Positions 1 to 64,000 of a stretch of DNA of 64,000 bases are shown here, in pieces (positions within the stretch are counted from its first letter, which is position 1; the number at the start of each line of letters is the position of its first letter). The stretch lies in the NCBI RefSeq assembly GCF_007362775.1, contig NZ_CP041692.1:62001-126000 (forward strand). Reading direction: 5' to 3'. The notes under the pieces were generated by a model. That model was not told where the DNA came from. It did not search any database and saw only the letters and a list, made by a program, of their open reading frames with translations. This DNA comes from Microlunatus elymi. GTDB lineage: Bacteria > Actinomycetota > Actinomycetes > Propionibacteriales > Propionibacteriaceae. Position numbers and translations under genes: made by a program.

Positions 1-1978
1 CGGTCATCAGCGACCCCTTCGGCTCGCCGGTGGTGCCGGAGGTGAAGAGCAGTTGAGCGGTCTGCTCGGGCGTCGGCTTCCGCTGCGCCAGGGCCTCGAC
101 GTCAACCTCGCCGGACAGCAGGTCGTTCCAATCGTGCCAGGCCACCGGTCCCGGCACCCAGTCGCCGCCGGACTGCACGTCGCCCGGCAACACCACCACG
201 TGCTTGAGCTCCTCCGGCGGCTCGACACCATCGCCGTCGACCAGCCGGGAGATCTCGGCGGCGTACTCGCGACCGCGGAAGGTCTCCGGTACGAACAACA
301 CGCGAGCCTTGGCTCGGCGCAGCATGAAGGCGATCTCGCGCTCCCGGAAGATCGGCATCAGCGGGCAGCAGACGGCGCCGATCCGCATGGTGGCCAGCGC
401 GATGATCACGAACTCGGTCCAGTTCGGCAACTGCAGCGCCACAGGTTCTCCGGGCTGCACACCGAGCTTGATCAACTGGCTGGCGACGACGTCGACCCGT
501 TGGTTCAGCTCACCCCAGGTGATCTTGGTCGTCGCCCGCGGCCGGGCGTCCAGCACGGCAAGATCATCCGGTCGTTCCTCGGCCCAGCGCGCAAGCCAGT
601 CGGACAAGGTGGTCTTGGCAGCAAGATCGGGACGGCTGGCCTGGATCGGCAACGTACGCTGCGGGCGCTCGTTCTTGCTCGGCGTACCACCCTCGACGCT
701 CATCGGGATGCCGAAGCCGTTCATCGCTTCCAGATAAGCGGGATAGGAGATCCGGTACGCGTTCGGGTAGGTCAGCGTCGACTCGCCGCGAGCGGTCGAC
801 GCAGCCACCGCCAGCGACATCAACACTCGGTGATCGTTGAACGAGGACAGCTTCGCGCCGACCAGACCGTCCACACCCCGTACCCGCAGGATGTCTCCGT
901 CAAGATCAAGGTCTCCGCCCATCTGGTTCAACTGCAGCATGGCCGACACCCGGTCGGACTCCTTCAGCCGGACGTGGGCGATGTTGGAGAAGGTGGTCTC
1001 GCCGTCGGCGAAGGTGCCCATCACGCTCAAGATCGGCAGCATGTCGGGGATTCCGCGACAGTCGATCTTGGTCGGGTTGAGCCGGATGCCGTCGTGCCGG
1101 ATCCTCACCCCTTCGTCGGTCAGCTCCATCGGCACGCCCATCTCCCGGGCGACGTCGAGGAAGTGCACCTCGGGGTGATCGGCCGGCCCACCGGAGAGTT
1201 GATGCAGTCCGCGGAGCAGGATGTCGGACGGATGCAGAGCAGCCGCGGCGATCCCGAACGCCGCCGAACCGATGTCCGGAGGCATGATCAAATCGCACGG
1301 AGTCGCCTGCTGGTCGGGTTCGATCTCGAAGCGACGCCAGTCCGGCGACGCCTTCACGATCAGGCCGAACTGCTTCATCATCTCGACGGTCAGCTCGATG
1401 TAGGGCTGCTCGTTGAGCTCGCCCTCGACCTCGATCACCGTCCTGCCGGTGGCGAACGGGGCGAGCAAGATCAAACCGGAGATCCACTGCGACAGGGTGC
1501 CGGCGATGGTGACGTGACCGCCGGTAGGTCGCTTCGCGGCAACACTGATCGGCGGGCAGTCGTCGGCGGACTCGAGCTCGACGCCCATCTGTTGCAACGA
1601 TCGCAGCAGCGGGCCGACGGGCCGGCGCTGGAAGTACTTCTGACCGGTGACCACGACCGGAGTCTCGGCCAGCGACGCCAATCCGATCATGAAATACAGC
1701 GTGGTCCCGGAACTGCCGGCCGAGACGCTGTCGCGCACTGGACGGTAGGGGCCGCCGTGAACGATGAAGGTGTCGCCCTCGATGTCGATCTTGGTGCCCA
1801 GTCCACGCAACAGCCCGACCGTGTATTGCACGTGCCGCGCATCGGACAATCCGGTGATCCGGCTGACGCCGGGTGCCAGCGAAGCCAGAATCAAGGCCCG
1901 ATGGGCGTGGTATTTCGAGTTGGGTACGAGCGCCTCGCCGGTCAGCCGGCCACTGGTCCCTTTGACGAGTAGATGCAT
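1..1978 (-). CDS. EPSP-synthase-like / acyl-CoA ligase fusion (3' end outside window)
   Basis: One uninterrupted minus-strand frame starts at ATG 1978 behind a GGGAG ribosome site and runs off the left edge; about 659 codons are visible. Residues 1 to about 424 are an AroA (EPSP synthase) fold; from about 450 an adenylate-forming acyl-CoA synthetase begins, with its phosphate-binding loop TSGTTGEPKG at about 646-655. The AroA part keeps NSK, HRAL, LSQW, IPD, LKESDR and FNDHR, so the catalytic Lys, Asp, Glu and two Arg are present. The phosphate-contacting Arg of GTAMRP is replaced (GTTLYF), the Arg before ERP is Tyr, and the late Lys is Arg (AYRISY). These changes argue against a housekeeping AroA. 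AroA homologues and CoA ligases are known in shikimate-to-cyclohexanecarboxyl-CoA routes; I infer a similar use. The exact substrate is unknown. Confidence 0.85.
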   Translation of the reverse strand, partial: MHLLVKGTSGRLTGEALVPNSKYHAHRALILASLAPGVSRITGLSDARHVQYTVGLLRGLGTKIDIEGDTFIVHGGPYRPVRDSVSAGSSGTTLYFMIGLASLAETPVVVTGQKYFQRRPVGPLLRSLQQMGVELESADDCPPISVAAKRPTGGHVTIAGTLSQWISGLILLAPFATGRTVIEVEGELNEQPYIELTVEMMKQFGLIVKASPDWRRFEIEPDQQATPCDLIMPPDIGSAAFGIAAAALHPSDILLRGLHQLSGGPADHPEVHFLDVAREMGVPMELTDEGVRIRHDGIRLNPTKIDCRGIPDMLPILSVMGTFADGETTFSNIAHVRLKESDRVSAMLQLNQMGGDLDLDGDILRVRGVDGLVGAKLSSFNDHRVLMSLAVAASTARGESTLTYPNAYRISYPAYLEAMNGFGIPMSVEGGTPSKNERPQRTLPIQASRPDLAAKTTLSDWLARWAEERPDDLAVLDARPRATTKITWGELNQRVDVVASQLIKLGVQPGEPVALQLPNWTEFVIIALATMRIGAVCCPLMPIFREREIAFMLRRAKARVLFVPETFRGREYAAEISRLVDGDGVEPPEELKHVVVLPGDVQSGGDWVPGPVAWHDWNDLLSGEVDVEALAQRKPTPEQTAQLLFTSGTTGEPKGSLMT

Positions 1979-2068
1979 GGGTTGACTCCCGTCCCTCTCC
2001 TGGTCGCCTGGCGGCTGCACTGCCTGGACCATCCGGTTGTCCTGCACGGTCGACGACTCAGTCGCACT

Positions 2069-2105
2069 TTAGCGACCGACCGTACGCTAACTGCCGATTC
2101 GTCAA
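2069..2105 (-). promoter_or_regulatory. Candidate promoter with operator-like inverted repeat
   Basis: TTAGCG and CGCTAA form a perfect 6-bp inverted repeat separated by 10 bases (2069-2090). On the minus strand a TTGACG box (2105-2100) lies just upstream, about 120 bases before the EPSP-synthase-like/CoA-ligase gene. This layout is typical of a TetR-type repressor site next to a -35 box, but no regulator gene is visible nearby. The rest of the 1979-2396 gap shows nothing else apart from the palindrome at 2312-2332. Confidence 0.4.
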
Positions 2106-2311
2106 CATACGCCCACCTCTCAGCCGGCGCATCCCGGGGCCACGGCGTGTCCGCCGCCGACCTTGGAATTTCCTAAGGGCAACGTCCAGTGGACAACCAC
2201 AGCAACGGGCCAGAACAGCAATGAATATCCCGTTGAGCGCCCCAGCGCGAAACCGTGCCCGCAGCGAAGCGAAGGGGGCGGCAGCACTATCGGCACCCCG
2301 AGCGGCCGAGG

Positions 2312-2332
2312 CGGGGGCCCGGGGCCCTCCCC
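2312..2332 (-). terminator. G/C palindrome downstream of the DHA2 exporter
   Basis: A run of G and C blocks built around GGGCCC can fold into a short hairpin about 65 bases past the exporter stop codon at 2397. It has no following T-run, so a terminator role is only suggested by position. Confidence 0.25.
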
Positions 2333-2396
2333 GGAAGCCCAACCCGTAGCACACAAGACCGGCGGCAGCCGCACCCAAAGGACTGAATTCAGACGA

Positions 2397-4415
2397 CTAT
2401 TCGGTCATCACCCGACGGGCGACCCGAGTCACCACGGCGCGGAACGCGGCCTGCACCTCGGCCGCCTCGGCATCGGGCATCAGCTCCGGCAACTGCTCCA
2501 GCAGCCAGGCGGTCCAGGCGCCGATCAGCGCACCGACAACGGCCCGGCCCTGTTCGGTCAGCCGCAGGCCGTCGTCGCGGATCAGAAAACCGGCGGCGAC
2601 CAGCCCATCGAAGAAGGACGTGAGGACACCGTGCGGCACTCCCAGCCGATCCTCCACGTCCGCCTGCCGGGGACGGCGATCCTCGGCCAGTCGCCGCGCC
2701 TGCACGTTCAACAGACCCCAGGCGGTCGGCGGATCGATGTCGATGTGGGCGTTGGCCAGCACCTCCTCGAAGGCGTGCGGATGCTGCCGCAGCACTCGCC
2801 CGATCATGGTTTCCAACTGGTGATCGGAGCTGACGCTGGACGGCATCGCGAAGCCCTCGCCGGTGTCGCGCGCGCTGTCCGCGGCGACTCCGCGCATCGC
2901 GACCTGAGGCAGGAAGATCGCCAGCAGCAGGCCGAGCAGGGCGACCGGGATGATCCAGGTGAAGACGGCCTGCATGGACTCGGCGTAGGCACGCACGATC
3001 GGAGCCTGCTGGGTGGCGTTGAGCTGATGGACAGCCGCCGGCGTGGTCACCGCAGCCGGCGAGACCCCGGCCTGGGCCAGCGCAGGCGGCAGCAGAGTGT
3101 CGATCCGGTTGGCGTAGATGGTGCCCATGATCGACGTACCGAAGGAGCCGCCGATGGTACGGAAGAAGGTCAGCCCCGAGGTCGCCGCACCGAGATCCTG
3201 ATAGTCGGCGGTGCTCTGTACGACCAGGGTGAGCACCTGCATGACCAGGCCGATCCCGGCCCCGAAGACGAACATCGCGATCGACTGAACCAGCACCGTA
3301 CTGGCCTCGTCCAGCCGGGACAGCAGGAACAGTCCGATCGCGATCACCGCCGTGCCGACGATCGGAAACGCCTTGTATTTTCCGGTCTTGCCGACCACCT
3401 GGCCGGCGGCGACCGAGCAGATCAGCAGGCCGACCACCATCGGCAACACGCGCAGCCCGGAGCTGGTCGCCGTCGCGCCGTGGACGTACTGCAGGTAGGT
3501 GGGCAGGTAGCTGATGCCGCCCAACATCACGAAGCCGACGAGGAAACTCAGCAGACTGGAGATCACGAACACCCGCGATCGGAACAGTCGCATCGGCAGG
3601 ATCGGTTCCTCCGCACGCCTCTCGACCAGGACGAAGATCACCAACGAAGCGACCGAGCCGGCGAACAAGCCGATGATCACCGGCGATCCCCACGGGTGTT
3701 GGGTGCCGCCCCAGGAGGTCGCCAAGGTCAAACCGCTGGCGCCGAGTGCCACGAACACCACACCCAGGTAGTCGATCTTGGCGCGCTTGAGGTCGCTCAG
3801 TCCGGGAATCGTGCTGGCGGCCAGCACCACGACCAAGATCGCCAGCGGGATGTTGATGTAGAACACCCAACGCCAGGACAGGTGATCGGTGAACAGCCCG
3901 CCGATCAGCGGCCCGATCACGGTCGCGACGCCGAAGACCGCGCCCATCGCGCCCTGATACTTCCCGCGCTGCCGCAGCGGAATGACCTCGCCGATGAGGG
4001 CGGTCGCGGTGACCGCGATGCCACCACCGCCGATCCCCTGCACGGCCCGCGCGATGATCAACATCGTCATGTTCTCGCTCAGGCCGCAGAAGAACGACCC
4101 GACGATGAAGATCACCACACTGATCTGGAACAGCCGTTTCCGGCCGAACAGATCGCCGAACTTGCCGGCCAGCACGGTGGCGATGGTTTCCGCCAGCAGG
4201 TAGGCCGAGATCACCCAGCTCATGTGCCCGGAGCCGCCCAGCTCGCCGACGATGGTCGGCAGGGCGGTGGACACGATCGTCTGGTCGAGCGCCGACAGCA
4301 GCATCCCGAGCACGATCGTCAGGAAGATGATGTTGCGCCGCCGTGAACTGAGCTCCGGCGGCGCGGGCTCGTCCGGTTCGGCTGCTTCCGGTTCTGCGAC
4401 CCGGGTCGCCGTCAT
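2397..4415 (-). CDS. DHA2-family multidrug MFS transporter with C-terminal winged-helix-like domain
   Basis: The 672-residue protein starts at ATG 4415, six bases after GGAGGT. The first ~500 residues are a 14-helix EmrB/QacA (DHA2) exporter: a cytoplasmic acidic N-tail, then a first helix containing [13 protein letters not shown], the motif C region and several long hydrophobic spans ending near [14 protein letters not shown]. After the last helix comes a cytoplasmic tail of about 150 residues reading like a winged-helix (MarR-type) domain: an [12 protein letters not shown] recognition-helix-like stretch, then [19 protein letters not shown] as a wing. Long actinobacterial DHA2 proteins with C-terminal extensions are known, but what this tail does is not established. 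Substrate unknown; probable drug/proton antiporter in the membrane. It is divergent from the alpha-galactosidase gene. Confidence 0.9.
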
Positions 4416-4571
4416 CGGTTCACCTCCGCCATGATCGCCGATCAGCCGTCGGAGCTGCGGGGCCGGTTGGTAGGGCGTGCCTGGCCGCGCGCACGATCGC
4501 GACATTATCGTTGCGGGCACCACACCGCTACACCGCAGGCACTCCAACCACCAACCGGCCGAAGGATCATC

Positions 4572-6758
4572 GTGGCAGCGCTTGAATGGGACACCTCTGC
4601 ACTCACCCTGCAGTTCAGCATCGACACCGACGGCCCGGTCCAGCTGACCGACATCCGGCTCGCCGACCAGCCCGCGGCCGAGTCCGGCCGGGCCCGGCAA
4701 CCGTTGGTCGAGATCCTCACGCCCGCCTGGGGCAACGAGAACTGGGGCAGTTGCAATCGGCACAGCGGCACTCGGATCGGCGCCGATCTGCGTTACGTCT
4801 CGCACCGGCAAGATCAGCACGGCAAGATCAACAGTTTGTCGATCACCCAGATCGCGCCGGAGTCCGGACTGGAGGTGACCTCCGAATTCCGTTCCTACAC
4901 AGGGATCCCAGCGGTGCACGCCACCACGACCGTTGGTGTGCAGGCCGGTTCCGAGCCGGTGACGCTGTGGGCGGTGACCAGTCTGGCAACCGGTGCGGTG
5001 ATCAGTGATCAACCGAACAACCTCGACGTCTGGTACGCGGAGACCAGTTGGTGTGCCGAGAATCGCTGGCGGTCCCGTCCGCTGCGCTCGGCGGGCATGA
5101 TCACCACCGATTCGGCGGCGCGCGGGGCGACCACCCGGGACAGCATCCGAATCTCGTCGGTCGGTTCCTGGTCCTCCGGGGCCTTTCTGCCAGCCGGAGC
5201 CGTTCAAGATCGCGAATCCGGCCGGACACTGGCCTGGCAGATCGAACACAACGGCGGCTGGCAGTGGGAGGTCGGCGAGCGACCGCACACCGTGCCCGCC
5301 GAGGCTGACGAAACCTCGACCGGCGGGCCGGTGGTGGGCAGCGAGGAGGCCGCCGGGCCGCCGCGGACCGAGGGCCGTGACGACGGCGCCTACCTTGCGC
5401 TGCTCGGCCCCATCGACGCGCTGCACCAGTGGTCGTACACCGTGGACGCCGATCATCGGTTCACCACGGTTCCGGTCACGTTCACCGCCGGCACCTCCTT
5501 CGAGGACGCCTTCGGTCAGCTCGCGGCCTATCGACGGGCGGCGCGTCGGTCGCACCCGCAGAACACCGACCTGCCGGTGATCTTCAACGACTACATGGAC
5601 ACCCTGGAAGGCGATCCGACCGAAGCCAAGCTGCTGCCGTTGATCGACGCCGCGGCCGAGGTGGGCTGCGAGTACTTCTGCATCGACGCCGGCTGGTACG
5701 ACGACACGTCCGGTTGGTGGGAGAGCGTCGGCGACTGGGAACCGTCCACGGTGCGCTTCCCGCGCGGGTTGCGATTCGTCCTTGACCACATCCGTTCCCG
5801 CGGCATGATCCCCGGCCTGTGGATGGAGCCGGAGGTGGTCGGGATCACCTCGCGCGCAGCGACGACGCTGCCCGATTCTGCTTTCCTGCAACGCAACGGC
5901 ATTCGAATTCGAGAGCGGAACCGCTACCTGCTGGACCTGCGCAGCACCGACGCGACCGCGCACCTCGACGCGGCGGTCGATCGCTTGATCAGCGAGCTCG
6001 GCGTCGGATTCTTCAAGTTCGACTACAACGTGACACCCGGATCCGGCACCGATCTCGATGCGCCGTCGGTGGGTCACGGCCTGCTCGAACACAACCGTGC
6101 CTTGTTGGACTGGCTGGATCGGTTGCTGGATCGCCATCCGCAGTTGATCATCGAGAACTGCGCCTCGGGCGCGATGCGTTCGGACTTCGCGATGCTGTCC
6201 CGGTTGGCGTTGCAGTCGACCACCGACCAGCAGGATCCGTTGTTGTACCCGGCGATCGCGGCCGGCGCACTGGTGCACCTGCTGCCCGAGCAGGCCGGGA
6301 ACTGGGCCTACCCACAGGCCGCCATGACCGACGAGATGATCAGCTTCACAATGTGTACGGGGCTGGCCGGCCGGATCTATCAGGCCGGTCTGATCGACCG
6401 GATGTCGCCGGCGCAGGAGGCGCTGGTCGCTGCCGGGATCGCTGTGCACAAACAGATGCGGCACGATCTGGTTCGCTCGATTCCGCGATTCCCGACCGGG
6501 ATGCCCAGCTGGGACCAGCCGTGGACCACGGTCGGGTTGGACGCCGGCGAGGCGACCTACCTGATCGCCTGGCGGCAGCAACACGCACCCGAGAGCGTAC
6601 GACTCGAGCTGGCCGGTGTCGCCGACCGGACCATCGAACAGCTCTATCCGCCCGTCGGCACCGTGCCGGACTGGCAGGTCGAGCGGCACTCCGGGGGCTT
6701 GACCTTGATCGCCGCGGAGCCGGTTGCCGCCGCCCGCGTCTACAAGATCACCGACTGA
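4572..6758 (+). CDS. Alpha-galactosidase, glycoside hydrolase family 36
   Basis: Retaining alpha-galactosidase that cleaves terminal alpha-1,6-galactose from melibiose/raffinose-type sugars. I place the start at GTG 4572 because GAAGGA lies five bases upstream; the open frame continues further upstream but without a ribosome site. The 728-residue product has the family layout: N-terminal beta-sandwich, central TIM barrel (about 310-640) and a small C-terminal beta domain. The nucleophile is Asp484 in KFDYN and the acid/base is Asp538 in MRSD of the [11 protein letters not shown] stretch; the WMEPE motif is also present. There is no signal peptide, so it is cytoplasmic and would act on imported oligosaccharides, though no sugar transporter lies nearby. 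It ends six bases from the convergent VanY-like gene. Confidence 0.93.
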
Positions 6759-6764
6759 GGCGCT

Positions 6765-7457
6765 TCACCGTTGCAGCCGCGCGTCCTGGGTCGGGTCGGC
6801 GTACATCGGCGGGCAACCGTGATCAATCGCGTCCGGGCGTAGCTCGAAGTGCCAGGTTTCGTTGCGGTAGATCTGACACAAGCCGTACTTGGATCCGTTT
6901 CTGGACAGCCACGTGGTGGCATCGGATTCACCCAGATCGACCGCCTCCCCGGCTTCGTGTACGGAGGTCCCGGGCCGCGCCACCCAGCGTGCTGCCTCGG
7001 CGGTCGAGCCGTACTTCGCCACCGCCTCGGCGAACAGTTGATCTTGGTAAGCCTTCGAACGCCAGCCACTGTTGACGTAGAAAGTGATGCGGCCCCGACC
7101 GGCATCGGTAGCAGCCCGGCGCAGTGCGGCGAGCAGCTGCGGTTGAAGCTTGGTCACGCCCGGGTTCACGGTGTCGAAAACGGTCACCCCGTCGCGCAAC
7201 ACCCCGTCGGCCGGCCCGATCGTGGCGTGCTGGTTGTCGCCTGCCCTGGCGTCAGGAGCGCCGTGCTTCTTTGCCCCGTTCTGCCGGCCGTGGGCCACCG
7301 GCCGTACCGTTTCGGGCGTGATCGCCGCCGAGGGAGCCGACGCCGATCGGTGGCCGAGGACGCCGACCAGGGTGGCGAAGATGCCGACGGTCAGGACGAC
7401 GAGGACGACCGATCGGAGGCGTGGTGGCCGGTGCGGGGCCGGTTCGCTGAAGGACAT
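6765..7457 (-). CDS. Membrane-anchored VanY-type D-alanyl-D-alanine carboxypeptidase
   Basis: The 230-residue protein has one N-terminal membrane helix (about 14-34), a low-complexity stalk, and a peptidase M15B (VanY) domain from about 95. The zinc site is readable: His167 and Asp174 in SVHEAGEAVD and His203 in ETWHFELRP, with Glu200 as the general base. The SGWRS motif typical of the family is at 130-134. It would trim the terminal D-Ala of peptidoglycan stem peptides outside the cell. It is transcribed divergently from the two-component system at 7545, an arrangement reminiscent of VanRS-controlled VanY; target control is inference. No VanH, VanA or VanX homologue is nearby, so this is more likely envelope maintenance than glycopeptide resistance. 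Confidence 0.88.
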   Translation of the reverse strand: MSFSEPAPHRPPRLRSVVLVVLTVGIFATLVGVLGHRSASAPSAAITPETVRPVAHGRQNGAKKHGAPDARAGDNQHATIGPADGVLRDGVTVFDTVNPGVTKLQPQLLAALRRAATDAGRGRITFYVNSGWRSKAYQDQLFAEAVAKYGSTAEAARWVARPGTSVHEAGEAVDLGESDATTWLSRNGSKYGLCQIYRNETWHFELRPDAIDHGCPPMYADPTQDARLQR

Positions 7458-7532
7458 GCGTTCCAGTCAAGACACCGCGATGTTGCCCGCCCGTATCAGG
7501 ATTTCGATATGCCGGCGATAGGTGTCGGCCCG

Positions 7533-7538
7533 TAGCAT
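7533..7538 (+). promoter_or_regulatory. -10 box TAGCAT, leaderless start
   Basis: TAGCAT ends six bases before ATG 7545 and no Shine-Dalgarno sequence can fit, so the response-regulator mRNA probably starts at or next to its start codon. Confidence 0.5.
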
Positions 7539-7544
7539 CGACGA

Positions 7545-8220
7545 ATGCGCGTGTTGATCGTCGAGGACGAGCCGTTTATGGCTGACGCCATCCGCGACGG
7601 GCTTCGGCTGGAGGCGATCGCTGCCGACACCGCCGGCGACGGCGACACCGCCCTGGAGTTGCTGAGCGTCAACAGCTACGACATCGCCGTCCTGGATCGC
7701 GACATCCCCGGCCCGTCCGGCGACGAGATCGCCGCTCACATCGTTCGGAACGGCAGCGGCCTGCCGATCCTGATGCTGACCGCCGCGGACCGGATCGACG
7801 ACAAGTCCACCGGCTTCGAACTCGGCGCCGACGACTACCTGACCAAGCCGTTCGAGTTGCGCGAACTGGTGCTCAGGCTCAGGGCTTTGGACCGCCGGCG
7901 GGCGCGTAGTCGGCCGCCGATTCGCGAACTGGCCGGATTACGGCTGGATCCGTTCCGCCGCGAGGTCTACCGGGACGGTCGCTTCGTCGCGCTGACCCGC
8001 AAGCAGTTCGCGGTCCTGGAGGTGCTGGTCGAGGCCGAAAGGTGGTGTGATCAGTGCCGAGGAACTGTTGGAGCGGGCATGGGACGAGAACGCCGATCCC
8101 TTCACCAACGCCGTCCGAATCACGGTTTCCGCGCTGCGCAAGCGGCTCGGCGAGCCGGGGCTGATCGCGACGGTGCCAGGGGTGGGCTACCGCATCGACA
8201 CCGGATCCGGGCGAAGTTGA
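7545..8220 (+). pseudogene. OmpR/PhoB-family response regulator, frameshifted at about 8040
   Basis: Residues 1-165 read as a receiver domain (acidic pair E8/D9, phospho-acceptor D51 in VLDRDIPG, T79, K101 in TKPF) followed by the start of an OmpR-type winged helix. At 8037-8040 (GAAA) there is one base too many: the original frame enters an AGG codon and turns to nonsense, while skipping one A gives GGVISAEELLERAW and then ITVSALRKRLGEPG and PGVGYRID, the perfect remainder of the DNA-binding domain, ending at TGA 8218-8220. Without the shift the frame runs straight into the kinase, giving a false 604-residue protein. Sequencing error, real mutation or +1 frameshifting at the rare AGG codon are all possible. 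The usual product is a DNA-binding regulator phosphorylated by the adjacent kinase. Confidence 0.8.
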
Positions 8221-8222
8221 TC

Positions 8223-9359
8223 ATGAAGACCAAGATGATCATGAACCGACAACCGGGCTTGAGCGTCCGGCTGAAACTGACCCTCAGTTACGCCGGCTTC
8301 CTGATGCTCGCCGGTGCGGCGGTGCTGGCCGTGGTCTGGGTCTTTTTGCTGCGCTACGTGCCGGACGTGATTCACACCCGCGGCTTCGCACCGTTCATCC
8401 CCAGCCGGTCCGATCTGGAGCGCGCGTTCGCGCCGAGGGTCGCCCTGATGCTGGGATTCCTGCTGCTCTTCGGCCTGCTCGGCGGTTGGATCCTGGCCGG
8501 CCGGATGCTGGCGCCGCTACACCGGATCACCGAGGCGGCTCGACTGGCCGCCGACGGTTCGCTGTCGCATCGGATCCGACTGCCCGGCCGGAAGGACGAA
8601 TTCCGGGAGTTGGCCGACGTCTTCGACGGCATGCTGTCCCGGATCGAGGCCCAAGTCCTTGAACAGCAGCGATTCGCCGCGAACGCGTCACACGAACTTC
8701 GTACGCCGCTCGCGGTCACCCAGACCATGCTGGACGTGGCCCGCACCGACCCCGATCGTGATCCGAAGGAACTGGTCGAACGGCTGTCCGCGGTGAACAC
8801 GCGGGCGATCGAGCTGACCGAAGCGTTGCTGGTGCTCAGTCGCACCGAGCAGGGTGCCTTCACCCGCGAGCAGGTCGACCTGTCGCTGATCGCCGAGGAG
8901 GCCGCCGAGACTCTTTTCCCGCTGGCGGAGAAGCGCGGCGTCACGATCCGGATCAGCGGCGACATCACCCCCGCGATCGGCTCGTACTCCCTGCTGTTGC
9001 AGCTGACCGCCAACCTGTTGCACAACGCCGTCGTGCACAACCTGCCCGAACGGGGCGGCGTGCACATCAGCACCGCGACCGGCCCCCGATATGTCCTGCT
9101 CCGGGTCGAGAACACCGGCTCGCAACTGTCCCCCCGATTGGTCGCAACCCTGACCGAACCCTTCCAGCGTGGCAGCGAACGGATCCGCACCGATCATGCC
9201 GGCGTCGGTCTCGGCCTGGCGATCGCCAACAGCATCGTCCAAGCCCACAACGGAATTCTTACTCTGACGGCTCGGCCCGAGGGCGGCCTGGTCGCCACCG
9301 TGCAACTGCCCGCCGCAGCACCGGCGACCACCGGACGAGATGGTCGGATCCTGCCCTAG
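8223..9359 (+). CDS. Sensor histidine kinase of the two-component system
   Basis: The 378-residue kinase starts at ATG 8223, two bases after the repaired regulator stop. Two membrane helices (about 20-45 and 73-93) flank a short extracellular loop of about 28 residues, followed by HAMP, a dimerisation domain with phospho-accepting His157 in ASHELRTPL, and a HATPase domain with the N box (NLLHNAVVHN), a G1-like box replaced by VENTGSQLS, and GVGLGLAI as G2. The D-x-G of the G1 box is changed to E-N-T-G, a substitution seen in some kinases. The tiny sensor loop suggests it senses membrane or cell-wall state rather than a soluble ligand. Divergence from the VanY-like gene supports a cell-envelope role. 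Confidence 0.9.
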   Translation: MKTKMIMNRQPGLSVRLKLTLSYAGFLMLAGAAVLAVVWVFLLRYVPDVIHTRGFAPFIPSRSDLERAFAPRVALMLGFLLLFGLLGGWILAGRMLAPLHRITEAARLAADGSLSHRIRLPGRKDEFRELADVFDGMLSRIEAQVLEQQRFAANASHELRTPLAVTQTMLDVARTDPDRDPKELVERLSAVNTRAIELTEALLVLSRTEQGAFTREQVDLSLIAEEAAETLFPLAEKRGVTIRISGDITPAIGSYSLLLQLTANLLHNAVVHNLPERGGVHISTATGPRYVLLRVENTGSQLSPRLVATLTEPFQRGSERIRTDHAGVGLGLAIANSIVQAHNGILTLTARPEGGLVATVQLPAAAPATTGRDGRILP

Positions 9360-9410
9360 CTCGTACCGACCAAGATCAGTTCAACGTCCGTCCGATGACA
9401 CCTTGCTTGA

Positions 9411-10670
9411 TCAGCCGTGCTGCGACACGTCGTCCAGCCGGGCGGTGCGGAACGGCGAGAGGGCCAGCGCGATCGCTACCACGGCGAAGCCGGCAGCGAT
9501 GCCCCACAACACCGTACGGTCGCCGAGGGCTTCGGCCAGGAAGCCGCCGGCCAGCGCTCCGACAACGATCATCGCCCGATTGGTCGAGCGCATGATCGCG
9601 TTCGTACGACCTTGCAGTTCATCCGGTGTGATCATCTGCCGGTACGCCAACGAGTTCGTGTTCTCCGCACCGCCGACCAGCCCGAGGATGAACTGGGCGG
9701 TGCCGAACGTGAGCCATCCCGGCCATCCGTTCCCCGGGCAGAGGGCGATCAGCGCCCAGCCGATCGGATAGCCGATGAGTGCCGCGACCACCACTCGGCC
9801 GATCCCGAACGCGGCGCCGAGTCGCACGGCGAAGAGGGCGCCGATCAGGGCTCCGACGCCGCCGGCCGCCATCGCCAGACCGAAGGCGGCGGCCCCGAAT
9901 CCCAACTGCTGATACACATACGGCACGAGCACGGCATTGGCCGCCGCGTTGCAGATGAACCACGTGTTGGTGTTCAGCGCCAGCGGCATCAGCATCCGAT
10001 GCCCGTACACCCAGCGCAGTCCGTCAGCCGCCTCCCGCCCGATCCGACGCAGCCGGCCGGCGGTGTCGTCGCGTCGAGGGGGCGGCTCCTCGACGCGTAC
10101 GATCAGCGTGAGCACGGCCGAGGCGAGGTAACTCGCGGCATCAACCAAGACCGCCCACGGCGCGGTGATCAACTTCACCAGCGATCCGCCGAGCGCCGGT
10201 CCGGCGACCTGGACGACGGCTGCCGCTTGGTCGATGCGGGCGTTCGCGGCCGGCAACTGATGGCGCGGCACCAGTCGGGGCAGGATCGACTGCGAGGCGG
10301 CGTCGTTGGCCAGCGACAGCATCCCGAAGATGATCATGAAAATGATCAGGCTCGGCACCGACAGCAGGCCGGCCAAGGCCAGTGCCGGGATCGCCATCAG
10401 CAGCAGGCCGCGACCAAGATCAGTGATCACCAGCACCGGCCGTCGCCGCAGTCGATCGATGATCACTCCGGCCAGCAGGCCGAAGATCATGTACGGCAAC
10501 CAGCGAGCTGCGTTCACCATTCCGGTGACGTCCGAACCGCGGCCCAGTGTGTCGACGATCAACCACTGCAGCGCGATCGCGGTGATCGCCGAACCGAATC
10601 CGGAAACCGTCTCGGCCGTCCAGAACCGTACGAACCCGCCCCGCTCGCCCAGCGATCGGTCCCGGCCCAT
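9411..10670 (-). CDS. MFS transporter, DHA3 (MefA/enterobactin exporter-like) family
   Basis: The 419-residue protein has twelve predicted hydrophobic spans. The opening FVRFWTAETVSGFGSAITAIALQW, split here as FWTAETVSGFGSAI and the following helix, is the hallmark of the MFS_3 group (macrolide and siderophore exporters), and the loop between helices 2 and 3 reads GVIIDRLRRRPVL. ATG 10670 has a GGATGCGGGG region upstream. It would be an inner-membrane proton-driven exporter; substrate cannot be predicted. It converges with the histidine kinase gene, leaving 51 bases without a clear terminator. Confidence 0.88.
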   Translation of the reverse strand: MGRDRSLGERGGFVRFWTAETVSGFGSAITAIALQWLIVDTLGRGSDVTGMVNAARWLPYMIFGLLAGVIIDRLRRRPVLVITDLGRGLLLMAIPALALAGLLSVPSLIIFMIIFGMLSLANDAASQSILPRLVPRHQLPAANARIDQAAAVVQVAGPALGGSLVKLITAPWAVLVDAASYLASAVLTLIVRVEEPPPRRDDTAGRLRRIGREAADGLRWVYGHRMLMPLALNTNTWFICNAAANAVLVPYVYQQLGFGAAAFGLAMAAGGVGALIGALFAVRLGAAFGIGRVVVAALIGYPIGWALIALCPGNGWPGWLTFGTAQFILGLVGGAENTNSLAYRQMITPDELQGRTNAIMRSTNRAMIVVGALAGGFLAEALGDRTVLWGIAAGFAVVAIALALSPFRTARLDDVSQHG

Positions 10671-10737
10671 CCCCGCATCCTGCCAGGTGGCCGCCCCGAC
10701 CCACCCCCCACAGCCGCGCGCAAGAACTGCCGCCGCC

Positions 10738-10806
10738 CGCGAAATATCGGCCGCGGGAGCACGTTTCGCGTGCGGGAGTGTCCGGCCAACGCAGCCGCGC
10801 GCGAAA
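10738..10806. repeat. Three CGCGAAA/TTTCGCG boxes within small palindromes
   Basis: CGCGAAA occurs at 10738-10744 and 10800-10806 and its complement TTTCGCG at 10764-10770. The middle copy sits in a GCACG-TTTCG-CGTGC hairpin. They lie upstream of the DHA3 exporter (minus strand) and could be an operator array or hairpin remnants. The remainder of 10671-10857 shows no gene. Confidence 0.4.
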
Positions 10807-10857
10807 TAGCCCGTTCGTGCGGGGATTGACGGGGGATTTGATCAGCTCGAGGGACGG

Positions 10858-10928
10858 AGCGGGTGACGGGAGTCGAACCCGCCTCTCGACCTTGGGAAGG
10901 TCGCGTTCTACCGATGAACTACACCCGC
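10858..10928 (-). tRNA. tRNA-Gly(CCC)
   Basis: The minus strand folds as a full cloverleaf: acceptor stem GCGGGTG/CACCCGC, D arm with GTTC...GAAC, anticodon stem CGACC/GGTCG with loop TTCCCAA (anticodon CCC), and a T arm with GGTTCGACTCC. The discriminator base is T and the 3' CCA is not encoded. No tRNA genes lie beside it. The 10929-11190 stretch after it shows nothing recognisable. Confidence 0.95.
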
Positions 10929-11194
10929 AGGCGACTTCTGCGAGCCGCGGCATCGGAGTCTACACAATCTCAACGCGCCGGGATGCACCGACCGAACCAA
11001 CCACGTGCGCTGGCTGACCTGGGCAGGATTACAAGATCCCTGCACCAGTGGCATCGAGGTCCCCGAAATCAGGTACCAAACCCTGACTGGCGCAGCACTC
11101 TTGTCATCCCACCGCGGACTGGGCACGAACGCCGGCGATCTCGTGCGGCCCCACTGGATTCCAGGAGCTTGCGCGCCGGCCACCCCGGAGTAAT

Positions 11195-11214
11195 GTGATG
11201 GTATTAGCTATCAC
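11195..11214 (+). promoter_or_regulatory. Operator-like imperfect palindrome upstream of the SPFH operon
   Basis: The 20-bp element begins GTGATGG and ends CTATCAC, so the outer half-sites GTGAT/ATCAC are perfectly inverted. It contains an A/T-rich TATTAG core, unusual in this DNA and probably part of the promoter. The second gene of the operon encodes a ribbon-helix-helix protein, so autoregulation through this site is a reasonable guess. Confidence 0.5.
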
Positions 11215-11233
11215 TTTTCGAAGGGAGTCGGTG

Positions 11234-12172
11234 ATGACTCAGCCACAGGTGACCGGGGACGTCGGACCGGTCGGCCATCAGGGAGCGCGGGTGGGCGTCA
11301 GTCAACGCAAGGCGCTGGCGGTCAACGGCTGGATCGGGGTGCTGATCGGCGCGGCCAGCATCTACGGCATCGTCGAGGCAGTGCTCAACAGCAGCAAGCT
11401 GATCTGGATCCCGATCGTCGTGCTGGTGCTGATCTGCACCATGCTGGTGGTGGTCCCGCCGGGGCGTACCTCGGTGATCCAGTTCTTCGGCAGCTACATC
11501 GGTACGGTGCTGCGTCCCGGCTTCTGGATCGTGGTTCCGCTGACCACCAAACGCACGGTCAGCGTCCGGGTCCGTAACTTCGAGACCAGCCGGCTGAAGG
11601 TCAACGACGCCGACGGCAACCCGATCGAGATCGCAGCCATCGTGGTGTGGCAGGTCCGCGACACCGCCAAGTCGACGTACGCGGTGGACAACTACCTCGA
11701 CTTCGTCTCCGTCCAGTCGGAGTCGGCGCTGCGGCATGTCGCCAACAGCTATCCGTACGACATTCCCGGTAGCTCGGTGAAGGAAGTTCAGAGCGGATCC
11801 GAGAGCACCGGCACCTCGCTGCGGGGTTCCACCGACGAGGTCGCGGGCGAGTTGGCCCGCGAGGTCGCCGAACGGGTATCCGTTGCCGGGGTGGAGATCC
11901 TCGAGGTACGCATCTCCCACCTCGCTTACGCACAAGAGATCGCCCAGGCGATGTTGCGGCGGCAGCAGGCCAGCGCGGTCGTCGCGGCTCGCGGACGGAT
12001 CGTCGAGGGCGCCGTCGGCATGGTCGAGTTGGCGCTGGCCCGGCTGACCGAGGACGGCGTGGTCGACCTGGACGAGGAGCGCAAGGCCAGCATGGTCAGC
12101 AATCTGATGGTGGTGCTGTGCGGGGATCAGCCGCCGTCGCCGATCGTGAACACCGGCTCGCTGTACACCTGA
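11234..12172 (+). CDS. SPFH/Band 7 (stomatin-prohibitin family) membrane protein
   Basis: The product is 312 residues from ATG 11234, which follows GAAGGGAG. Two hydrophobic spans near residues 31-50 and 54-74 anchor it, followed by [13 protein letters not shown] and PGFWIVVPL, the typical opening of an SPFH domain, and then a helical C-terminal part with the [13 protein letters not shown]-type stretch of Band 7 proteins. Such proteins oligomerise in membrane microdomains; the substrate or client here is unknown. The gene is followed ten bases later by a ribbon-helix-helix gene, an SPFH+RHH pairing that I believe recurs in actinobacteria. Confidence 0.9.
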
Positions 12173-12182
12173 GGGCAGGCCG

Positions 12183-12392
12183 GTGAGCGAACGACGCCAG
12201 GTCCTGCTCCGACTGGATCCCGCCGTCCACGATGCCCTGATGCGCTGGGCCGACGACGAATTCCGCAGCCTGAACGGCCAGGTCGACCTGCTGCTGCGCC
12301 GGGCCCTGACCGAGGCCGGGCGGATGCCCCGCAACGTCGGACCGCCCCCCCGCCGCGGCCGCCCGCCCGCCCGGGACACGACGGACTCCTAG
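12183..12392 (+). CDS. Arc-like ribbon-helix-helix protein
   Basis: A 69-residue protein starting at GTG 12183, ten bases after the SPFH stop, with GGCAGG just upstream. QVLLRLDPAVHDALMRWADDE followed by LNGQVDLLLRRAL has the strand-helix-helix pattern of Arc/MetJ-type DNA-binding proteins (VLLRLD strand, then two helices). The tail is a basic, Pro/Arg-rich segment (PPPRRGRPPAR). It may bind the palindrome at 11195-11214 and control its own operon, or serve as a docking partner for the SPFH protein; neither is shown by the sequence. Confidence 0.75.
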   Translation: MSERRQVLLRLDPAVHDALMRWADDEFRSLNGQVDLLLRRALTEAGRMPRNVGPPPRRGRPPARDTTDS

Positions 12393-12446
12393 CCGACCTG
12401 TCAGCATCAGGAAGCGCCAGAGCGCCCGGTGAGGCTGACAAGTCGG
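12393..12446. repeat. TGTCAG/CTGACA intergenic hairpin, copy 1
   Basis: Arms CCGACCTGTCAGC (12393-12405) and GCTGACAAGTCGG (12434-12446) pair over 13 bases with one mismatch, and the loop holds a GCGC/GCGC mini-stem. It begins right after the RHH stop codon and its right arm lies in the kynA promoter. A nearly identical hairpin is at 18458-18511. Terminator use is likely; there is no T-run. Confidence 0.6.
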
Positions 12447-12460
12447 GAGAATTCACTGGC

Positions 12461-12466
12461 TAGGTT
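12461..12466 (+). promoter_or_regulatory. -10 box TAGGTT, leaderless start
   Basis: TAGGTT ends six bases before ATG 12473 and only GGGGAC separates them, so tryptophan dioxygenase is probably translated from a leaderless mRNA. Confidence 0.5.
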
Positions 12467-12472
12467 GGGGAC

Positions 12473-13351
12473 ATGGCCAAGATCGAGTCACTCGACGAGG
12501 AGAGTCCTGAAACCGACGAGCGCCAGGAAGACGACCGACAGCTGACCTACGCCGATTATCTGCACCTTGATCAACTTCTCGGCGCCCAGCAACCAAGATC
12601 ACGCCCGGTGCATCACGACGAATTGCTGTTCATCATCCAGCATCAGACCAGCGAGCTCTGGCTGAAGTTGATCTTGCACGAGTTGATCAGCGCCCGGGAC
12701 GGTTTCCGCAACGACCAGATCCCCCTTGCGTTGAAGCGATTGGCGCGGGTCAAGCACATCCAGCACACGTTGGCCGATCAATGGTCGATTCTGGCCACGC
12801 TGACGCCCAGTGAGTACCTGCAGTTCCGCGACTTCCTGGCCACCTCGTCGGGATTCCAGTCCTATCAGTACCGCGCGGTCGAATTCATCCTCGGCAACAA
12901 GGACGCCAAGTTGATCACCGGATTCGATCATGATGAACAGGCGTCGGCGATGCTCGCGGCACTGTTGAACAGCCCCAGCCTGTACGACGAATTCCTGCAT
13001 CACCTGTCCCGGCAGGGCTACCCCATCCCGACCGCCGTGTTGAACCGCGACCCGACCTTGCCGTACGTCGCCGACGACCGGCTGCTGCCCACGTTCAAGA
13101 TCATCTATACCGATCCGCAGCAGCACTGGGCCGCGTACGAGACCTGCGAGGAGCTGATCGACATCGAGGACAACTTCCAGCTCTGGCGGTTCCGGCACCT
13201 GAAGACGGTCGAACGCACCATCGGGCACAAGGTCGGCACCGGCGGCTCCAGCGGCGTCGACTTCCTGCACAAGGCGCTGGACCGGACCTTCTTTCCCGAG
13301 CTGTACGCGGTCCGGACGATCCTGGAACCGGCCGGCCGTCGCGACGGCTGA
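12473..13351 (+). CDS. kynA: Tryptophan 2,3-dioxygenase
   Basis: Heme enzyme that opens the indole ring of L-tryptophan to N-formylkynurenine, the first step of the kynurenine pathway. The 292-residue length is right for the bacterial family. Recognisable motifs are LTYADYLHLDQLL, HHDELLFIIQHQTSELW, SSGFQSYQYRAVEF (substrate pocket), LWRFRHLKTVERTIG with the axial heme His, and a GGSSG loop near the C-terminus. Soluble, probably a tetramer. The other kynurenine-pathway genes (kynU, kynB) are not adjacent, so this copy stands alone. Confidence 0.96.
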   Translation: MAKIESLDEESPETDERQEDDRQLTYADYLHLDQLLGAQQPRSRPVHHDELLFIIQHQTSELWLKLILHELISARDGFRNDQIPLALKRLARVKHIQHTLADQWSILATLTPSEYLQFRDFLATSSGFQSYQYRAVEFILGNKDAKLITGFDHDEQASAMLAALLNSPSLYDEFLHHLSRQGYPIPTAVLNRDPTLPYVADDRLLPTFKIIYTDPQQHWAAYETCEELIDIEDNFQLWRFRHLKTVERTIGHKVGTGGSSGVDFLHKALDRTFFPELYAVRTILEPAGRRDG

Positions 13352-13486
13352 CACGAACAACGACCCGCGGTCGGATATGCGGAGCCACAGCGACGGCATA
13401 CCCTGGGCGACGGGGATAACCCTGATCGTTCCCGACGTAGTAGCCAAATAGCCCTGGAACGACCGATTCCGCACCGTCGCCGGATT

Positions 13487-13492
13487 TAGGTT
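13487..13492 (+). promoter_or_regulatory. -10 box TAGGTT before GTG start
   Basis: TAGGTT ends seven bases before GTG 13500, which supports that GTG as the first codon of a leaderless mRNA over the TTG at 13491. Confidence 0.45.
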
Positions 13493-13499
13493 GAACGCC

Positions 13500-14297
13500 G
13501 TGAGCACTGAACCAACACCGAACACCCCAGCGGAAGCACCCGCTGCCCAGCGCCCGTCCGCCCCGGCGGCCGGTGGCCTGCGCGCCTCCGACGCCGATCG
13601 GGACCAGGTCGCAACCGTCCTCAGCACCGCCTACGCCGAGGGCCGGCTGACGCTGGAGGAACACGACGACCGGCTCAGCCAGGCGATGGCGGCCAAGACC
13701 TTCGCCGAGCTGATCCCGATCACCCAGGACCTGGTCTACACCGGCAGCCCGCAGCCGAAGACCGCGCCCGAGCCCGAGTCGCAGATCGACACCAACGGTG
13801 CCACCACCGAGCCGGACCGGATGATGGCCGTCTTCGGCGGCACCACCCGTAAGGGCCGTTGGCGCGTTCGCAAGCACATCCAGGCCTACGCCCTCTTCGG
13901 CGGTCAGGACCTGGACATGCGCGACGCCATCTTCGAGAGCCCGGTGGTCGAGATCTCCGGCTTCTGGTGCTTCGGCGGACTCGACCTCAAGGTCCCCGAG
14001 GGGATGGAGATCCGCGACCAGACGATGGGCATCTTCGGCGGCACCGAGATCAAGCACGTCGGCGAACCCGAGCCCGGCGCCCCCGTCCTGGTGATCAAGG
14101 GCGTCTGCCTGTTCGGCGGCGTCAGCGTCAAGGGCATGGCCCGAAGGCCCAAGGCGACCAAGGCCGCGCAGGATCACTGGCGCGAGCGGACCGACGAGTG
14201 GCAACAACGCTGGGCCGAGCGAGCCGAGGAACGCCAACAGCGCTGGGCCGACCGGATCGAGGAACGCAAGCGCCGGCACAGTCATCGGGACTGGTGA
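13500..14297 (+). CDS. DUF1707 / LiaF-like (YvqF C-terminal) protein
   Basis: The 265-residue soluble protein begins with a Pro/Ala-rich tail, then a DUF1707 domain (about 25-75: LRASDADRDQVATVLSTAY and LTLEEHDDRLSQA), a linker, and a beta-rich LiaF-like C-terminal domain from about 105 made of repeated FGG turns (MAVFGGTTRKG, YALFGGQDLD, FWCFGGLDLK, MGIFGGTEI, CLFGGVSVKG). The last 50 residues are a highly charged helix with repeated ERQQRW units. No membrane span is present. Related proteins are linked to the cell-wall stress response, often with LiaRS; no such partner is adjacent. An in-frame TTG at 13491 is an alternative start. Confidence 0.85.
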   Translation: MSTEPTPNTPAEAPAAQRPSAPAAGGLRASDADRDQVATVLSTAYAEGRLTLEEHDDRLSQAMAAKTFAELIPITQDLVYTGSPQPKTAPEPESQIDTNGATTEPDRMMAVFGGTTRKGRWRVRKHIQAYALFGGQDLDMRDAIFESPVVEISGFWCFGGLDLKVPEGMEIRDQTMGIFGGTEIKHVGEPEPGAPVLVIKGVCLFGGVSVKGMARRPKATKAAQDHWRERTDEWQQRWAERAEERQQRWADRIEERKRRHSHRDW

Positions 14298-14312
14298 ACC
14301 CCGGCTCGTTGG

Positions 14313-14380
14313 TTCCCGCACCGGTCCCAGCACGCAGCACCATCTGCACCCGGTGCGGCGTGCTGGGACCGGTGCGGGAA
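14313..14380. repeat. 68-nt near-perfect hairpin with 23-bp perfect stem
   Basis: Arms 14313-14335 and 14358-14380 are exact reverse complements over 23 bases; inside, GCACC and GGTGC pair again, leaving a 10-base loop. It lies between two plus-strand genes and ends just before the -10 box of the YdbS-like gene. There is no T-run. It may end transcription of the upstream gene or be a mobile palindromic element. Confidence 0.8.
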
Positions 14381-14392
14381 GAGGGACCACCG

Positions 14393-14398
14393 TAAGCT
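14393..14398 (+). promoter_or_regulatory. -10 box TAAGCT, leaderless start
   Basis: TAAGCT ends six bases before ATG 14405 and there is no ribosome site, pointing to a leaderless mRNA for the YdbS/YdbT operon. Confidence 0.5.
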
Positions 14399-14404
14399 CT
14401 GGGC

Positions 14405-14902
14405 ATGCCGATGGAAGCCCTGTTCGCCCCGCCCGACGAGGACTGGCAGCCGATCTCCCCGAAGTACCGGACGATGCGGCGGCTGAATTCGGTCCTCTGG
14501 ATCGGGGTGATCTTCACCGCCGGCGCGCTGTACGCCGGGCTCGGCTTCGGACTGTGGTGGCTGGCCGCGGTGATCTGGGCGGTCGCTTTGGCGATCGGCA
14601 TCCCGCGCTGGATCGTCATCGGCCGCAACTGGCGCTCGTGGGGCTATCTCGAACGCGACGACGACCTTTACATCACCCACGGCGTACTGTTCCGCGAGCT
14701 CACCGCGGTCCCGTACGGACGGATGCAGGCCGTCGAGGTCCGCACCACTCCGCTGCAGCGGGCGTTCGGTCTGGCCACCGTGCAACTGGTCACTGCCAGC
14801 GCCGCCACCGACGCGGTCATTCCCGGGCTGCTGCCGGATGAGGCCGCTCGGCTGCGGGATCGGCTGACCCAGGTCGGCGAGGCCCAGGCATCCGGCCTAT
14901 GA
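14405..14902 (+). CDS. YdbS-like bacterial PH-domain (bPH2) membrane protein
   Basis: The 165-residue protein has two hydrophobic helices (about 32-50 and 53-72), then a bPH2 domain with the family signature ERDDDLYITHGVLFRELTAVPYGRMQAVEV and PLQRAFGLATVQL. YdbS and YdbT are neighbouring membrane proteins in Bacillus and many actinobacteria and have been linked to resistance to antimicrobial compounds. It overlaps the next gene by four bases (ATGA), so the two proteins are translationally coupled and probably form a complex. Confidence 0.9.
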   Translation: MPMEALFAPPDEDWQPISPKYRTMRRLNSVLWIGVIFTAGALYAGLGFGLWWLAAVIWAVALAIGIPRWIVIGRNWRSWGYLERDDDLYITHGVLFRELTAVPYGRMQAVEVRTTPLQRAFGLATVQLVTASAATDAVIPGLLPDEAARLRDRLTQVGEAQASGL

Positions 14903-17268
14903 GCGAGCAGCCTGGCACGACGCCGACTTCGCGGGAGGCCGACGTGACGCCGACTTCACGCGAAGCTGACACGACCCCGACGCCGCCTCCGCCCAAGGAG
15001 ACCGAGCGTCCGCATCCGCTCACTCCGCTGATCCGCGGCTGGGCCGTCCTGGTGGTGATCATCTTCCTGGCCGGCCGCGAGGCGGTCCCGGACGAGCACG
15101 GCAAGTCGAATCTGCAACAGGTCCTGTCGCTGGGCATCGGCTGGCTGCTGCTCGGCGTGCTGGTGATCGTGCTGTTCGCCGGCGCGGCCGGCTTCGTCTC
15201 CTGGTACTTCACCCGGTACGTGATCGACGACGAGGAGCTCCGGGTGGAGACCGGGGCGCTGGCCAAGCGCTCCCGCCGGATCGCCTTCCAGCGGATCCAG
15301 TCCGTCGACATCATCCAGCCGCTGGCCGCGCGGATCTTCGGCCTGGTCGAGCTGCGGATCGAGGCCGGCGCCGGCGACAGCCGGACCGTGCTGCGTTATC
15401 TGACCCGCAGTCAGGCAACCCAGCTGCGGGACTATCTGCTGGCTCGAGCCCATGGTGATCAAGTCACTCTGGCCGGCTCGGCCGCGCTGCCCCAGGCCAG
15501 CGCCTTCACCGATCTCAGCGCCGCCGAACGCACCCTGGTCACGCTGAGTCCCGGGTTGTTGATCATGGGCCTGGTGCTGTCCACCGAGTTCGCCGTGTCG
15601 GTCGGGATCCTGGTGGTGATGGTGATCATCAGTACGGTGGCGGGCGCGCCCCTGGTCGGCCTGTTCGGCCTGCTGCCGCTGGCACTGACCGTGGTCGGTC
15701 TGGTGAGCCGGCGGGTGACGGCACAGTTCAACTACACCCTGGCCGAGTCGGGTCGGGGCCTGCGGATCACCCGTGGGCTGACCAACCTGAGCAGTCAATC
15801 GCTGCCGCTGAACCGGATCCAGGGCGTACGGATCACCGAACCGCTGCTGTGGCGTCGCTTCGGCTGGGCCCGGGTCGACGTCGACGTGCTCGGCTACGGC
15901 AGTCACGACCACGAGGACAACAGCACCGACGTCAGCAGCATCCTGCTGCCGATCGCCCGGCTGGATCAGGTCCGTACGGCGTTGTCCCGGGTGCTGCCGG
16001 GCGCCGAGTTGGACGGCATCGACCTGCGGCCGTCGCCGAAGCGGGCTCGGGCGATCCGCTGGTTCGACGGCTGGACGTTGCGCTACGGCTGGAATGCCGC
16101 GGTGATCACGGCCCGGCGTGGATTCCTGGACCGGGTGACCGACGTGGTACCGCACGCCAAGACGCAGTCGGTGCAGATCAGCCGCGGACCACTGCAGCGT
16201 CGGCTGCGGCTGGCCAGCGTGCATGTCCACACGCCCAAGGGTCCGGTCGATCTGATCGCCCGGCACCTGGATCCGGCGGTGGCGCGGGAGTTGGCGATGA
16301 CGCAACTGGACCGGGCCCGGACCGCACGCCGTACCTCGCTGACCGGCACCGGCGAAGCGGCGGACGAACCGGTGCTGGAACGCTTCGGTATCCCCGGGGT
16401 GACACCGCTCGGCTCCGGCGGTGAGTCGGTGGTCTACCCGCTCGGTGATGATCATGTGCTGCGGATCTATCGCTCCGGTCACGAATCCGCCCAGCGGATG
16501 ATCGAACAGCTCCGCCCGGCCTACCGGTCGTTCGCAGGAGTTGATCTTGGTTTTCGTACGCCGGAGATCATCGAGTCCGGCGAGATCGGCGGCCGGACCT
16601 ACACGGTGGATCGGCGGATCGCCGGCACGTCGCTGTCGGCCTGGTTGCCGACTGCGACCGGCGACGTACGCCGCCAGGTCCTTGATCAATATCTGCAAGC
16701 AGCGGCCAGCATGAGCCAGCTGCCCTTGCCCAGCAGGCAATTCGCTCGGTTGTTCGGGCACGACCCGCGAATCTTCGACTCGCTCGGCGATCTGCTCGAA
16801 GATCAACTTCGGACGGCCGAGCAGCGGGTCCGAGACAATCTTGATCGTGATCTTCCGGCCGGCTCGGTGCAGCGAGTGATCGCCGAGGTCCGGCAGCGGG
16901 TGTGCGAGCCGGCCCTGGTGCACGGCGATTTCTATCCCGGCAACGTGATGGTCGGCGCGACCCGGCGACCGGATCCGGGTGGCGACGCGGTGCAGACCGT
17001 GATCACCGGAGTCGCCGACTTCAGCCCGCATACGCTGGCCGCCGACCCGGTGATGGATCTGGCCGGAGCGATCACGCTGATGGGGATGGAGCAGTATCCG
17101 GACGTGCTGGATGATCAACGCTTCCTGCACGAACTCGCGATCAACCGCTACGGCCCGTACGTGCTTGATCTCGAGCACTGGCTGGACGTGTATCGGCGTT
17201 ACTACGCGATCTACTACGCCGACGATCCGATGGTCTACCCGTACTCGATCGAACACCTGCAGGGCTGA
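14899..17268 (+). CDS. YdbT-like bPH2 protein fused to an aminoglycoside-phosphotransferase-like kinase
   Basis: A 789-residue protein in one frame. The disordered N-tail holds a twice-repeated TPTSREAD unit. Then come paired membrane helices (about 45-65 and 78-100), a bPH2 domain (about 103-185), a second helix pair (about 215-270), a second bPH2 (about 275-350) and a third (about 385-465), the usual YdbT plan ending near residue 470. From about 490 a complete APH/choline-kinase fold follows: nucleotide loop LGSGGESVVYPL (about 503), catalytic VHGDFYPGNVM (about 673) and metal-binding VADFSPHT with DPVMDLAG (about 704-720). The usual ATP-contacting Lys of strand 3 appears as Arg (HVLRIYR). 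No other YdbT known to me carries a kinase. Substrate unknown; a membrane-bound small-molecule or lipid-headgroup kinase is a guess. Confidence 0.88.
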   Translation: MSEQPGTTPTSREADVTPTSREADTTPTPPPPKETERPHPLTPLIRGWAVLVVIIFLAGREAVPDEHGKSNLQQVLSLGIGWLLLGVLVIVLFAGAAGFVSWYFTRYVIDDEELRVETGALAKRSRRIAFQRIQSVDIIQPLAARIFGLVELRIEAGAGDSRTVLRYLTRSQATQLRDYLLARAHGDQVTLAGSAALPQASAFTDLSAAERTLVTLSPGLLIMGLVLSTEFAVSVGILVVMVIISTVAGAPLVGLFGLLPLALTVVGLVSRRVTAQFNYTLAESGRGLRITRGLTNLSSQSLPLNRIQGVRITEPLLWRRFGWARVDVDVLGYGSHDHEDNSTDVSSILLPIARLDQVRTALSRVLPGAELDGIDLRPSPKRARAIRWFDGWTLRYGWNAAVITARRGFLDRVTDVVPHAKTQSVQISRGPLQRRLRLASVHVHTPKGPVDLIARHLDPAVARELAMTQLDRARTARRTSLTGTGEAADEPVLERFGIPGVTPLGSGGESVVYPLGDDHVLRIYRSGHESAQRMIEQLRPAYRSFAGVDLGFRTPEIIESGEIGGRTYTVDRRIAGTSLSAWLPTATGDVRRQVLDQYLQAAASMSQLPLPSRQFARLFGHDPRIFDSLGDLLEDQLRTAEQRVRDNLDRDLPAGSVQRVIAEVRQRVCEPALVHGDFYPGNVMVGATRRPDPGGDAVQTVITGVADFSPHTLAADPVMDLAGAITLMGMEQYPDVLDDQRFLHELAINRYGPYVLDLEHWLDVYRRYYAIYYADDPMVYPYSIEHLQG

Positions 17269-17296
17269 CAGCATCGAGGATCTGCAGCCCTGACAA
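17259..17296 (+). repeat. CTGCAG-CTGACA direct/inverted repeat at the operon end
   Basis: CTGCAGGGCTGACA (17259-17272) and CTGCAGCCCTGACA (17283-17296) are near-identical direct repeats; CAGGGCTG and CAGCCCTG between them also pair as an 8-bp stem around the stop codon region. The CTGACA motif recurs in the hairpins at 12393 and 18458. Likely termination structure. Confidence 0.45.
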
Positions 17297-17404
17297 CTCT
17301 TCGGGGCTGCCCGGAGAAATTCCTTGCGATTGATCGGAACCGGTCAGGGGATCGCGCCGTCCCAGACCCCGACTTGCCGCTCAGCGGCCCTGATCTATCG
17401 GCGA

Positions 17405-17470
17405 GTCGAATGCCAGGAGGTTCAGGTCCTCCCAGAGCGCGTATGGGTGCGCAGCCTCCTGGAATTCGAC
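17405..17470. repeat. Twin hairpin element, copy A
   Basis: Outer arms GTCGAAT/ATTCGAC and inner arms CCAGGAGG/CCTCCTGG pair with a single unpaired base on each side. The loop contains TTCAGGTCC and CGTATGGGTGCGCAG, shared almost exactly with copy B 90 bases later although the stem sequences differ. The intergenic stretch 17269-17629 holds only these elements and the ppgK promoter. Confidence 0.7.
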
Positions 17471-17500
17471 CCGTCGGGCCGGGGCTCAGCTCGAACATCG

Positions 17501-17560
17501 GGATTTCAGGAGGTTCGGGTCCCAACAACCCTCGTATGGGTGCACAGGCTCCTGAAATCC
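17501..17560. repeat. Twin hairpin element, copy B
   Basis: GGATTTCAGGAG (17501-17512) and CTCCTGAAATCC (17549-17560) are perfect 12-bp arms. The loop has TTCGGGTCC and CGTATGGGTGCACAG as in copy A. Stem bases differ from copy A yet still pair, so pairing is conserved by compensating changes. A structured RNA or a small non-autonomous mobile element are both possible. Confidence 0.7.
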
Positions 17561-17616
17561 GATCCGGGGCCGGGGCGCGGCTGAGGACGGTGCGCCGGCG
17601 GGTGACACCGTGCCGA

Positions 17617-17622
17617 TAATCT
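17617..17622 (+). promoter_or_regulatory. -10 box TAATCT, leaderless start
   Basis: TAATCT ends seven bases before ATG 17630, with GCTCCCC between, so ppgK is probably expressed from a leaderless mRNA. Confidence 0.5.
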
Positions 17623-17629
17623 GCTCCCC

Positions 17630-18451
17630 ATGAGCGAAACCACCGCAGCTTCTGGATCCGACGGCGTCGCGTCACCCACCACGGGTTCGGCCTCGGACCG
17701 TCCGGTGCTCGGCATCGACATCGGCGGATCCGGGATCAAAGGCGCGCCGGTCGATCTGCACACCGGCGAATTCGCCGCCGACCGGCTCCGCATCGACACG
17801 CCCGCCGACTCCACGCCGGAGAACGTCGCCCGGGTGGTGGCCAAGATCGTTTCCGAGTTCACCGACCAGATCGGCGATGGCCCGATCGGTGTCACCATCC
17901 CTGCGGTGGTCAATCACGGCATCACCCGCTCGGCAGCCAACATCGACAAGTCCTGGATCGATCATCCGGCGGAGAAGACCTTCGAGGACGTGCTCGGCCG
18001 CAACATCGTGCTGGTCAACGACGCCGACGCCGCCGGTGTCGCCGAGGTTCAGTACGGGGCGGCCAAGGGCAACCTCGGCGTCGTACTGCTGACCACGCTC
18101 GGCACCGGCATCGGCAGCGCGCTGATCCACAACGGGATGCTGGTGCCCAACACCGAGTTCGGACACCTGGAGATCGACGGGCATGATGCCGAGTCCCGCG
18201 CCTCGGCGAAGTTCAAGGAAGACAAGGGTCTGTCGTACAAGAAGTGGGCCGAGAAGCATCTGCAGCGTTACTACGAGGTGCTCGAGTCGCTGACCTGGCC
18301 CGACCTGATCGTGGTCGGCGGCGGAGTCAGCCGGAAGTCGGAGAAATTCCTCCCGCTGCTCAAGCTGAACGCCGAGATCGTCCCGGCCAAGCTGCAGAAC
18401 TCCGCCGGCATCGTCGGCGCCGCCTGGCTGGCCCACAACTGGAAGGGCTGA
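17630..18451 (+). CDS. ppgK: Polyphosphate glucokinase (ROK family)
   Basis: Phosphorylates glucose to glucose-6-phosphate with inorganic polyphosphate, in many species also ATP. The 273-residue protein opens with [13 protein letters not shown] (phosphate 1 loop), has TIPAVVNHG, the sugar-binding [13 protein letters not shown] with its catalytic Asp, [12 protein letters not shown] (phosphate 2), [11 protein letters not shown] (glucose contacts; the GHxE motif) and [13 protein letters not shown] (adenosine motif). The SYKKWAEK segment is typical of actinobacterial PPGK. Cytoplasmic. It feeds glycolysis together with glucose-6-phosphate isomerase at 35.8 kb. It converges with argS; the hairpin 18458-18511 lies between them. 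Confidence 0.95.
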
Positions 18452-18457
18452 CTCCTG

Positions 18458-18511
18458 CCGACTTGTCAGAAGGTAGTGGTGCTATAGCCCATGTACATTC
18501 TGACAACTCGG
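18458..18511. terminator. TGTCAG/CTGACA hairpin, copy 2, between convergent ppgK and argS
   Basis: CCGACTTGTCAGAA (18458-18471) pairs with TTCTGACAACTCGG (18498-18511) over 14 bases with one mismatch. It fills the 61-base gap between two convergent genes, so it most likely stops transcription from both sides. Arms match the hairpin at 12393-12446. Confidence 0.65.
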
Positions 18512-18512
18512 G

Positions 18513-20150
18513 TCACATGCGGTCGGGGGCTTCGATTCCCAGCAGGTCGAGGCCCTTGGCGAGGACTCGCTGGGTGGCCAGGCAGAGGGCCAGCCGCGAG
18601 CCGCGTACCTCACCTTCGGACTTCAGCACCGGGCACTGCTCGTAGAAGGTCGAGTACGCGACCGCGACGTCGTGCAGGTAGCCGCAGAGCCGATGCGGCT
18701 GCAGGGTGTCGGCGACCTCGTTGACGATCTCGGCGAACCGCGGCAGCAACAGCGCCAGCTGCTGCTCGGCCGGCTCGTCCAGCACCGTGATCTTGTCCGG
18801 TACGGCGATGCCTTCGGCTTCGGCCTTGCGCAGCACCTGATGGGTCCGGGCGTGCGCGTACTGCAGGTACGGGCCGGTGTTGCCGGTGGTCGCCACCATT
18901 CGGTCGACGTCGAAGACGTAATCCTTGTTCAGCCCGCTGGAAAGGTCGGCGTACTTGATCGCGGCCAGCGCAACCGCCGGCGCAGCCTTCTCCTCGGCCG
19001 CGTCCAGCAAGCTCTTCAGCGTGGCCACCTTGCCGTCACGGGTCTTGAACGGCTTCCCGTCCTTGCCCATCACCATTCCGAACGCGACGTGTTCGGCGCT
19101 CACGTTCTCCGGCAGGTAACCGACCTTGCGGCTTACCGCGAACACCTGGTCGAAGTGCGCCGACTGCCGCATGTCGACCACGTAGACGATCCGGTCCGCG
19201 TGCAACTCCCGCACCCGACGCCGGATCGCGGCCAGATCGGTGGTCGCGTACCCGTAACCGCCGTCGCTCTTGCGGATGATCATCGGAGCATTGAAGCCCT
19301 CGACGAACACACATAGCGCACCGTCGTCGATGACCGCGGTGCCGTTGGCCTCCAACTCCGCGACAACCTTCGGCAGATCGTCGTTGTAGCTGGACTCGCC
19401 GGCAAGATCATCATCGGTGAGCCGGATGTTCATCCGTTGATAGGTGGCGTTGAAGCCGGGCAGCGAGATCTTGATCAATTGCTGCCAGATCGTCCGGGTT
19501 TCTTCGTCACCGGCCTGCAGCGCGACCACCCGTTTGCGCGCCCGATCCGCGAAATCCTGGTCCTGCTTGAAGTGTGCTGACGCCCGGACATAGAGCTCAG
19601 CGGCCGACTCCAGATCGAGGGTGCCGGCATCGATTCCCTCGTCGAGGATCTGCTCGACCAGCTGACCGAACTGGGTTCCCCAGTCGCCGATGTGGTTCTG
19701 CGGAATGACGTGGTGTCCGAGCACCGACAGCACCCGGTTGAGGGTGTCGCCGATGATCGTCGAACGCAGATGCCCCACGTGCATCTGCTTGGCGACGTTC
19801 GGCGCGGAGTAGTCGATCACAACGGTCTGCGGCTGGTCGGCCTGCTCAAGACCGATCCGCGGATCGGCCAGCTGCTCGCTCGCCGCCGCGGCCAGAGTCT
19901 CGGCCTTGAGCCGGAAGTTGATGAAGCCGGGGCCGGCCAGGTCCGGCGGCTCGCAGAGGTCGGCCACGTCGAGGCTGTCGATGATCCGCTGCGCCACCTC
20001 ACGCGGCGGCTTGCCCTCCTGCTTGGCCAGGCGCAGCGCGACGTTGGACTGGAAGTGGCCGAACTGCGGCTTGGTCGCCGGTCGCAACTCAGGGTCGACT
20101 TCCGCGACGGACTGGATGCGGGCGCTGAGGATGGCAGGAAGTGAAGACAT
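18513..20150 (-). CDS. argS: Arginyl-tRNA synthetase
   Basis: Class I synthetase charging tRNA-Arg. I start it at ATG 20150 (MSSLPAILSARIQ), giving 545 residues, normal for bacterial ArgRS; the frame stays open upstream but shows no family similarity. Readable parts: the N-terminal Add-1 domain, HVGHLRST (HIGH motif, about 125), GDWGTQFG, the KMSKS-region equivalent MGKDGKPFKTRDG (the Lys of KMSKS is replaced as usual in ArgRS), ATTGNTGPYLQYAHAR, and a C-terminal DALR anticodon-binding domain ending LLGIEAPDRM. Cytoplasmic and essential. It is divergent from the aldo/keto reductase gene. Confidence 0.96.
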   Translation of the reverse strand: MSSLPAILSARIQSVAEVDPELRPATKPQFGHFQSNVALRLAKQEGKPPREVAQRIIDSLDVADLCEPPDLAGPGFINFRLKAETLAAAASEQLADPRIGLEQADQPQTVVIDYSAPNVAKQMHVGHLRSTIIGDTLNRVLSVLGHHVIPQNHIGDWGTQFGQLVEQILDEGIDAGTLDLESAAELYVRASAHFKQDQDFADRARKRVVALQAGDEETRTIWQQLIKISLPGFNATYQRMNIRLTDDDLAGESSYNDDLPKVVAELEANGTAVIDDGALCVFVEGFNAPMIIRKSDGGYGYATTDLAAIRRRVRELHADRIVYVVDMRQSAHFDQVFAVSRKVGYLPENVSAEHVAFGMVMGKDGKPFKTRDGKVATLKSLLDAAEEKAAPAVALAAIKYADLSSGLNKDYVFDVDRMVATTGNTGPYLQYAHARTHQVLRKAEAEGIAVPDKITVLDEPAEQQLALLLPRFAEIVNEVADTLQPHRLCGYLHDVAVAYSTFYEQCPVLKSEGEVRGSRLALCLATQRVLAKGLDLLGIEAPDRM

Positions 20151-20245
20151 GATGGACGCGATTATTTCACCCTCGGCATAGTGCTTTCTCCACCTCCGCC
20201 CGGCTCCGGAGCGTTCCCTGCACCATCGGCGTGCCCGCGGAACCC

Positions 20246-20347
20246 CGGCGCTCCAGCGGATGCACGCCCGACCACCCTTCCCGCGCACCTACGGCGCTGC
20301 CGCGGATGCACGAACCTGCGCGGGAGAACCGACGATGCGCGGGAAGG
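20246..20347. repeat. Direct repeat and switching hairpin between argS and the aldo/keto reductase
   Basis: A 21-base unit (CGGCGCT...GCGGATGCACG) occurs at 20246-20266 and 20292-20312 with two mismatches. CCTTCCCGCGCA (20276-20287) pairs perfectly with TGCGCGGGAAGG (20336-20347), while TGCGCGGGA at 20317-20325 offers a second right arm, so two alternative hairpins are possible. The rest of the 20151-20516 gap shows only the GAGGAG ribosome site of the next gene. Confidence 0.5.
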
Positions 20348-20516
20348 ATCGAGGGCCACCGGTCCGGTGAGCGGATCGGGCGGAGGTTGCGCAAGATCGT
20401 TGGCTACCGTAGTGCGGAGACGCCGTCCGCGATCGTGGATGGCGCGTCCCGGCCGGCCGCGGCCCCACGTCGTACGCAGTCCGGCAGCAATCCAAACCGT
20501 GAGGAGTTCTACCCCT

Positions 20517-21341
20517 ATGGCGCAGGTTCCCACCATCACGTTGAACGACGGCCGTTCGATCCCGCAGTTCGGCATCGGGGTCTGGCAGGTGTCCACCGAC
20601 GACATCGTCCCCACCGTCAGCAAGGCGCTCGAGGTCGGCTACCGGCACATCGACACCGCCCAGGGCTACCAGAACGAGGAGGGCGTCGGTGAGGCGATCG
20701 CCGCCTCCGGCATCGCCCGCGACGAACTCTGGGTGACCACCAAGCTGGCCAACGGCAAGCACGAACGCAGCGACGCCGTCGCCGAGCTCAAGACCAGCCT
20801 GGCCAAGCTGCGGCTGGACTACGTCGACCTGTATCTCATCCACTGGCCGACTCCGAACAGCGGTGACTACGTCGAGACCTGGCGCGGCATGCAGGACTGC
20901 CTGGAGCAGGGTCTGGCGAAGTCGATCGGCGTCTCCAACTTCCAGCCCGATCATCTGGACAAGATCATCTCCGAGACCGGTACGACGCCGGCGGTGAATC
21001 AGATCGAGGTGCACCCGACCTTCGCCAACCAGGCCGCGGTCGACGGCAGCCTCAAGCACGGCGTCCGGGTCGAGGCCTGGAGCCCGCTCGGACTCGGCTC
21101 CGATCTGAAGAGCCCGGAGATCGGCGAGATTGCAGCCAGGGTAGGGAAAACTCCGGCCCAGGTGATCTTGCGCTGGCACCTGCAGAAGGGCTACATCGTC
21201 TTCCCGAAGTCGGTCACGCCGGCTCGGATCGAGGAGAACTTCCAGGTGTTCGACTTCGAGCTGACCGCGGATGATCTTGCCGCAATCGACGCTCTGGACG
21301 AGGGCAACCGGACCGGGCCGAACCCGGACACGTTCGGCTGA
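20517..21341 (+). CDS. Aldo/keto reductase (2,5-diketo-D-gluconate reductase type)
   Basis: NADPH-dependent reductase of 274 residues with a TIM-barrel fold. The catalytic tetrad is visible: Asp in RHIDTAQGY, Tyr in QGYQNEEG, Lys in VTTKLAN, His in LIHWPTP. The cofactor-binding end reads VFPKSVTPARIEENF. ATG 20517 follows GAGGAG by ten bases; the longer open frame upstream is unsupported. Substrate cannot be fixed from sequence; the family reduces small aldehydes, methylglyoxal and diketogluconate. It converges with the sigma factor gene. Confidence 0.93.
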   Translation: MAQVPTITLNDGRSIPQFGIGVWQVSTDDIVPTVSKALEVGYRHIDTAQGYQNEEGVGEAIAASGIARDELWVTTKLANGKHERSDAVAELKTSLAKLRLDYVDLYLIHWPTPNSGDYVETWRGMQDCLEQGLAKSIGVSNFQPDHLDKIISETGTTPAVNQIEVHPTFANQAAVDGSLKHGVRVEAWSPLGLGSDLKSPEIGEIAARVGKTPAQVILRWHLQKGYIVFPKSVTPARIEENFQVFDFELTADDLAAIDALDEGNRTGPNPDTFG

Positions 21342-21357
21342 TCCATCGTCCGAAGAG

Positions 21358-22674
21358 TCACCCGTGATCGCCGCCGGCCGACACCAGTTCGGCTCGGCGG
21401 CGAGCAAGGTAGGCGGTCTCGGCGGTGTTGCCTGCCGACTCGATGGCCGCGTCGTACGCGGCCAGTGACTCCTCGGTCCGGCCCAGCCGACGCAACAGGT
21501 CGGCCCGGGTGACGTGGAACGGGTGATAGCCGGACAACTCGCTGGCAAGATCATCAACGGTGGCCAACGCCGACTCGGGGCCGGTCAACTCCGCTACCGC
21601 GACCGCCCGATTGAGGGCGATGATCGGCGACGGGTCGAGCCGGACCAATCGGTCGTAGAGCGCGACGACCTGCGACCAGTCGGTGTCCCGGGCCTCCCGT
21701 GCCGAGGTGTGGACGGCGTTGATCGCGGCCAGCAACTGGTAGCGTCCCGGCGCAACTGGGGCCGCCAGCCGCTCGCGGACCAGCCGATGCCCCTCGGTGA
21801 TCAACTCCGCATCCCAGCTGCTGCGGTCCTGCTGACCGAGCGGAACCAGTTCGCCGGCGGCCGAGGTCCGCGCGGTCCGGCGGGCCTCGGTCAGCAACAT
21901 CAGGGCCAGCAAGCCGCTCACCTCGCCGTCGTCCGGCAGTAGCTCCCGCAGCAGCCGGGTCAGCCGGATCGCTTCGGCGGTCAGCTCACGGCGTACCGGA
22001 TCGGTGTCCGGGCCGGTCGCCAGATAGCCCTCGTTGAAGATCAGATACAACGCCGCCAGCACCCCGCCGACTCGATCCGGAAGGTCCTCGGCCGACGGGA
22101 TCCGGTACGGGATGTTGGCGCCCTTGATCTTGGCCTTCGCCCGGGTGATCCGTTGTGCCATCGCGGTCTCGCTGACCAGGAACGCGCGGGCGATCTCGGC
22201 CACGGTCAGCCCGCCGAGCATCCGCAGGGTCAACGCGACCCGGGCCTCGATCGCCAGCGCCGGATGGCAGCAGGTGAAGATCAGTCGCAGCCGTTCGTCC
22301 TCGATCGCCCCAGCAGACTCGACCGGCTCGGCCGGCACCGCTTCGTAGCGTGACGCCTCACGCTGTTTCCCGTCGCGCTTGCTCTCCCGTCGGATCCGGT
22401 CGATCGCCTTGCGATTCGCGGTAGTGGCCAGCCAACCGCCTGGGTTGACGGGCACGCCGTCGACCGGCCAGCGGTGTACGGCCGCCGCGAACGCCTCGGC
22501 CGCCGCCTCCTCGGCCAGGTCCAGGTCGCCGAAGCGGCGGGCCAGCGCGGCAACCAGGCGTGCCCATTCGTGCCGATACGCCCGGCTGAGTTCTTCCTGC
22601 ACATCGTCGGGTCCGGAGTCGCCGAGTTGTCGGCGGTCCGGTGCCGTCGGGTTGAACTCGCTCGATGAGTTCAT
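21358..22674 (-). CDS. ECF-type RNA polymerase sigma factor with TPR-like C-terminal domain (ECF42/SigJ-like, DUF6596)
   Basis: The 438-residue protein starts at ATG 22674 with a TAACGT box seven bases upstream. Sigma-2 (about 33-95: ARLVAALARRFGDLDLAEEAAAEAF) and sigma-4 (about 140-195: RVALTLRMLGGLTVAEIARAF, SETAMAQRITRAK) are followed by DUF6596 and helical repeats ending in the TPR-like HVTRADLLRRLGRTEESLAAYDAAI. These match the ECF42 group, whose long C-terminal extension replaces an anti-sigma factor. That group normally sits beside a DGPF/YCII-domain gene, but none is found in this window, so this is an orphan copy. Its regulon is unknown. Confidence 0.9.
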   Translation of the reverse strand: MNSSSEFNPTAPDRRQLGDSGPDDVQEELSRAYRHEWARLVAALARRFGDLDLAEEAAAEAFAAAVHRWPVDGVPVNPGGWLATTANRKAIDRIRRESKRDGKQREASRYEAVPAEPVESAGAIEDERLRLIFTCCHPALAIEARVALTLRMLGGLTVAEIARAFLVSETAMAQRITRAKAKIKGANIPYRIPSAEDLPDRVGGVLAALYLIFNEGYLATGPDTDPVRRELTAEAIRLTRLLRELLPDDGEVSGLLALMLLTEARRTARTSAAGELVPLGQQDRSSWDAELITEGHRLVRERLAAPVAPGRYQLLAAINAVHTSAREARDTDWSQVVALYDRLVRLDPSPIIALNRAVAVAELTGPESALATVDDLASELSGYHPFHVTRADLLRRLGRTEESLAAYDAAIESAGNTAETAYLARRRAELVSAGGDHG

Positions 22675-22681
22675 CTGCCAG

Positions 22682-22687
22682 ACGTTA
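22682..22687 (-). promoter_or_regulatory. -10 box TAACGT (minus strand), leaderless start
   Basis: On the minus strand TAACGT ends seven bases before ATG 22674 of the sigma factor and no Shine-Dalgarno sequence is present. Confidence 0.45.
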
Positions 22688-22754
22688 GCCCAAACCGTTA
22701 GCGTGGTCGCCGCAGGTCGCGCGCACGAACAAAGATGATCACGAAGGAGGGCGG

Positions 22755-23243
22755 ATGGAGATTCGTGATGCCGAGGCAGCGGACTGGGAGGCGATCTGGG
22801 CGATCTTCCAGCCGATCGTGGCCGCCGGTGAGACGTACGAGTACCCGCGGAGGAGTACATCGGAGCAGGGTCGGCAGTTGTGGATGCTCGAGCCGCCCGG
22901 ACGGACCGCGGTCGCGGTGGCTGACGACGGCGTCGTCGTCGGCACCTCGCACATGAATCCGAACCGGCTGGGCGCCGGGTCCCATGTGGCCAACGCAAGC
23001 TACATGGTCCATCCCGACAAGGCCGGTCGAGGGATCGGCCGGGCCCTGGTGGTCGAGTCGCTGGAGTGGGCGAAGAACAACGGCTATCGGGCGATGCAGT
23101 TCAACGCCGTGGTGGACACCAACGCCGGTGCGGTCGGGTTGTACGAGAAGCTCGGTTTCACGATCATCGGCACGGTCCCGGAGGCGTTTCTCTCACCCAG
23201 CAAGGGATATGTCGGGCTGCACGTGATGCACCGCTTCCTCTGA
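22755..23243 (+). CDS. GNAT-family N-acetyltransferase
   Basis: A 162-residue acetyltransferase with a strong ribosome site (GAAGGAGGGCGG) directly before ATG 22755. The acetyl-CoA pyrophosphate loop reads VHPDKAGRGIGRALVVE, followed by the NAVVDTNAGAVGLYEKLGF segment characteristic of GNAT motif B. Overall it resembles the phosphinothricin/L-amino-acid acetyltransferase-like group (IRDAEAADWEAIWAIFQP at the start). Substrate unknown; cytoplasmic. It is divergent from the ECF sigma factor gene and could belong to its regulon, which is inference. Confidence 0.9.
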   Translation: MEIRDAEAADWEAIWAIFQPIVAAGETYEYPRRSTSEQGRQLWMLEPPGRTAVAVADDGVVVGTSHMNPNRLGAGSHVANASYMVHPDKAGRGIGRALVVESLEWAKNNGYRAMQFNAVVDTNAGAVGLYEKLGFTIIGTVPEAFLSPSKGYVGLHVMHRFL

Positions 23244-23288
23244 ACGCGGCCAGGAATCAGACTGGCTCGACGTGAATCCAGCCGCAGC

Positions 23289-24419
23289 TCAGCCCAGTCG
23301 GTAGCCGCGGCGGACCACCGTGGTGATCATCCCGGACACACCGAGTGAGCCGCGCAGCCGGCCGATCGCAACCTCCAGACCATGATCATCACTGACACCC
23401 GGCAGAAGTTCTCGGAGCCGCTCCTTGCTCACCACGCCGCCCTCGGCGTTGATCAAGATCTTCAAGATCATCGCACCCGTCGGCGACAGCAGCACACCAT
23501 GATCAGCCGCGCCCGCGATCACGACCCGGCGGCCGCGCAGCTCGATCGACCCGACCGCGGTGCAGGCGTGCAGGACCCGGGCCTCCAACTGTTCGCACAC
23601 CGTCCGCACCAGGGCGCCGAGCCGGAAGCGGTCGGGATGGACCGGGTTCAGCCCGACTCGGCGCAGCGGTGCCGCAGTCACGGTGCCGACCGCGATCGGC
23701 AGCACGTCACCGGCGAGGGCGGCCAGCAGGCCGGACAACTGGTCGGCGCGTTCGGCGGCCTGCAGCAGCGCCTCCGCCGCGGGGGCGCTGGTGAACGTGA
23801 CCACGTCGAGTTGCCGTCCGACAATCGCCTCGATCAGCCGGTCCACCTGGCGCGGATCCGGCGGATCGGCCCAGCGGTAGGGGGCCACCGTCAGCAGTCG
23901 CGCGCCGGCCTCGGTCAGCCGATCGAGTTGATCTTGGTCGACATAGCCGTGCAACTGCATCGCCACCGTCTGCTGATCGACGCCGCGATCCAGCACGAGG
24001 TCGACCAGGCTGGCGGTCGTCTCCTCCGCACCGCTGCCCTGCTCGCTGAGCCCGGCGGCTCGAACCGCGCCGCGGGCCTTCGGTCCCCGGACCAGGATCC
24101 GTGCACCGGCCAGGACCTCCAACAGGTGCGGGCCGAGGCCCGCTGCGTCAGCGGCGTCCATCCAGCCGTTGAATCCGTACGAGGTGGTCGCCAGGACGAT
24201 GTCGGGGCGAGCCTCGATCACCGCGTGGGTGTCGGCGATCAGCCGGTCGTCCTCACCTGCAGGCACGATCCGCAGCGTCGGCGCGTGCAGCACCTCGGCA
24301 CCACGTCGGACCAACGCCGCGATCAGGTCGTCGGATCGGCGATCTGCGGTGACCCCGATGGTGAAGCCGGCCAGTTGATCACTGCTGTAGCCGATCTGCG
24401 CGCTGCTCAGATTCCCCAC
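23289..24419 (-). CDS. Uroporphyrinogen-III synthase-like protein with C-terminal OmpR-type DNA-binding domain
   Basis: The 376-residue protein begins at GTG 24419, 13 bases inside the end of nirB. Residues 18-270 follow the HemD fold (GFTIGVTADRRSDDL, VLATTSYGFNGWMDAA, VTFTSAPAAEALL, PIAVGTVTAAPLRRVGL); residues about 285-376 are an OmpR/PhoB winged helix (VLLSPTGAMILKILINAEGGVVSKERL, EVAIGRLRGSLG, TTVVRRGYRLG). Such HemD-wHTH proteins in actinobacterial nitrate assimilation loci act as activators of nitrite/nitrate reductase genes, and the HemD part may sense a siroheme precursor. Translational overlap with nirB, whose siroheme comes from the same branch, fits this role. Confidence 0.9.
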   Translation of the reverse strand: MGNLSSAQIGYSSDQLAGFTIGVTADRRSDDLIAALVRRGAEVLHAPTLRIVPAGEDDRLIADTHAVIEARPDIVLATTSYGFNGWMDAADAAGLGPHLLEVLAGARILVRGPKARGAVRAAGLSEQGSGAEETTASLVDLVLDRGVDQQTVAMQLHGYVDQDQLDRLTEAGARLLTVAPYRWADPPDPRQVDRLIEAIVGRQLDVVTFTSAPAAEALLQAAERADQLSGLLAALAGDVLPIAVGTVTAAPLRRVGLNPVHPDRFRLGALVRTVCEQLEARVLHACTAVGSIELRGRRVVIAGAADHGVLLSPTGAMILKILINAEGGVVSKERLRELLPGVSDDHGLEVAIGRLRGSLGVSGMITTVVRRGYRLG

Positions 24420-27079
24420 CCATCACTCGTCGGCCCGTTGCTCGGCGGCCCGCTACTCGCCGGATCCGCGGGTACGCCGACCGGGATCCTCGGTCCGCAC
24501 GCTAGCACCGCGCGATCGCGTTCGTGTTCCAGCGGCGGCCGCTGCTGACCACGTTCGGTGACCCGGGTGATGGTGGTGTCGGCTCCCTCGGGCGCGTTCA
24601 CGAAACCGCGGAATCGACGCAGCATCTGAGGATCAGACAGTGTCGCGGCCCACTCGTCGCGATAACCCGCGACGTGCTGCGCCATGGCTTGCTCCAGGTC
24701 GGCGCAGATGCCCAGCGAGTCGTCCAAGATCACGTCTCGAAGATGATCAAGTCCACCGTCCAGGTCGGCGATCCACGCTGCGGTCCGTTGCAGTCGATCT
24801 GCTGTCCGGACGTAGTACATCACGAACCGGTCGATCACCGTGATCAACATCTCGTCGGTCAGGTCGCCGGCCAGCAGTTCGGCGTGCCGTGGGGTGAAGC
24901 CGCCATTTCCGCCCACGTAGAGATTCCAGCCCTTGTCGGTGGCGATCACCCCAACGTCCTTACTGCGCGCCTCGGCACATTCCCGGGCACAGCCGGAGAC
25001 GCCGAGTTTGATCTTGTGCGGCGACCGCAGCCCGCGGTAACGCAACTCCAGCTCGATCGCCATCCCGACCGAATCCTGCACGCCGTACCGGCACCAGGTG
25101 CTGCCCACGCACGACTTCACCGTACGGACCGCCTTGCCGTAGGCGTGCCCGGACTCCATTCCGGCGTCGATCAGGCGTTGCCAGATGCTCGGCAGTTGAT
25201 CAAGCCGCGCGCCGAACAGGTCGATCCGCTGCCCGCCGGTGATCTTGGTGTAGAGACCGAACTCCTCGGCCACCTCCGCGATCACCTTCAGCTTGGCCGG
25301 GGTGATCTCGCCGCCGGGGATCCTGGGCACCACCGAATAGGTGCCGTCCTTCTGCATGTTGGCCAGCGCGCGGTCGTTGGTGTCCTGCAGGGTGCCGCGG
25401 CCGTCGGACAACACGTACTCGTTGAACTGACTGGCCAGGATCGAGGCGACCATCGGCCGGCAGATGTCGCAGCCGCGGTTGCTGTCGCCGTCCTGAGCGG
25501 CAGCACCGAATCGTTCCACGATCGCCGAGAACGACGTCAACCGCGCGACCCGGATCGACTCGAACAACTCCGATCGCGACATCGCGAAGTGCTCGCAGAC
25601 GGCCTTCGGGATCTCCACCCCGGCCGCCGCCAGCTCGTTGTTGATCAACTTCTGCACCAGACCCACACACGAGCCGCACTGGCTGCCGGCCCGCGTGCAC
25701 GCCTTGACTCCCGCCACATCGGTGCAGCCGTCATCCTTGACCGCACAGCGAATGGTGCCGGCGCTGACCGCGTTGCAGGAGCAGACCTGCGCATCGTCGG
25801 GAAGGTCGGTCGCGCCGGGTAACTCCGCGCCGGCCGCAGCCAGATAGGAGGCCGGTTCGTTGCCGAGCTCGCGCCCGATCATCGGCCGCAGCGATGAGTA
25901 CGCTGCTGCGTCGCCGACGAGGATGCCGCCGAGCAAGGTGCGGCCGTCGTCGCTCATCACGAGCTTCTGATAGACGCCGCGGGCCGGGTCGGCGTAGACC
26001 ACGTCCAGGCAATCCGCGGTCTTGCTCAGCGCATCGCCGAAGACCGCGACGTCGATTCCGGAGAGCTTGAGTTTGGTCGAGTCGTCGACGCCGGGGAAGG
26101 TGGCCGGCCCACCCAGCAGCCGGTCCGCCACCACTTCGGCCATCGCGTTGGCGGGCGCGACCAACCCGACGCAGCCGGAGCCGGGCAGCGAGGCGATCTC
26201 GCCGATCGCCCAGATCCTCGGATCGGTGGATCGGCAACTTTCGTCGACCAGGACCCCGCCGCGCGGCCCCAGTTCCAGACCCGCATCGCGTCCGAGTTCG
26301 TCCCGTGGCCGGACGCCGACCGCGAAGATCACCATGTCGGCGTCGACCTCACGGCCGTCGGTCAACCGGACCGACAGACCATGATCAACAGCGTTGATCT
26401 GCTCCGGCCCGACGCCGCCCAGCACGCTGACGCCAAGATCGTTGATCAACCGGCCGAGTGCCTGACCGGCACCTTGATCAAGTTGGGTCGGCATCAGCCA
26501 AGGAGCCAGCTGCACCACCCGGACGTCCATCCCCTGGGCGACCAGACCGCCGGCCGCCTCGAGTCCGAGCAAGCCGCCACCCACGATCAGCGCCTTCGGA
26601 CTCTCCTTGCCGGCAAGGGATTCCAGGTGGCTCTTCATCCGATCGACGTCGGCGATCGTGCGATAGATGTGCACTCCTGGCAGGTCGGCACCAGGAACCG
26701 GCGGCACCCACGCATAAGAACCGGTTGCCAGCACCAGCTGGTCGTAGCCGATCTCCGCCCCGCCATCGGTTGTCACGGTGCGATGGTCGCGATCGATCGC
26801 GACCACCCGCTCGCCCGACCGCAGTCGTACGCCGGGTCGGCTCCACAGGTCGACGTCTCCCAGCTGCAGATCGGCCTCCGGATCCCAACGCTGTGCCAGA
26901 TTGACCCGATCGTACGGAGCATGCGGCTCCTCGCCGATCACCGTCAGTGTCCGCTCCCCCAACCCGCGGCTGACCAGCGCGTCGGTCAGCCGGTACGCCG
27001 CCGGTCCCGCCCCGACGACGACGATTCGGTCGGGCCGCGCAGTGGGCGAACCGTTCACGGGTCCAGGTTCAGTGTCCAC
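24407..27079 (-). CDS. nirB: Assimilatory nitrite reductase [NAD(P)H], large subunit
   Basis: Reduces nitrite to ammonium. The chosen GTG 27079 sits five bases after GGAGGA; product 890 residues. Order: FAD/NAD(P)H oxidoreductase (IVVVGAGPAAYRL at the start, ALIVGGGLLGLEAAGG for NAD, IWAIGEIA), a BFD-like [2Fe-2S] domain (CSCNAVSAG ... CTRAGSQCGSCV), then the sulfite/nitrite reductase half domains with the siroheme/[4Fe-4S] ligands in SCVGSTWCRYG and SGCARECAE. Cytoplasmic. The tail after about 860 is Pro/Ser/Gly-rich. It is transcribed with the HemD-like regulator and away from narK; its small subunit nirD lies in the opposite operon at 32579. A four-half-site GlnR box (27147-27184) precedes it. 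Confidence 0.95.
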   Translation of the reverse strand: MDTEPGPVNGSPTARPDRIVVVGAGPAAYRLTDALVSRGLGERTLTVIGEEPHAPYDRVNLAQRWDPEADLQLGDVDLWSRPGVRLRSGERVVAIDRDHRTVTTDGGAEIGYDQLVLATGSYAWVPPVPGADLPGVHIYRTIADVDRMKSHLESLAGKESPKALIVGGGLLGLEAAGGLVAQGMDVRVVQLAPWLMPTQLDQGAGQALGRLINDLGVSVLGGVGPEQINAVDHGLSVRLTDGREVDADMVIFAVGVRPRDELGRDAGLELGPRGGVLVDESCRSTDPRIWAIGEIASLPGSGCVGLVAPANAMAEVVADRLLGGPATFPGVDDSTKLKLSGIDVAVFGDALSKTADCLDVVYADPARGVYQKLVMSDDGRTLLGGILVGDAAAYSSLRPMIGRELGNEPASYLAAAGAELPGATDLPDDAQVCSCNAVSAGTIRCAVKDDGCTDVAGVKACTRAGSQCGSCVGLVQKLINNELAAAGVEIPKAVCEHFAMSRSELFESIRVARLTSFSAIVERFGAAAQDGDSNRGCDICRPMVASILASQFNEYVLSDGRGTLQDTNDRALANMQKDGTYSVVPRIPGGEITPAKLKVIAEVAEEFGLYTKITGGQRIDLFGARLDQLPSIWQRLIDAGMESGHAYGKAVRTVKSCVGSTWCRYGVQDSVGMAIELELRYRGLRSPHKIKLGVSGCARECAEARSKDVGVIATDKGWNLYVGGNGGFTPRHAELLAGDLTDEMLITVIDRFVMYYVRTADRLQRTAAWIADLDGGLDHLRDVILDDSLGICADLEQAMAQHVAGYRDEWAATLSDPQMLRRFRGFVNAPEGADTTITRVTERGQQRPPLEHERDRAVLACGPRIPVGVPADPASSGPPSNGPTSDGWGI

Positions 27080-27146
27080 GAGTTCCTCCGCGTCGGTGAT
27101 CAGGGACGAGCTGAACCAGACCCTAGGAAGATCGGATTTCCTCACC

Positions 27147-27184
27147 GCTTCATCGCTGTAACGACGTTGTTTCAGCGACCTCAC
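27147..27184 (-). promoter_or_regulatory. GlnR box upstream of nirB
   Basis: Read on the minus strand, four 5-mers spaced by exactly six bases appear: GTGAG, GAAAC, GTTAC, GAAGC. The GlnR consensus in actinobacteria is GTnAC-n6-GaAAC repeated, so this is a near-ideal double site, about 70-105 bases before the nirB start. It predicts activation under nitrogen limitation. Confidence 0.75.
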
Positions 27185-27212
27185 CGTGTGCGCCCGGGCC
27201 GGTGTGAACGCC

Positions 27213-27250
27213 GGAACCCGTCGGTAACCGAGGCCGACAGTGGTCGAAAC
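27213..27250 (+). promoter_or_regulatory. Second GlnR-like box upstream of narK
   Basis: On the plus strand GGAAC, GTAAC, CGACA and GAAAC follow at six-base intervals, matching alternate GlnR half-sites with one poor element. It lies about 90 bases before narK and would serve the narK-nasA-nasB-nirD operon. Confidence 0.5.
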
Positions 27251-27336
27251 AAGCCACCCATAGCGTCAACGCCGCAAGGGCAGCCGTCATTGTCGCCAGC
27301 TCCCGCCCCACCCGCCCGGAGATCGGAGAGCCGACG

Positions 27337-28743
27337 ATGAGCCTTACCAACAAGGGCCCCGAGCTCGCCACCCGCGCTCAAGCCCCGGATCGGGTGCCGC
27401 CGCGCGGTGGCAGCTGGATCGACGACTGGCGCCCCGAAGACGAGACCTTCTGGCAGCAGACCGGACGCGCGGTGGCCCGGCGCAATCTGGGCTGGTCGAT
27501 CTTCACCGAGTTCCTCGGCTTCGTGGTGTGGCAGCTGTGGAGCATCGTCGTGGTGATGTTGCCGAAAGACGGCTTCACCCTGACCACCAGCCAGGCGTTC
27601 TGGCTCATCTCGCTGCCGAGTCTGGTCGGCGCCACGATGCGGTTCCCGTACACGTTCATGGTGGGGCGCTTCGGCGGCCGGAACTGGACCATCATCTCGG
27701 CGTTGTTGCTGCTGATCCCGACCACCGGCTTGGCCGTCGTGGTCAGCAATCCGCAGACGCCGTTCCCGGTGCTGCTGGTGGTTGCCGGACTTGCCGGACT
27801 CGGTGGCGGCAACTTCGCCAGTTCGATGGCCAACATCACCTTCTTCTTCCCAGCAAGGGAAAAGGGCTGGGCGCTCGGTCTCAACGCGGCCGGCGGAAAT
27901 CTCGGCGCCTCGGTTGCTCAGCTGGTCGTCCCGATCGCGGTGACGATCACCGCCGGCGCAGGTCTCAACCTGCCCATCGCCGGGCTGCTGTGGATGCCGT
28001 TGATCTTGCTCGCCGCCTTCGGCGCCTGGCGGTTCATGAACAATCTGACCGGCGCTCGGAGCGACTTCGCCGGTTCGCTGGCGGCGATCAAGGAGCCGCA
28101 CCTTTGGCTGATGGCGCTGCTCTACGTCGGCACCTTCGGCTCGTTCATCGGCTTCGCCGGCGTCTTTCCGAAGTTGATCAATGACACCTTCGCCGAGTAC
28201 TCGACGTTTCAGGTCGGGTCGGCGGCGCTGTCACTGGCATTCCTCGGCGCCCTGGTCGGCTCACTGGCCAGACCGTACGGAGGCCGGCTGGCAGACCGCT
28301 TCGGCGGCGCCCGGATCGCCGCAGTCGCCTTTGCCGCGATGGCGGTCGGTTCGTGCACCGTGGTGGCAACCCTGCCGCTGAAGAGCTTCGCGCTGTTCCT
28401 GGCCTGCTTCCTGTTCATGTTCGTCGCGACCGGGATCGGCAACGGGGCCACGTACCGGATGATTCCGGCGATCTTCGCCGCGCGCGCAGTCCGCACCGAC
28501 GCGCCGGGCAGCGGCGGCGCGATCAGTCATCAGCGCAAGGCGTCTGCGGCGCTGGGGCTGGTCGCCGCCGTCGGCGCGTACGGCGGCTTCATCATCCCGC
28601 AGATCCTCAGTGCGTCGAAGCAGTCCACCGGTGGCTACGCGAGCGCGTTCCTGTGCTTCGCCGGGGCCTACCTGGTGATGTTGATCATCACCGTCGCGGT
28701 GTACGTCCGCGGCCGCGCCGGACTCGGCGGAGCGAGGATCTAG
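27337..28743 (+). CDS. narK: Nitrate/nitrite MFS transporter
   Basis: The 468-residue membrane protein starts at ATG 27337 after GGAGAG. Twelve hydrophobic helices contain both nitrate-signature stretches of the NarK/NasA family: AGLGGGNFASSMANITFFFP in helix 5 and GATYRMIPAIF with the later GSGGAISHQRK region; the substrate-binding Arg residues RFPYTFMVGRFGGRNW are in place. It imports nitrate (and may exchange nitrite) for assimilation. It is first in an operon with nasA, nasB and nirD; its TAG stop shares a G with the GTG start of nasA. Confidence 0.94.
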   Translation: MSLTNKGPELATRAQAPDRVPPRGGSWIDDWRPEDETFWQQTGRAVARRNLGWSIFTEFLGFVVWQLWSIVVVMLPKDGFTLTTSQAFWLISLPSLVGATMRFPYTFMVGRFGGRNWTIISALLLLIPTTGLAVVVSNPQTPFPVLLVVAGLAGLGGGNFASSMANITFFFPAREKGWALGLNAAGGNLGASVAQLVVPIAVTITAGAGLNLPIAGLLWMPLILLAAFGAWRFMNNLTGARSDFAGSLAAIKEPHLWLMALLYVGTFGSFIGFAGVFPKLINDTFAEYSTFQVGSAALSLAFLGALVGSLARPYGGRLADRFGGARIAAVAFAAMAVGSCTVVATLPLKSFALFLACFLFMFVATGIGNGATYRMIPAIFAARAVRTDAPGSGGAISHQRKASAALGLVAAVGAYGGFIIPQILSASKQSTGGYASAFLCFAGAYLVMLIITVAVYVRGRAGLGGARI

Positions 28744-30902
28744 TGATCAACAGCGCCGTTCCGGGTCGGACCGACCTTCCGGACTCCGTCGACACCCACT
28801 GTCCGTATTGCGCGTTGCAGTGCGCCATGACGTTGACCCGTGGGTCCGACGACGCCGTCACCGTGACCGGGCGCGACTTTCCCACCAACCGCGGCGGCCT
28901 GTGCCGCAAGGGGTGGACCGCGGCCGAGCTCATCCGGCATCCGGATCGGCTGACCCGGCCGATGCTGCGTGATCGTCACGGCGACCTCCGGCCGATCGGC
29001 TGGGACCGCGCGTACGACGTCATCGTCGAGCAGATCCGTCGGACTCAACGCGATCACGGCCATGACGCGGTCGCGGTCTTCGGCGGTGGCGGCCTGACCA
29101 ACGAAAAGGCTTACCTGCTGGGGAAATTCGCCCGGGTCGCTCTGGGCACGGCGATGATCGACTACAACGGGCGCTTCTGCATGTCGTCGGCTGCGGCGGC
29201 CGCCAACCGCGCGTTCGGCATCGACCGTGGGCTGCCGTTCCCGGTCGCTGATCTTGATCGCGCGAACACGATCATGCTGCTCGGCTCCAACGTGGCCGAC
29301 ACGATGCCGCCGTTCGTTCAGCATCTGGCCGGCGCCGTTGCGGCCGGCGGTCTGATCGTGGTCGATCCCCGGGTGTCGGCGACAGCGCGGCTGACCGCGG
29401 GCGGCTCCGGACTGCATCTCCAGCCGGCGCCGGGCACCGACCTGGAGTTGCTGCTCGGCATCACCCAGGTGCTGTTCGCGGAGAAGTTGATCAAGAACGA
29501 CTATCTGGCCAGGCGTGCGGTCGGGGTCGGCACGATCCGGCGCAGCGTTGCCGCACTCTGGCCCGAGCGGGTCCAGTCGATCACCGGTGTCCCGGCCGAC
29601 ACCATCCGAGAGGTTGCCCGACGGCTGGCCTGGGCTGCGGATCACGGCGGCTGCTACCTGCTCACCGGTCGGGGTGTGGAGCAGCACGTGAACGGCACCG
29701 ACACCGCGACCGCGGCCATCAACCTGGCCTTGTTGCTCGGACTCCCCGGCTCGCCCGACTCCGGCTACGGCACGCTGACCGGACAGGGCAACGGCCAGGG
29801 CGGCCGCGAGCACGGCCAGAAGTCGGATCAACTGCCCGGCTACCGCAAGATCACCGACCCGGCCGCGCGTGATCACGTTGCTCGAGTCTGGGGTGTCGAC
29901 GTCGATCAACTTCCCGGACCGGGACTGCCGGCGGTGCAGTTGCTGGAGCGACTCGGCCGGCCGGACGGAGTCCGGATGCTGATGGTGCACGGTTCCAATC
30001 TGCTGGTGTCCGCACCCGATGCCACCCGGTTGCAGCGCCGCCTTGCTGATCTTGACTTCCTGGTGGTCAGCGACTTCGTCCTCTCCGAGACCGCTCTGCG
30101 GGCCGACCTGGTGCTGCCGGTGCTGCAGTGGGCCGAGGAGGACGGCACCATGACCAACCTGGAGGGCCGGGTGATCAGACGCCGCGCGGTGATCGAACCA
30201 CCCGGCCAGGCCAAGAGCGAGTTGGAGATTCTGCAGGAGCTGGCCCGGCGGCTCGGTGCCTCCTCGGCGTTCCCGGCCAGTGCGCGCGAGGTGTTCGAAG
30301 AGCTCCGACTGGCCAGCGCCGGTGGCATCGCGGACTACTCGGGGATCGACTACGACCTGCTTGACCGAGACGCAGCGGCTCACTGGCCGTACCGCTCGGA
30401 GAGCACGCCGCGTCTGTTCACCGACTCCTTCGGCACGGCCGACGGCAAGGCGGTGCTGGTGCCGGTCCGCCCCAGTCGGCCGGTCGACGCGCCACCGTCG
30501 GGCCGGCAGCTGACGCTGATCACCGGCCGGCTGCTGGAGCATTATCAGTCCGGCGTCCAGACCCGACGGATTCCGGAACTTGACCATGCTGTTCCCCGAG
30601 CCAGGTTGCAGATCCACCCGGCCGCCGCTGCCCGGCTGGGAATCGACGACGGCGACGAAGTGCTGGTCCGCAGCGACCGAGGTGCCGCGGTCTGCTGGGC
30701 CGAGCTGACCACCTTGATCCGGCAGGACTCGGTGTTTCTCGCTTTTCACTTCGCCGAGGACGCGTCCGCCAACCGGCTGACCGCCGCGGTCGCCGATCCG
30801 ATTTCCGGGATGCCGGAGTTCAAGACAAGCAACGTCACGGTCGAGCGCGTCACCTCCGGACAGTCTGGCGGGGCGCAGTTCGACGGCGAGGAGGTCGCGT
30901 GA
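28743..30902 (+). CDS. nasA: Assimilatory nitrate reductase, molybdopterin catalytic subunit
   Basis: Reduces nitrate to nitrite in the cytoplasm. It starts at GTG 28743, overlapping the narK stop (TAGTG). The 719-residue chain has an N-terminal [4Fe-4S] motif (Cys20, Cys23, Cys27, Cys54 in HCPYCALQC and GGLCRKGW), the Mo-bis-MGD domains (NGRFCMSSAAAA with the probable Mo-ligand Cys, GSNVADTMPP, GRGVEQHVNGTD, GQGNGQGGREHG) and the C-terminal MGD-binding barrel (ITGRLLEHYQSGVQT). It lacks the C-terminal [2Fe-2S] extension of some NasA proteins; the next gene supplies that iron-sulfur domain. Electrons probably come from NAD(P)H through the adjacent flavoprotein. Confidence 0.94.
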   Translation: MINSAVPGRTDLPDSVDTHCPYCALQCAMTLTRGSDDAVTVTGRDFPTNRGGLCRKGWTAAELIRHPDRLTRPMLRDRHGDLRPIGWDRAYDVIVEQIRRTQRDHGHDAVAVFGGGGLTNEKAYLLGKFARVALGTAMIDYNGRFCMSSAAAAANRAFGIDRGLPFPVADLDRANTIMLLGSNVADTMPPFVQHLAGAVAAGGLIVVDPRVSATARLTAGGSGLHLQPAPGTDLELLLGITQVLFAEKLIKNDYLARRAVGVGTIRRSVAALWPERVQSITGVPADTIREVARRLAWAADHGGCYLLTGRGVEQHVNGTDTATAAINLALLLGLPGSPDSGYGTLTGQGNGQGGREHGQKSDQLPGYRKITDPAARDHVARVWGVDVDQLPGPGLPAVQLLERLGRPDGVRMLMVHGSNLLVSAPDATRLQRRLADLDFLVVSDFVLSETALRADLVLPVLQWAEEDGTMTNLEGRVIRRRAVIEPPGQAKSELEILQELARRLGASSAFPASAREVFEELRLASAGGIADYSGIDYDLLDRDAAAHWPYRSESTPRLFTDSFGTADGKAVLVPVRPSRPVDAPPSGRQLTLITGRLLEHYQSGVQTRRIPELDHAVPRARLQIHPAAAARLGIDDGDEVLVRSDRGAAVCWAELTTLIRQDSVFLAFHFAEDASANRLTAAVADPISGMPEFKTSNVTVERVTSGQSGGAQFDGEEVA

Positions 30903-32482
30903 TGTTGCTCCAGCACGCACGGCGCGCGCGCCGACTGGTGATCATCGGCTTCGGTCCGGTTGCGTCCCGACTGATCGATGAGTTGCTGCCGGCAGTACGT
31001 GATCACCGTCTGCAACTGCTGGTGATCGGTGCGGAGTCGCAGCCGGCCTACAACCGGATCATGATCGGCGAACTGGCACTGGGGAGCATCGATCAAGAGC
31101 TGATGATCATGTCGGACCTGCAGGAACTGGAGGCCGACGGCGTCCGGTTTCGGCTGGGGGTGCCGGTGACCGAGATCGATCGGGACCGTCGGTTCGTGAC
31201 CCTGGCCGACGGTGATCAGTACGCCTACGACGAGTTGATCTTCGCCACCGGTGCCGCGGCCCGGGTGCCCCGACTCGCCGGGTTGCCGGAGTGCCCGCCC
31301 GGGCAGGATCCGATGCTGCCGGCCGGTGTCACGGTGTTGCGTGATCTTGGCGATGCGGAACGATTGGCGACGATGTCGCAGCGGGGGCGCGAACTGGTTG
31401 TTCTCGGCGGTGGGGTGCTGGGCATGGAGCTGGCACTGACCGCAGCCGAAGCCGGTGCCGTTGTCACCCTCGTACACGCCGGCCGGGTGCCGATGGAACG
31501 CAACCTCGACCCGACTGCGGCCGCGATCGTGGCTCGACACCTGCGTCGCCGGCGGATCCGCATTGTCGCCGATGCTCGGGCTGCCGCGGTGCGGCTGCAC
31601 GAGGGCCGGTTCGCCGGTCTCGGGCTCGCCGACGGCAGTCAGATCTCCGGTGACGGGCTGGTGGTCTGCTGTGGCGCTGCACCGCGCACCGGCTTGGCGG
31701 CGCGTTCCGGACTACTCGTCGACGTGGGCATCGTGGTTGATCATCAGCTGCGTACGGTCGACGACGCCACGATCTCGGCAATCGGCGACTGTGCTCAGAT
31801 GCGTTGTGCAGAAGACGATTGCGAGCGGTGCGTCGCGATCAGTGCACCGAGCGGACTGATCGGTCCCGGCTTTGCTCAGGCCGAATGGCTGGCCGCTCGG
31901 CTGCTGGCCGACCGCCACCAGCGCCAGCCGGTTGAGTCGCCGGCAGTTCGGTCGCCGGCGTCGGGCGACGACGCACCGTGCGACGGCGCACCGGTGATGA
32001 TCTTGAAGACGCCGGGGCTTTCGGTGGTGTCGGCAGGCTCGGTGGATCTCGATCCGCTGGATTGTCTGGTCGGCGAAGATGATCGCCGGGTTGCGCAATG
32101 GAGCGATCCGGAGCTCGGCCGGTACGCGAAGATGATCACTCGCGGCGGGACGTTGGAGGGGCTGATCTGCATCGGATTGCCGCGCACCGCGGCCGAGCTG
32201 ACGCTGTTGTACGAACGCGGCAGCGAACTGCCCAGCGACCGATCGAGCCTGCTGCGGCATGACGGGCCCGATCACGCAAGCGGCACCGATCCGCTCGGTC
32301 CCGATGCCACCGTCTGTCGCTGCAACGGTGTCTCGGCCGGTGCGATCAACGCCGCCATCGACGACGGCCATCGCGATGTCACCGCGATCGGTCGCGCTAC
32401 TCGAGCCGGCACCGGTTGCGGGACCTGCAAGGACCGCATCTGCGAGCTGCTGCGAACTCGGACGGAGGTGGTCGTCGCCTGA
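30902..32482 (+). CDS. nasB: NasB-like flavoprotein: electron-transfer subunit of assimilatory nitrate reductase
   Basis: The 526-residue protein has a FAD/NAD(P)H oxidoreductase fold (LVIIGFGPVASRLIDEL, ELVVLGGGVLGMELALTAA, TISAIGDCAQM) and a C-terminal BFD-like [2Fe-2S] domain (VCRCNGVSAGAIN and GTGCGTCKDRICELL). It looks like the N-terminal half of NirB without the siroheme part, the plan of Bacillus NasB. Its role is to pass electrons from NAD(P)H to NasA. GAGGAGG lies seven bases before ATG 30902; a GTG at 30899 in the same frame overlaps the nasA stop and is an alternative. A poorly conserved Pro/Ala/Asp insertion is at about 345-365. Confidence 0.88.
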   Translation: MLLQHARRARRLVIIGFGPVASRLIDELLPAVRDHRLQLLVIGAESQPAYNRIMIGELALGSIDQELMIMSDLQELEADGVRFRLGVPVTEIDRDRRFVTLADGDQYAYDELIFATGAAARVPRLAGLPECPPGQDPMLPAGVTVLRDLGDAERLATMSQRGRELVVLGGGVLGMELALTAAEAGAVVTLVHAGRVPMERNLDPTAAAIVARHLRRRRIRIVADARAAAVRLHEGRFAGLGLADGSQISGDGLVVCCGAAPRTGLAARSGLLVDVGIVVDHQLRTVDDATISAIGDCAQMRCAEDDCERCVAISAPSGLIGPGFAQAEWLAARLLADRHQRQPVESPAVRSPASGDDAPCDGAPVMILKTPGLSVVSAGSVDLDPLDCLVGEDDRRVAQWSDPELGRYAKMITRGGTLEGLICIGLPRTAAELTLLYERGSELPSDRSSLLRHDGPDHASGTDPLGPDATVCRCNGVSAGAINAAIDDGHRDVTAIGRATRAGTGCGTCKDRICELLRTRTEVVVA

Positions 32483-32578
32483 TCCCAACCGTGCACGTGA
32501 TGCCTGATCAACCGACGCGGCTTGATCAAGTCCTTGTTCCCGATCCGAACCGACGCTTCCTTGACCGAGGTGATCTTG

Positions 32579-32935
32579 ATGACTCTGACCGCTGACAACC
32601 CAACCCTTGTCGATCTTGCCTGGACCGACGTCTGCTCGCTGACTGATCTCGAGCCCGAATGGGGCGAAGCCGCTCTGCTGGACGGCCGCCAACTGGCCGT
32701 GTTCCGGCTGTGGGACGACCAGGTGGTGATCACCTCGAACCTGGACCCGCGGACCGGCTCAGCGGTGATCTCCCGCGGCATCGTCGGCACCCGGTCGGGC
32801 TGCCCGACCGTTGCTTCGCCCCTGCACAAGGAGTCGTACAGCTTGATCACCGGCGAGTGCTTCGGCAATCCCGACCTGCGACTGCAGATCTACCTCGCCC
32901 GCGTCGTCGCCGGTCGAGTCCAGGTCGCCCTCTGA
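32579..32935 (+). CDS. nirD: Nitrite reductase [NAD(P)H], small subunit
   Basis: The 118-residue Rieske-fold protein starts at ATG 32579 with GAGGTGA seven bases upstream; a longer reading from 32522 has no ribosome site. It has the NirD pattern (WTDVCSLTDLEPEWGEAALLDGRQLAVFRL, NLDPRTGSAVISRGIVG, SPLHKESYSLITGEC) and lacks the two-Cys/two-His Rieske ligands, as NirD normally does. It pairs with NirB, whose gene is 5.5 kb away in the opposite operon. It converges with the Nei-like gene. Confidence 0.93.
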   Translation: MTLTADNPTLVDLAWTDVCSLTDLEPEWGEAALLDGRQLAVFRLWDDQVVITSNLDPRTGSAVISRGIVGTRSGCPTVASPLHKESYSLITGECFGNPDLRLQIYLARVVAGRVQVAL

Positions 32936-32979
32936 TCGCAAACGCGACCCACCGATCCGCGATGCGACGGGACTCGGCA

Positions 32980-33768
32980 TCATCGCCGCGGTTGGCAGTG
33001 CGGGCACCAATAGCTGAGGCGTTCCTGCCCGCCCGGGCCGAATTCCTCGACCGCGATCGGGGTGCCGCAGCGCCGACAAGGCCGGCCGCTGCGTCCGTAG
33101 ACCCAATGGGCGCGGCTCGGCCGTCGATCACCGGTGGTGTTCTGCTCGAAGCCGCCGAGGTTGTTGATCATCAACGTACGGGCTCGTTCGCACAGGCGGC
33201 GCAGATCGGGCACGTCACCGACCCTGGTACGCGGGTGAATGCCTTGCAGGAAAAGGATTTCTGCGCGGTAGACGGTGCCGATGCCGGCGAGATTGCGCTG
33301 ATCGAGCAGGGCTTCGCCGATGGAGCGGTTCGGATTCGATCGCAATCTGCGTACGGCAACGTCTGGATCCCAGTTCTTGTCGAGCAGATCCGGGCCGAGG
33401 TGTCCCAGGACGTGCTGTTCGTGGTCGGTCAAGATCAATTCCAGCACCGGCAGCCGGTAGCCGACGGCTGTTGCGCCCCGCACGCCAAGAACGGCGCGAA
33501 TCTCATGGATGGGTCCGCCATTCCAGTTGCGGCCGTCGGCGAAGACCCGCCAAGCACCGTCCATCTGCAGGTGGGAGTGCAAGGTGTAGCCGTTGCCGAA
33601 GCGGACGAGCAGGTGTTTGCCGCGTGGCCGTACCTCGTTGACGATCTCTCCGGTGAGGTCGGTCACAGCGAGGGCGGGGACGCGGAATTCGCAACGGGTC
33701 AAGGACTTTCCGGCCAGCGCACGATGAAGTTGCCGGCAAACCGACCAGACGATGTCACCCTCCGGCAT
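32980..33768 (-). CDS. Fpg/Nei-family DNA glycosylase (Nei2-like endonuclease VIII)
   Basis: Removes oxidised bases and nicks the strand. ATG 33768 follows GGGAGGG and gives 262 residues. The mature N-terminus PEGDIVW supplies the catalytic Pro2 and Glu3, and RGKHLLVRF holds the conserved Lys. The H2TH domain (ALLDQRNLAGIGTVYRAEILFLQGIHP) and a C-terminal zinc finger (CRRCGTPI and CPHCQ) are intact. PEGD rather than PELPE at the start points to Nei rather than MutM. Cytoplasmic, single gene. Confidence 0.93.
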   Translation of the reverse strand: MPEGDIVWSVCRQLHRALAGKSLTRCEFRVPALAVTDLTGEIVNEVRPRGKHLLVRFGNGYTLHSHLQMDGAWRVFADGRNWNGGPIHEIRAVLGVRGATAVGYRLPVLELILTDHEQHVLGHLGPDLLDKNWDPDVAVRRLRSNPNRSIGEALLDQRNLAGIGTVYRAEILFLQGIHPRTRVGDVPDLRRLCERARTLMINNLGGFEQNTTGDRRPSRAHWVYGRSGRPCRRCGTPIAVEEFGPGGQERLSYWCPHCQPRR

Positions 33769-33897
33769 CGGCCCTCCCCGGTCGTCGGTTCGCCGTGATC
33801 GGCGCGGCTTCTGGTCATGATCGTCACGGCCCAGGGACCAGTATCCAAAAGTCTGAAAAGGATCGCTGCCAACTCTGGGGCCACAGGAATCGGCCCC

Positions 33898-33903
33898 TAG
33901 GAT
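33898..33903 (+). promoter_or_regulatory. -10 box TAGGAT, leaderless start
   Basis: TAGGAT ends six bases before GTG 33910. GGGAG touches the start codon directly, too close to act as a ribosome site, so a leaderless mRNA is more likely. Confidence 0.5.
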
Positions 33904-33909
33904 TGGGAG

Positions 33910-34620
33910 GTGCCTCGACACCGTGCCCGCAAGCAAGCGCAGCCGACCGGCTACGTCCCCCGGGTCGGGCAGGTTGCATTGCTGGGGGCCGGTGTTGGGG
34001 TCGCGGCGTTGGCCGGTTCGGTCGGCTACGTCCGTTCCTTCGCCCGCGGCCGGCTGTTCAGCGCCGCCGATGTCCCCTATGCCCCGGTCGGTCTGGTGCT
34101 GGGCGCCTTGGCGTACTCCGACGGCACACCCTCGCCCTTCCTGCAAGCGCGACTTGATCTGGCACGACAACTGCTGGCAGCCGGCAAGATCGGAATGATC
34201 TTGGTCTCCGGTGATCATGCCGCGCCCGCCTTTGACGAAACCCTGTGCATGCAGGAATATCTGCATGCGCGCGGTGTCCGCAGGGACAAGATCGTCGTCG
34301 ACCGGCATGGTTATGACACCTACGACTCCTGCGTTCGAGCCCGCGACGTCTTCGGCGTGACCAAGGTCACCGTGATCACCCAGAGCTATCACCTCCCCCG
34401 CGCCGTCGGCACCGCTCGTGCGATCGGACTGGACGCCAACGGCGTGGGTGACGACACCGTTCGCGAACGCAGGACATCCTGGACCCGTGGCGCGATCCGC
34501 GATCAGCTCGCCTGTCTGAAGACCGTGACCGACCTCGCCCTGCAGCGCCGCCCGGTGCTGCAGAACCCGACCGATCAGGTCCAACGCGCCCTGGATCCTG
34601 CTCGCCCCCGCCACAACTGA
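33910..34620 (+). CDS. SanA/YdcF-family (DUF218) membrane-anchored protein
   Basis: The 236-residue protein has a basic N-tail, one membrane helix (about 17-38) and an extracellular DUF218 domain from about 57 (GLVLGALAYSDGTPSPFLQARLDLARQLL, ILVSGDH, FDETLCMQEYLHARGV, ITQSYHLPRAVGTARAIGL). SanA in E. coli affects the envelope barrier to vancomycin; the biochemical activity of the family is unresolved. ATG-like GTG 33910 is chosen because the promoter box lies six bases upstream. No operon partner. Confidence 0.88.
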   Translation: MPRHRARKQAQPTGYVPRVGQVALLGAGVGVAALAGSVGYVRSFARGRLFSAADVPYAPVGLVLGALAYSDGTPSPFLQARLDLARQLLAAGKIGMILVSGDHAAPAFDETLCMQEYLHARGVRRDKIVVDRHGYDTYDSCVRARDVFGVTKVTVITQSYHLPRAVGTARAIGLDANGVGDDTVRERRTSWTRGAIRDQLACLKTVTDLALQRRPVLQNPTDQVQRALDPARPRHN

Positions 34621-34710
34621 TCGCCAGCAGATCCGCCGGGCTGGCGCTGTTCTCCCGCGCCGGTTCTCCACGCCGACCTCGGCAAATCCTTGAGCTGTTG
34701 TGCGTCCGAG

Positions 34711-34731
34711 GTAATGGTGTAATCATGTAAT
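34711..34731 (+). promoter_or_regulatory. Three GTAAT direct repeats at 8-bp spacing
   Basis: GTAAT occurs at 34711, 34719 and 34727, each eight bases apart, in an A/T-rich island ahead of a strong ribosome site. Ribbon-helix-helix regulators bind short direct repeats of this kind, and the gene that follows ends in an RHH-like domain, so an autoregulatory operator is plausible. Confidence 0.55.
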
Positions 34732-34758
34732 CGTCATGTCGTACGGAGGAAGGAGGAC

Positions 34759-35658
34759 ATGATGAGAGGCACAGATTTCCCGGGTGGCGGTTTCGGCCCC
34801 GGCGGGTTCGGTCCACGGGGCTTCGGTCCCGAGGGGCCCGGTCCCGGCGGTCGTCGCGGGCCCGGTGCGCGCGGCCCGGAAGGCCGCGGCGGAGGCCGAG
34901 GCGGACGCCGCCGCGACTCCGAAGATGACGATCCCCGCGAAGGACGGGGGGGTGGTCGTGGTCGAGGTGGGCACGGTCCGGGCGGGCACCATCACGGCGG
35001 CTTCGAACCGAGCCCGGAAGCACTCCGGGAGTGGTTGTCGGATCCGGCCAACATTCCGTGGGGCCGCGGCCGCGGCCGACGCGGGCCGCGCGGATTCGGC
35101 CGGCCCGGCGGATGGCAGCAGAGCGATCTGCCGGCCACCGACGACATCGAGTCCTGGTTCAACGGGCGCCTGCCCGGCGAATGGTTTTCGGCCGTCGAGG
35201 TGACCGCGGATCGCGAGGAGATCATCGTCGTCGGCACCCTGGCCGACACCGACGAATTGACCGGAGCCGAGGCCGAAGGACGGATCAGCCGGTTCCGTTC
35301 GGACAGCCGGGAGACCCGAATGGAGATCGCCGACGAAGCCCAGGAACGCTATCGCCGCAAGGTCTCCTGGGGTGCCCGCGCCGGCGATGTGGACGAACTG
35401 TTCACCCACATCTCGGTGCCGGTGATGACTCGACTCAAGCAACCGGAGCGTCAAGTTCTTGACACGTTGGTCGACGCCGGCGTCGCGCGGTCTCGTTCCG
35501 AGGCACTGTCCTGGGCGGTCAAGCTGGTCGGCGAGCACACCGAGACCTGGTTGACCGATCTTCGGGCCGCGATGGCCGAGGTCGACAAGCTCCGGGCCGA
35601 GGGTCCGCAAGTCGCGACCGCTACCGACGAGAACGACGCGGACGACGAGCAGGACTGA
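34759..35658 (+). CDS. Gly/Arg-rich protein with C-terminal ribbon-helix-helix-like domain
   Basis: The 299-residue protein has a powerful ribosome site (GGAGGAAGGAGG). Residues 1 to about 115 are low-complexity, rich in Gly, Arg, Pro and Asp (FGPGGFGPRGFGPEG, RGGGRGGRRR), similar in composition to RGG boxes. From about 130 a folded part follows: EWFSAVEVTADREEIIVVG, then RKVSWGARAGDV, then HISVPVMTRLKQPERQVL and DAGVARSRSEALSWAVKL, which has the strand-helix-helix pattern of RHH DNA-binding proteins. I recognise the C-terminal part as widely conserved in actinobacteria but without a known function. Nucleic-acid binding is inference. Confidence 0.8.
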   Translation: MMRGTDFPGGGFGPGGFGPRGFGPEGPGPGGRRGPGARGPEGRGGGRGGRRRDSEDDDPREGRGGGRGRGGHGPGGHHHGGFEPSPEALREWLSDPANIPWGRGRGRRGPRGFGRPGGWQQSDLPATDDIESWFNGRLPGEWFSAVEVTADREEIIVVGTLADTDELTGAEAEGRISRFRSDSRETRMEIADEAQERYRRKVSWGARAGDVDELFTHISVPVMTRLKQPERQVLDTLVDAGVARSRSEALSWAVKLVGEHTETWLTDLRAAMAEVDKLRAEGPQVATATDENDADDEQD

Positions 35659-35685
35659 CCCCGCCTGAGATCGAGGCACTGACCC

Positions 35686-35757
35686 CACAGCCGCACCAGT
35701 TGCCGCACGCCGCACCGGCTGCAACTAGTGCGGCTGACTGCAAGTGGTGCGGCTGTG
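35686..35757. terminator. Long hairpin between convergent genes
   Basis: CACAGCCGCACCAGTTGC (35686-35703) and GCAAGTGGTGCGGCTGTG (35740-35757) pair over 18 bases with one mismatch; GCCGCAC/GTGCGGC can pair inside. It lies 16 bases before the pgi stop and 27 after the previous stop, so it probably ends both transcripts. Confidence 0.6.
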
Positions 35758-35773
35758 AGACGCGGCAGCGGCA

Positions 35774-37453
35774 TCAGGCCCGGCGGCGCTGCGATCGGTA
35801 GTAGTCGATCAAGGACTGGGTCGAGGAATCCTGGTTGGCCAGGGCATCGGCGTCACCACCGACGGCGGGCGCGACCTCGAGCGCGAGTTGCTTGCCCAAC
35901 TCGACGCCCCACTGATCGAAGCTGTCGATTCCCCACACCGTTCCTTCGGTGAAGGTGATGTGCTCGTACAGCGCGACCAGCTGACCGAGCACCGCGGGGG
36001 TGAGTGCCGGGGCCATGATCGAACTCGTCGGCCGATTGCCGGTGAACACCCGGGCCGGCACGATCGACTCCGGCGTCCCCTCGGCCCGCACCTGGTCGGC
36101 GGTCTTGCCGAATGCGAGCGCACGGGTCTGAGCGAAGAAGTTCGCCAGGAACAGCTCGTGTACGTCGACATCCCCGTCCTGCAAGGGATGTGAGGGGTTG
36201 GCGACGGTGATGAAGTCACACGGGATCAGCCGGGTGCCCTGGTGGATCAGCTGGTAGAACGCGTGCTGGCCGTTGGTGCCGGGTTCCCCCCAGAACACCT
36301 CACCAGTCGAGGTTGTGACCGGGCTGCCGTCGTAGCGGACGCCCTTGCCGTTGGACTCCATCGTCAGCTGCTGCAGATAGGCCGGGAAGCGATGCAGATA
36401 TTGCGCGTACGGCAGCACCGCATGCGTCTCGGCGCCGAAGAAGTTGTTGTACCAGACGTTCAGCAAGCCCATCAGAGCCGGCACGTTCTGCTCCAGCGGG
36501 GTCGTGCGGAAATGTTCGTCGATCTTGTGGAAACCGGCCAGGAAGTCGGCGAAGTTGTCCGGCCCGATGGCCACGGCCAACGAGGTGCCGATGGCGGAGT
36601 CGACCGAGTAGCGGCCGCCGACCCAATCCCAGAAGCCGAAGGCGTTCGCCGGATCGATGCCGAAGTCGGCGACCTTGTCCAGCGCCGTCGACACCGCGAC
36701 GAAATGCTTGGCCACGGCTTCCTTGCGTGAGTCCTCGTCGCCGGAGATCGCCCCCGACGCGATCAGCCCGTCCAGCAGCCACGACCGGGACAGTCGGGCA
36801 TTGGTGAGCGTCTCCAGGGTGCCGAAGGTCTTGGAGCTGACGATGAAGAGTGTCGTCTCCGGATCAAGATCGTGAGTCTTGGTGTACGCGTCGGTCGGGT
36901 CGATGTTGGAGATGAAGCGCGCGGTCAGCCCATCCTGCTTGTACGGCAACAGGGCCTCGTACGCCATCACCGGACCAAGATCAGAACCGCCGATGCCGAT
37001 GTTGACGACGGTCTCGATCCGCTTGCCGGTGACACCGGTCCACGTCCCGCCGCGGACCTTGTCGGCAAACTCGTACACCCGCCTCAGAACCTCGTGCACC
37101 TCGCCGACCACGTCCTGACCGTCGACCTCGAGGGTGCCGTCTTCGGGAGCGCGCAGCGCGGTGTGCAGGACGGCGCGATCCTCGGTTACGTTGATGTGCT
37201 GGCCGGAGAACATCTGCTCGATCCGATCGGTCAGACCGACCTGCTCGGCCAGCGCGATCAGGGCCTGCTTGATCTGCGGGTTGAGGAAGTTCTTCGACAG
37301 GTCGACGAAGAGGTCGCCGGCGGTGAACGTGTACGTGGCGGCCCGCTGCGGATCTGCCGCGAACCAGCCGCGCAGATCGGGCTGGAAGTCGTGCTGCAGT
37401 TCGGTGAGCGTGGCCCAGGCCTCGGTGCCAGTGGGATCGACCGGTGCTGTCAT
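35774..37453 (-). CDS. pgi: Glucose-6-phosphate isomerase
   Basis: Interconverts glucose-6-phosphate and fructose-6-phosphate. The 559-residue enzyme starts at ATG 37453 after AAGGCGG. Both family signatures are present: [66 protein letters not shown] (second signature, Glu base), and the final [17 protein letters not shown] with catalytic Lys. It uses the product of polyphosphate glucokinase (17.6 kb). Cytoplasmic dimer. The long form (about 550 residues) is the usual one in this group of bacteria. Confidence 0.97.
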
Positions 37454-37702
37454 GTCTACCGCCTTGTCGAGGTGCGTGTTCTCCCAAGGCCGAGCAGCAG
37501 CCCGGGCCTGCGGCCCGGCAATTCAGCTCACCCTCCGCCGCCTCTGGTGAAGGGCAACATCGGCCGGTTCGCACACTACTGACCCGTCCCGCCGCCGTCT
37601 CCATCGGCCCCGGCCTGGGACAGGTCAACGTCAGGGGGCGCTGTCATGCGTCCGGGCGCGTGCCTTCTCGGCGGATTTGAGTTGATCGGGCAGGGTTGCC
37701 GG

Positions 37703-38443
37703 GTGGAGGTTGTGACCGAGATCTGGCAGCGAGCCACCGCAACGCAGCCGCCGCCGCACCCGCAGGTGGTCGGCGTGATCGCGGTGATCGGAATGATTCT
37801 GGTGCTCTACCGGCGGACCTGGCCGGTCACCCGGCTGTTGGTCACCATCACCCACGAGGGCGCGCACGCGCTGGCGGCGATGCTGGCCGGGCGTCGGCTG
37901 ACCGCCATCCATCTGAACAGCGACACCTCGGGCCTGACCGTCTCGCACGGCAAAGCCAGAGGGCCGGGCATGATCATCATGCTGACAGTCGGCTACCTCG
38001 GGCCGGCGCTGGCCGGGCTGGGCGCCGCCGCGCTGCTCGCGGCCGGACACAGCATCGGTCTGCTCTGGCTGCTGGTGTTGCTGCTGTCGCTGATGTTGCT
38101 GCTGATCAGGAACGCGTACGGGATCCTGGTGCTGCTGGTCGCGGGTGGTTCGGTGTTCTTGATCAGCTGGTATCTGGACCCGGTCTGGCAATCCGCGGCG
38201 GCCTACCTGATCACCTGGATCCTGCTGATCGCAGCACCGAAGCCGGTGATCGAGTTGATCATGCAACGGCGGCGCGGCGGCGATCGTAGCTCCGACGTCG
38301 CGCAACTGGTGACGCTGACCCGGATCCCCGGCCCTATCTGGAGCGGGCTTTTCCTGGTGTGCAGTCTGGCCGGTTTGGCACTGGGAACCGCGGTCCTGCT
38401 GCCGAGCCTGATCGAGCTGTTCGAACCGATGTTCACCGGCTGA
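37703..38443 (+). CDS. M50-like (peptidase M50B-type) membrane metalloprotein
   Basis: The protein has about 246 residues from GTG 37703, which sits eight bases after AGGG. ATG 37646 in the same frame also has a good ribosome site (AGGGGG) and would add 19 residues; I prefer the shorter form because relatives begin close to WQRATATQPPP. Six hydrophobic spans are seen. THEGAHAL in helix 2 is the HExxH zinc motif of site-2-protease-like M50 enzymes, but the typical NPDG second motif is not obvious. Function unknown; possibly an intramembrane protease or a non-catalytic relative. Confidence 0.8.
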   Translation: MEVVTEIWQRATATQPPPHPQVVGVIAVIGMILVLYRRTWPVTRLLVTITHEGAHALAAMLAGRRLTAIHLNSDTSGLTVSHGKARGPGMIIMLTVGYLGPALAGLGAAALLAAGHSIGLLWLLVLLLSLMLLLIRNAYGILVLLVAGGSVFLISWYLDPVWQSAAAYLITWILLIAAPKPVIELIMQRRRGGDRSSDVAQLVTLTRIPGPIWSGLFLVCSLAGLALGTAVLLPSLIELFEPMFTG

Positions 38444-38485
38444 ATGCGATGTCGCCGATATCCACGAGAAGGCTTACAGTGCAGC

Positions 38486-38517
38486 AAAAAGGGCTTCCGT
38501 TCACGACGGAAGCCCTT
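38486..38517 (-). terminator. Rho-independent terminator of the 50-residue basic protein gene
   Basis: AAGGGCTTCCGT (38489-38500) and ACGGAAGCCCTT (38506-38517) form a perfect 12-bp stem with a 5-base loop; on the minus strand it is followed by TTTTT. It begins 22 bases past the stop codon at 38539. This is the clearest intrinsic terminator in the window. Confidence 0.9.
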
Positions 38518-38538
38518 GTCGGTTTGCCACCGGATGGA

Positions 38539-38691
38539 TCAGCGGAAGCGCCGATCGAATCCATCGCGCTGAGAGATGACGATCAACTCATCACGCATGG
38601 TGGGTGTCGGAGCCTTCGCGATCGCACGATCGAGAGCACGACGATTACGAGCAACCTCACGGCGGCGAAGAGCCCTGCCGAGGCGGGACAT
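38539..38691 (-). CDS. Small basic conserved protein (50 residues)
   Basis: ATG 38691 has AGGAAAGGA seven bases upstream, and a perfect intrinsic terminator follows the stop, so this short gene is well supported. The product MSRLGRALRRREVARNRRAL... is strongly basic in its first half, followed by a helix APTPTMRDELIVISQRDGF. I do not know a function; the pattern suggests a nucleic-acid- or ribosome-associated small protein. A longer frame to 38793 lacks a ribosome site. Confidence 0.8.
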   Translation of the reverse strand: MSRLGRALRRREVARNRRALDRAIAKAPTPTMRDELIVISQRDGFDRRFR

Positions 38692-38858
38692 GGCGGATCC
38701 TTTCCTGCTGACCTTCTTTTTACAGTGGCCATCGATCCGCCGAGGATCAAGCCGCGGCGCGAACGATGGAGAAACTTCGACGCCGAAGCTCACATAGCTT
38801 AACAGCCGCCTGCCGGCAGCTATTCCGTGGCGTCCGAGAATCCGCTAAACATCGCCCC

Positions 38859-38900
38859 AGGATCATCCGAACTCAGCCTGGACCGGGCTGAATGATCCTG
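38859..38900 (-). terminator. Hairpin after the coiled-coil membrane protein gene
   Basis: CAGGATCAT (38859-38867) pairs with ATGATCCTG (38892-38900), and TCAGCC/GGCTGA pair inside. It starts nine bases after the stop codon at 38910 on the minus strand. No T-run. Confidence 0.5.
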
Positions 38901-38909
38901 AAAGGATCG

Positions 38910-39386
38910 TCAGGCGTTCTGACCGTGGCGGCGGATGTTGCTGATCACGATGCCGTGCCCCTCGAGCATCGCCTCGACCCGCAGACGCTCGATGTCGCGT
39001 TCCAGTCCTTCGGTCGGCAGATCGAGATGATGCGGCAGGTCCAGCATCGCGCAGGTCTCGATCAGGACCCGGTCGTAGGCCTGGCGCAGGGCAGCCTGTT
39101 GAGTTGCCGAGGCATGTTCACTGTGCCGGATCAGTTCCCGCAGCCGGCGCAAGTCAGCGCCGAGCCGTTCGATCGGCACGCCGACCTGATGCTTGAGCGC
39201 ACGGACATTTCGGCGGTGTTCGCGCCGTTCCTTCAGCGGTTGCGAAATCCGCTGAATGCCTGACTCACGTAGCGTCTCGTCGTAGCGGCCGATGAGAGCA
39301 TCGAAGCCGACCATGATCAACAACGGCAGAGCGGCGATGATCAACATCGCCAGCACGCCGAGGGTAATCTGGACCGGCTGCACCAT
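38910..39386 (-). CDS. Single-span membrane protein with cytoplasmic helical domain
   Basis: The 158-residue protein has one N-terminal hydrophobic helix (about 7-29: TLGVLAMLIIAALPLLIMVGF) and then an almost wholly helical, charged domain (LKERREHRRNVRALKHQV, RLGADLRRLRELIRHSEH). I do not recognise a named family. ATG 39386 lies six bases after a TAGCCT box on the minus strand, so the mRNA is probably leaderless. It could act as a membrane-tethered scaffold, but nothing in the neighbourhood points to a partner. Confidence 0.8.
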   Translation of the reverse strand: MVQPVQITLGVLAMLIIAALPLLIMVGFDALIGRYDETLRESGIQRISQPLKERREHRRNVRALKHQVGVPIERLGADLRRLRELIRHSEHASATQQAALRQAYDRVLIETCAMLDLPHHLDLPTEGLERDIERLRVEAMLEGHGIVISNIRRHGQNA

Positions 39387-39392
39387 GTCTTC

Positions 39393-39398
39393 AGGCTA
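39393..39398 (-). promoter_or_regulatory. -10 box TAGCCT (minus strand), leaderless start
   Basis: On the minus strand TAGCCT ends six bases before ATG 39386. Confidence 0.45.
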
Positions 39399-39442
39399 CG
39401 TCCGGATGGTGGATTCGGGCGACGGAGTCATCGATCCTCCCG

Positions 39443-39456
39443 ATAAGTCTTATAAG
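39443..39456. promoter_or_regulatory. A/T-rich palindromic site
   Basis: ATAAG-T-CTTAT (39443-39453) and the overlapping perfect palindrome CTTATAAG (39449-39456) stand out in G/C-rich DNA between two divergent genes. Possible operator; no regulator identified. Confidence 0.35.
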
Positions 39457-39554
39457 CGCTCACAGGACCGGATCTGCGCAGTCAACTTGTGAGGCGTACG
39501 CGGCTGGTGAGGCTGCTGAGGTGACGCTTGCTGTTTCTGCGGAGTGCTGATCTG

Positions 39555-39560
39555 TAGTTT
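39555..39560 (+). promoter_or_regulatory. -10 box TAGTTT, leaderless start
   Basis: TAGTTT ends six bases before ATG 39567, with no Shine-Dalgarno sequence. Confidence 0.5.
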
Positions 39561-39566
39561 GAGCGC

Positions 39567-40916
39567 ATGGAACGCTTTGATGCGATCGTGATCGGCGCCG
39601 GTCAAGCCGGTCCCAGTGTTGCCGGCCAGCTGGCCGGCGACGGGCAGCGGGTGGCGCTGGTGGAGTTCGAGCAGGTCGGAGGCACCTGTCTCAACCACGG
39701 CTGTCGCCCGACGAAGGCGCTGCGAGCCAGCGCGGTCGCGGCGCATCGGGCCCGTCGAGCCGGCGACTACGGCATCAGGACCGGTCCCGTACGAGTTGAC
39801 TTCCCGGCAGTCATGCAGCGCATGCACAGCATGATCGACGAGATGCGATCCGGACTGCTCGACTGGCTGGAATCCCTGCCCGGGTTGGAATTGGTGAGTG
39901 GCCAGGCGACCCTGCAGACCGGCGACGGCGAGCACCGGGTGTTGACCGACGACGGCCGCGAACTGGTTTCACCTCGCATCTATCTCGATCTGGGAGCTCG
40001 TGCCGCAACGCCGCCGATCCCGGGACTGGACGCGGTCAACTTCCTGACCGAGGTCGAACTGTTGCAACTGACCGAGCTGCCGGAGGACTTGATCATCATC
40101 GGCGGCAGTTACATCGGCTGCGAGTTCGGTCAGATGTTTGCCCGGTTCGGATCTCGGGTGACGATCATCGGCGCGATCGCCCCGCGCGAGGATCCGGATG
40201 TCTCCTCGGCAGTGGCCGAAATGCTTTCCAGTGAAGGGATCCGACTGATTCCGAGCCATGCCGACGAGGTCAGCGAGAACGAGGGGCGAATCACGGTTCG
40301 CTGCCAGGACGGCACCTCGGTCTCCGGTGAGCAACTCCTGGTGGCCGCCGGCCGGCGGCCCAACACCGACCTGATCGGGAACGAACACGGCCTGGAGGTC
40401 GACGAGCACGGCTACCTGCGGATCGATGATCGCTACGCCACCTCGGTCCCGGGTGTCTGGGCGCTGGGCGACATCAACGGGCACGGCGCCTTCACCCACA
40501 CGGCTTATCAGGACAGCCAGATCCTGCTCGATCCGGATCGGAGCGTTGCCGCGCGGATCACCGCATACGCGATGTTCACCGATCCGCCGCTGGGCCGCGT
40601 CGGCATGACCCAGACCGAGGCGCGGGCATCCGGGCGTCGGGTGCTCACGTCGAAGCTGCCGATGTCTGCGGTGAGCCGAGCCAGATTGGACAGCGAGACA
40701 GTCGGACTGATGCGGGTCCTGGTGGACGCCGACACCGAGGAGATCCTCGGCGCCACCTTCTTCGGGCTGGACGGAGACGATCTCGTGCAGCAGGTCGGCC
40801 TCGCGATGCAGGCGAAGGTCGGCTATCGCCGGGTCCGCGACGCGCTGCCGATCCATCCGACGGTTGCCGAGTTCATTCCGACGTTGATGTCCTCGCTGGC
40901 CCCGTTGGATCAGTAG
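39567..40916 (+). CDS. Pyridine nucleotide-disulfide oxidoreductase (mercuric reductase/lipoamide dehydrogenase type)
   Basis: The 449-residue flavoenzyme has AIVIGAGQAGPSVAGQLA for FAD, the redox disulfide Cys41/Cys46 in GGTCLNHGCRPTKAL, IIIGGSYIGCEFGQMFARFG for NAD(P)H, and the C-terminal dimer domain with the His/Glu pair in PIHPTVAEFIPTL. It lacks an N-terminal heavy-metal domain and the C-terminal Cys pair of MerA, and there is no mer operon, so mercury reduction is unlikely. A general disulfide, thiol or quinone reductase role is more probable. The usual CLNxGC motif has His at the variable position. Confidence 0.92.
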   Translation: MERFDAIVIGAGQAGPSVAGQLAGDGQRVALVEFEQVGGTCLNHGCRPTKALRASAVAAHRARRAGDYGIRTGPVRVDFPAVMQRMHSMIDEMRSGLLDWLESLPGLELVSGQATLQTGDGEHRVLTDDGRELVSPRIYLDLGARAATPPIPGLDAVNFLTEVELLQLTELPEDLIIIGGSYIGCEFGQMFARFGSRVTIIGAIAPREDPDVSSAVAEMLSSEGIRLIPSHADEVSENEGRITVRCQDGTSVSGEQLLVAAGRRPNTDLIGNEHGLEVDEHGYLRIDDRYATSVPGVWALGDINGHGAFTHTAYQDSQILLDPDRSVAARITAYAMFTDPPLGRVGMTQTEARASGRRVLTSKLPMSAVSRARLDSETVGLMRVLVDADTEEILGATFFGLDGDDLVQQVGLAMQAKVGYRRVRDALPIHPTVAEFIPTLMSSLAPLDQ

Positions 40917-40924
40917 ATCGTGGC

Positions 40925-41542
40925 TCAGTCCGTCACCGGGTCGACCCCGCGTCGCTTGCGCGGGGTGTGTCGGCGATAGGCAGAGACATGCTGATCATCG
41001 GCGATCCAGAACCGCCAAGGCCGCTCCATCTCCTTGCTGATGCCGACCCGCGGGCCGGTGTTGATCTTGGGCGGCGGCGTGGCTCGGGGCAACAGTCGGA
41101 CCGCGTCGGTCGCCGGGTCGGTTGCCAGCAGGTCGGTCCCGTTGTCGGCCCGGGTGATGCCCAGCGCCTGGGTCAGCCGACCGGGGCCGCGAGCAAGATC
41201 ACGATCGACGACCGCGGGTCCCCGGCGCTGTCGAGCAAGATCGATTCCGCGGATCACCTCGCCGGCGCGCAGCAACACCCCGCTGCCTCGACCGTCGGGC
41301 CCGGCCGACACGTTGGCGGCGTGATGCATGCCGTAGTTGAAGTAGACGTACAGATGGCCGGCCGGTCCGAACATCACCCAGTTGCGATCCGTCTTGCCGT
41401 TGTAGGTGTGGGCGGCCGGGTCGGTCGGACCGTCGTACGCCTCCACCTCAACGATCCGCACCGCGACCTCGCCTCGTTGCAAGGTCGCCCCGAGCAGCGT
41501 CCGAGCCGCCACCGTCACATCACCGGCCAGTTCGGTCCGCAC
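40925..41542 (-). CDS. DNA-3-methyladenine glycosylase (AAG/MPG family)
   Basis: Excises alkylated purines. The chosen GTG 41542 is preceded by GGGGAGG at six bases and yields 205 residues, typical for the family; the frame is open far upstream without support. RIVEVEAYDGPTDPAAHTYNGKT contains the catalytic Glu, followed by MFGPAGHLYVYFNYGMHHAANV and GVLLRAGEVIRGIDL, all hallmarks of AAG. Cytoplasmic. It converges with the flavoenzyme gene, eight bases apart, and is divergent from the LuxR-type regulator. Confidence 0.94.
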   Translation of the reverse strand: MRTELAGDVTVAARTLLGATLQRGEVAVRIVEVEAYDGPTDPAAHTYNGKTDRNWVMFGPAGHLYVYFNYGMHHAANVSAGPDGRGSGVLLRAGEVIRGIDLARQRRGPAVVDRDLARGPGRLTQALGITRADNGTDLLATDPATDAVRLLPRATPPPKINTGPRVGISKEMERPWRFWIADDQHVSAYRRHTPRKRRGVDPVTD

Positions 41543-41740
41543 GCTGCCGCCTCCCCTCGGAGCGCCGGCTGAGCCTGAGCCGCACTCACGTTGGCTGTCT
41601 GGATTCACCGACTGCACCGTAGCCAGCGGCACAAGAACCGTGCCAACCACTCGCCGACAGCCTCGGAAATCTTCGTTCGAGTCCACAGATCGGCGGCCGT
41701 CCGGTGGCGAAGCGGCCCGGTTTGGCGGTAGAAGTATCGG

Positions 41741-44605
41741 ATGGGGGACGTCGCGGACTCGGCGATCGATCCGGCACGGTTCGGTCACAGCGATTGGCCG
41801 TTCTGTGCCCGCGGCGAGGAATTCGACGTGATCACCGCTCTGTTCGCCGAGCAGCTCGGCGCCGCTGATCCGGCCAACGTCTCCGCAGCAGGCACGCCCC
41901 CGACGGCCGACGCCCCCACTCACCCCGACACCTCGTCTCCGACAGGTGCGGTGGTGGTGGCACCGGCGGGGATCGGGAAGAGCCGGCTGCTCAAGGAGGT
42001 GCAGTCCTGGGCTCGGCGGCAGCAGCTCCGTACCGCGACAGTGATCGGGACCAGGGCAGCCGCGACCACCCCATACGGAGCGATGTTGCATCTGGTGCCG
42101 GCCGAGGCACGGCAGGGCCATACCGACGCGACCTCCTGGTACGGCGCCGTCATCGGCGCGCTGCGATCGGGCGGCGATCCGCTGTTGTTGATCATCGACG
42201 ACGCCCAACTACTCGACGCCGGCAGCGCGGATCTGATCTTGCATCTGGTGTTGGAGGGCGTGATCCGGCCGCTGGTCGCGATCCGGCGCGGCGAGCCCGT
42301 ACCGGATCCGATCACCGCTCTGTGGAAGGACGGCTACGCCATCCGGATCGACCTGCAACCCTTCTCCACAAGGGAGATCAAGGAGTTGCTGCGTGCCGCG
42401 TTGGGTGGCGAACTGAGCGCCAGGACGGCCGATCTGCTGGCCCGGATGGTCCAGGGCAACGTGCTGTACGCCCGTGAACTGGTCACCGGCGCGGTCCAGG
42501 ACGGAGCGCTGCGCCGAATCGACGGCGTCTGGCGATGGAACGAGCAGCTGGTCCTCGCGCCGCGGCTGATCGACGCGGTCGGACAACGGCTGTCCGGTTT
42601 GAGCGAGTCCGACCGGCAGACGCTGGCGATGCTGGCGTTGGGCGAGCCGCTGCCGCCGAGCTGCGTCGAACGGCTGGCCGACCCCGAAGCGCTGACCCGG
42701 CTGGAACGGGCCGGCCTGCTGCAGGACGACCAGGACGAGCTGCGGCTGCACCATCCGCTCTACGGCGAGGTGATCCTGTCCCAGATCGGGGTGATGACCC
42801 GCCGCCGGCTGCTCCGGCGACTGGCCGATGCCCTGGAGGCCGACCGGCCGGCCTCCCGCCCCGGAGAAGTTGATCAAGAACGCGAAGTTGATCAAGAAGA
42901 AGTTGATCAAGGACGAGGCAACCCGGAAACGCTGCTCCGGATCGCGAGTTGGCGGCTGGAGGCGGGCGGCGAGGTACCGCCGCAGATGCTGACGGCAGCA
43001 GCGACCCAGGCCAATCGCGTGTTCGACTACGTCCTGGGCGAAAGGCTGGCCCGGGCGGCTCGCGCCCGCGGCGCCGGGGTGGCCGCGTCGATGGAAGTCG
43101 CCCGCGGACTTGCCGGCCAGAATCGGTATCCGGAGGCGGAACGGGTGCTCGCCGACAACGAGCAGGCCGTGCTGGCCGAGACCGACGCGGAGCTGCATCA
43201 GACCTACCTGAGCTGCCGAGTCCGGGGGCTCTACCTGGGGCTCGGTCGGCGCGACGAGACGGCGGCCATGCTGGAGCGATTCCACGCCGCGCATCACGAC
43301 CCGGCTGCCCGGTTGACGCCGGCCCATGTCCGAGAGGCCGACCATCAGTACCTCGGTTACCGGGCCAACCTCGACATCGACGACGGCCGCGCAGCCGATG
43401 TCCTCGATCGGGTGCAGCCGGTGTTCGCCGACCCCGAATCCAGCGCGCAGTCTCGGCTGTTGGCGCTGGAGACCAGTGGCGAGGCGTTGGCCTACCTCGG
43501 CCTGCACGCCCGAGCCCAGCAGGTGCAGGATTCGCTGCGCCGGTTGTCCCAGGACGCCTTCACCAATGTCGCCGCCGCAGCCGACGTGGCCAGCGCTGCC
43601 GCGGAGGCAACCCTGCAACAGGCGCTCTGTCTCACCCTGGACGGCCAGGCCGATCAGGCCACCGCGATGGTCTCGGCGATCCAGGACGCGCTGGTGCACA
43701 GCCCGGACGCGATCAACCGCGGTCTGTCCGCGCTGGCTCTCGGCAAATGCCTGCTGTTACAGGGAAAACCGGCCGAAGCACGTGGCCCGCTGATGGATGC
43801 GGAGGTCGCCTTCCGCAGCGCCGAGGTCGGTGGGTCGCGTTCCTGGGCGTTGGCGATGCTGGCCCAGACCGCGGCGTTGACGGGCGACATGACGACCGCT
43901 CGACGGTGGCTGGGACAGAGTCGGGAACGCGCGCTGGATCGGCGGGTCGCCCGGACCGAGGAGGACGCGGTCGCAGCCGCCGTCTGGATCGCCGTGCTCG
44001 AAGGCGATGCGACCGGCGCCGCACGGATCGCCGTCGAGGGCGCGGAGCAGCTGCGCGAGTTACCGATGCCGCGGGCCGGCCTGCTGCACCTGTCCGTACG
44101 CGTCGGTGGATCAGCATCGGCCGTCCGCCGGCCGTTGCAGGAGCTCGCGGACAGTTCCGAATGCACCTTCCCGGGGCTGCTGGCCGACCACGTCGACGCG
44201 ACCGCCGGCGATGATGCGATCGCGCTCGAACACTGCGCCGAACGGTTCGCCGAGCGTGGCCTGCGACTGCTCGCCGCCGAGGCCGCCGCGCAGGCGTCCG
44301 TCAGCCATGCCGCGTCCGCTCGGAGCTCGGCCGCATCGCGTACGGCGGTTCGCAGTCAGCAACTCGCGGCCGGGTCCGCGGGCGTACGGACTCCGTTGCT
44401 GTTGGACGAGCGGCCGCGATGGCCCGAACTCAGCCGCCGGGAACGCGAGGTCGCCCGGCTGGCCGCCGACGGTTTGTCGAATGCTGCCATCGCGTCCCGG
44501 TTGGTGCTTTCGGTGCGGACGGTCGAGTCGCATCTCTACCAGGCGTACGCCAAACTCGGCGTCGAGAGCCGTGCCGAGCTGGTCCGTTATCTCGGCACCG
44601 ACTGA
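41741..44605 (+). CDS. LAL-family LuxR-type transcriptional regulator with ATPase domain
   Basis: The 954-residue regulator has an N-terminal AAA/STAND ATPase (Walker A APAGIGKSRLL about 74-84; Walker B LLLIIDDAQLL about 148-158), a long helical TPR-like middle, and a C-terminal LuxR HTH (about 890-954: LSRREREVARLAADGLSNAAIASRLVLS, split as LSRREREVARLAADG and LSNAAIASRL, then VRTVESHLYQAYAKLGV). A charged stretch near 376-390 repeats EVDQ three times and is encoded by three TTGATCAA copies. The start is six bases after TAGAAG, a weak -10. Its target is not evident: it stands divergent from the glycosylase gene. Confidence 0.92.
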   Translation: MGDVADSAIDPARFGHSDWPFCARGEEFDVITALFAEQLGAADPANVSAAGTPPTADAPTHPDTSSPTGAVVVAPAGIGKSRLLKEVQSWARRQQLRTATVIGTRAAATTPYGAMLHLVPAEARQGHTDATSWYGAVIGALRSGGDPLLLIIDDAQLLDAGSADLILHLVLEGVIRPLVAIRRGEPVPDPITALWKDGYAIRIDLQPFSTREIKELLRAALGGELSARTADLLARMVQGNVLYARELVTGAVQDGALRRIDGVWRWNEQLVLAPRLIDAVGQRLSGLSESDRQTLAMLALGEPLPPSCVERLADPEALTRLERAGLLQDDQDELRLHHPLYGEVILSQIGVMTRRRLLRRLADALEADRPASRPGEVDQEREVDQEEVDQGRGNPETLLRIASWRLEAGGEVPPQMLTAAATQANRVFDYVLGERLARAARARGAGVAASMEVARGLAGQNRYPEAERVLADNEQAVLAETDAELHQTYLSCRVRGLYLGLGRRDETAAMLERFHAAHHDPAARLTPAHVREADHQYLGYRANLDIDDGRAADVLDRVQPVFADPESSAQSRLLALETSGEALAYLGLHARAQQVQDSLRRLSQDAFTNVAAAADVASAAAEATLQQALCLTLDGQADQATAMVSAIQDALVHSPDAINRGLSALALGKCLLLQGKPAEARGPLMDAEVAFRSAEVGGSRSWALAMLAQTAALTGDMTTARRWLGQSRERALDRRVARTEEDAVAAAVWIAVLEGDATGAARIAVEGAEQLRELPMPRAGLLHLSVRVGGSASAVRRPLQELADSSECTFPGLLADHVDATAGDDAIALEHCAERFAERGLRLLAAEAAAQASVSHAASARSSAASRTAVRSQQLAAGSAGVRTPLLLDERPRWPELSRREREVARLAADGLSNAAIASRLVLSVRTVESHLYQAYAKLGVESRAELVRYLGTD
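42870..42910. repeat. Three TTGATCAA palindromes in 41 bases
   Basis: TTGATCAA occurs at 42870, 42888 and 42903 within the LAL regulator gene, in repeated GAAGTTGATCAAGAA-like units that encode EVDQE. This is the densest cluster of an octamer found about 18 times in the window, listed under findings. Confidence 0.8.
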
Positions 44606-44682
44606 ATTCCGGACCGGACGGATCGGCGGCCAGGCACAGAAATCAGTAGCCGACTACCGAGCCGTACGGGTCGCCGGCGCCG

Positions 44683-44688
44683 TAGCTT
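44683..44688 (+). promoter_or_regulatory. -10 box TAGCTT, leaderless start
   Basis: TAGCTT ends seven bases before ATG 44696, which decides for that ATG over the upstream TTG at 44687. Confidence 0.45.
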
Positions 44689-44695
44689 GCCTGAC

Positions 44696-44971
44696 ATGGA
44701 GCGCGATCAGCTCATCGATGAGCTACCCGACGGCCTGGCGGCAACGCTGCGCCTGTACGAGGCGGGCCAGCCGAGCAGCGTGATCGCCGTGGCCTTGGCC
44801 GTGCCGGTGGAGAGTGTGCCGACGCTGCTGCAACTGGCATTGGCCAAACTGCAGAAGCTGATCGACGAGTCCGAACTCGCAGCGGATTCCGGAATCGACC
44901 AGCATGGTCCGCGAACCGAATCCCGAGCTCCCGAATCCGCAAGCCCTAAATCCGTAGGTTCGAATCAGTAG
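44696..44971 (+). CDS. Small sigma-region-4-like helix-turn-helix protein
   Basis: A 91-residue protein. Residues 1-60 (ERDQLIDELPDGLAATLRLYEAGQPSSVIAVALAVP, then VESVPTLLQLALAKLQKLID) have the spacing of a sigma-70 region 4 HTH, with alanines and valines where a DNA-recognition helix would have polar residues. The last 30 residues are low complexity, rich in Ser, Pro and Glu, and run into a degenerate repeat. I do not recognise an assigned family. It follows the LAL regulator but has its own promoter box. Confidence 0.55.
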   Translation: MERDQLIDELPDGLAATLRLYEAGQPSSVIAVALAVPVESVPTLLQLALAKLQKLIDESELAADSGIDQHGPRTESRAPESASPKSVGSNQ

Positions 44972-45008
44972 GCCCGATCCAGTAGGCCCCGAACCAGTAG
45001 TCCAGTAC
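44966..45008. repeat. Degenerate CAGTAG tandem repeat
   Basis: CAGTAG occurs at 44966, 44980 and 44995, with CAGTA at 45003, spaced 14, 15 and 8 bases. It begins inside the end of the small HTH gene. The following stretch to 45240 has no gene I can support; an open minus-strand frame at 44965-45213 lacks a recognisable product. Confidence 0.4.
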
Positions 45009-45240
45009 TGAGGCGATCAGCGCGGGCCGTCGTTAGCGTCGGCCATCGGAAGCGACGCGATGGCAGCAGCAATCCCTGGGTGTTGCCGGCGATTTCATCG
45101 GCGGTTGTCGGGTCGTGGATGACAACGGTGTGGTGGCGGCCGCCCAGCCTGACGGGGGACGTCGGGAACGGCGTAGGAAGGCGAGCCGCCATCTCATCGG
45201 GAGTTCTGGCCATCGGGGGTTCTGGCCCATCGCGGATGGG

Positions 45241-46377
45241 TCAGACCGTCTCCCACGCCCGGGAGTCAACCGAGCGCAGCATGGCGTCACAGATCTGGGC
45301 TGCGCGCAGCCCGTCGGCGAAGGTCGGCAGTCCCTCGGGAGCCTCGCCGTTTCCAACGTAGGCGTCGATCGCGGCGTAGCTGTCGGCAACGAAATTCTCG
45401 AAGCACTGCGCGTATCCCTGGGCATGGCCGGCCGGCAGCTGGGACAGCCGCCGCTGCTCGGCGCTGCCGTGGTTGGGGTCGCGGACCACCGTGATCGACT
45501 CGGCGTCGCCACCGATCCACAGCTCCTCGGCATGTTCTTGATCAAAAACAGCACTGTGCACGGCGCCGTCGACCTCCAACCACAGGCGATTCTTGCGGCC
45601 GGCGGCGAGCTGACTGATCACCGCCGAACCCGAGGTGCCGCGGTCGGTCCTGAACAAGATCAACGCACTGTCCTCGGTGGTCACATCCACCAACGGCCCC
45701 TCGCCGCTGGCCGTGGTGAAGGAGGCGGCGGTGCCGGCGGGCCGCTGGGGGATGGCGATCGACGTGTCGGCCACCACCTGGACGATCCGTTCCCCGGTCA
45801 CCCATTCGGCCAGATCGCACCAGTGCGATCCGATGTCGCCGAAGGCCCGCGACGGACCGCCGGCCTGCGGGTCGACCCGCCAGCCGCTGGCCATCGGATC
45901 CAGCATCCAGTCCTGCAGATAGGAGCCGTGGATGAGGTTGGGCGCGCCGAACTCCTCGGACTGCACCCGAGCTCGCATCTCCCGGGCGATCGGATGGAAG
46001 CGATAGGCGAACGGCATGGTGTTGACCAGGCCGGCCTTCTCGGCCGCCGCGGCCGCCTGCTGAGCGGTCTCCAGGCTGACCCCCAGGGGCTTCTCGCAGA
46101 GCACGTGCTTGCCGGCTTCCAGGGCGGCGATCGAGAACGGCACGTGGGACGAGTTCGGGGTGCAGATGTGGACCGCGTCGATGTCGGAGGCAACCACCTC
46201 GTCGATGCTGGCGAAGGCGTGTTCGACACCCCACTGCGCTGCTACCTCGCGGGAACGCTCCGGGCTGGACGCCATCACGCCGACCACCTGGGCACCGGCC
46301 AGGATCGCCGCCCGGCGGTGCACTTCGCCGATCATGCCCGCTCCGAGAATCGCCACTTTTCGTACGCCGTTGTTCAT
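45241..46377 (-). CDS. Gfo/Idh/MocA-family NAD(P)-dependent oxidoreductase
   Basis: The 378-residue protein begins VAILGAGMIGEVHRRAA (Rossmann nucleotide loop), has DAVHICTPNSSHVPF and the catalytic CEKPLG motif, then the Gfo/Idh alpha/beta domain with GGPSRAFGDIGSHWCDLAEW holding the conserved Asp/His pair. It oxidises or reduces a sugar or nucleotide sugar. It borders the polysaccharide locus, so a role in making a modified sugar (WbpB-like) is plausible, but sequence alone cannot exclude a catabolic myo-inositol-type role. A TACTCT box lies seven bases before ATG 46377. Confidence 0.9.
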   Translation of the reverse strand: MNNGVRKVAILGAGMIGEVHRRAAILAGAQVVGVMASSPERSREVAAQWGVEHAFASIDEVVASDIDAVHICTPNSSHVPFSIAALEAGKHVLCEKPLGVSLETAQQAAAAAEKAGLVNTMPFAYRFHPIAREMRARVQSEEFGAPNLIHGSYLQDWMLDPMASGWRVDPQAGGPSRAFGDIGSHWCDLAEWVTGERIVQVVADTSIAIPQRPAGTAASFTTASGEGPLVDVTTEDSALILFRTDRGTSGSAVISQLAAGRKNRLWLEVDGAVHSAVFDQEHAEELWIGGDAESITVVRDPNHGSAEQRRLSQLPAGHAQGYAQCFENFVADSYAAIDAYVGNGEAPEGLPTFADGLRAAQICDAMLRSVDSRAWETV

Positions 46378-46384
46378 GGCGCTC

Positions 46385-46390
46385 AGAGTA
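46385..46390 (-). promoter_or_regulatory. -10 box TACTCT (minus strand), leaderless start
   Basis: On the minus strand TACTCT ends seven bases before ATG 46377 and no ribosome site is seen. Confidence 0.4.
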
Positions 46391-46573
46391 GTGGAGGCGA
46401 CTTGCGCAACCGCTGCCCGGATCCGCGGTCCAGCCCGCGAAGCGTGCCGATCCGCGTCGGTCGTGCCGGCGCCTAACGGTCGTGCACCAGCTGGGTCACA
46501 GCCCCAGCAAGATCATCCGACGGCAGCGCGATGACCCTGCCGAGTCGCTAGGTTTCCCACGAGAGGGGAACAG

Positions 46574-47491
46574 ATGACCATCGAAGCCAGTGGACCCGGG
46601 ACCGATCAGTCGTCCGGAACGATCGAGTGCACCATGATCAAGACCGAGGACGCGCAGTTGCCGCCGGCCCTGCAGCACCGTGGCCCACGGCTGACCGAAC
46701 GGTTTCCGTTCCTCTATCCGGCAGCGGTGGAGCTGCTGCGGCTGCGCCGCCGACTGCAGTGGAGTCGCTGGCAGATCGACTGGGCAGGAGACCGCAGCGA
46801 AGATGATCTTCCGGTACGGGTCAAACAGCACAAGTCGCTGCTGCTGCGCACGCTCGGTGACTCCGAGATGTGGATGCAGCACAACAAGGTGCAGAATCTG
46901 CGGCTGGTCGCCGACCGGCTGGACGGGATCATGATCAAACCCGGCGAGGAGTTCTCCTTCTGCCGGCTGGTCGGCAAGGCCACCCGGCGGAAGGGCTATC
47001 TGGACGGCATGCTGCTGGACAACGGCGAGGCCAAGGCCGGGCTCGGCGGCGGCATCTGCCAGATGGCCAACCTGCTGCACTGGATGATCTTGCACAGTCC
47101 GCTGGTGGTGACCGAGCGTTCGGAGCACTCCTTCGATCCCTTCCCGGACAACGGCCGGGTGCTGCCCTGGGGTGTCGGGTGTGCCGTCTACTACAACTAC
47201 GTTGATCTTCGTTTCCGCAACGACACCGACGTCACCTTCCAGCTCCGTACGAAGGTCGGCGAACGTTATCTCGAGGGCGAGTTGCGGGCTTCCGGTCGGG
47301 TGCCCTACTCGTACAGCGTGTATGCGAAGGACGAACACTTCACCCGCCAGGGCGACGACTGGTTCCGGCACAACGAGATCTGGCGCGATCTGATCGATCG
47401 CACCACCGGCAACCGAGTCGGCAGCGAGTTGATCAAGAAGAACTGCGCGCTGGTGAAGTACGTACCACAAACACCTGCTGTCCCCAGCTGA
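46574..47491 (+). CDS. VanW-family protein
   Basis: The 305-residue protein starts at ATG 46574 behind GAGAGGGGAACAG. A VanW domain spans about 85-240, with KPGEEFSFCRLVGKATRRKGY, AKAGLGGGICQMANLLHWM and HSFDPFPDNGRVLPWG being its most conserved stretches. There is no signal peptide or membrane span. VanW occurs in some glycopeptide-resistance operons and widely in other bacteria, but its activity is unknown. Here it stands just before the polysaccharide cluster without other van genes, so an envelope-sugar role is possible. Confidence 0.88.
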   Translation: MTIEASGPGTDQSSGTIECTMIKTEDAQLPPALQHRGPRLTERFPFLYPAAVELLRLRRRLQWSRWQIDWAGDRSEDDLPVRVKQHKSLLLRTLGDSEMWMQHNKVQNLRLVADRLDGIMIKPGEEFSFCRLVGKATRRKGYLDGMLLDNGEAKAGLGGGICQMANLLHWMILHSPLVVTERSEHSFDPFPDNGRVLPWGVGCAVYYNYVDLRFRNDTDVTFQLRTKVGERYLEGELRASGRVPYSYSVYAKDEHFTRQGDDWFRHNEIWRDLIDRTTGNRVGSELIKKNCALVKYVPQTPAVPS

Positions 47492-47605
47492 TCAAGATCT
47501 TTTCGGGACGTTGGTCACCTCTTTACTCAGATCCCTCTCACCACCATCGGCACGTCGTTAGCTTGCTGCTGTCGGCAGGTGTCGGGCCCGCCGACTGGTC
47601 GACAT

Positions 47606-47659
47606 GAATTGCCTGGCTGGGCGTGCCTCTGGGGGGAGAGCCATGACCTTCATAGCCGA
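47606..47659 (+). promoter_or_regulatory. Shared leader with ribosome-site hairpin, copy 1
   Basis: TGGCT (47614-47618) can pair with AGCCA (47639-47643), which ends on the A of the start codon; the GGGGGGAG ribosome site lies in the loop. The same sequence, including GAATTGCCTGGCT and ATGACCTTCATAGCCGA, recurs before the gene at 54730. It may control translation initiation of both polysaccharide transcription units. Confidence 0.55.
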
Positions 47660-48227
47660 GAGTGCCGATGTCGCCGATCCGCACAGGGTGGGCGAGCGGA
47701 CGAGGATCTGGCATCTCGCGCAGGTCCGCGAGGATGCCGAGATCGGCTCGGACAGCATCATCGGTCGCGGCGCCTACGTCGGTCCGGGAGTACGGATCGG
47801 CAACCGTTGCAAGCTGCAGAACTACGCCCTGGTGTATGAGCCGGCCCGGCTGGAGGACGGCGTCTTCATCGGGCCGGCCGCGGTGCTGACCAACGACCTG
47901 CACCCGCGCGCGATCAATCCGGACGGGGGCCTGAAGACGGCGGAGGACTGGCGGGCCGTGGGAGTGACGGTCCGCGAGGGCGCCTCGATCGGGGCCCGTG
48001 CTGTGTGCGTGGCTCCGGTGACGATCGGACGTTGGGCGACGGTGGCGGCGGGAGCGGTGGTGACCCGCGACGTACCTGATCATGCACTGATGGTCGGCGT
48101 TCCGGCTCGGCAGACCGGCTGGGTCGGCGAGTCCGGTCACCGGCTGCAACCCGATGGTGATCACTGGGTGTGTCCGGCGTCCGCGGCCCGATACCGGGTC
48201 GAAGACGGAAGGTTGGTGCCGGCATGA
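47643..48227 (+). CDS. Left-handed beta-helix N-acetyltransferase (WbbJ/WbpD-like)
   Basis: A 194-residue hexapeptide-repeat acetyltransferase. Start ATG 47643 is chosen for its GGGGGGAG ribosome site. Imperfect hexapeptides run through HRVGERTRIWHLAQVREDAEIGSD, seen as IWHLAQVREDAEIG, IIGRGAYVGPGVRIGN, and VTVREGASIGARAVC, VTIGRWATVAAGAVV, with the catalytic His in NDLHPRAIN. Closest in plan to sugar 3-N- or 4-N-acetyltransferases (WbpD, FdtC). Together with the DegT aminotransferase at 62.3 kb it would make an N-acetylated amino sugar. A cysteine-bearing C-terminal tail (HWVCPASAARY) resembles a lost zinc ribbon. Confidence 0.9.
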   Translation: MTFIAESADVADPHRVGERTRIWHLAQVREDAEIGSDSIIGRGAYVGPGVRIGNRCKLQNYALVYEPARLEDGVFIGPAAVLTNDLHPRAINPDGGLKTAEDWRAVGVTVREGASIGARAVCVAPVTIGRWATVAAGAVVTRDVPDHALMVGVPARQTGWVGESGHRLQPDGDHWVCPASAARYRVEDGRLVPA

Positions 48228-50995
48228 CCGCCGTCGAGATGATCAACACCGGTTGGCCGCGCGTCAGTCTGGCCGGAGTCCCGGTCGATCTCCTGGACAC
48301 CGAACCGGCGGTCGCGTTGATCGGCCGGCGAGCTCGGTACGGATCCGACAGCGGGCGGCCGCTGTCCGTCGTCTCGGCCAACCTGGATCACCTTGCCCAG
48401 TTCGGATCCAGCGGGAGATGGTTCGACACGTTGGACTACCGGCTGGGCGCCGTCGGCGGGCCGGGCGACGAAGTTGATCATGACCAGGAGTCGACCCTCA
48501 GCCCACCCGGATCGGACTGGCTGACCCTGCTGGACGGCGCCCCGCTGGTCGTCGAGGCGTCCCGGCTGACCGGGCGGGCATGGCCGCGGCTGGCCGGCAG
48601 TGACCTGATCGGGCCGCTGCTGGACCGGGCCGAAGCCGACGGCACCACGGTCGGTTTCCTGGGCGGGTCGTACGTGATCCAGCGGCTGTTGTCGCGTCAG
48701 CTGACCAGGACTCGGCCGGGGTTGATCGTGTCGGGGTTGTGGGCGCCGGATCGAGCCGAGTTGGCGGATCCCGAAGCGTCGCGGGAGCTGGCCGCGACCA
48801 TCGCATCGTCCGGCACCCAGCTGCTGGTGGTCGGTCTGGGCAAGCCGCGGCAGGAGCTCTGGATGGCCAAGTACGGTCTGGCCACCGGGGCGAACGTGTT
48901 GCTGGCCTTCGGTGCGGTGGTTGACTTCCTGGCCGGTGGGGTGCGTCGGGCGCCGCAGTGGGCAGCCGGCCACGGGCTGGAGTGGGCCTGGCGGTTGGCG
49001 CTGGAGCCGCGCCGGCTCGCGCGTCGCTATTTGATCGACGATCCGCCCAGCCTGATCCAGTTGCGACGCGATTCGCGGTTGCTCGATGCCGCCGAGCCGG
49101 CGGGCGATGGTCGGCCCTACTCGGATCGGCCGGCATCTGCCGAGTCGTCGCCCGAGCAGGTCCTGATCGGCACCGCCGACGGCCGATTCGTTGCCGCGGG
49201 CGAGCAGGCCGATGTGGTTGTCCATGTCGTGACGTACAACAGCGCGGGCGCGATCGGCCAACTGTTGCGGAGTCTGCGCGCCGACGCCAGGATGCTGCGA
49301 CTTCGGGTGATCGTCGTCGACAATGCCTCCACCGACGGCACGCTGGACGCCTTGTCCGGTCTCGATGACGTGACGATCATCTCGACCGGTGGAAACCTCG
49401 GCTACGCCGGCGGAATCAACGCGGCGCTGCACCGGTCTCGTACTGCAGAGGCGGTGCTGGTGCTCAATCCTGATCTTGAAGTCGTGCCGGGCGCCGTTCG
49501 TGCCCTTTTCCTGCGTATGCGGCGATCCGGTGCCGGGATCGTGGTGCCGCGGCTGCTCAGTGACGACGGCAGCGTGTATCCGTCGGTGCGCCATGAGCCG
49601 ACGGTGCTGGCGGCGTTCGGCGATGCGGTCCTGGGCAGTCATCTGCCTGGTCGGCCGCGCGCTCTGTCAGAGATCGAATTCAATCGGGAGAGCTATCAAC
49701 ACCCGCATCGGATCGCCTGGGCGACCGGGGCCGCGTTGCTGGTACGGGCCGAACTGGCCGAGCGGCTGGGTGATTGGGACGAGCAGTTCTTTCAGTACTC
49801 GGACGACACCGACTACTGTCGTCGGGCCCGCGAACTGGGCGACACGATCTGGTACGAGCCGTCGGCCGTCGTCAAGTTCGGACCGGAGCTGATCAGCCAA
49901 CCCTCGGAACTCACCGCCTTGATGGCGATCAACCGCATCCGGTACGTCCGCAAACACCGGCCGCGTCCCTATGCTCGGTGGTTCTTTCGTACGGTGGTGC
50001 TGGCCGAAACGCTGAGGGCATGGAAGCCGGATCGCCACGGTGTGCTCGCGACCGTGGTCGACGAGGGGACCTGGGACCAGTTGCCCCGGCACCGCCGGGC
50101 CGAGCCGTCAGCTCGGACTCTGGACCAGTTTCCGACCGGTTCGGTGATCATCCCGGCACACAATGAGGCCGAGGTGATCGGCCGAACCTTGCAGCACCTC
50201 CTACCTGCGTTGGCTTCCGGACGGATCGAGGTGATCGTTGCCTGCAACGGGTGCACGGACAGAACTGCGGAGATCGCACGAAGTTTCGGCGACGTTCGGG
50301 TGCTGGAAGTCGGCGAGGCATCCAAGATCACGGCGCTGAACGCCGCCGACGCGGTGGCGACGCACTGGCCACGGATCTACCTCGACGCTGACATCGAACT
50401 CGATCCGCTTGCGCTCCGAATGGTTCTCGACCGGCTGCATCGTGGAAGGGTATTGGCTGCCAGGCCGGCGTTTCACTACCAGGACAAGGATGCATCGCCG
50501 CCAGTACGTGCCTTCTATCGCGCCCGGCGGCGGATCGGTTCAACCCGGAGTGCCATGTGGGGCGCCGGCGTGTATGGGCTCACCGTCGAGGGTCACGAGC
50601 GGTTCGGCAGCTTTCCGCCGGTTGTCGCCGATGACCTCTTTCTGGATGATCAGTTCAGTGCGGAGGAGAAGGTGGTCGTCCCGACATCGCCGGTGACGGT
50701 GCACACACCGCGGACTTCAGCCGCGCTCTTGCGCATTCTCCACCGCAATTACCGGGGACAAGCAGACCTTGTCCAGCAGCGGTCCTCTGGCACCGTCGAG
50801 CCGATCAAGGGGCGTCCGCACAACACCGCCGACACGGCGCGTGAGCTGATCGCTTCGGTGCACGGCCCGTGGAGTGCCATCGACGCCTTCGCCTATGCAG
50901 CGTTTGTCGCCGCGGCCAGACTGTGGCGAACACCGGCCTCTGCGCCCAGTTGGGAACGTGACGAGACGAGCCGCGCAGAAGGAGGGCCAGCATGA
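48224..50995 (+). CDS. Triple glycosyltransferase: GT26 (WecG/TagA/CpsF) + GT2 + GT2
   Basis: The 923-residue protein begins at ATG 48224, overlapping the previous stop (ATGA). Residues about 15-285 are a WecG/TagA/CpsF domain (SVVSANLDHL, TTVGFLGGSYVIQRLL, LLVVGLGKPRQELWM, GAVVDFLAGGVRRAPQW). Residues about 330-590 are a rhamnosyltransferase-type GT2 (VVVHVVTYNSAGAI, VIVVDNASTDGTL, VLVLNPDLEVVPG, FFQYSDDTDYCRRA). Residues about 625-890 are a second GT2 (SVIIPAHNEAEVIGRTL, VIVACNGCTDRTAEIA, IYLDADIELDP). All three catalytic motifs look intact. It could add three consecutive sugars to a lipid carrier. Such three-part fusion is unusual; no frameshift or internal stop suggests assembly error. 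Confidence 0.9.
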   Translation: MTAVEMINTGWPRVSLAGVPVDLLDTEPAVALIGRRARYGSDSGRPLSVVSANLDHLAQFGSSGRWFDTLDYRLGAVGGPGDEVDHDQESTLSPPGSDWLTLLDGAPLVVEASRLTGRAWPRLAGSDLIGPLLDRAEADGTTVGFLGGSYVIQRLLSRQLTRTRPGLIVSGLWAPDRAELADPEASRELAATIASSGTQLLVVGLGKPRQELWMAKYGLATGANVLLAFGAVVDFLAGGVRRAPQWAAGHGLEWAWRLALEPRRLARRYLIDDPPSLIQLRRDSRLLDAAEPAGDGRPYSDRPASAESSPEQVLIGTADGRFVAAGEQADVVVHVVTYNSAGAIGQLLRSLRADARMLRLRVIVVDNASTDGTLDALSGLDDVTIISTGGNLGYAGGINAALHRSRTAEAVLVLNPDLEVVPGAVRALFLRMRRSGAGIVVPRLLSDDGSVYPSVRHEPTVLAAFGDAVLGSHLPGRPRALSEIEFNRESYQHPHRIAWATGAALLVRAELAERLGDWDEQFFQYSDDTDYCRRARELGDTIWYEPSAVVKFGPELISQPSELTALMAINRIRYVRKHRPRPYARWFFRTVVLAETLRAWKPDRHGVLATVVDEGTWDQLPRHRRAEPSARTLDQFPTGSVIIPAHNEAEVIGRTLQHLLPALASGRIEVIVACNGCTDRTAEIARSFGDVRVLEVGEASKITALNAADAVATHWPRIYLDADIELDPLALRMVLDRLHRGRVLAARPAFHYQDKDASPPVRAFYRARRRIGSTRSAMWGAGVYGLTVEGHERFGSFPPVVADDLFLDDQFSAEEKVVVPTSPVTVHTPRTSAALLRILHRNYRGQADLVQQRSSGTVEPIKGRPHNTADTARELIASVHGPWSAIDAFAYAAFVAAARLWRTPASAPSWERDETSRAEGGPA

Positions 50996-51957
50996 CCCGG
51001 CGCCACTTCACCGCAATCACCATCGCGATCATCACCTACAACAGCGCAGACCACATTGAGAAACTCATCGACGGCATACCCGCCGCAGCGGCCGGCTTGG
51101 ACACGCGCATCATCGTCGTGGACAACTCATCCAGCGACGACACGATCGAGCGAGTGCGCAGACATCCCGACGTTCTGTTGATCAGCGCAGGCGGCAACAC
51201 CGGGTACTCGGGCGGCATCAACATCGCCCGCGAGCAGGCGATCGACGGCGCACCGGTCGCCGTGCTGAATCCCGACTTGATCTTGAAGCCTGGCACACTC
51301 AGCAGGCTCGTCACCGAACTCGAGTCCTCCGAGACCATCGGGATCGCCGTCCCGCAATTGACCAAACCTGATGGTGCGATCTTCCGGCACCTTCGACGGG
51401 AGCCGACGCCGGCTGGAGCGCTCGGCGAGGCACTCTTCGGCGCACACTGGTCGGCCCGGCCAAGATCGCTGGTCGAGATCCTCCAACGCGACACCGACTA
51501 CGTCGCTGATCACGACGTGGATTGGGCGGGAGCCGCGTTGTGGGTGATCTCGCCCGAGTGCGACAGAGCGGTCGGTGCATGGGATGCCGAGCGATATTTC
51601 CTTTTCTCGGAGGAGACCGACTACGCCTACCGGGCTCGACGCCTCGGCTTTCGCGTGCGGTATGTCTCGGCGGCACAAGCAGTACACGAGGGCAGCGGCT
51701 CGGGGACGGCAACGATCTTGCTCGCGCTGCTGTCGGTCAACCGGATCCGCCACATCGAGCGGACGCGTACCCGATGGGTTGCCCTTCGCTTCCGGGCCGC
51801 GGTCGTCGTTCAACATCTGCTCCGGGCCCACCGGGAGGAGAACAGGCTCACTCTGAAGTACCTGCTCTCACGCAGATCCTGGGACCGTCTGCCGCACGGC
51901 GATCCACCGGCGCCGAGGGTCCTGTCGTCCATCGGATCCAAGGACGGCGCCGCATGA
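50992..51957 (+). CDS. GT2 glycosyltransferase (rhamnosyltransferase-like)
   Basis: The 321-residue protein overlaps the triple glycosyltransferase by four bases (ATGA). Signature parts: TIAIITYNSADHIEKLID, RIIVVDNSSSDDTIERV, NTGYSGGINIAREQA, VLNPDLILKPG (DxD equivalent NPD) and RYFLFSEETDYAYRARRLGF. It is homologous to the second domain of the triple enzyme, so the locus carries at least two WbbL-type transferases. It would act at the inner face of the membrane on an undecaprenyl-linked glycan with a dTDP-sugar donor; the donor is inference. Confidence 0.9.
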   Translation: MTRRHFTAITIAIITYNSADHIEKLIDGIPAAAAGLDTRIIVVDNSSSDDTIERVRRHPDVLLISAGGNTGYSGGINIAREQAIDGAPVAVLNPDLILKPGTLSRLVTELESSETIGIAVPQLTKPDGAIFRHLRREPTPAGALGEALFGAHWSARPRSLVEILQRDTDYVADHDVDWAGAALWVISPECDRAVGAWDAERYFLFSEETDYAYRARRLGFRVRYVSAAQAVHEGSGSGTATILLALLSVNRIRHIERTRTRWVALRFRAAVVVQHLLRAHREENRLTLKYLLSRRSWDRLPHGDPPAPRVLSSIGSKDGAA

Positions 51958-52637
51958 TCACAATCGGAACGCATCGAGTCAGCACGCTGTGTTTCCATGG
52001 GGTCGGGACGCCGGGACGTGTCCTCGAACCTGGCGAGGAGCGGTTCTGGATCAGCGAATCTCGATTCACCGAGATGCTCGATCTGCTGGCTGGCCACCGT
52101 CAGGTCGAGATCACCTTTGACGACTCCAACGAGTCCGATCATCGGTTGGCGTTGCCGCAGCTGCAGCAGCGTGGACTGGCGGCGACCTTTTTCGTCATCG
52201 CCGGTCGGGTCGATACCGCGGGGTCCCTCAGCTCAGCGCAATTGGTCGAGCTGGCTGCGGCGGGCATGAGCATCGGTTCACATGGAATGGACCACGTCTC
52301 CTGGCGTTCGTTGACGACGGCAGCCGATCGACATCGCGAGTTCACCGAGGCAGCGGTGCGGATCGAAGGAGTGACCGGGGCGAAGGTGCGCCGAGTCGCC
52401 TGTCCGAACGGTCAGTACGACCGGCGGGTGCTGGCGGGCCTGCGTGCGCACGGATATGAGCGGGTGTACACGGTCGATGGGGGCGCTTCATGGTCATCGG
52501 CGTGGGTCCGCGATCGCTACACCATCACCTGTCATGACACGACCGAGTCCTTGGCCGAATACCTCACCGCACCTGACGGAGCACTTCGGACCCGGGCCGC
52601 ACGGACAGCGCGAGGAGTGATCAAGAGATGGCGCTGA
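51954..52637 (+). CDS. Cytoplasmic polysaccharide deacetylase (NodB/CE4)
   Basis: The 227-residue protein overlaps the previous gene by four bases. The CE4 metal site is visible: ITFDDSNESD (Asp-Asp), IGSHGMDHVSW (two His) and the later RVACPNGQYDRRV strand (RxxxPxG). No signal peptide or membrane helix is present, so unlike most NodB proteins it should work inside the cell, on a nucleotide sugar or lipid-linked intermediate. Deacetylation would expose an amine for the ATP-grasp enzyme encoded next. That link is inference from order and overlap. Confidence 0.9.
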   Translation: MITIGTHRVSTLCFHGVGTPGRVLEPGEERFWISESRFTEMLDLLAGHRQVEITFDDSNESDHRLALPQLQQRGLAATFFVIAGRVDTAGSLSSAQLVELAAAGMSIGSHGMDHVSWRSLTTAADRHREFTEAAVRIEGVTGAKVRRVACPNGQYDRRVLAGLRAHGYERVYTVDGGASWSSAWVRDRYTITCHDTTESLAEYLTAPDGALRTRAARTARGVIKRWR

Positions 52638-53809
52638 CGATCATGATCGGCTTCGCCGACGCCTTCTCCGCGATCGAGGTGGCCTGGTCACTGCAATCCG
52701 CAGGATTCTCGGTGGTGGCGTTGAACCGCTCGGGCACTCGACCCGCGCTCCGCCACGTCCGCGGCGTACGGCTGATCGAGGTGACCAGGCCCGAGCACAG
52801 CGCGGCACGGTGTCTGGACGACATCACGACCGCTGTCGAAAGCATCGGACCGGCTGCGATGATGCCCTTGGACGATGCGTCGTTGTGGCTGTTCTCCCGG
52901 GTCGACGCCGGGGAATCTGTGCTGGTGGGACCTGATCGGAACGGTGCCGATTGGGCGTTGAACAAGGCAGCTCAATTGCGCACAGCGTCTGCGCACGGCC
53001 TGGCCGTACCGGACACGCTGGTGATCACGGCGGCATCGCAACTCGACACCCTCGACCTGCCATGCATCGTGAAGCCTTCGGCTGCTGTCGAACTCGTCGA
53101 TGATCATCTTGTCCGGCCGACCGGCCGGGTATGCGGCGACCGATCCGAGGTAGACCGAGCCCGTACTTCCTTGTCCGGGTATCCCCTGCTGGCACAGCCG
53201 ATCAAGACCGGGGTCGGCGAAGGAGTCTTCGGCTACGTCGGTCCGGAAGGTCCGACTGCGTGGTCAGCGCATCGACGCGTACGGATGGTGAACCCACAGG
53301 GTTCGGCATCATCTGCCTGCGAGTCGGCCGACCCCGATCCTGCGCTACTGAACAGCGTTTCGGCGATGATGGCCGCGCTGGGATGGCGCGGACAGTTCAT
53401 GGCCGAGTTCCTCCGCGACGTCGACGGAACTCCGTGGTTCATGGAGGTCAACGGCAGGGCCTGGGGAAGCATGGCTCTATCACGTCGTCGCGGTTACGAG
53501 TACCCCGCCTGGACGGTGCAGCAGGCACTAGGTCTGCCGATCCGGCCGAGCGTTCCCGTCGATGCGCCGCATGTGAGATGTCGGCACGTCGGCCGGGAGA
53601 TCCTGCATGCAGCGTTCGTATGGCGAGGGCCCCAATCACAGGCACTTGATCATTGGCCGAAGCGCGGCGCGACGATCCGAGGTTTGCTGACGGTGCAACG
53701 ACGGGATCGCGTGTACAACTGGAATCGTCGGCAGCCGCACGTGCTGCTCGCCGACACCTGGCAGGCGCTGAGCAGCCAGGCTCGTGGCCGGAAGCGAGCC
53801 GTGCGATGA
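52628..53809 (+). CDS. ATP-grasp ligase of the carbamoyl-phosphate-synthase-like type
   Basis: The 393-residue protein overlaps the deacetylase by ten bases. It has a preATP-grasp Rossmann part (MIGFADAFSAIEVAWSLQ), then the ATP-grasp fold (PCIVKPSAAVELVDD, LLAQPIKTGVGEGVFGYVG, GWRGQFMAEFLRDVDGTPWFMEVNGRAW, in which E-V-N-G are the metal ligands). Such enzymes join a carboxylate to an amine or other nucleophile with ATP. In a glycan locus it may attach an amino acid or other acid to a sugar amine. No partner carrier protein is visible. Substrates are unknown. Confidence 0.85.
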   Translation: MALTIMIGFADAFSAIEVAWSLQSAGFSVVALNRSGTRPALRHVRGVRLIEVTRPEHSAARCLDDITTAVESIGPAAMMPLDDASLWLFSRVDAGESVLVGPDRNGADWALNKAAQLRTASAHGLAVPDTLVITAASQLDTLDLPCIVKPSAAVELVDDHLVRPTGRVCGDRSEVDRARTSLSGYPLLAQPIKTGVGEGVFGYVGPEGPTAWSAHRRVRMVNPQGSASSACESADPDPALLNSVSAMMAALGWRGQFMAEFLRDVDGTPWFMEVNGRAWGSMALSRRRGYEYPAWTVQQALGLPIRPSVPVDAPHVRCRHVGREILHAAFVWRGPQSQALDHWPKRGATIRGLLTVQRRDRVYNWNRRQPHVLLADTWQALSSQARGRKRAVR

Positions 53810-54564
53810 AGTATCGGCGACTCGCCGCTCACATTCACTCGGACTTCTCCGACGACTGCGACTGGCCGTTGATCAAAATCGTCCGTCGGCTGCGGTGGAT
53901 GGGCTACGACGGTGCGATGGTCTGCGAACACGATCGGACGATGACCGACGAGAAGTGGCAGTTGATCGTCCGCACCTGCGAGCAGATCAGTGCCACCGGC
54001 TTCCTGATTGTGCCGGGGATCGAATACCAGGATCCGAGCCACACGATCCACCTGCCCGTGTACGGCGAGATCCCCTTTCTCGGCAGCAGCCCGGCGGTAC
54101 CGGAGCTACTGTCGCACGCCCGTAGCCACGGTGCGGTCAGTGTTTTCGCCCACCCGGCTCGCCGGTCGGCTCATGATCATTTCGACCCGGCGTGGTTCGC
54201 CGATCTCACCGCGATCGAAGTATGGAACCGCAAGTACGACGGGGTTCGGCCCAACACCTGGGCTTTGCGGACCGCCGCCGAGAACAACCTGATGCAGTTC
54301 ACCGCGCTCGACTTCCACGGCCCTCGCCAGCTGTTCCCCCTGTCCGTGCGGGTACGCGCTTCGGCCGGCGACACCGCCGGTGGGGTGGTGGCCGCAATTT
54401 TCTCCGGGGCGTCCATGCCCGGTGCCATCGGGACCAGTCCGGACCGGCTCGCCGACGGTCTAGCCGGTCGGGCGTTGGCAGGGATGGAGGCCAGGCGAGC
54501 GGCCCTTGCCCCGGTCATCCGGCGCTGGGAGTCGCTGCTGACCGGTCATCGAGGCATGAGCTGA
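53806..54564 (+). CDS. PHP-domain metallohydrolase
   Basis: The 252-residue protein overlaps the ATP-grasp gene (ATGA). All PHP metal motifs can be read: HIHSDFSDDC (His9, His11), VCEHDR, PGIEY, FAHPARR and the late ALDFHG. The family hydrolyses phosphate esters (histidinol phosphatase, PolC proofreading and capsule tyrosine phosphatase relatives). It is not of the CpsB/YwqE type because the flanking motifs differ. Its tight coupling to the ligase suggests removal of a phosphate from the ligase product or substrate. The 165 bases that follow contain a hairpin leader only. Confidence 0.85.
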   Translation: MKYRRLAAHIHSDFSDDCDWPLIKIVRRLRWMGYDGAMVCEHDRTMTDEKWQLIVRTCEQISATGFLIVPGIEYQDPSHTIHLPVYGEIPFLGSSPAVPELLSHARSHGAVSVFAHPARRSAHDHFDPAWFADLTAIEVWNRKYDGVRPNTWALRTAAENNLMQFTALDFHGPRQLFPLSVRVRASAGDTAGGVVAAIFSGASMPGAIGTSPDRLADGLAGRALAGMEARRAALAPVIRRWESLLTGHRGMS

Positions 54565-54707
54565 GAATCGGCAGGTTTGCCGCGGGCAGCTGCTGTCCGA
54601 GGAACATAGCGACGAAAGTCCCGAGATGGATCAACGGTCCACGCCGACACTCCTGCGCGGCTAAGTTGACTATGGCAGCGGGCGCCGATTCCTGCTGCAA
54701 ACGAGGT

Positions 54708-54746
54708 GAATGCCTGGCTAGGGGGAGCCATGACTTTCATCGCCGA
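54708..54746 (+). promoter_or_regulatory. Shared leader with ribosome-site hairpin, copy 2
   Basis: TGGCT (54715-54719) pairs with AGCCA (54726-54730) around AGGGGG, masking the ribosome site; GAATGCCTGGCT and ATGACTTTCATCGCCGA match the leader at 47606-47659. A TAAGTT box at 54662-54667 could be its -10. Confidence 0.55.
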
Positions 54747-55674
54747 CCAGCATGTCGTCGATTCGGCGTGGTCCATCGACCACGTGATCATCACTCGGTT
54801 CAACCTCCCGTCGCCCGGACGCGAGCAGAGCATCCGCTCTCGCGAAGGGTGGCTGAGGAGGCGGGTCGAGTTGTTCGAAACCTATTGCGAACCGTCCGTC
54901 GTCCGACAGACGTCGCAGGACTTTCATTGGTTGATCTACTTCGACCCGGACAGCCCTGACTGGCTGAAGGCCTGGATCGAACGTAACGACCGACGGTTCA
55001 CGCCATTCTTCCGGACGAGCGTTCCGCACGACGCCCTGATCGATGATCTTCGTCGGCTGACGGGCGCCACAGGGCAGATCTTGATCACCACCAACCTGGA
55101 CAACGACGACGGGCTGTCTCCCGATTTCGTCGCTCGGGTTCAGCAGTCGACATCGGGGACTGCGCGGCGGGCGATCTATCTGACCCGGGGTGTGATCATG
55201 CACGGTCACAAGCTCTACTTGTACCGCGATCGGTTAAACGCCTTCTGCTCGGTCTCGGAGAGTTGGGAGGCCCCGGTCACCGCGTGGGCGGATTGGCACA
55301 ACCGGCTCGGTCGCTCGATGCCGGTTGCCCAGCTGACCGGCGCGCCCGGGTGGTTGCAGGTCGTTCATGGTGGCAATGTGAGCAACCGCGTCCACGGTCG
55401 ACGTGTGGCACTGAGCAAGGTCGCCGGCTTGTTGCCGGGCACCGTACCGATGCCCGATGACCCGGGTCAGATCCGTTGCCTGGCAGAGAATCTCACACTA
55501 CGACCGATGCGGGGCGTGCGGACGGTAGTTCGCTCCACCATCCGTCGAACGCTCATTCGAGCCTTCGGACGGGACGGCTTCGATCGGCTCAAGAACGCAG
55601 TAGCCGAGATCCCCCAACGCGTAGGTGGCAGCCTTCCCGAAGCCTCCGTCGGCGACGGGGAGCAGGTCCGCTGA
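54730..55674 (+). CDS. Putative rhamnosyltransferase (Rhamno_transf family)
   Basis: The 314-residue protein from ATG 54730 fits the Rhamno_transf family: DHVIITRFNLPSPGREQSI, then WLRRRVELFETYCEPSVVRQTSQDFHWLIYFDPDSPDWL, recognisable by LFETYCEPSV and FHWLIYFD, and the DNDDGL motif (DNDD, the likely nucleotide-sugar Asp site). Members are found in capsule and O-antigen clusters. A GTG at 54706 would add eight residues but overlaps the leader hairpin. Its stop TGA overlaps the next start (TGATG). Confidence 0.82.
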   Translation: MTFIADQHVVDSAWSIDHVIITRFNLPSPGREQSIRSREGWLRRRVELFETYCEPSVVRQTSQDFHWLIYFDPDSPDWLKAWIERNDRRFTPFFRTSVPHDALIDDLRRLTGATGQILITTNLDNDDGLSPDFVARVQQSTSGTARRAIYLTRGVIMHGHKLYLYRDRLNAFCSVSESWEAPVTAWADWHNRLGRSMPVAQLTGAPGWLQVVHGGNVSNRVHGRRVALSKVAGLLPGTVPMPDDPGQIRCLAENLTLRPMRGVRTVVRSTIRRTLIRAFGRDGFDRLKNAVAEIPQRVGGSLPEASVGDGEQVR

Positions 55675-56498
55675 TGCGGCTCGTCGACACCCTTCGCAGC
55701 TTGGCGCGCCGGTGGTACATCCTGCTCGCCGGGATCTTGGTGACCGGTGCGATCGCCTACGGCGCCTTCACCTCGATCACACCGACCTACCAAGCGCAGG
55801 GGCGAGTGCTGCTGATGCCTCCGACGCTGACGGTCGGGCCCAAGGGCAACCCGTACCTCTTCCTCGGCGGCATGTCGCAGGCCGTTGACGTGTTGATCGG
55901 CAAGGCGAGCGCCGAGACGATCGTCGAATCGATCACGACCGCCCACCCCGGCACGACGTACACGCTCGTGGCCGATCCGACGACCAGCGCGCCGGTGGTC
56001 CTGATCACCGCGACAAGCCATGACCCGGACTCTGCGATGGCGGTGATGAAGCAGGCCGTGGGAACGGTCGACACCACCTTGACCAGGATGCAGGACGCAG
56101 AACATCTCGGCGACAAGCTCCGCATCCGGGCCGAAACCCTTGACCTGGATTCGGAGCCGACGCCGCAGACCAAGACCCAACTCGCTGCGACCATCGTCGC
56201 GGCCGGGGCCGGACTGGTCGGGACCGTCGTGCTCACAGGGTTCATCGATGGCTGGCTGGTCCAGCGACGGCTTCGCCGGCAGGGTACGCAGCCGGAGTCG
56301 GACCGCAACGGCGGGCCCGAGGAGTCACCCGAGAGTTCAGCCCCATCGGACGTCGCCGAGCCGACGCCAGGTCCCGGCTCTGCCGAGGCAGCACGCGAAC
56401 CGGCTGCCGGCTCCGATCCGGCCGGCTCCGGGGCCACACCGCCGGACGACCGAACGTCCGGAGCCGGGAGATCACGCGAAACCGCGACCGTCCCGTGA
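55674..56498 (+). CDS. Wzz-like chain-length determinant protein
   Basis: A 274-residue polysaccharide co-polymerase candidate with two membrane helices (about 14-34 and 184-206) flanking an external domain with TYQAQGRVLLMPPTLTVG at the beginning, the Wzz pattern. The cytoplasmic tail after about 215 is low complexity, rich in Pro, Ser, Gly and Glu, without a tyrosine kinase domain. It would set chain length of the exported polymer with the Wzy-like protein next to it. Overlaps upstream (TGATG) and downstream (GTGA) indicate coupling. Confidence 0.82.
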   Translation: MRLVDTLRSLARRWYILLAGILVTGAIAYGAFTSITPTYQAQGRVLLMPPTLTVGPKGNPYLFLGGMSQAVDVLIGKASAETIVESITTAHPGTTYTLVADPTTSAPVVLITATSHDPDSAMAVMKQAVGTVDTTLTRMQDAEHLGDKLRIRAETLDLDSEPTPQTKTQLAATIVAAGAGLVGTVVLTGFIDGWLVQRRLRRQGTQPESDRNGGPEESPESSAPSDVAEPTPGPGSAEAAREPAAGSDPAGSGATPPDDRTSGAGRSRETATVP

Positions 56499-58555
56499 CG
56501 ACTCGTCAAGTTGCGCTGGCGCTGCGTCGGCGTTGGTACGTGGTGCTGTTCGGTCTGCTCTGTTCGGTGGCCGGCGTGATCGGCCTCGACGGTCCGCACC
56601 GGCTCTACACCGTGCAGACCGAGTTCGTGTTCGTCGGGCCCGGCAATCCTGCGATCACCGGCCTTCCCGATGCGCGAGCCGAGACGTTGACCGACTTCGC
56701 GGGCGTTGTGGGGCGCAAGTACGAGGCTTCCCATCCGACCATCGAGCTCACGTCCCCGACCGCAACCTTGTTCGGCAACGGAATTCGACAAGGGGTGTCC
56801 GTTCAACTCGCCAACGCCGGCAGCCAGTGGGTGCACTCGTACAACCGGCCGGTGTTGATCGTTCAGATCATCGGCGATGATCCGGTAGAGGTCCAGCAGA
56901 CACTCGGCCAGGTGAGCACCGCCCTTACCGCGATCACGCGCCAGTTGCAGACCGAGGCCGGTGCCGCTCCGAGCACGTACATCACGGTCTTCAACGACAC
57001 CCAGCACAGTCTGATCGGATCGTTCGGCAACTCTCGGATGAGCCGAATGAAGGCCGCCGGAATCATCGCCGGTCTCGGCGTCGGTGCCTCGATCGCGCTC
57101 GCGGTCGCCGCCGATGAGTTCATCGGTCGGCGACGGTCGCAGACGATCGTGCGAGCGGCCACCGGACCGACACCGGGCCGAAGTGACGGCCGTGGCGGCA
57201 CCGGTTTCGACGCCGTGACGTTCCTGACCATCTATCTCGTGCTGGCCTGCGCATTGCCGTCCTACTTGGTGATTCCCGCGCTCGGCCAGATCGGCCGTCC
57301 CTCGATTCTCTGGGGCCTCGCCGGCGTTGTCTGGTGGGTCTATTTCCGATTGCAACGAACGACGCCGCTGGCGACCGGCGCCAGGTCGGTCCATCTGGCT
57401 CTGTGGGCATTCCTCGCCGTCGCCCTCGCCGGCCTGGCGCGCGCCTATCTCCTTGGCCTGCCGACAACGCAGACCGGTCCGGCCGATGCCGGGCTCCTGC
57501 GCCTGCTGAGCTGGGCCGGTGTCGCCCTGGTCGCGCTGGACGGTATCCCCAGTCTCGACCGATTGCTGACGCTGTTGCGGCGGATCGCCCTACTTGGCGG
57601 CCTGATGGCGATCCTGGGGCTACTGCAATTCGCCACTGGCCGATCGTTCGTCGACGCGCTGACCCTGCCCGGGTTCGCGGTGAGCTCGGACTTCGACAGC
57701 ATTCAGGGACGCGCAGGATTCGTACGTGCCGCAGGCACCGCGTCCCATCCGTTGGAGTATGCCTCAGTGCTGTGCATCGCACTGCCGATCGGCATCGTGT
57801 TGGGAGCGACGGATCGGCGGCGCGGAGTTCTGCTGCGCTGGTGGCCACCGCTGGTGATCAGCCTTGCCGTGTTGATCTCCGTGTCCAGATCGGCGATCGT
57901 CGGAACGGTTGCCGGCGTGGTGTTGCTACTGCCCGCCATTCCCCCGCGGCTCCGGGTCAAGGCCGTCGGTGTCGTCTTCACGCTGCTCGGTCTGGTCTTC
58001 TTCCTGGTGCCCGGGATGATCGGTACGTTGCGAGGTCTGTTTCTCGGCATCAACGGCGATCCGAGCACGCAGTCGCGGACTGACAGCGTTGCGGGTGCCG
58101 TCGCGATCGCCGGCCGGGCACCCTTGATCGGTAGCGGTTTCGGCACGTTCCTCCCCCAGGAGTTGATCTTGGACAACGAGTATCTGGGATTGGTGATCGA
58201 GGTCGGCTTCATCGGTTGCGGATTGTTCATCATCGCTTTGATCGCTGCCGCTTGGTCGGCTTGGCGGTCCGGGCGAGGTGCCGCTCGTGAGCCGTGGGTC
58301 CAACTCGGCCCCGCCGTTGCGGCTGCACTGGTGTCCGGATCAACCACGATGATCTTCTTCGACGGCCTGTCGTTTCCGATGTCCGCCGCGCTTCTCTTTG
58401 TGCTGCTCGGAATCGCCGGTGCGCTGAGCCGGCTGCTCGCTGGCGACCAGCGTGTCTCAGCCAGTCAAGACGCGCTTGTTGCGCGAGTGCGGTGGCCGGC
58501 CCGAAGCGTAGAGACGGCAACCCCGAAATCCTCCTCGATGACCCCTGCCAGCTGA
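56495..58555 (+). CDS. Wzz-like domain fused to O-antigen polymerase/ligase (Wzy)
   Basis: The 686-residue protein starts at GTG 56495. Residues 1-215 repeat the Wzz plan of the preceding protein (RRRWYVVLFGLLCSVAGVIGL helix, external TVQTEFVFVGPG start, second helix ending near AVAADEFIG). After a Gly-rich linker (about 218-235) comes a polytopic O-antigen ligase/Wzy domain with about ten helices; the large periplasmic loop holds RAGFVRAAGTASHPLEYA and the typical GSGFGTFLPQ and DNEYLGLVIEVGF motifs. So regulator and polymerase are one chain. The last 91 bases overlap the convergent glycosyltransferase gene. Confidence 0.87.
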   Translation: MTTRQVALALRRRWYVVLFGLLCSVAGVIGLDGPHRLYTVQTEFVFVGPGNPAITGLPDARAETLTDFAGVVGRKYEASHPTIELTSPTATLFGNGIRQGVSVQLANAGSQWVHSYNRPVLIVQIIGDDPVEVQQTLGQVSTALTAITRQLQTEAGAAPSTYITVFNDTQHSLIGSFGNSRMSRMKAAGIIAGLGVGASIALAVAADEFIGRRRSQTIVRAATGPTPGRSDGRGGTGFDAVTFLTIYLVLACALPSYLVIPALGQIGRPSILWGLAGVVWWVYFRLQRTTPLATGARSVHLALWAFLAVALAGLARAYLLGLPTTQTGPADAGLLRLLSWAGVALVALDGIPSLDRLLTLLRRIALLGGLMAILGLLQFATGRSFVDALTLPGFAVSSDFDSIQGRAGFVRAAGTASHPLEYASVLCIALPIGIVLGATDRRRGVLLRWWPPLVISLAVLISVSRSAIVGTVAGVVLLLPAIPPRLRVKAVGVVFTLLGLVFFLVPGMIGTLRGLFLGINGDPSTQSRTDSVAGAVAIAGRAPLIGSGFGTFLPQELILDNEYLGLVIEVGFIGCGLFIIALIAAAWSAWRSGRGAAREPWVQLGPAVAAALVSGSTTMIFFDGLSFPMSAALLFVLLGIAGALSRLLAGDQRVSASQDALVARVRWPARSVETATPKSSSMTPAS

Positions 58556-59778
58556 CTCCCCGTCTCACCCCAGCTGCAACCGCGGGTCCGAGCCGCTTGG
58601 GCGGCCTGTACCGATCTGTCGGGACCGCCGACAGCCTCGGTCAAACCAGCTGCGATCCCGTCCGGAGTGGCGGGCGCCCAGATCGCGCCGTCGTCTGCGA
58701 GCCCGAGCCTCGCCAAGGGAGAGTCGTTGATCACGGGGATTGTGCCCGCCGCCAGCATCTCCTCGGCGACCAACGAGATGTTGGTGAAGGACAGCGAGAC
58801 GCCTGCAATCGTTTGGTTGTAGAGCTCATTCAGCGCCCGCGGCGAAACGCTACCGTGCTGAGTCAATGGAATGGACCAGCCGGTTACCTGGTCTCCAACG
58901 ACATGGATGGCTTGCTCGGGGTGACTTTGGTGAAAGAGATGCAGCGCTCGACGCGCCAACCAATATCCCCGACGATCGGCTCCGGTCTTGGCGTAGAACA
59001 CGACCCCTGACCTGACGGCACGTCGATCCGTACCATCGAGCAGGCAGTAGGTGTCCGTGTCACAGCCGAACGGCACGGTCGCTCGCGTCTCGACGCCCAA
59101 TTGGGCCTCAATACAAGCCGCCGGCATGTCGCCGAGCGCGATGATCTTGAACCCGAAGCGGTAACTGTCCTCGGCGAGAGCATGGAGGAATCCCTGCGGG
59201 TAAAAATACGGTTCGTAGTCCTGAACAAAGTAGTAGCGTTCGATCGCCCGATCGGCACGGCAGGCAACCACATGCGCGGTTTCCCAACTGCTGGCCAACA
59301 CCGCATCGATGCCATCAATCCGTGGCCGGGCACTGCGAATCGGCACATCCATCCAAGGCCATCCGCGCCGGATCACATCCACGTGTCTGGTCACGTCTTC
59401 GGTATCTCTGTCATAGAGGTACAGCACGCACTCATGACCTCGGGACTGCAGTGTCTTGATCATCCTGAAAAGTGTCGTGTGACCGCCCGACCCTTGGGCC
59501 GGCGGAAAGCACACAACGCCCACGCGCAGAGGCTCATGGTTTCGATCCAGACGACTCGCGGAGACATTCCGGGGGACGGCGGCGGAGTTGGTTATGTCTT
59601 CGGGCCGAAGCAGGAACTGCCGCTCCGGCCATGCATATCGATCGCTCATCCACCGGCCGAGCCGAAGCGATGCCCTGGCCATCAGCTCTTCGCGACCGCC
59701 CGCTCGCCAGACACGCGCGACGCGCCGAGTCATTTCCGCAGCCTTCGTGATCATGATCATCAACTCCATTCCGGTCAT
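58465..59778 (-). CDS. WsaF-like glycosyltransferase
   Basis: The 437-residue protein overlaps the flippase gene by four bases (ATGA at 59778). After a helical N-tail it reads LRVGVVCFPPAQGSGGHTTLFRMIKTLQSRG, of which GSGGHTTLFRM is the landmark, then ERYYFVQDYEPYFYPQG, TVPFGCDTDTY, and the C-terminal GT-B donor site VSLSFTNISLVAEEMLAAGTIPV. This matches the rhamnosyltransferase WsaF group found in S-layer glycan and capsule loci. The 3' 91 bases are shared with the convergent Wzz-Wzy-like gene. Confidence 0.88.
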   Translation of the reverse strand: MTGMELMIMITKAAEMTRRVARVWRAGGREELMARASLRLGRWMSDRYAWPERQFLLRPEDITNSAAVPRNVSASRLDRNHEPLRVGVVCFPPAQGSGGHTTLFRMIKTLQSRGHECVLYLYDRDTEDVTRHVDVIRRGWPWMDVPIRSARPRIDGIDAVLASSWETAHVVACRADRAIERYYFVQDYEPYFYPQGFLHALAEDSYRFGFKIIALGDMPAACIEAQLGVETRATVPFGCDTDTYCLLDGTDRRAVRSGVVFYAKTGADRRGYWLARRALHLFHQSHPEQAIHVVGDQVTGWSIPLTQHGSVSPRALNELYNQTIAGVSLSFTNISLVAEEMLAAGTIPVINDSPLARLGLADDGAIWAPATPDGIAAGLTEAVGGPDRSVQAAQAARTRGCSWGETGSQLAGVIEEDFGVAVSTLRAGHRTRATSAS

Positions 59779-61262
59779 CCCACGCGGGGCACTGACCCGT
59801 GACGCGACTTGTGGTGAAGGATCTTCAGACCTCCGGCGGTTACCTGTTCCAAAATTGCGCCCCATGACAACACCAGATAGCAGAGCCCACCAGCTAGACC
59901 CCCAACCAGCAAAGCCACGATGTTCTGACTGATCACAATCTCGGTCAAGCGAGCGATCACCCCGGCAACGATGGCAGCCATCAGCGGGCCCTTCAGCGCG
60001 TGCAGCATCGCAACCGGACCGCCAGGCGCAATCCGGCGGATCAAGATCATGTAGGCCGGCAAGATTGCCACGGTCACGACGACGACGTGAGCAGTTGCCA
60101 CGCCACGCAGACCGTCCCAGGCCGCGCCCGCCCACATTGCCGGGAGCAGGAGGATCAGCCACCCCGCCTGCACGGCCATGAGCACAGCGGTACGCCCGGT
60201 GCCGACGAGCAGGTTCGCGAACAACAAGGAGATCACGAACAGCGCGCCGTAGGCGCCCAAAATCTGCAGCACCGGAACGGCGGCGGTCCACTGCCTCCCA
60301 TAGACGGTAGTGATCAACGGACCGGCCAATGCGATCGTCAAGGCGCTGATCGGAAATGCCACCAGGCCGACACTTCGCGCTGCGGTGGCCAACGCCGAAC
60401 GCAGCGCGGTTTCGTCCTTGCCCACTTGGGAAAACGCTGGCATGGCCACCGTGTTCACCGTTGACGACAACACAGACGTTGCCCACGACGCAGTGTTGAA
60501 TGCCAACATGTAGACGCCCAGGACGATTGGCCCCATGCGGTGACCGACGAAGATGTAGTCGAGATTCAGAAAGGTGAAGTTGATCAGGTTTGCCCCGGCC
60601 AACGGCACGCCGAACCGCAAGATCATCTTCAACTGGGAGCGATCGATGTTTGGGCGAACGAACGCCCTGAGCTGCCAGGCCAGGAACGCGCCCGAACACA
60701 GCTGACCGATCACTCGCGACCAGGCAAACGCCATCGTGCCGTCCCCGTGAACCGCAAGCAGGACGAGCGATGCGTTCGCCGGGACGAACCCCACCAACGA
60801 CGAACTGAAAACCAGCCGCTGCCGGAAGTCCCTGGCCGCCAGCGCAGTCGGCGCGGTGAACACCCCATTGAGGATGATTGACAGCGCGAGTACCCGGACC
60901 GCACCTGCCGCGTCCGGCGCGCCCATCACCGTTGCCAACGGACCCGCCATCATCATCGTCGCAATGCCCAGCGACGTTGTCGTCACCAATGCCAAGGCCA
61001 CGACGGTCGGCCCAATCTTGCGTGGGTCGAAGTCTCGCCGCTGAAGGCAGGAGCCCAAGCCGAAGTCTGAGAAGCTCGAAACAATCGCATACACGGTGGC
61101 AGCGACCGCGAAGACACCGAACTCACGTGGTGTGACGATCCGCAACACGATGGCCGTGATCGCGATCGTGACCAGCTTGACGAAGATCGTGTTGGCCGCG
61201 CTCCACATGGCGCCGCTGCGGACCGCCCCCGCGTCCAGGACGGCGCTACGTTTTTCGCTCAT
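59775..61262 (-). CDS. Wzx-type lipid-linked oligosaccharide flippase
   Basis: The 495-residue membrane protein starts at ATG 61262, overlapping the upstream stop (ATGA). It has about 14 helices of the polysaccharide-specific transporter family (MATE-like fold), opening SGAMWSAANTIFVKLVTIAITAIVLRIVTPREFG, where VTPREFGVFAVA is the classic Wzx start, and containing GVPLAGANLINF. It would flip the undecaprenyl-linked repeat unit to the outside for the Wzy-like polymerase at 56.5 kb. A Lipid II flippase (MurJ) is unlikely given the neighbours. Confidence 0.92.
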   Translation of the reverse strand: MSEKRSAVLDAGAVRSGAMWSAANTIFVKLVTIAITAIVLRIVTPREFGVFAVAATVYAIVSSFSDFGLGSCLQRRDFDPRKIGPTVVALALVTTTSLGIATMMMAGPLATVMGAPDAAGAVRVLALSIILNGVFTAPTALAARDFRQRLVFSSSLVGFVPANASLVLLAVHGDGTMAFAWSRVIGQLCSGAFLAWQLRAFVRPNIDRSQLKMILRFGVPLAGANLINFTFLNLDYIFVGHRMGPIVLGVYMLAFNTASWATSVLSSTVNTVAMPAFSQVGKDETALRSALATAARSVGLVAFPISALTIALAGPLITTVYGRQWTAAVPVLQILGAYGALFVISLLFANLLVGTGRTAVLMAVQAGWLILLLPAMWAGAAWDGLRGVATAHVVVVTVAILPAYMILIRRIAPGGPVAMLHALKGPLMAAIVAGVIARLTEIVISQNIVALLVGGLAGGLCYLVLSWGAILEQVTAGGLKILHHKSRHGSVPRVG

Positions 61263-62335
61263 GTGCCGGTCACGCGCCATCTGCGCCAGCGGTAGGACTC
61301 GACGATGCGGTTCAGCGCCCGGTCGGCCCCGGCGAGCGCGCCCGAACTCGAGATCGACTGATAGTGATCGAACTGGCGCCAGGCAAGGGTGGACACGATC
61401 TCGGGGCATACCTGACGCGCAAAGCCGGCTAACTCCTGGGCCGACGCTGAGCTACCACCATCCGCGAGTGCCGCCATCCGTGCCCGCCGGAGGGCCTCGT
61501 TCGCCAACGCTCGGCGGGCCGCATGATGAGCCCGATCTCCGATCCGCGACGCCACCGTAGGATGCTCAGCGAAGAACGTGTCGAACACATTGGTTCGAGC
61601 TTGAAGGTCGGCCAACCAGAGACCTTCGGATCGGCCATGGTGCATATTGGCGCCGTGATCGCGGTAGTAGGCCTGATCCGGTCCGTTGATGCGGCCGACA
61701 TCGCTGACCGCTGCGATGCGTAGCCATAACTCCATGTCGGCCTCATGTGGCATGTCGGCGCGGTAGCCGACCAGTCGACGCATGATGTCGGTTCGGACAA
61801 CGGCCTCCGGGCTGAGGATGACATTGCCGCCGCGACGGCACAGCCGCCGGATCCATCCGACTCCGTTCCACACGGTCCAACTGCTGCGGCGCCCAATGAA
61901 CTCCGGCGGAGTGTCGACGAAATCCTGTGGATGGCCGTAGACCAATCCGACGGTGGGATTGGCGCGCATCAGGCCCGTGGCCCGGCCGAGCGAGCCTGGC
62001 GCGAGCAGATCGTCAGCAGACAACAAGACGACGTATTCGCCGCGCGCACGGGACAAGCCCTCGTTGTAGGTGGCGATGTGGCCGGCGTTTCGCTCGTGCA
62101 GCAAGACCTTGACTCGGGGGTTGGCATCAGCCAACTCTTGAGCGACCGCCTGGCTGCCGTCGGTCGAGCAGTCGTCGACGATCAACACGTCAACCGCGAC
62201 GCCTGGCTGATCGAGCACCGAATGCACGGCCTGCGGCAAGTAGCGGCCGTAGTTGTAGCACGGGACCACGACCGAGACGGTGGGTAGAGGCACCTGGCTC
62301 CCCGGAGTTGATCTCGGGAGCATCCAGCGCGGCAC
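61259..62335 (-). CDS. GT2 glycosyltransferase
   Basis: The 358-residue enzyme begins at GTG 62335, two bases after the DegT stop; an ATG twelve bases later is an alternative. SVVVPCYNYGRYLPQAVHSVL, VLIVDDCSTDGSQAV and VLLSADDLLAPGS (DxD) define a GT-A fold, followed by VNGPDQAYYRDHG-like stretch (INGPDQAYYRDHGANMHH). It would add one sugar to the repeat unit. The last ~90 residues are helical, with no membrane span. Confidence 0.9.
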   Translation of the reverse strand: MPRWMLPRSTPGSQVPLPTVSVVVPCYNYGRYLPQAVHSVLDQPGVAVDVLIVDDCSTDGSQAVAQELADANPRVKVLLHERNAGHIATYNEGLSRARGEYVVLLSADDLLAPGSLGRATGLMRANPTVGLVYGHPQDFVDTPPEFIGRRSSWTVWNGVGWIRRLCRRGGNVILSPEAVVRTDIMRRLVGYRADMPHEADMELWLRIAAVSDVGRINGPDQAYYRDHGANMHHGRSEGLWLADLQARTNVFDTFFAEHPTVASRIGDRAHHAARRALANEALRRARMAALADGGSSASAQELAGFARQVCPEIVSTLAWRQFDHYQSISSSGALAGADRALNRIVESYRWRRWRVTGT

Positions 62336-62336
62336 G

Positions 62337-63455
62337 TCAGCCCCTCGTTCGCGCTGCCATGGCGGTGACCATTACCTGAGCAACAAACTCCTGCTGATCA
62401 ACCGTCAGGTGGGGATGGATCGGCAGCGACAGGATCTCCCGCGCGGCTTGTTCCGCAACCGGGAACGAGCCGGGACCGTAACCCAGGTGGGCAAACGCGG
62501 GAGTCAGATGTATTGGGACCGGGTAGTGGATGCCGGCGCCGACGCCGGCTCTGTTGAGCGTCTGCAGCAGTTGATCACGGTGCGGCACTCGGACCACGTA
62601 CAGGTGCCAGACGTCCTCGTTGCCGGGCGCACCCCGCGGCAGTCTGATTCCGGACAGATCATCGAGCAGGCCCCCATAACGCGCGGCGGTCCGGCGGCGA
62701 CGGTCGTTCCAATCGGCCAGCCGCGACAGTTTCGCGTTCAGCACCACCGCCTGGATCGAGTCGAGCCGGGAATTGATCCCGACCACTTCGTGGTGATACT
62801 TGCGAGCACTGCCGTGTGCACTGATCAATCGAACCATCGCAGCAAGATCATCATCGTCGGTGAGGACGGCCCCGGCGTCGCCGGCTGCACCCAGATTCTT
62901 GCCCGGGTAGAAGCTTGTCGCGGCAATCCGACCGAGCGAGCCTGCGGCCCGACCATGTCGCCGCGCCCCTTGCGACTGCGCTGCGTCCTCGATGATCACC
63001 GCGCCACAGTCGCGCGCGATCGGCTCCAGCTGTTCGACGAACGCGGTCTGCCCGAAGAGGTGGACCGGCACGATCGCCTTGGTTCGCTCGGTGACCGCCG
63101 CCGCAACCTGCTGCGGATCGATCAACAGGTGATCGTGATCGACATCGACCGGCACCGGCAGCGCCCCGATCCGCGCGGCCGCCTCGGCTGTCGCAATGAA
63201 CGTGTTGGCCGGCATGATCACCTCGTCGCCGGGTCCGACGCCTGCTGCCCGCATCGCCAACTCCAGAGCATCCGTGCCGTTGCCGACGCCGACGCAGTGC
63301 CGGACACCGATCAGATCGGCGTAGCCGGCCTCGAACTCGGCAACCGCCGGGCCACCGATGAAGGCGGTGTCGGCAAAGAGCTGCTTCAAGCCGACCTGTA
63401 CGTCCGCGTCGATCTCTGCCTGCTGCGCACCAAGATCAACCATCGGAATCTGCAT
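62337..63455 (-). CDS. DegT/DnrJ/EryC1/StrS-family sugar aminotransferase
   Basis: PLP-dependent enzyme of 372 residues that aminates a keto nucleotide sugar. IPMVDLGAQQAEID is the usual start; GNGTDALELAMRAAGVGPGDEVIMPANTFIATAEA, IIEDAAQSQGA (PLP-ring Asp) and TSFYPGKNLGAAGDAG with the Schiff-base Lys follow, ending HYPVPIHLTPAF. The amino sugar it makes could be acetylated by the enzyme at 47643, as in the WbpE/WbpD pair. It overlaps the upstream glycosyltransferase (TGATG). Confidence 0.95.
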   Translation of the reverse strand: MQIPMVDLGAQQAEIDADVQVGLKQLFADTAFIGGPAVAEFEAGYADLIGVRHCVGVGNGTDALELAMRAAGVGPGDEVIMPANTFIATAEAAARIGALPVPVDVDHDHLLIDPQQVAAAVTERTKAIVPVHLFGQTAFVEQLEPIARDCGAVIIEDAAQSQGARRHGRAAGSLGRIAATSFYPGKNLGAAGDAGAVLTDDDDLAAMVRLISAHGSARKYHHEVVGINSRLDSIQAVVLNAKLSRLADWNDRRRRTAARYGGLLDDLSGIRLPRGAPGNEDVWHLYVVRVPHRDQLLQTLNRAGVGAGIHYPVPIHLTPAFAHLGYGPGSFPVAEQAAREILSLPIHPHLTVDQQEFVAQVMVTAMAARTRG

Positions 63456-64000
63456 CAGGGGTTCACCATCCCTTCCCTGCTTGCCGTTTCATGCTTGACC
63501 ACATCCCCCATCCGTTCGGCCAGCCGATACCGGGTGACATCGACTGCCGAGCGCGCCAATGACGGCGCCATCCGTCGCAGCCGCAACCGATTGCTGCCCA
63601 CCTCTGCGTACACGCCGGCCAGCCGCCGCGAAGCCCGGCCGGTGCTGTAGCGGTAGCCGACCAACTCACGACCGAATCGGCCCAACTCGGTGCGCAGCCC
63701 GGCATCGCCCAACAACGGCCGCAACGCACCTTCCAGATCACGTACACCCGCGCCCCCGGCGCCGAACCAACCCGCGTGCAGGAATCGTTCGGAGTTGTCG
63801 GGCCGCAGCGACTGCCAGAATCCGGCCTCACCCTGGACGATCAGCGGCTTGCCGTGGGCCATCGCCTTGATCGCCGACGTACCCATCCCGATCGCCACAT
63901 CGGCCGCCTCGTACACCGGCTCCGGATCCGGCAGGAACCCCAGCGGGCGGACGATTTCGCGGCCGTGACGCTGATTGACCTGCTGAGCACGACGACAAAC
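63455..64000 (-). CDS. GT4-like glycosyltransferase (5' end outside window)
   Basis: The minus-strand frame is open to the right edge; only the C-terminal ~181 codons are seen. It reads VNQRHGREIVRPLGFLPDPEPVYEAADVAIGMGTSAIKAMAHGKPLIVQ, where YEAADVAIGMGTSAIKAMA with GKPLIVQGEAG is the donor-binding end of a GT-B (GT4) transferase. The conserved Glu of the E-x7-E motif is replaced by Ser/Ala (GTSAIKAMA), which may alter donor use. It is first in the visible part of the minus-strand polysaccharide operon and its TGA overlaps the DegT start. Confidence 0.75.
   Translation of the reverse strand, partial: VCRRAQQVNQRHGREIVRPLGFLPDPEPVYEAADVAIGMGTSAIKAMAHGKPLIVQGEAGFWQSLRPDNSERFLHAGWFGAGGAGVRDLEGALRPLLGDAGLRTELGRFGRELVGYRYSTGRASRRLAGVYAEVGSNRLRLRRMAPSLARSAVDVTRYRLAERMGDVVKHETASREGMVNP

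What the first reader, a model, noticed from the sequence alone, without database searches (positions are those of the whole stretch)
1..1978. EPSP-synthase-like domain fused to an acyl-CoA ligase
Seen: one open frame joins an AroA fold with altered phosphate-contact residues to an adenylate-forming ligase. Known: shikimate-derived cyclohexanecarboxyl-CoA routes use an AroA homologue and a CoA ligase. Inference: this protein may run two steps of such a route, or a new one that converts shikimate-type acids to CoA esters (omega-cyclic fatty acids or a polyketide starter). The gene is cut at the edge, so its neighbours to the left matter.
Basis: partly seen in the sequence, partly recalled or inferred. 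Interest (0 to 1): 0.75.

Follow-up and report, generated by a model that had tools for sequence, protein, structure and literature searches.

The report
Cyclohexanecarboxyl-CoA operon in Microlunatus
The two-part protein is real and is the first enzyme of a complete four-gene operon of a known type that should turn shikimate into cyclohexanecarboxyl-CoA, here most likely a primer for ring-tipped membrane fatty acids because this bacterium has no polyketide synthase to use it.

Summary
On the minus strand, one uninterrupted frame (start ATG at window 1978; stop at genome C1:60988, 1,012 bases left of the window) encodes an EPSP-synthase-fold domain joined to an adenylate-forming CoA ligase, 996 aa. 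The cut-off neighbourhood was recovered: the fusion is followed by an acyl-CoA dehydrogenase, an enoyl-reductase-type SDR (Y-x6-K) and a 2,4-dienoyl-CoA-reductase-type flavoenzyme. Seven EPSP-synthase active-site positions are altered in all 81 fused rows examined, including phosphate contacts (S169 deleted, S197E) and K411I, and the genome keeps an ordinary aroA elsewhere. The genome has no modular polyketide synthase but has type II fatty acid synthase with FabH, so the product most likely primes omega-cyclohexyl fatty acids. The operon also occurs in one of four Propionibacterium genomes and, with the fusion partners split, in some Rubrobacteraceae, two lineages with reported omega-cyclohexyl lipids. 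It is a new member of a known kind. Less expected is its spread, mostly outside polyketide clusters, through Actinomycetota and Eremiobacterota. No chemistry was tested.

The parts
1..1978 (-). In-window part of the AroA-like/CoA-ligase fusion gene (PlmJK type); start ATG at 1978, continues 1012 bases beyond the left edge (stop at G000:C1:60988)
722..1954 (-). EPSP-synthase-fold domain with altered shikimate-3-phosphate/PEP pocket
   Evidence: Pfam PF00275 E 1.4e-81; G000:C1:62722-63954; residue mapping
593..721 (-). Inter-domain linker (about residues 443-485 of the 1019-aa reading), no stop
1..592 (-). N-terminal part of the adenylate-forming CoA ligase domain (motif TSGTTGEPKG in the window; rest of domain at G000:C1:60988-62000). 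Further operon genes, all minus strand and outside the window: acyl-CoA dehydrogenase C1:59817-60983, SDR/ChcA C1:58931-59815, 2,4-dienoyl-CoA-reductase-like C1:56875-58911

Best explanation
This is the first gene of a four-gene operon for cyclohexanecarboxyl-CoA (CHC-CoA). Step 1 (inferred): the EPSP-synthase-like half binds shikimate, not shikimate-3-phosphate, and removes water by a 1,4-type elimination, giving a dihydroxycyclohexadiene carboxylate. Step 2 (inferred from intact motifs): the fused ligase half activates the acid as its CoA ester through an acyl-adenylate; the fusion would hand over an unstable intermediate. Step 3 (inferred): the acyl-CoA dehydrogenase, the ChcA-type SDR enoyl reductase and the dienoyl-CoA-reductase-type flavoenzyme carry out the remaining reductions and eliminations, with ChcA making the last reduction of cyclohexenylcarbonyl-CoA to CHC-CoA. 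Step 4 (inferred): in this Microlunatus, FabH of the type II fatty acid synthase uses CHC-CoA as primer, giving omega-cyclohexyl fatty acids. Shown: gene content, order, fusion, motifs, the changed pocket, a separate aroA, absence of modular PKS. Not shown: any reaction or product.
For: Operon content and order equal plmJK-plmL-chcA-plmM. The ligase's best named model is cyclohexanecarboxylate-CoA ligase TIGR03208 (480 bits, below its cut-off of 792); the dehydrogenase's models include cyclohexane-1-carbonyl-CoA dehydrogenase, also below cut-off; the flavoenzyme matches E. coli 2,4-dienoyl-CoA reductase 1ps9 at E 2e-149. The SDR has Y-x6-K in 62/62 and no Y-x3-K; the flavoenzyme Fe-S cysteines are in 63/63; RFEEGT in 71/74 dehydrogenases. 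Pocket: K22, R27, G96, R124, Q171, D313, E341, R344, H385, R386 kept but S23Y, N94S, R100Y, S169 deleted, S197E, N336H, K411I in 81/81. Orthodox aroA elsewhere, 394 bits against TIGR01356. Only two full KS genes, both FabF-like single-domain, plus a fabD-ACP-fabF...fabH cluster. Homologues sit beside modular PKS, ansamycin-type genes or FabH-type genes. The operon occurs in one of four Propionibacterium genomes and, with split halves, in some Rubrobacteraceae, lineages with reported omega-cyclohexyl lipids. Where chcA is missing from the operon in five Arthrobacter/Cellulomonas genomes, it is found elsewhere at 66-68% identity.
Against: No fatty acid or metabolite data were found for this organism; omega-cyclohexyl acids have not, to my knowledge, been reported as major acids in Microlunatus, so they may be minor or conditional. 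One same-genus genome (G547) carries the gene with an apparent frameshift and most same-genus genomes lack it, so the product is dispensable. The residue argument for unphosphorylated shikimate is indirect. The species carrying the operon in Propionibacterium and Rubrobacteraceae are unnamed handles, so the phenotype link is by inference.
Confidence: 0.8

Rival explanations
1. The operon makes CHC-CoA, but as the starter of a secondary metabolite encoded elsewhere in the genome rather than of membrane fatty acids.
For: Close operons in Streptomyces and Actinoplanes lie beside modular PKS (L044, L045, L049, L050), ansamycin-type genes (L025 and others) or FabH-like genes (L054, L073). A second FabF-type KS in this genome lies beside an acyl-ligase gene.
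Against: No modular PKS in the genome: two full single-domain KS only; no obvious biosynthetic genes beside the operon.
Confidence: 0.12
2. The pathway stops short or branches, so that the product is a related ring acid (cyclohexenyl- or dihydroxycyclohexadienyl-CoA) and not CHC-CoA.
For: Some relatives hold only the fused gene, or lack chcA or the flavoenzyme in the operon, so shorter routes may exist.
Against: All four genes are present here, and five Arthrobacter/Cellulomonas genomes whose operon lacks chcA have it elsewhere.
Confidence: 0.08
3. The N-terminal half is a working EPSP synthase, fused to a ligase for some aromatic acid.
For: It passes the NCBIfam aroA equivalog cut-off (305.6 against 287.25), and K22, R124, E341, R344 and R386 are kept.
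Against: Phosphate-contact S169 and S197 and PEP contact K411 are lost in 81/81 rows; a separate orthodox aroA exists; the neighbours are not aromatic amino acid genes.
Confidence: 0.03

Closest known systems
Phoslactomycin starter operon plmJK-plmL-chcA-plmM (Streptomyces sp. HK803; pnP1-P4 in S. platensis, lmP1-P4 in strain ACT232; PMC5852498)
   Same: Same four protein types in the same order, including a joined J+K first gene.
   Different: No polyketide synthase beside it and no modular one elsewhere in the genome; identities of the four parts to streptomycete relatives are about 50-80%.
Ansatrienin (S. collinus) cyclohexylcarbonyl-CoA genes (Cropp et al. 2000, cited in PMC10295569)
   Same: Same proposed route from shikimate to CHC-CoA.
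   Different: From memory the J and K functions are separate genes there; the original cluster record was not held, so this was not tested. Ansamycin-linked loci found here (L025 and others) are fused.
Omega-cyclohexyl fatty acid synthesis of Alicyclobacillus, Curtobacterium pusillum and Propionibacterium cyclohexanicum (PMC5023266)
   Same: Same proposed use of CHC-CoA as fatty acid primer; the operon was found in one of four Propionibacterium genomes.
   Different: No lipid data for this organism; Alicyclobacillus genomes could not be reached.
EPSP synthase (AroA; 1g6s)
   Same: Fold and about half of the active-site residues.
   Different: S23Y, N94S, R100Y, S169 deleted, S197E, N336H, K411I.

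Membership tests
CHC-CoA biosynthesis operon (plm/ans type) | AroA homologue and CoA ligase (joined as JK in plm), acyl-CoA dehydrogenase, ChcA and flavin oxidoreductase in one operon | tested here: met
   order compared with PMC5852498
CHC-CoA biosynthesis operon (plm/ans type) | First gene fuses the AroA-like and ligase domains in PKS-linked relatives too | tested here: met
   L044, L045, L049, L050 fused in frame; the original plmJK record itself was not held
CHC-CoA biosynthesis operon (plm/ans type) | ChcA is an enoyl-thioester reductase | tested here: met
   By motif only: Y-x6-K in 62/62, Y-x3-K in 0; closest NCBIfam model FabL enoyl-ACP reductase, below its cut-off
CHC-CoA biosynthesis operon (plm/ans type) | Makes CHC-CoA from shikimate | not testable with these tools
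   needs expression and LC-MS
EPSP synthase (AroA) | Shikimate-3-phosphate and PEP contacts S169, S197, K411 | tested here: not met
   S169 deleted, S197E, K411I in 81/81 fused rows
Adenylate-forming acyl-CoA ligase | P-loop TSGTTGxPKG, TGD motif, catalytic GK lysine | tested here: met
   PF00501 and PF13193
Omega-cyclohexyl fatty acid producer | Omega-cyclohexyl C17/C19 acids in membrane lipids | not testable with these tools
   no lipid data for this strain in the held papers
Omega-cyclohexyl fatty acid producer | Type II FAS with FabH available and no competing modular PKS | tested here: met

The most novel reading that the evidence does not exclude
The operon is a widespread, largely overlooked membrane-lipid trait: CHC-CoA primes omega-cyclohexyl fatty acids in Microlunatus and also in lineages such as Arthrobacter, Sinomonas, Solirubrobacterales and uncultured Eremiobacterota, where it lies in chromosomal surroundings without modular PKS and automatic annotation by the aroA model would call its first gene EPSP synthase.
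Probability: 0.45. Interest if true: 0.5.

Novelty: new member of a known kind. Interest (0 to 1): 0.36.

Why it matters
It gives a likely genetic basis for omega-cyclohexyl lipids in the Propionibacteriaceae and a sequence signature (S197E, K411I, SKYHxHR) that separates this shikimate-converting branch from true EPSP synthase, which the standard aroA model does not. It predicts a membrane lipid in organisms, Eremiobacterota among them, where I know of no report of it, and it offers natural fused enzymes for making CHC-CoA, the starter of doramectin-type compounds.

Tried and rejected
A viral-contig scan found no relative. An EPSP synthase reading was rejected on residues. A modular PKS partner in this genome was sought and not found. 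Splitting of the fusion by a stop or frameshift was checked and rejected for this genome. No Microlunatus lipid data were found. Structure prediction was not run: fold membership was already clear from sequence, and the pocket of a model could not have been read here.

Full report
Observation. The window is bases 62001-126000 of a single 5.12-Mb contig. Its left edge cuts a minus-strand gene. Recovering the flank gives one frame from C1:64047 (GTG) or 63978 (ATG, window 1978) to 60988, with no internal stop. The ATG is the likelier start: it has an SD-like stretch before it and relatives begin with the same MHLLV. Pfam finds EPSP_synthase, AMP-binding and AMP-binding_C in that order.

Neighbourhood. 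Behind the fusion, on the same strand and separated by 1 to about 20 bases, lie an acyl-CoA dehydrogenase (388 aa), a short-chain dehydrogenase (294 aa) and a 678-aa flavoenzyme related to 2,4-dienoyl-CoA reductase. The published table for the phoslactomycin and lactomycin clusters lists plmJK (AMP-dependent ligase), plmL (short-chain-CoA dehydrogenase), chcA (cyclohexenylcarbonyl-CoA reductase) and plmM (NADH:FMN oxidoreductase) in the same order (PMC5852498). The SDR carries the Y-x6-K of enoyl reductases and not the usual Y-x3-K, in 62 of 62 relatives, and the flavoenzyme carries the Fe-S cysteines in 63 of 63. This fits ChcA and a dienoyl-CoA reductase.

The AroA half. Against E. coli AroA the fused family keeps K22, R27, G96, R124, Q171, D313, E341, R344, H385 and R386, but in all 81 fused rows examined (80 distinct organisms or loci, one present twice) S23 is Tyr, N94 Ser, R100 Tyr, S169 is missing, S197 is Glu, N336 His and K411 Ile. 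S169 and S197 contact the 3-phosphate of the substrate and K411 contacts PEP (from my knowledge of the E. coli structures). An acidic residue at 197 is unlikely to tolerate a phosphate there, which fits unphosphorylated shikimate as substrate. The genome has an orthodox AroA elsewhere (394 bits against TIGR01356), a MurA and a MurA-like protein. The window protein nevertheless passes the aroA cut-off (305.6 against 287.25), so annotation by that model would misname it.

Distribution. A scan of the GTDB species genomes found 270 places encoding a relative of the AroA half; the best 80 were read. Most carry the complete operon, fused: Streptomyces, Actinoplanes, Lentzea, Sinomonas, Solirubrobacterales, Acidothermus and Eremiobacterota MAGs among them; a quick tree puts the window beside M. 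endophyticus. Contexts differ: modular PKS (L044, L045, L049, L050), ansamycin-type genes with DegT aminotransferase and type II dehydroquinase (L025 and others), FabH-like genes (L054, L073), or no modular PKS motif in the stretch held, including a group in Sinomonas and Arthrobacter next to ribosomal-protein genes. Five Arthrobacter/Cellulomonas genomes whose operon lacks chcA have a 66-68% identical chcA elsewhere. In 20 same-genus genomes the gene is in four, one of them with an apparent frameshift in the AroA half.

Use of the product. This genome has only two full ketosynthase genes, both single-domain FabF type, and a fabD-ACP-fabF cluster with fabH. Without a modular PKS, priming of fatty acid synthesis is the simplest use of CHC-CoA. 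Support comes from two lineages. The same operon, fused, is in one of four genomes of a genus that is Propionibacterium, since another member's MutB is letter for letter that of 1REQ (that 1REQ is from P. freudenreichii is my knowledge); P. cyclohexanicum has omega-cyclohexyl acids (PMC5023266). With the two halves as adjacent separate genes it is in some members of a family that is Rubrobacteraceae, since another member has the rhodopsin of 6KFQ exactly (the source organism of 6KFQ is my knowledge); C19 omega-cyclohexyl acids are reported in Rubrobacter (PMC13412118). That the carrier genomes are the lipid-bearing species is inferred, not shown.

Mechanism. Shown: fusion, operon, motifs, changed pocket. 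Inferred from published work on CHC-CoA (Moore and Floss; Cropp, Wilson and Reynolds, cited in the papers, content from my own knowledge): elimination of water from shikimate, CoA ligation, alternating reductions and eliminations, last reduction by ChcA. How an EPSP-synthase fold would eliminate water is open; retained R124, R344 and R386 leave an anion site that could hold a carboxylate or PEP, and I do not decide between them.

Verdict. The kind is known, the fusion included; the novelty lies in host, in the wide distribution mostly outside polyketide clusters, and in the misleading aroA model.

Noticed in passing
L114:4742-4782 (G547, same genus): The fused gene is interrupted by an apparent frameshift in the AroA half while the rest of the operon looks largely intact.
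   Followed up: partly
L056, L064, L078: Second copies of the fused gene in Streptomyces sulphureus, S. xiaopingdaonensis and S. albus have no acyl-CoA dehydrogenase, chcA or flavoenzyme in the 8-10 kb downstream, and each is followed on the other strand by a related large ORF (about 950-1040 aa); perhaps a shorter route to another ring acid.
   Followed up: no
L036, L037, L068, L070, L079, L080, L082, L083, L088, L096, L098: In Sinomonas and a group of Arthrobacter the operon lies between ribosomal-protein and elongation-factor genes, an unusually fixed chromosomal place for a supposed secondary-metabolism operon.
   Followed up: partly
L061, L066, L076, L092, L094, L097: Other Arthrobacter-type operons lack the flavoenzyme and lie near 3-hydroxyacyl-CoA dehydrogenase and thiolase genes.
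   Followed up: partly
L004 (G000:C1:3088976-3090235): A further enolpyruvyl-transferase-fold protein of 520 aa: an N-terminal stretch that reads like an XRE-type helix-turn-helix joined to a MurA-like domain.
   Followed up: no
L113:4717-7758 (G000:C1:4732717-4735758): A second FabF-type ketosynthase gene lies beside an adenylate-forming ligase gene, away from the main fab cluster.
   Followed up: no
window 4431-6758: Plus-strand gene of 775 aa that reads like a GH36-type alpha-galactosidase upstream of the operon; a similar gene is beside the operon in M. endophyticus (L117) and G547 (L114), so part of the surroundings is shared.
   Followed up: no
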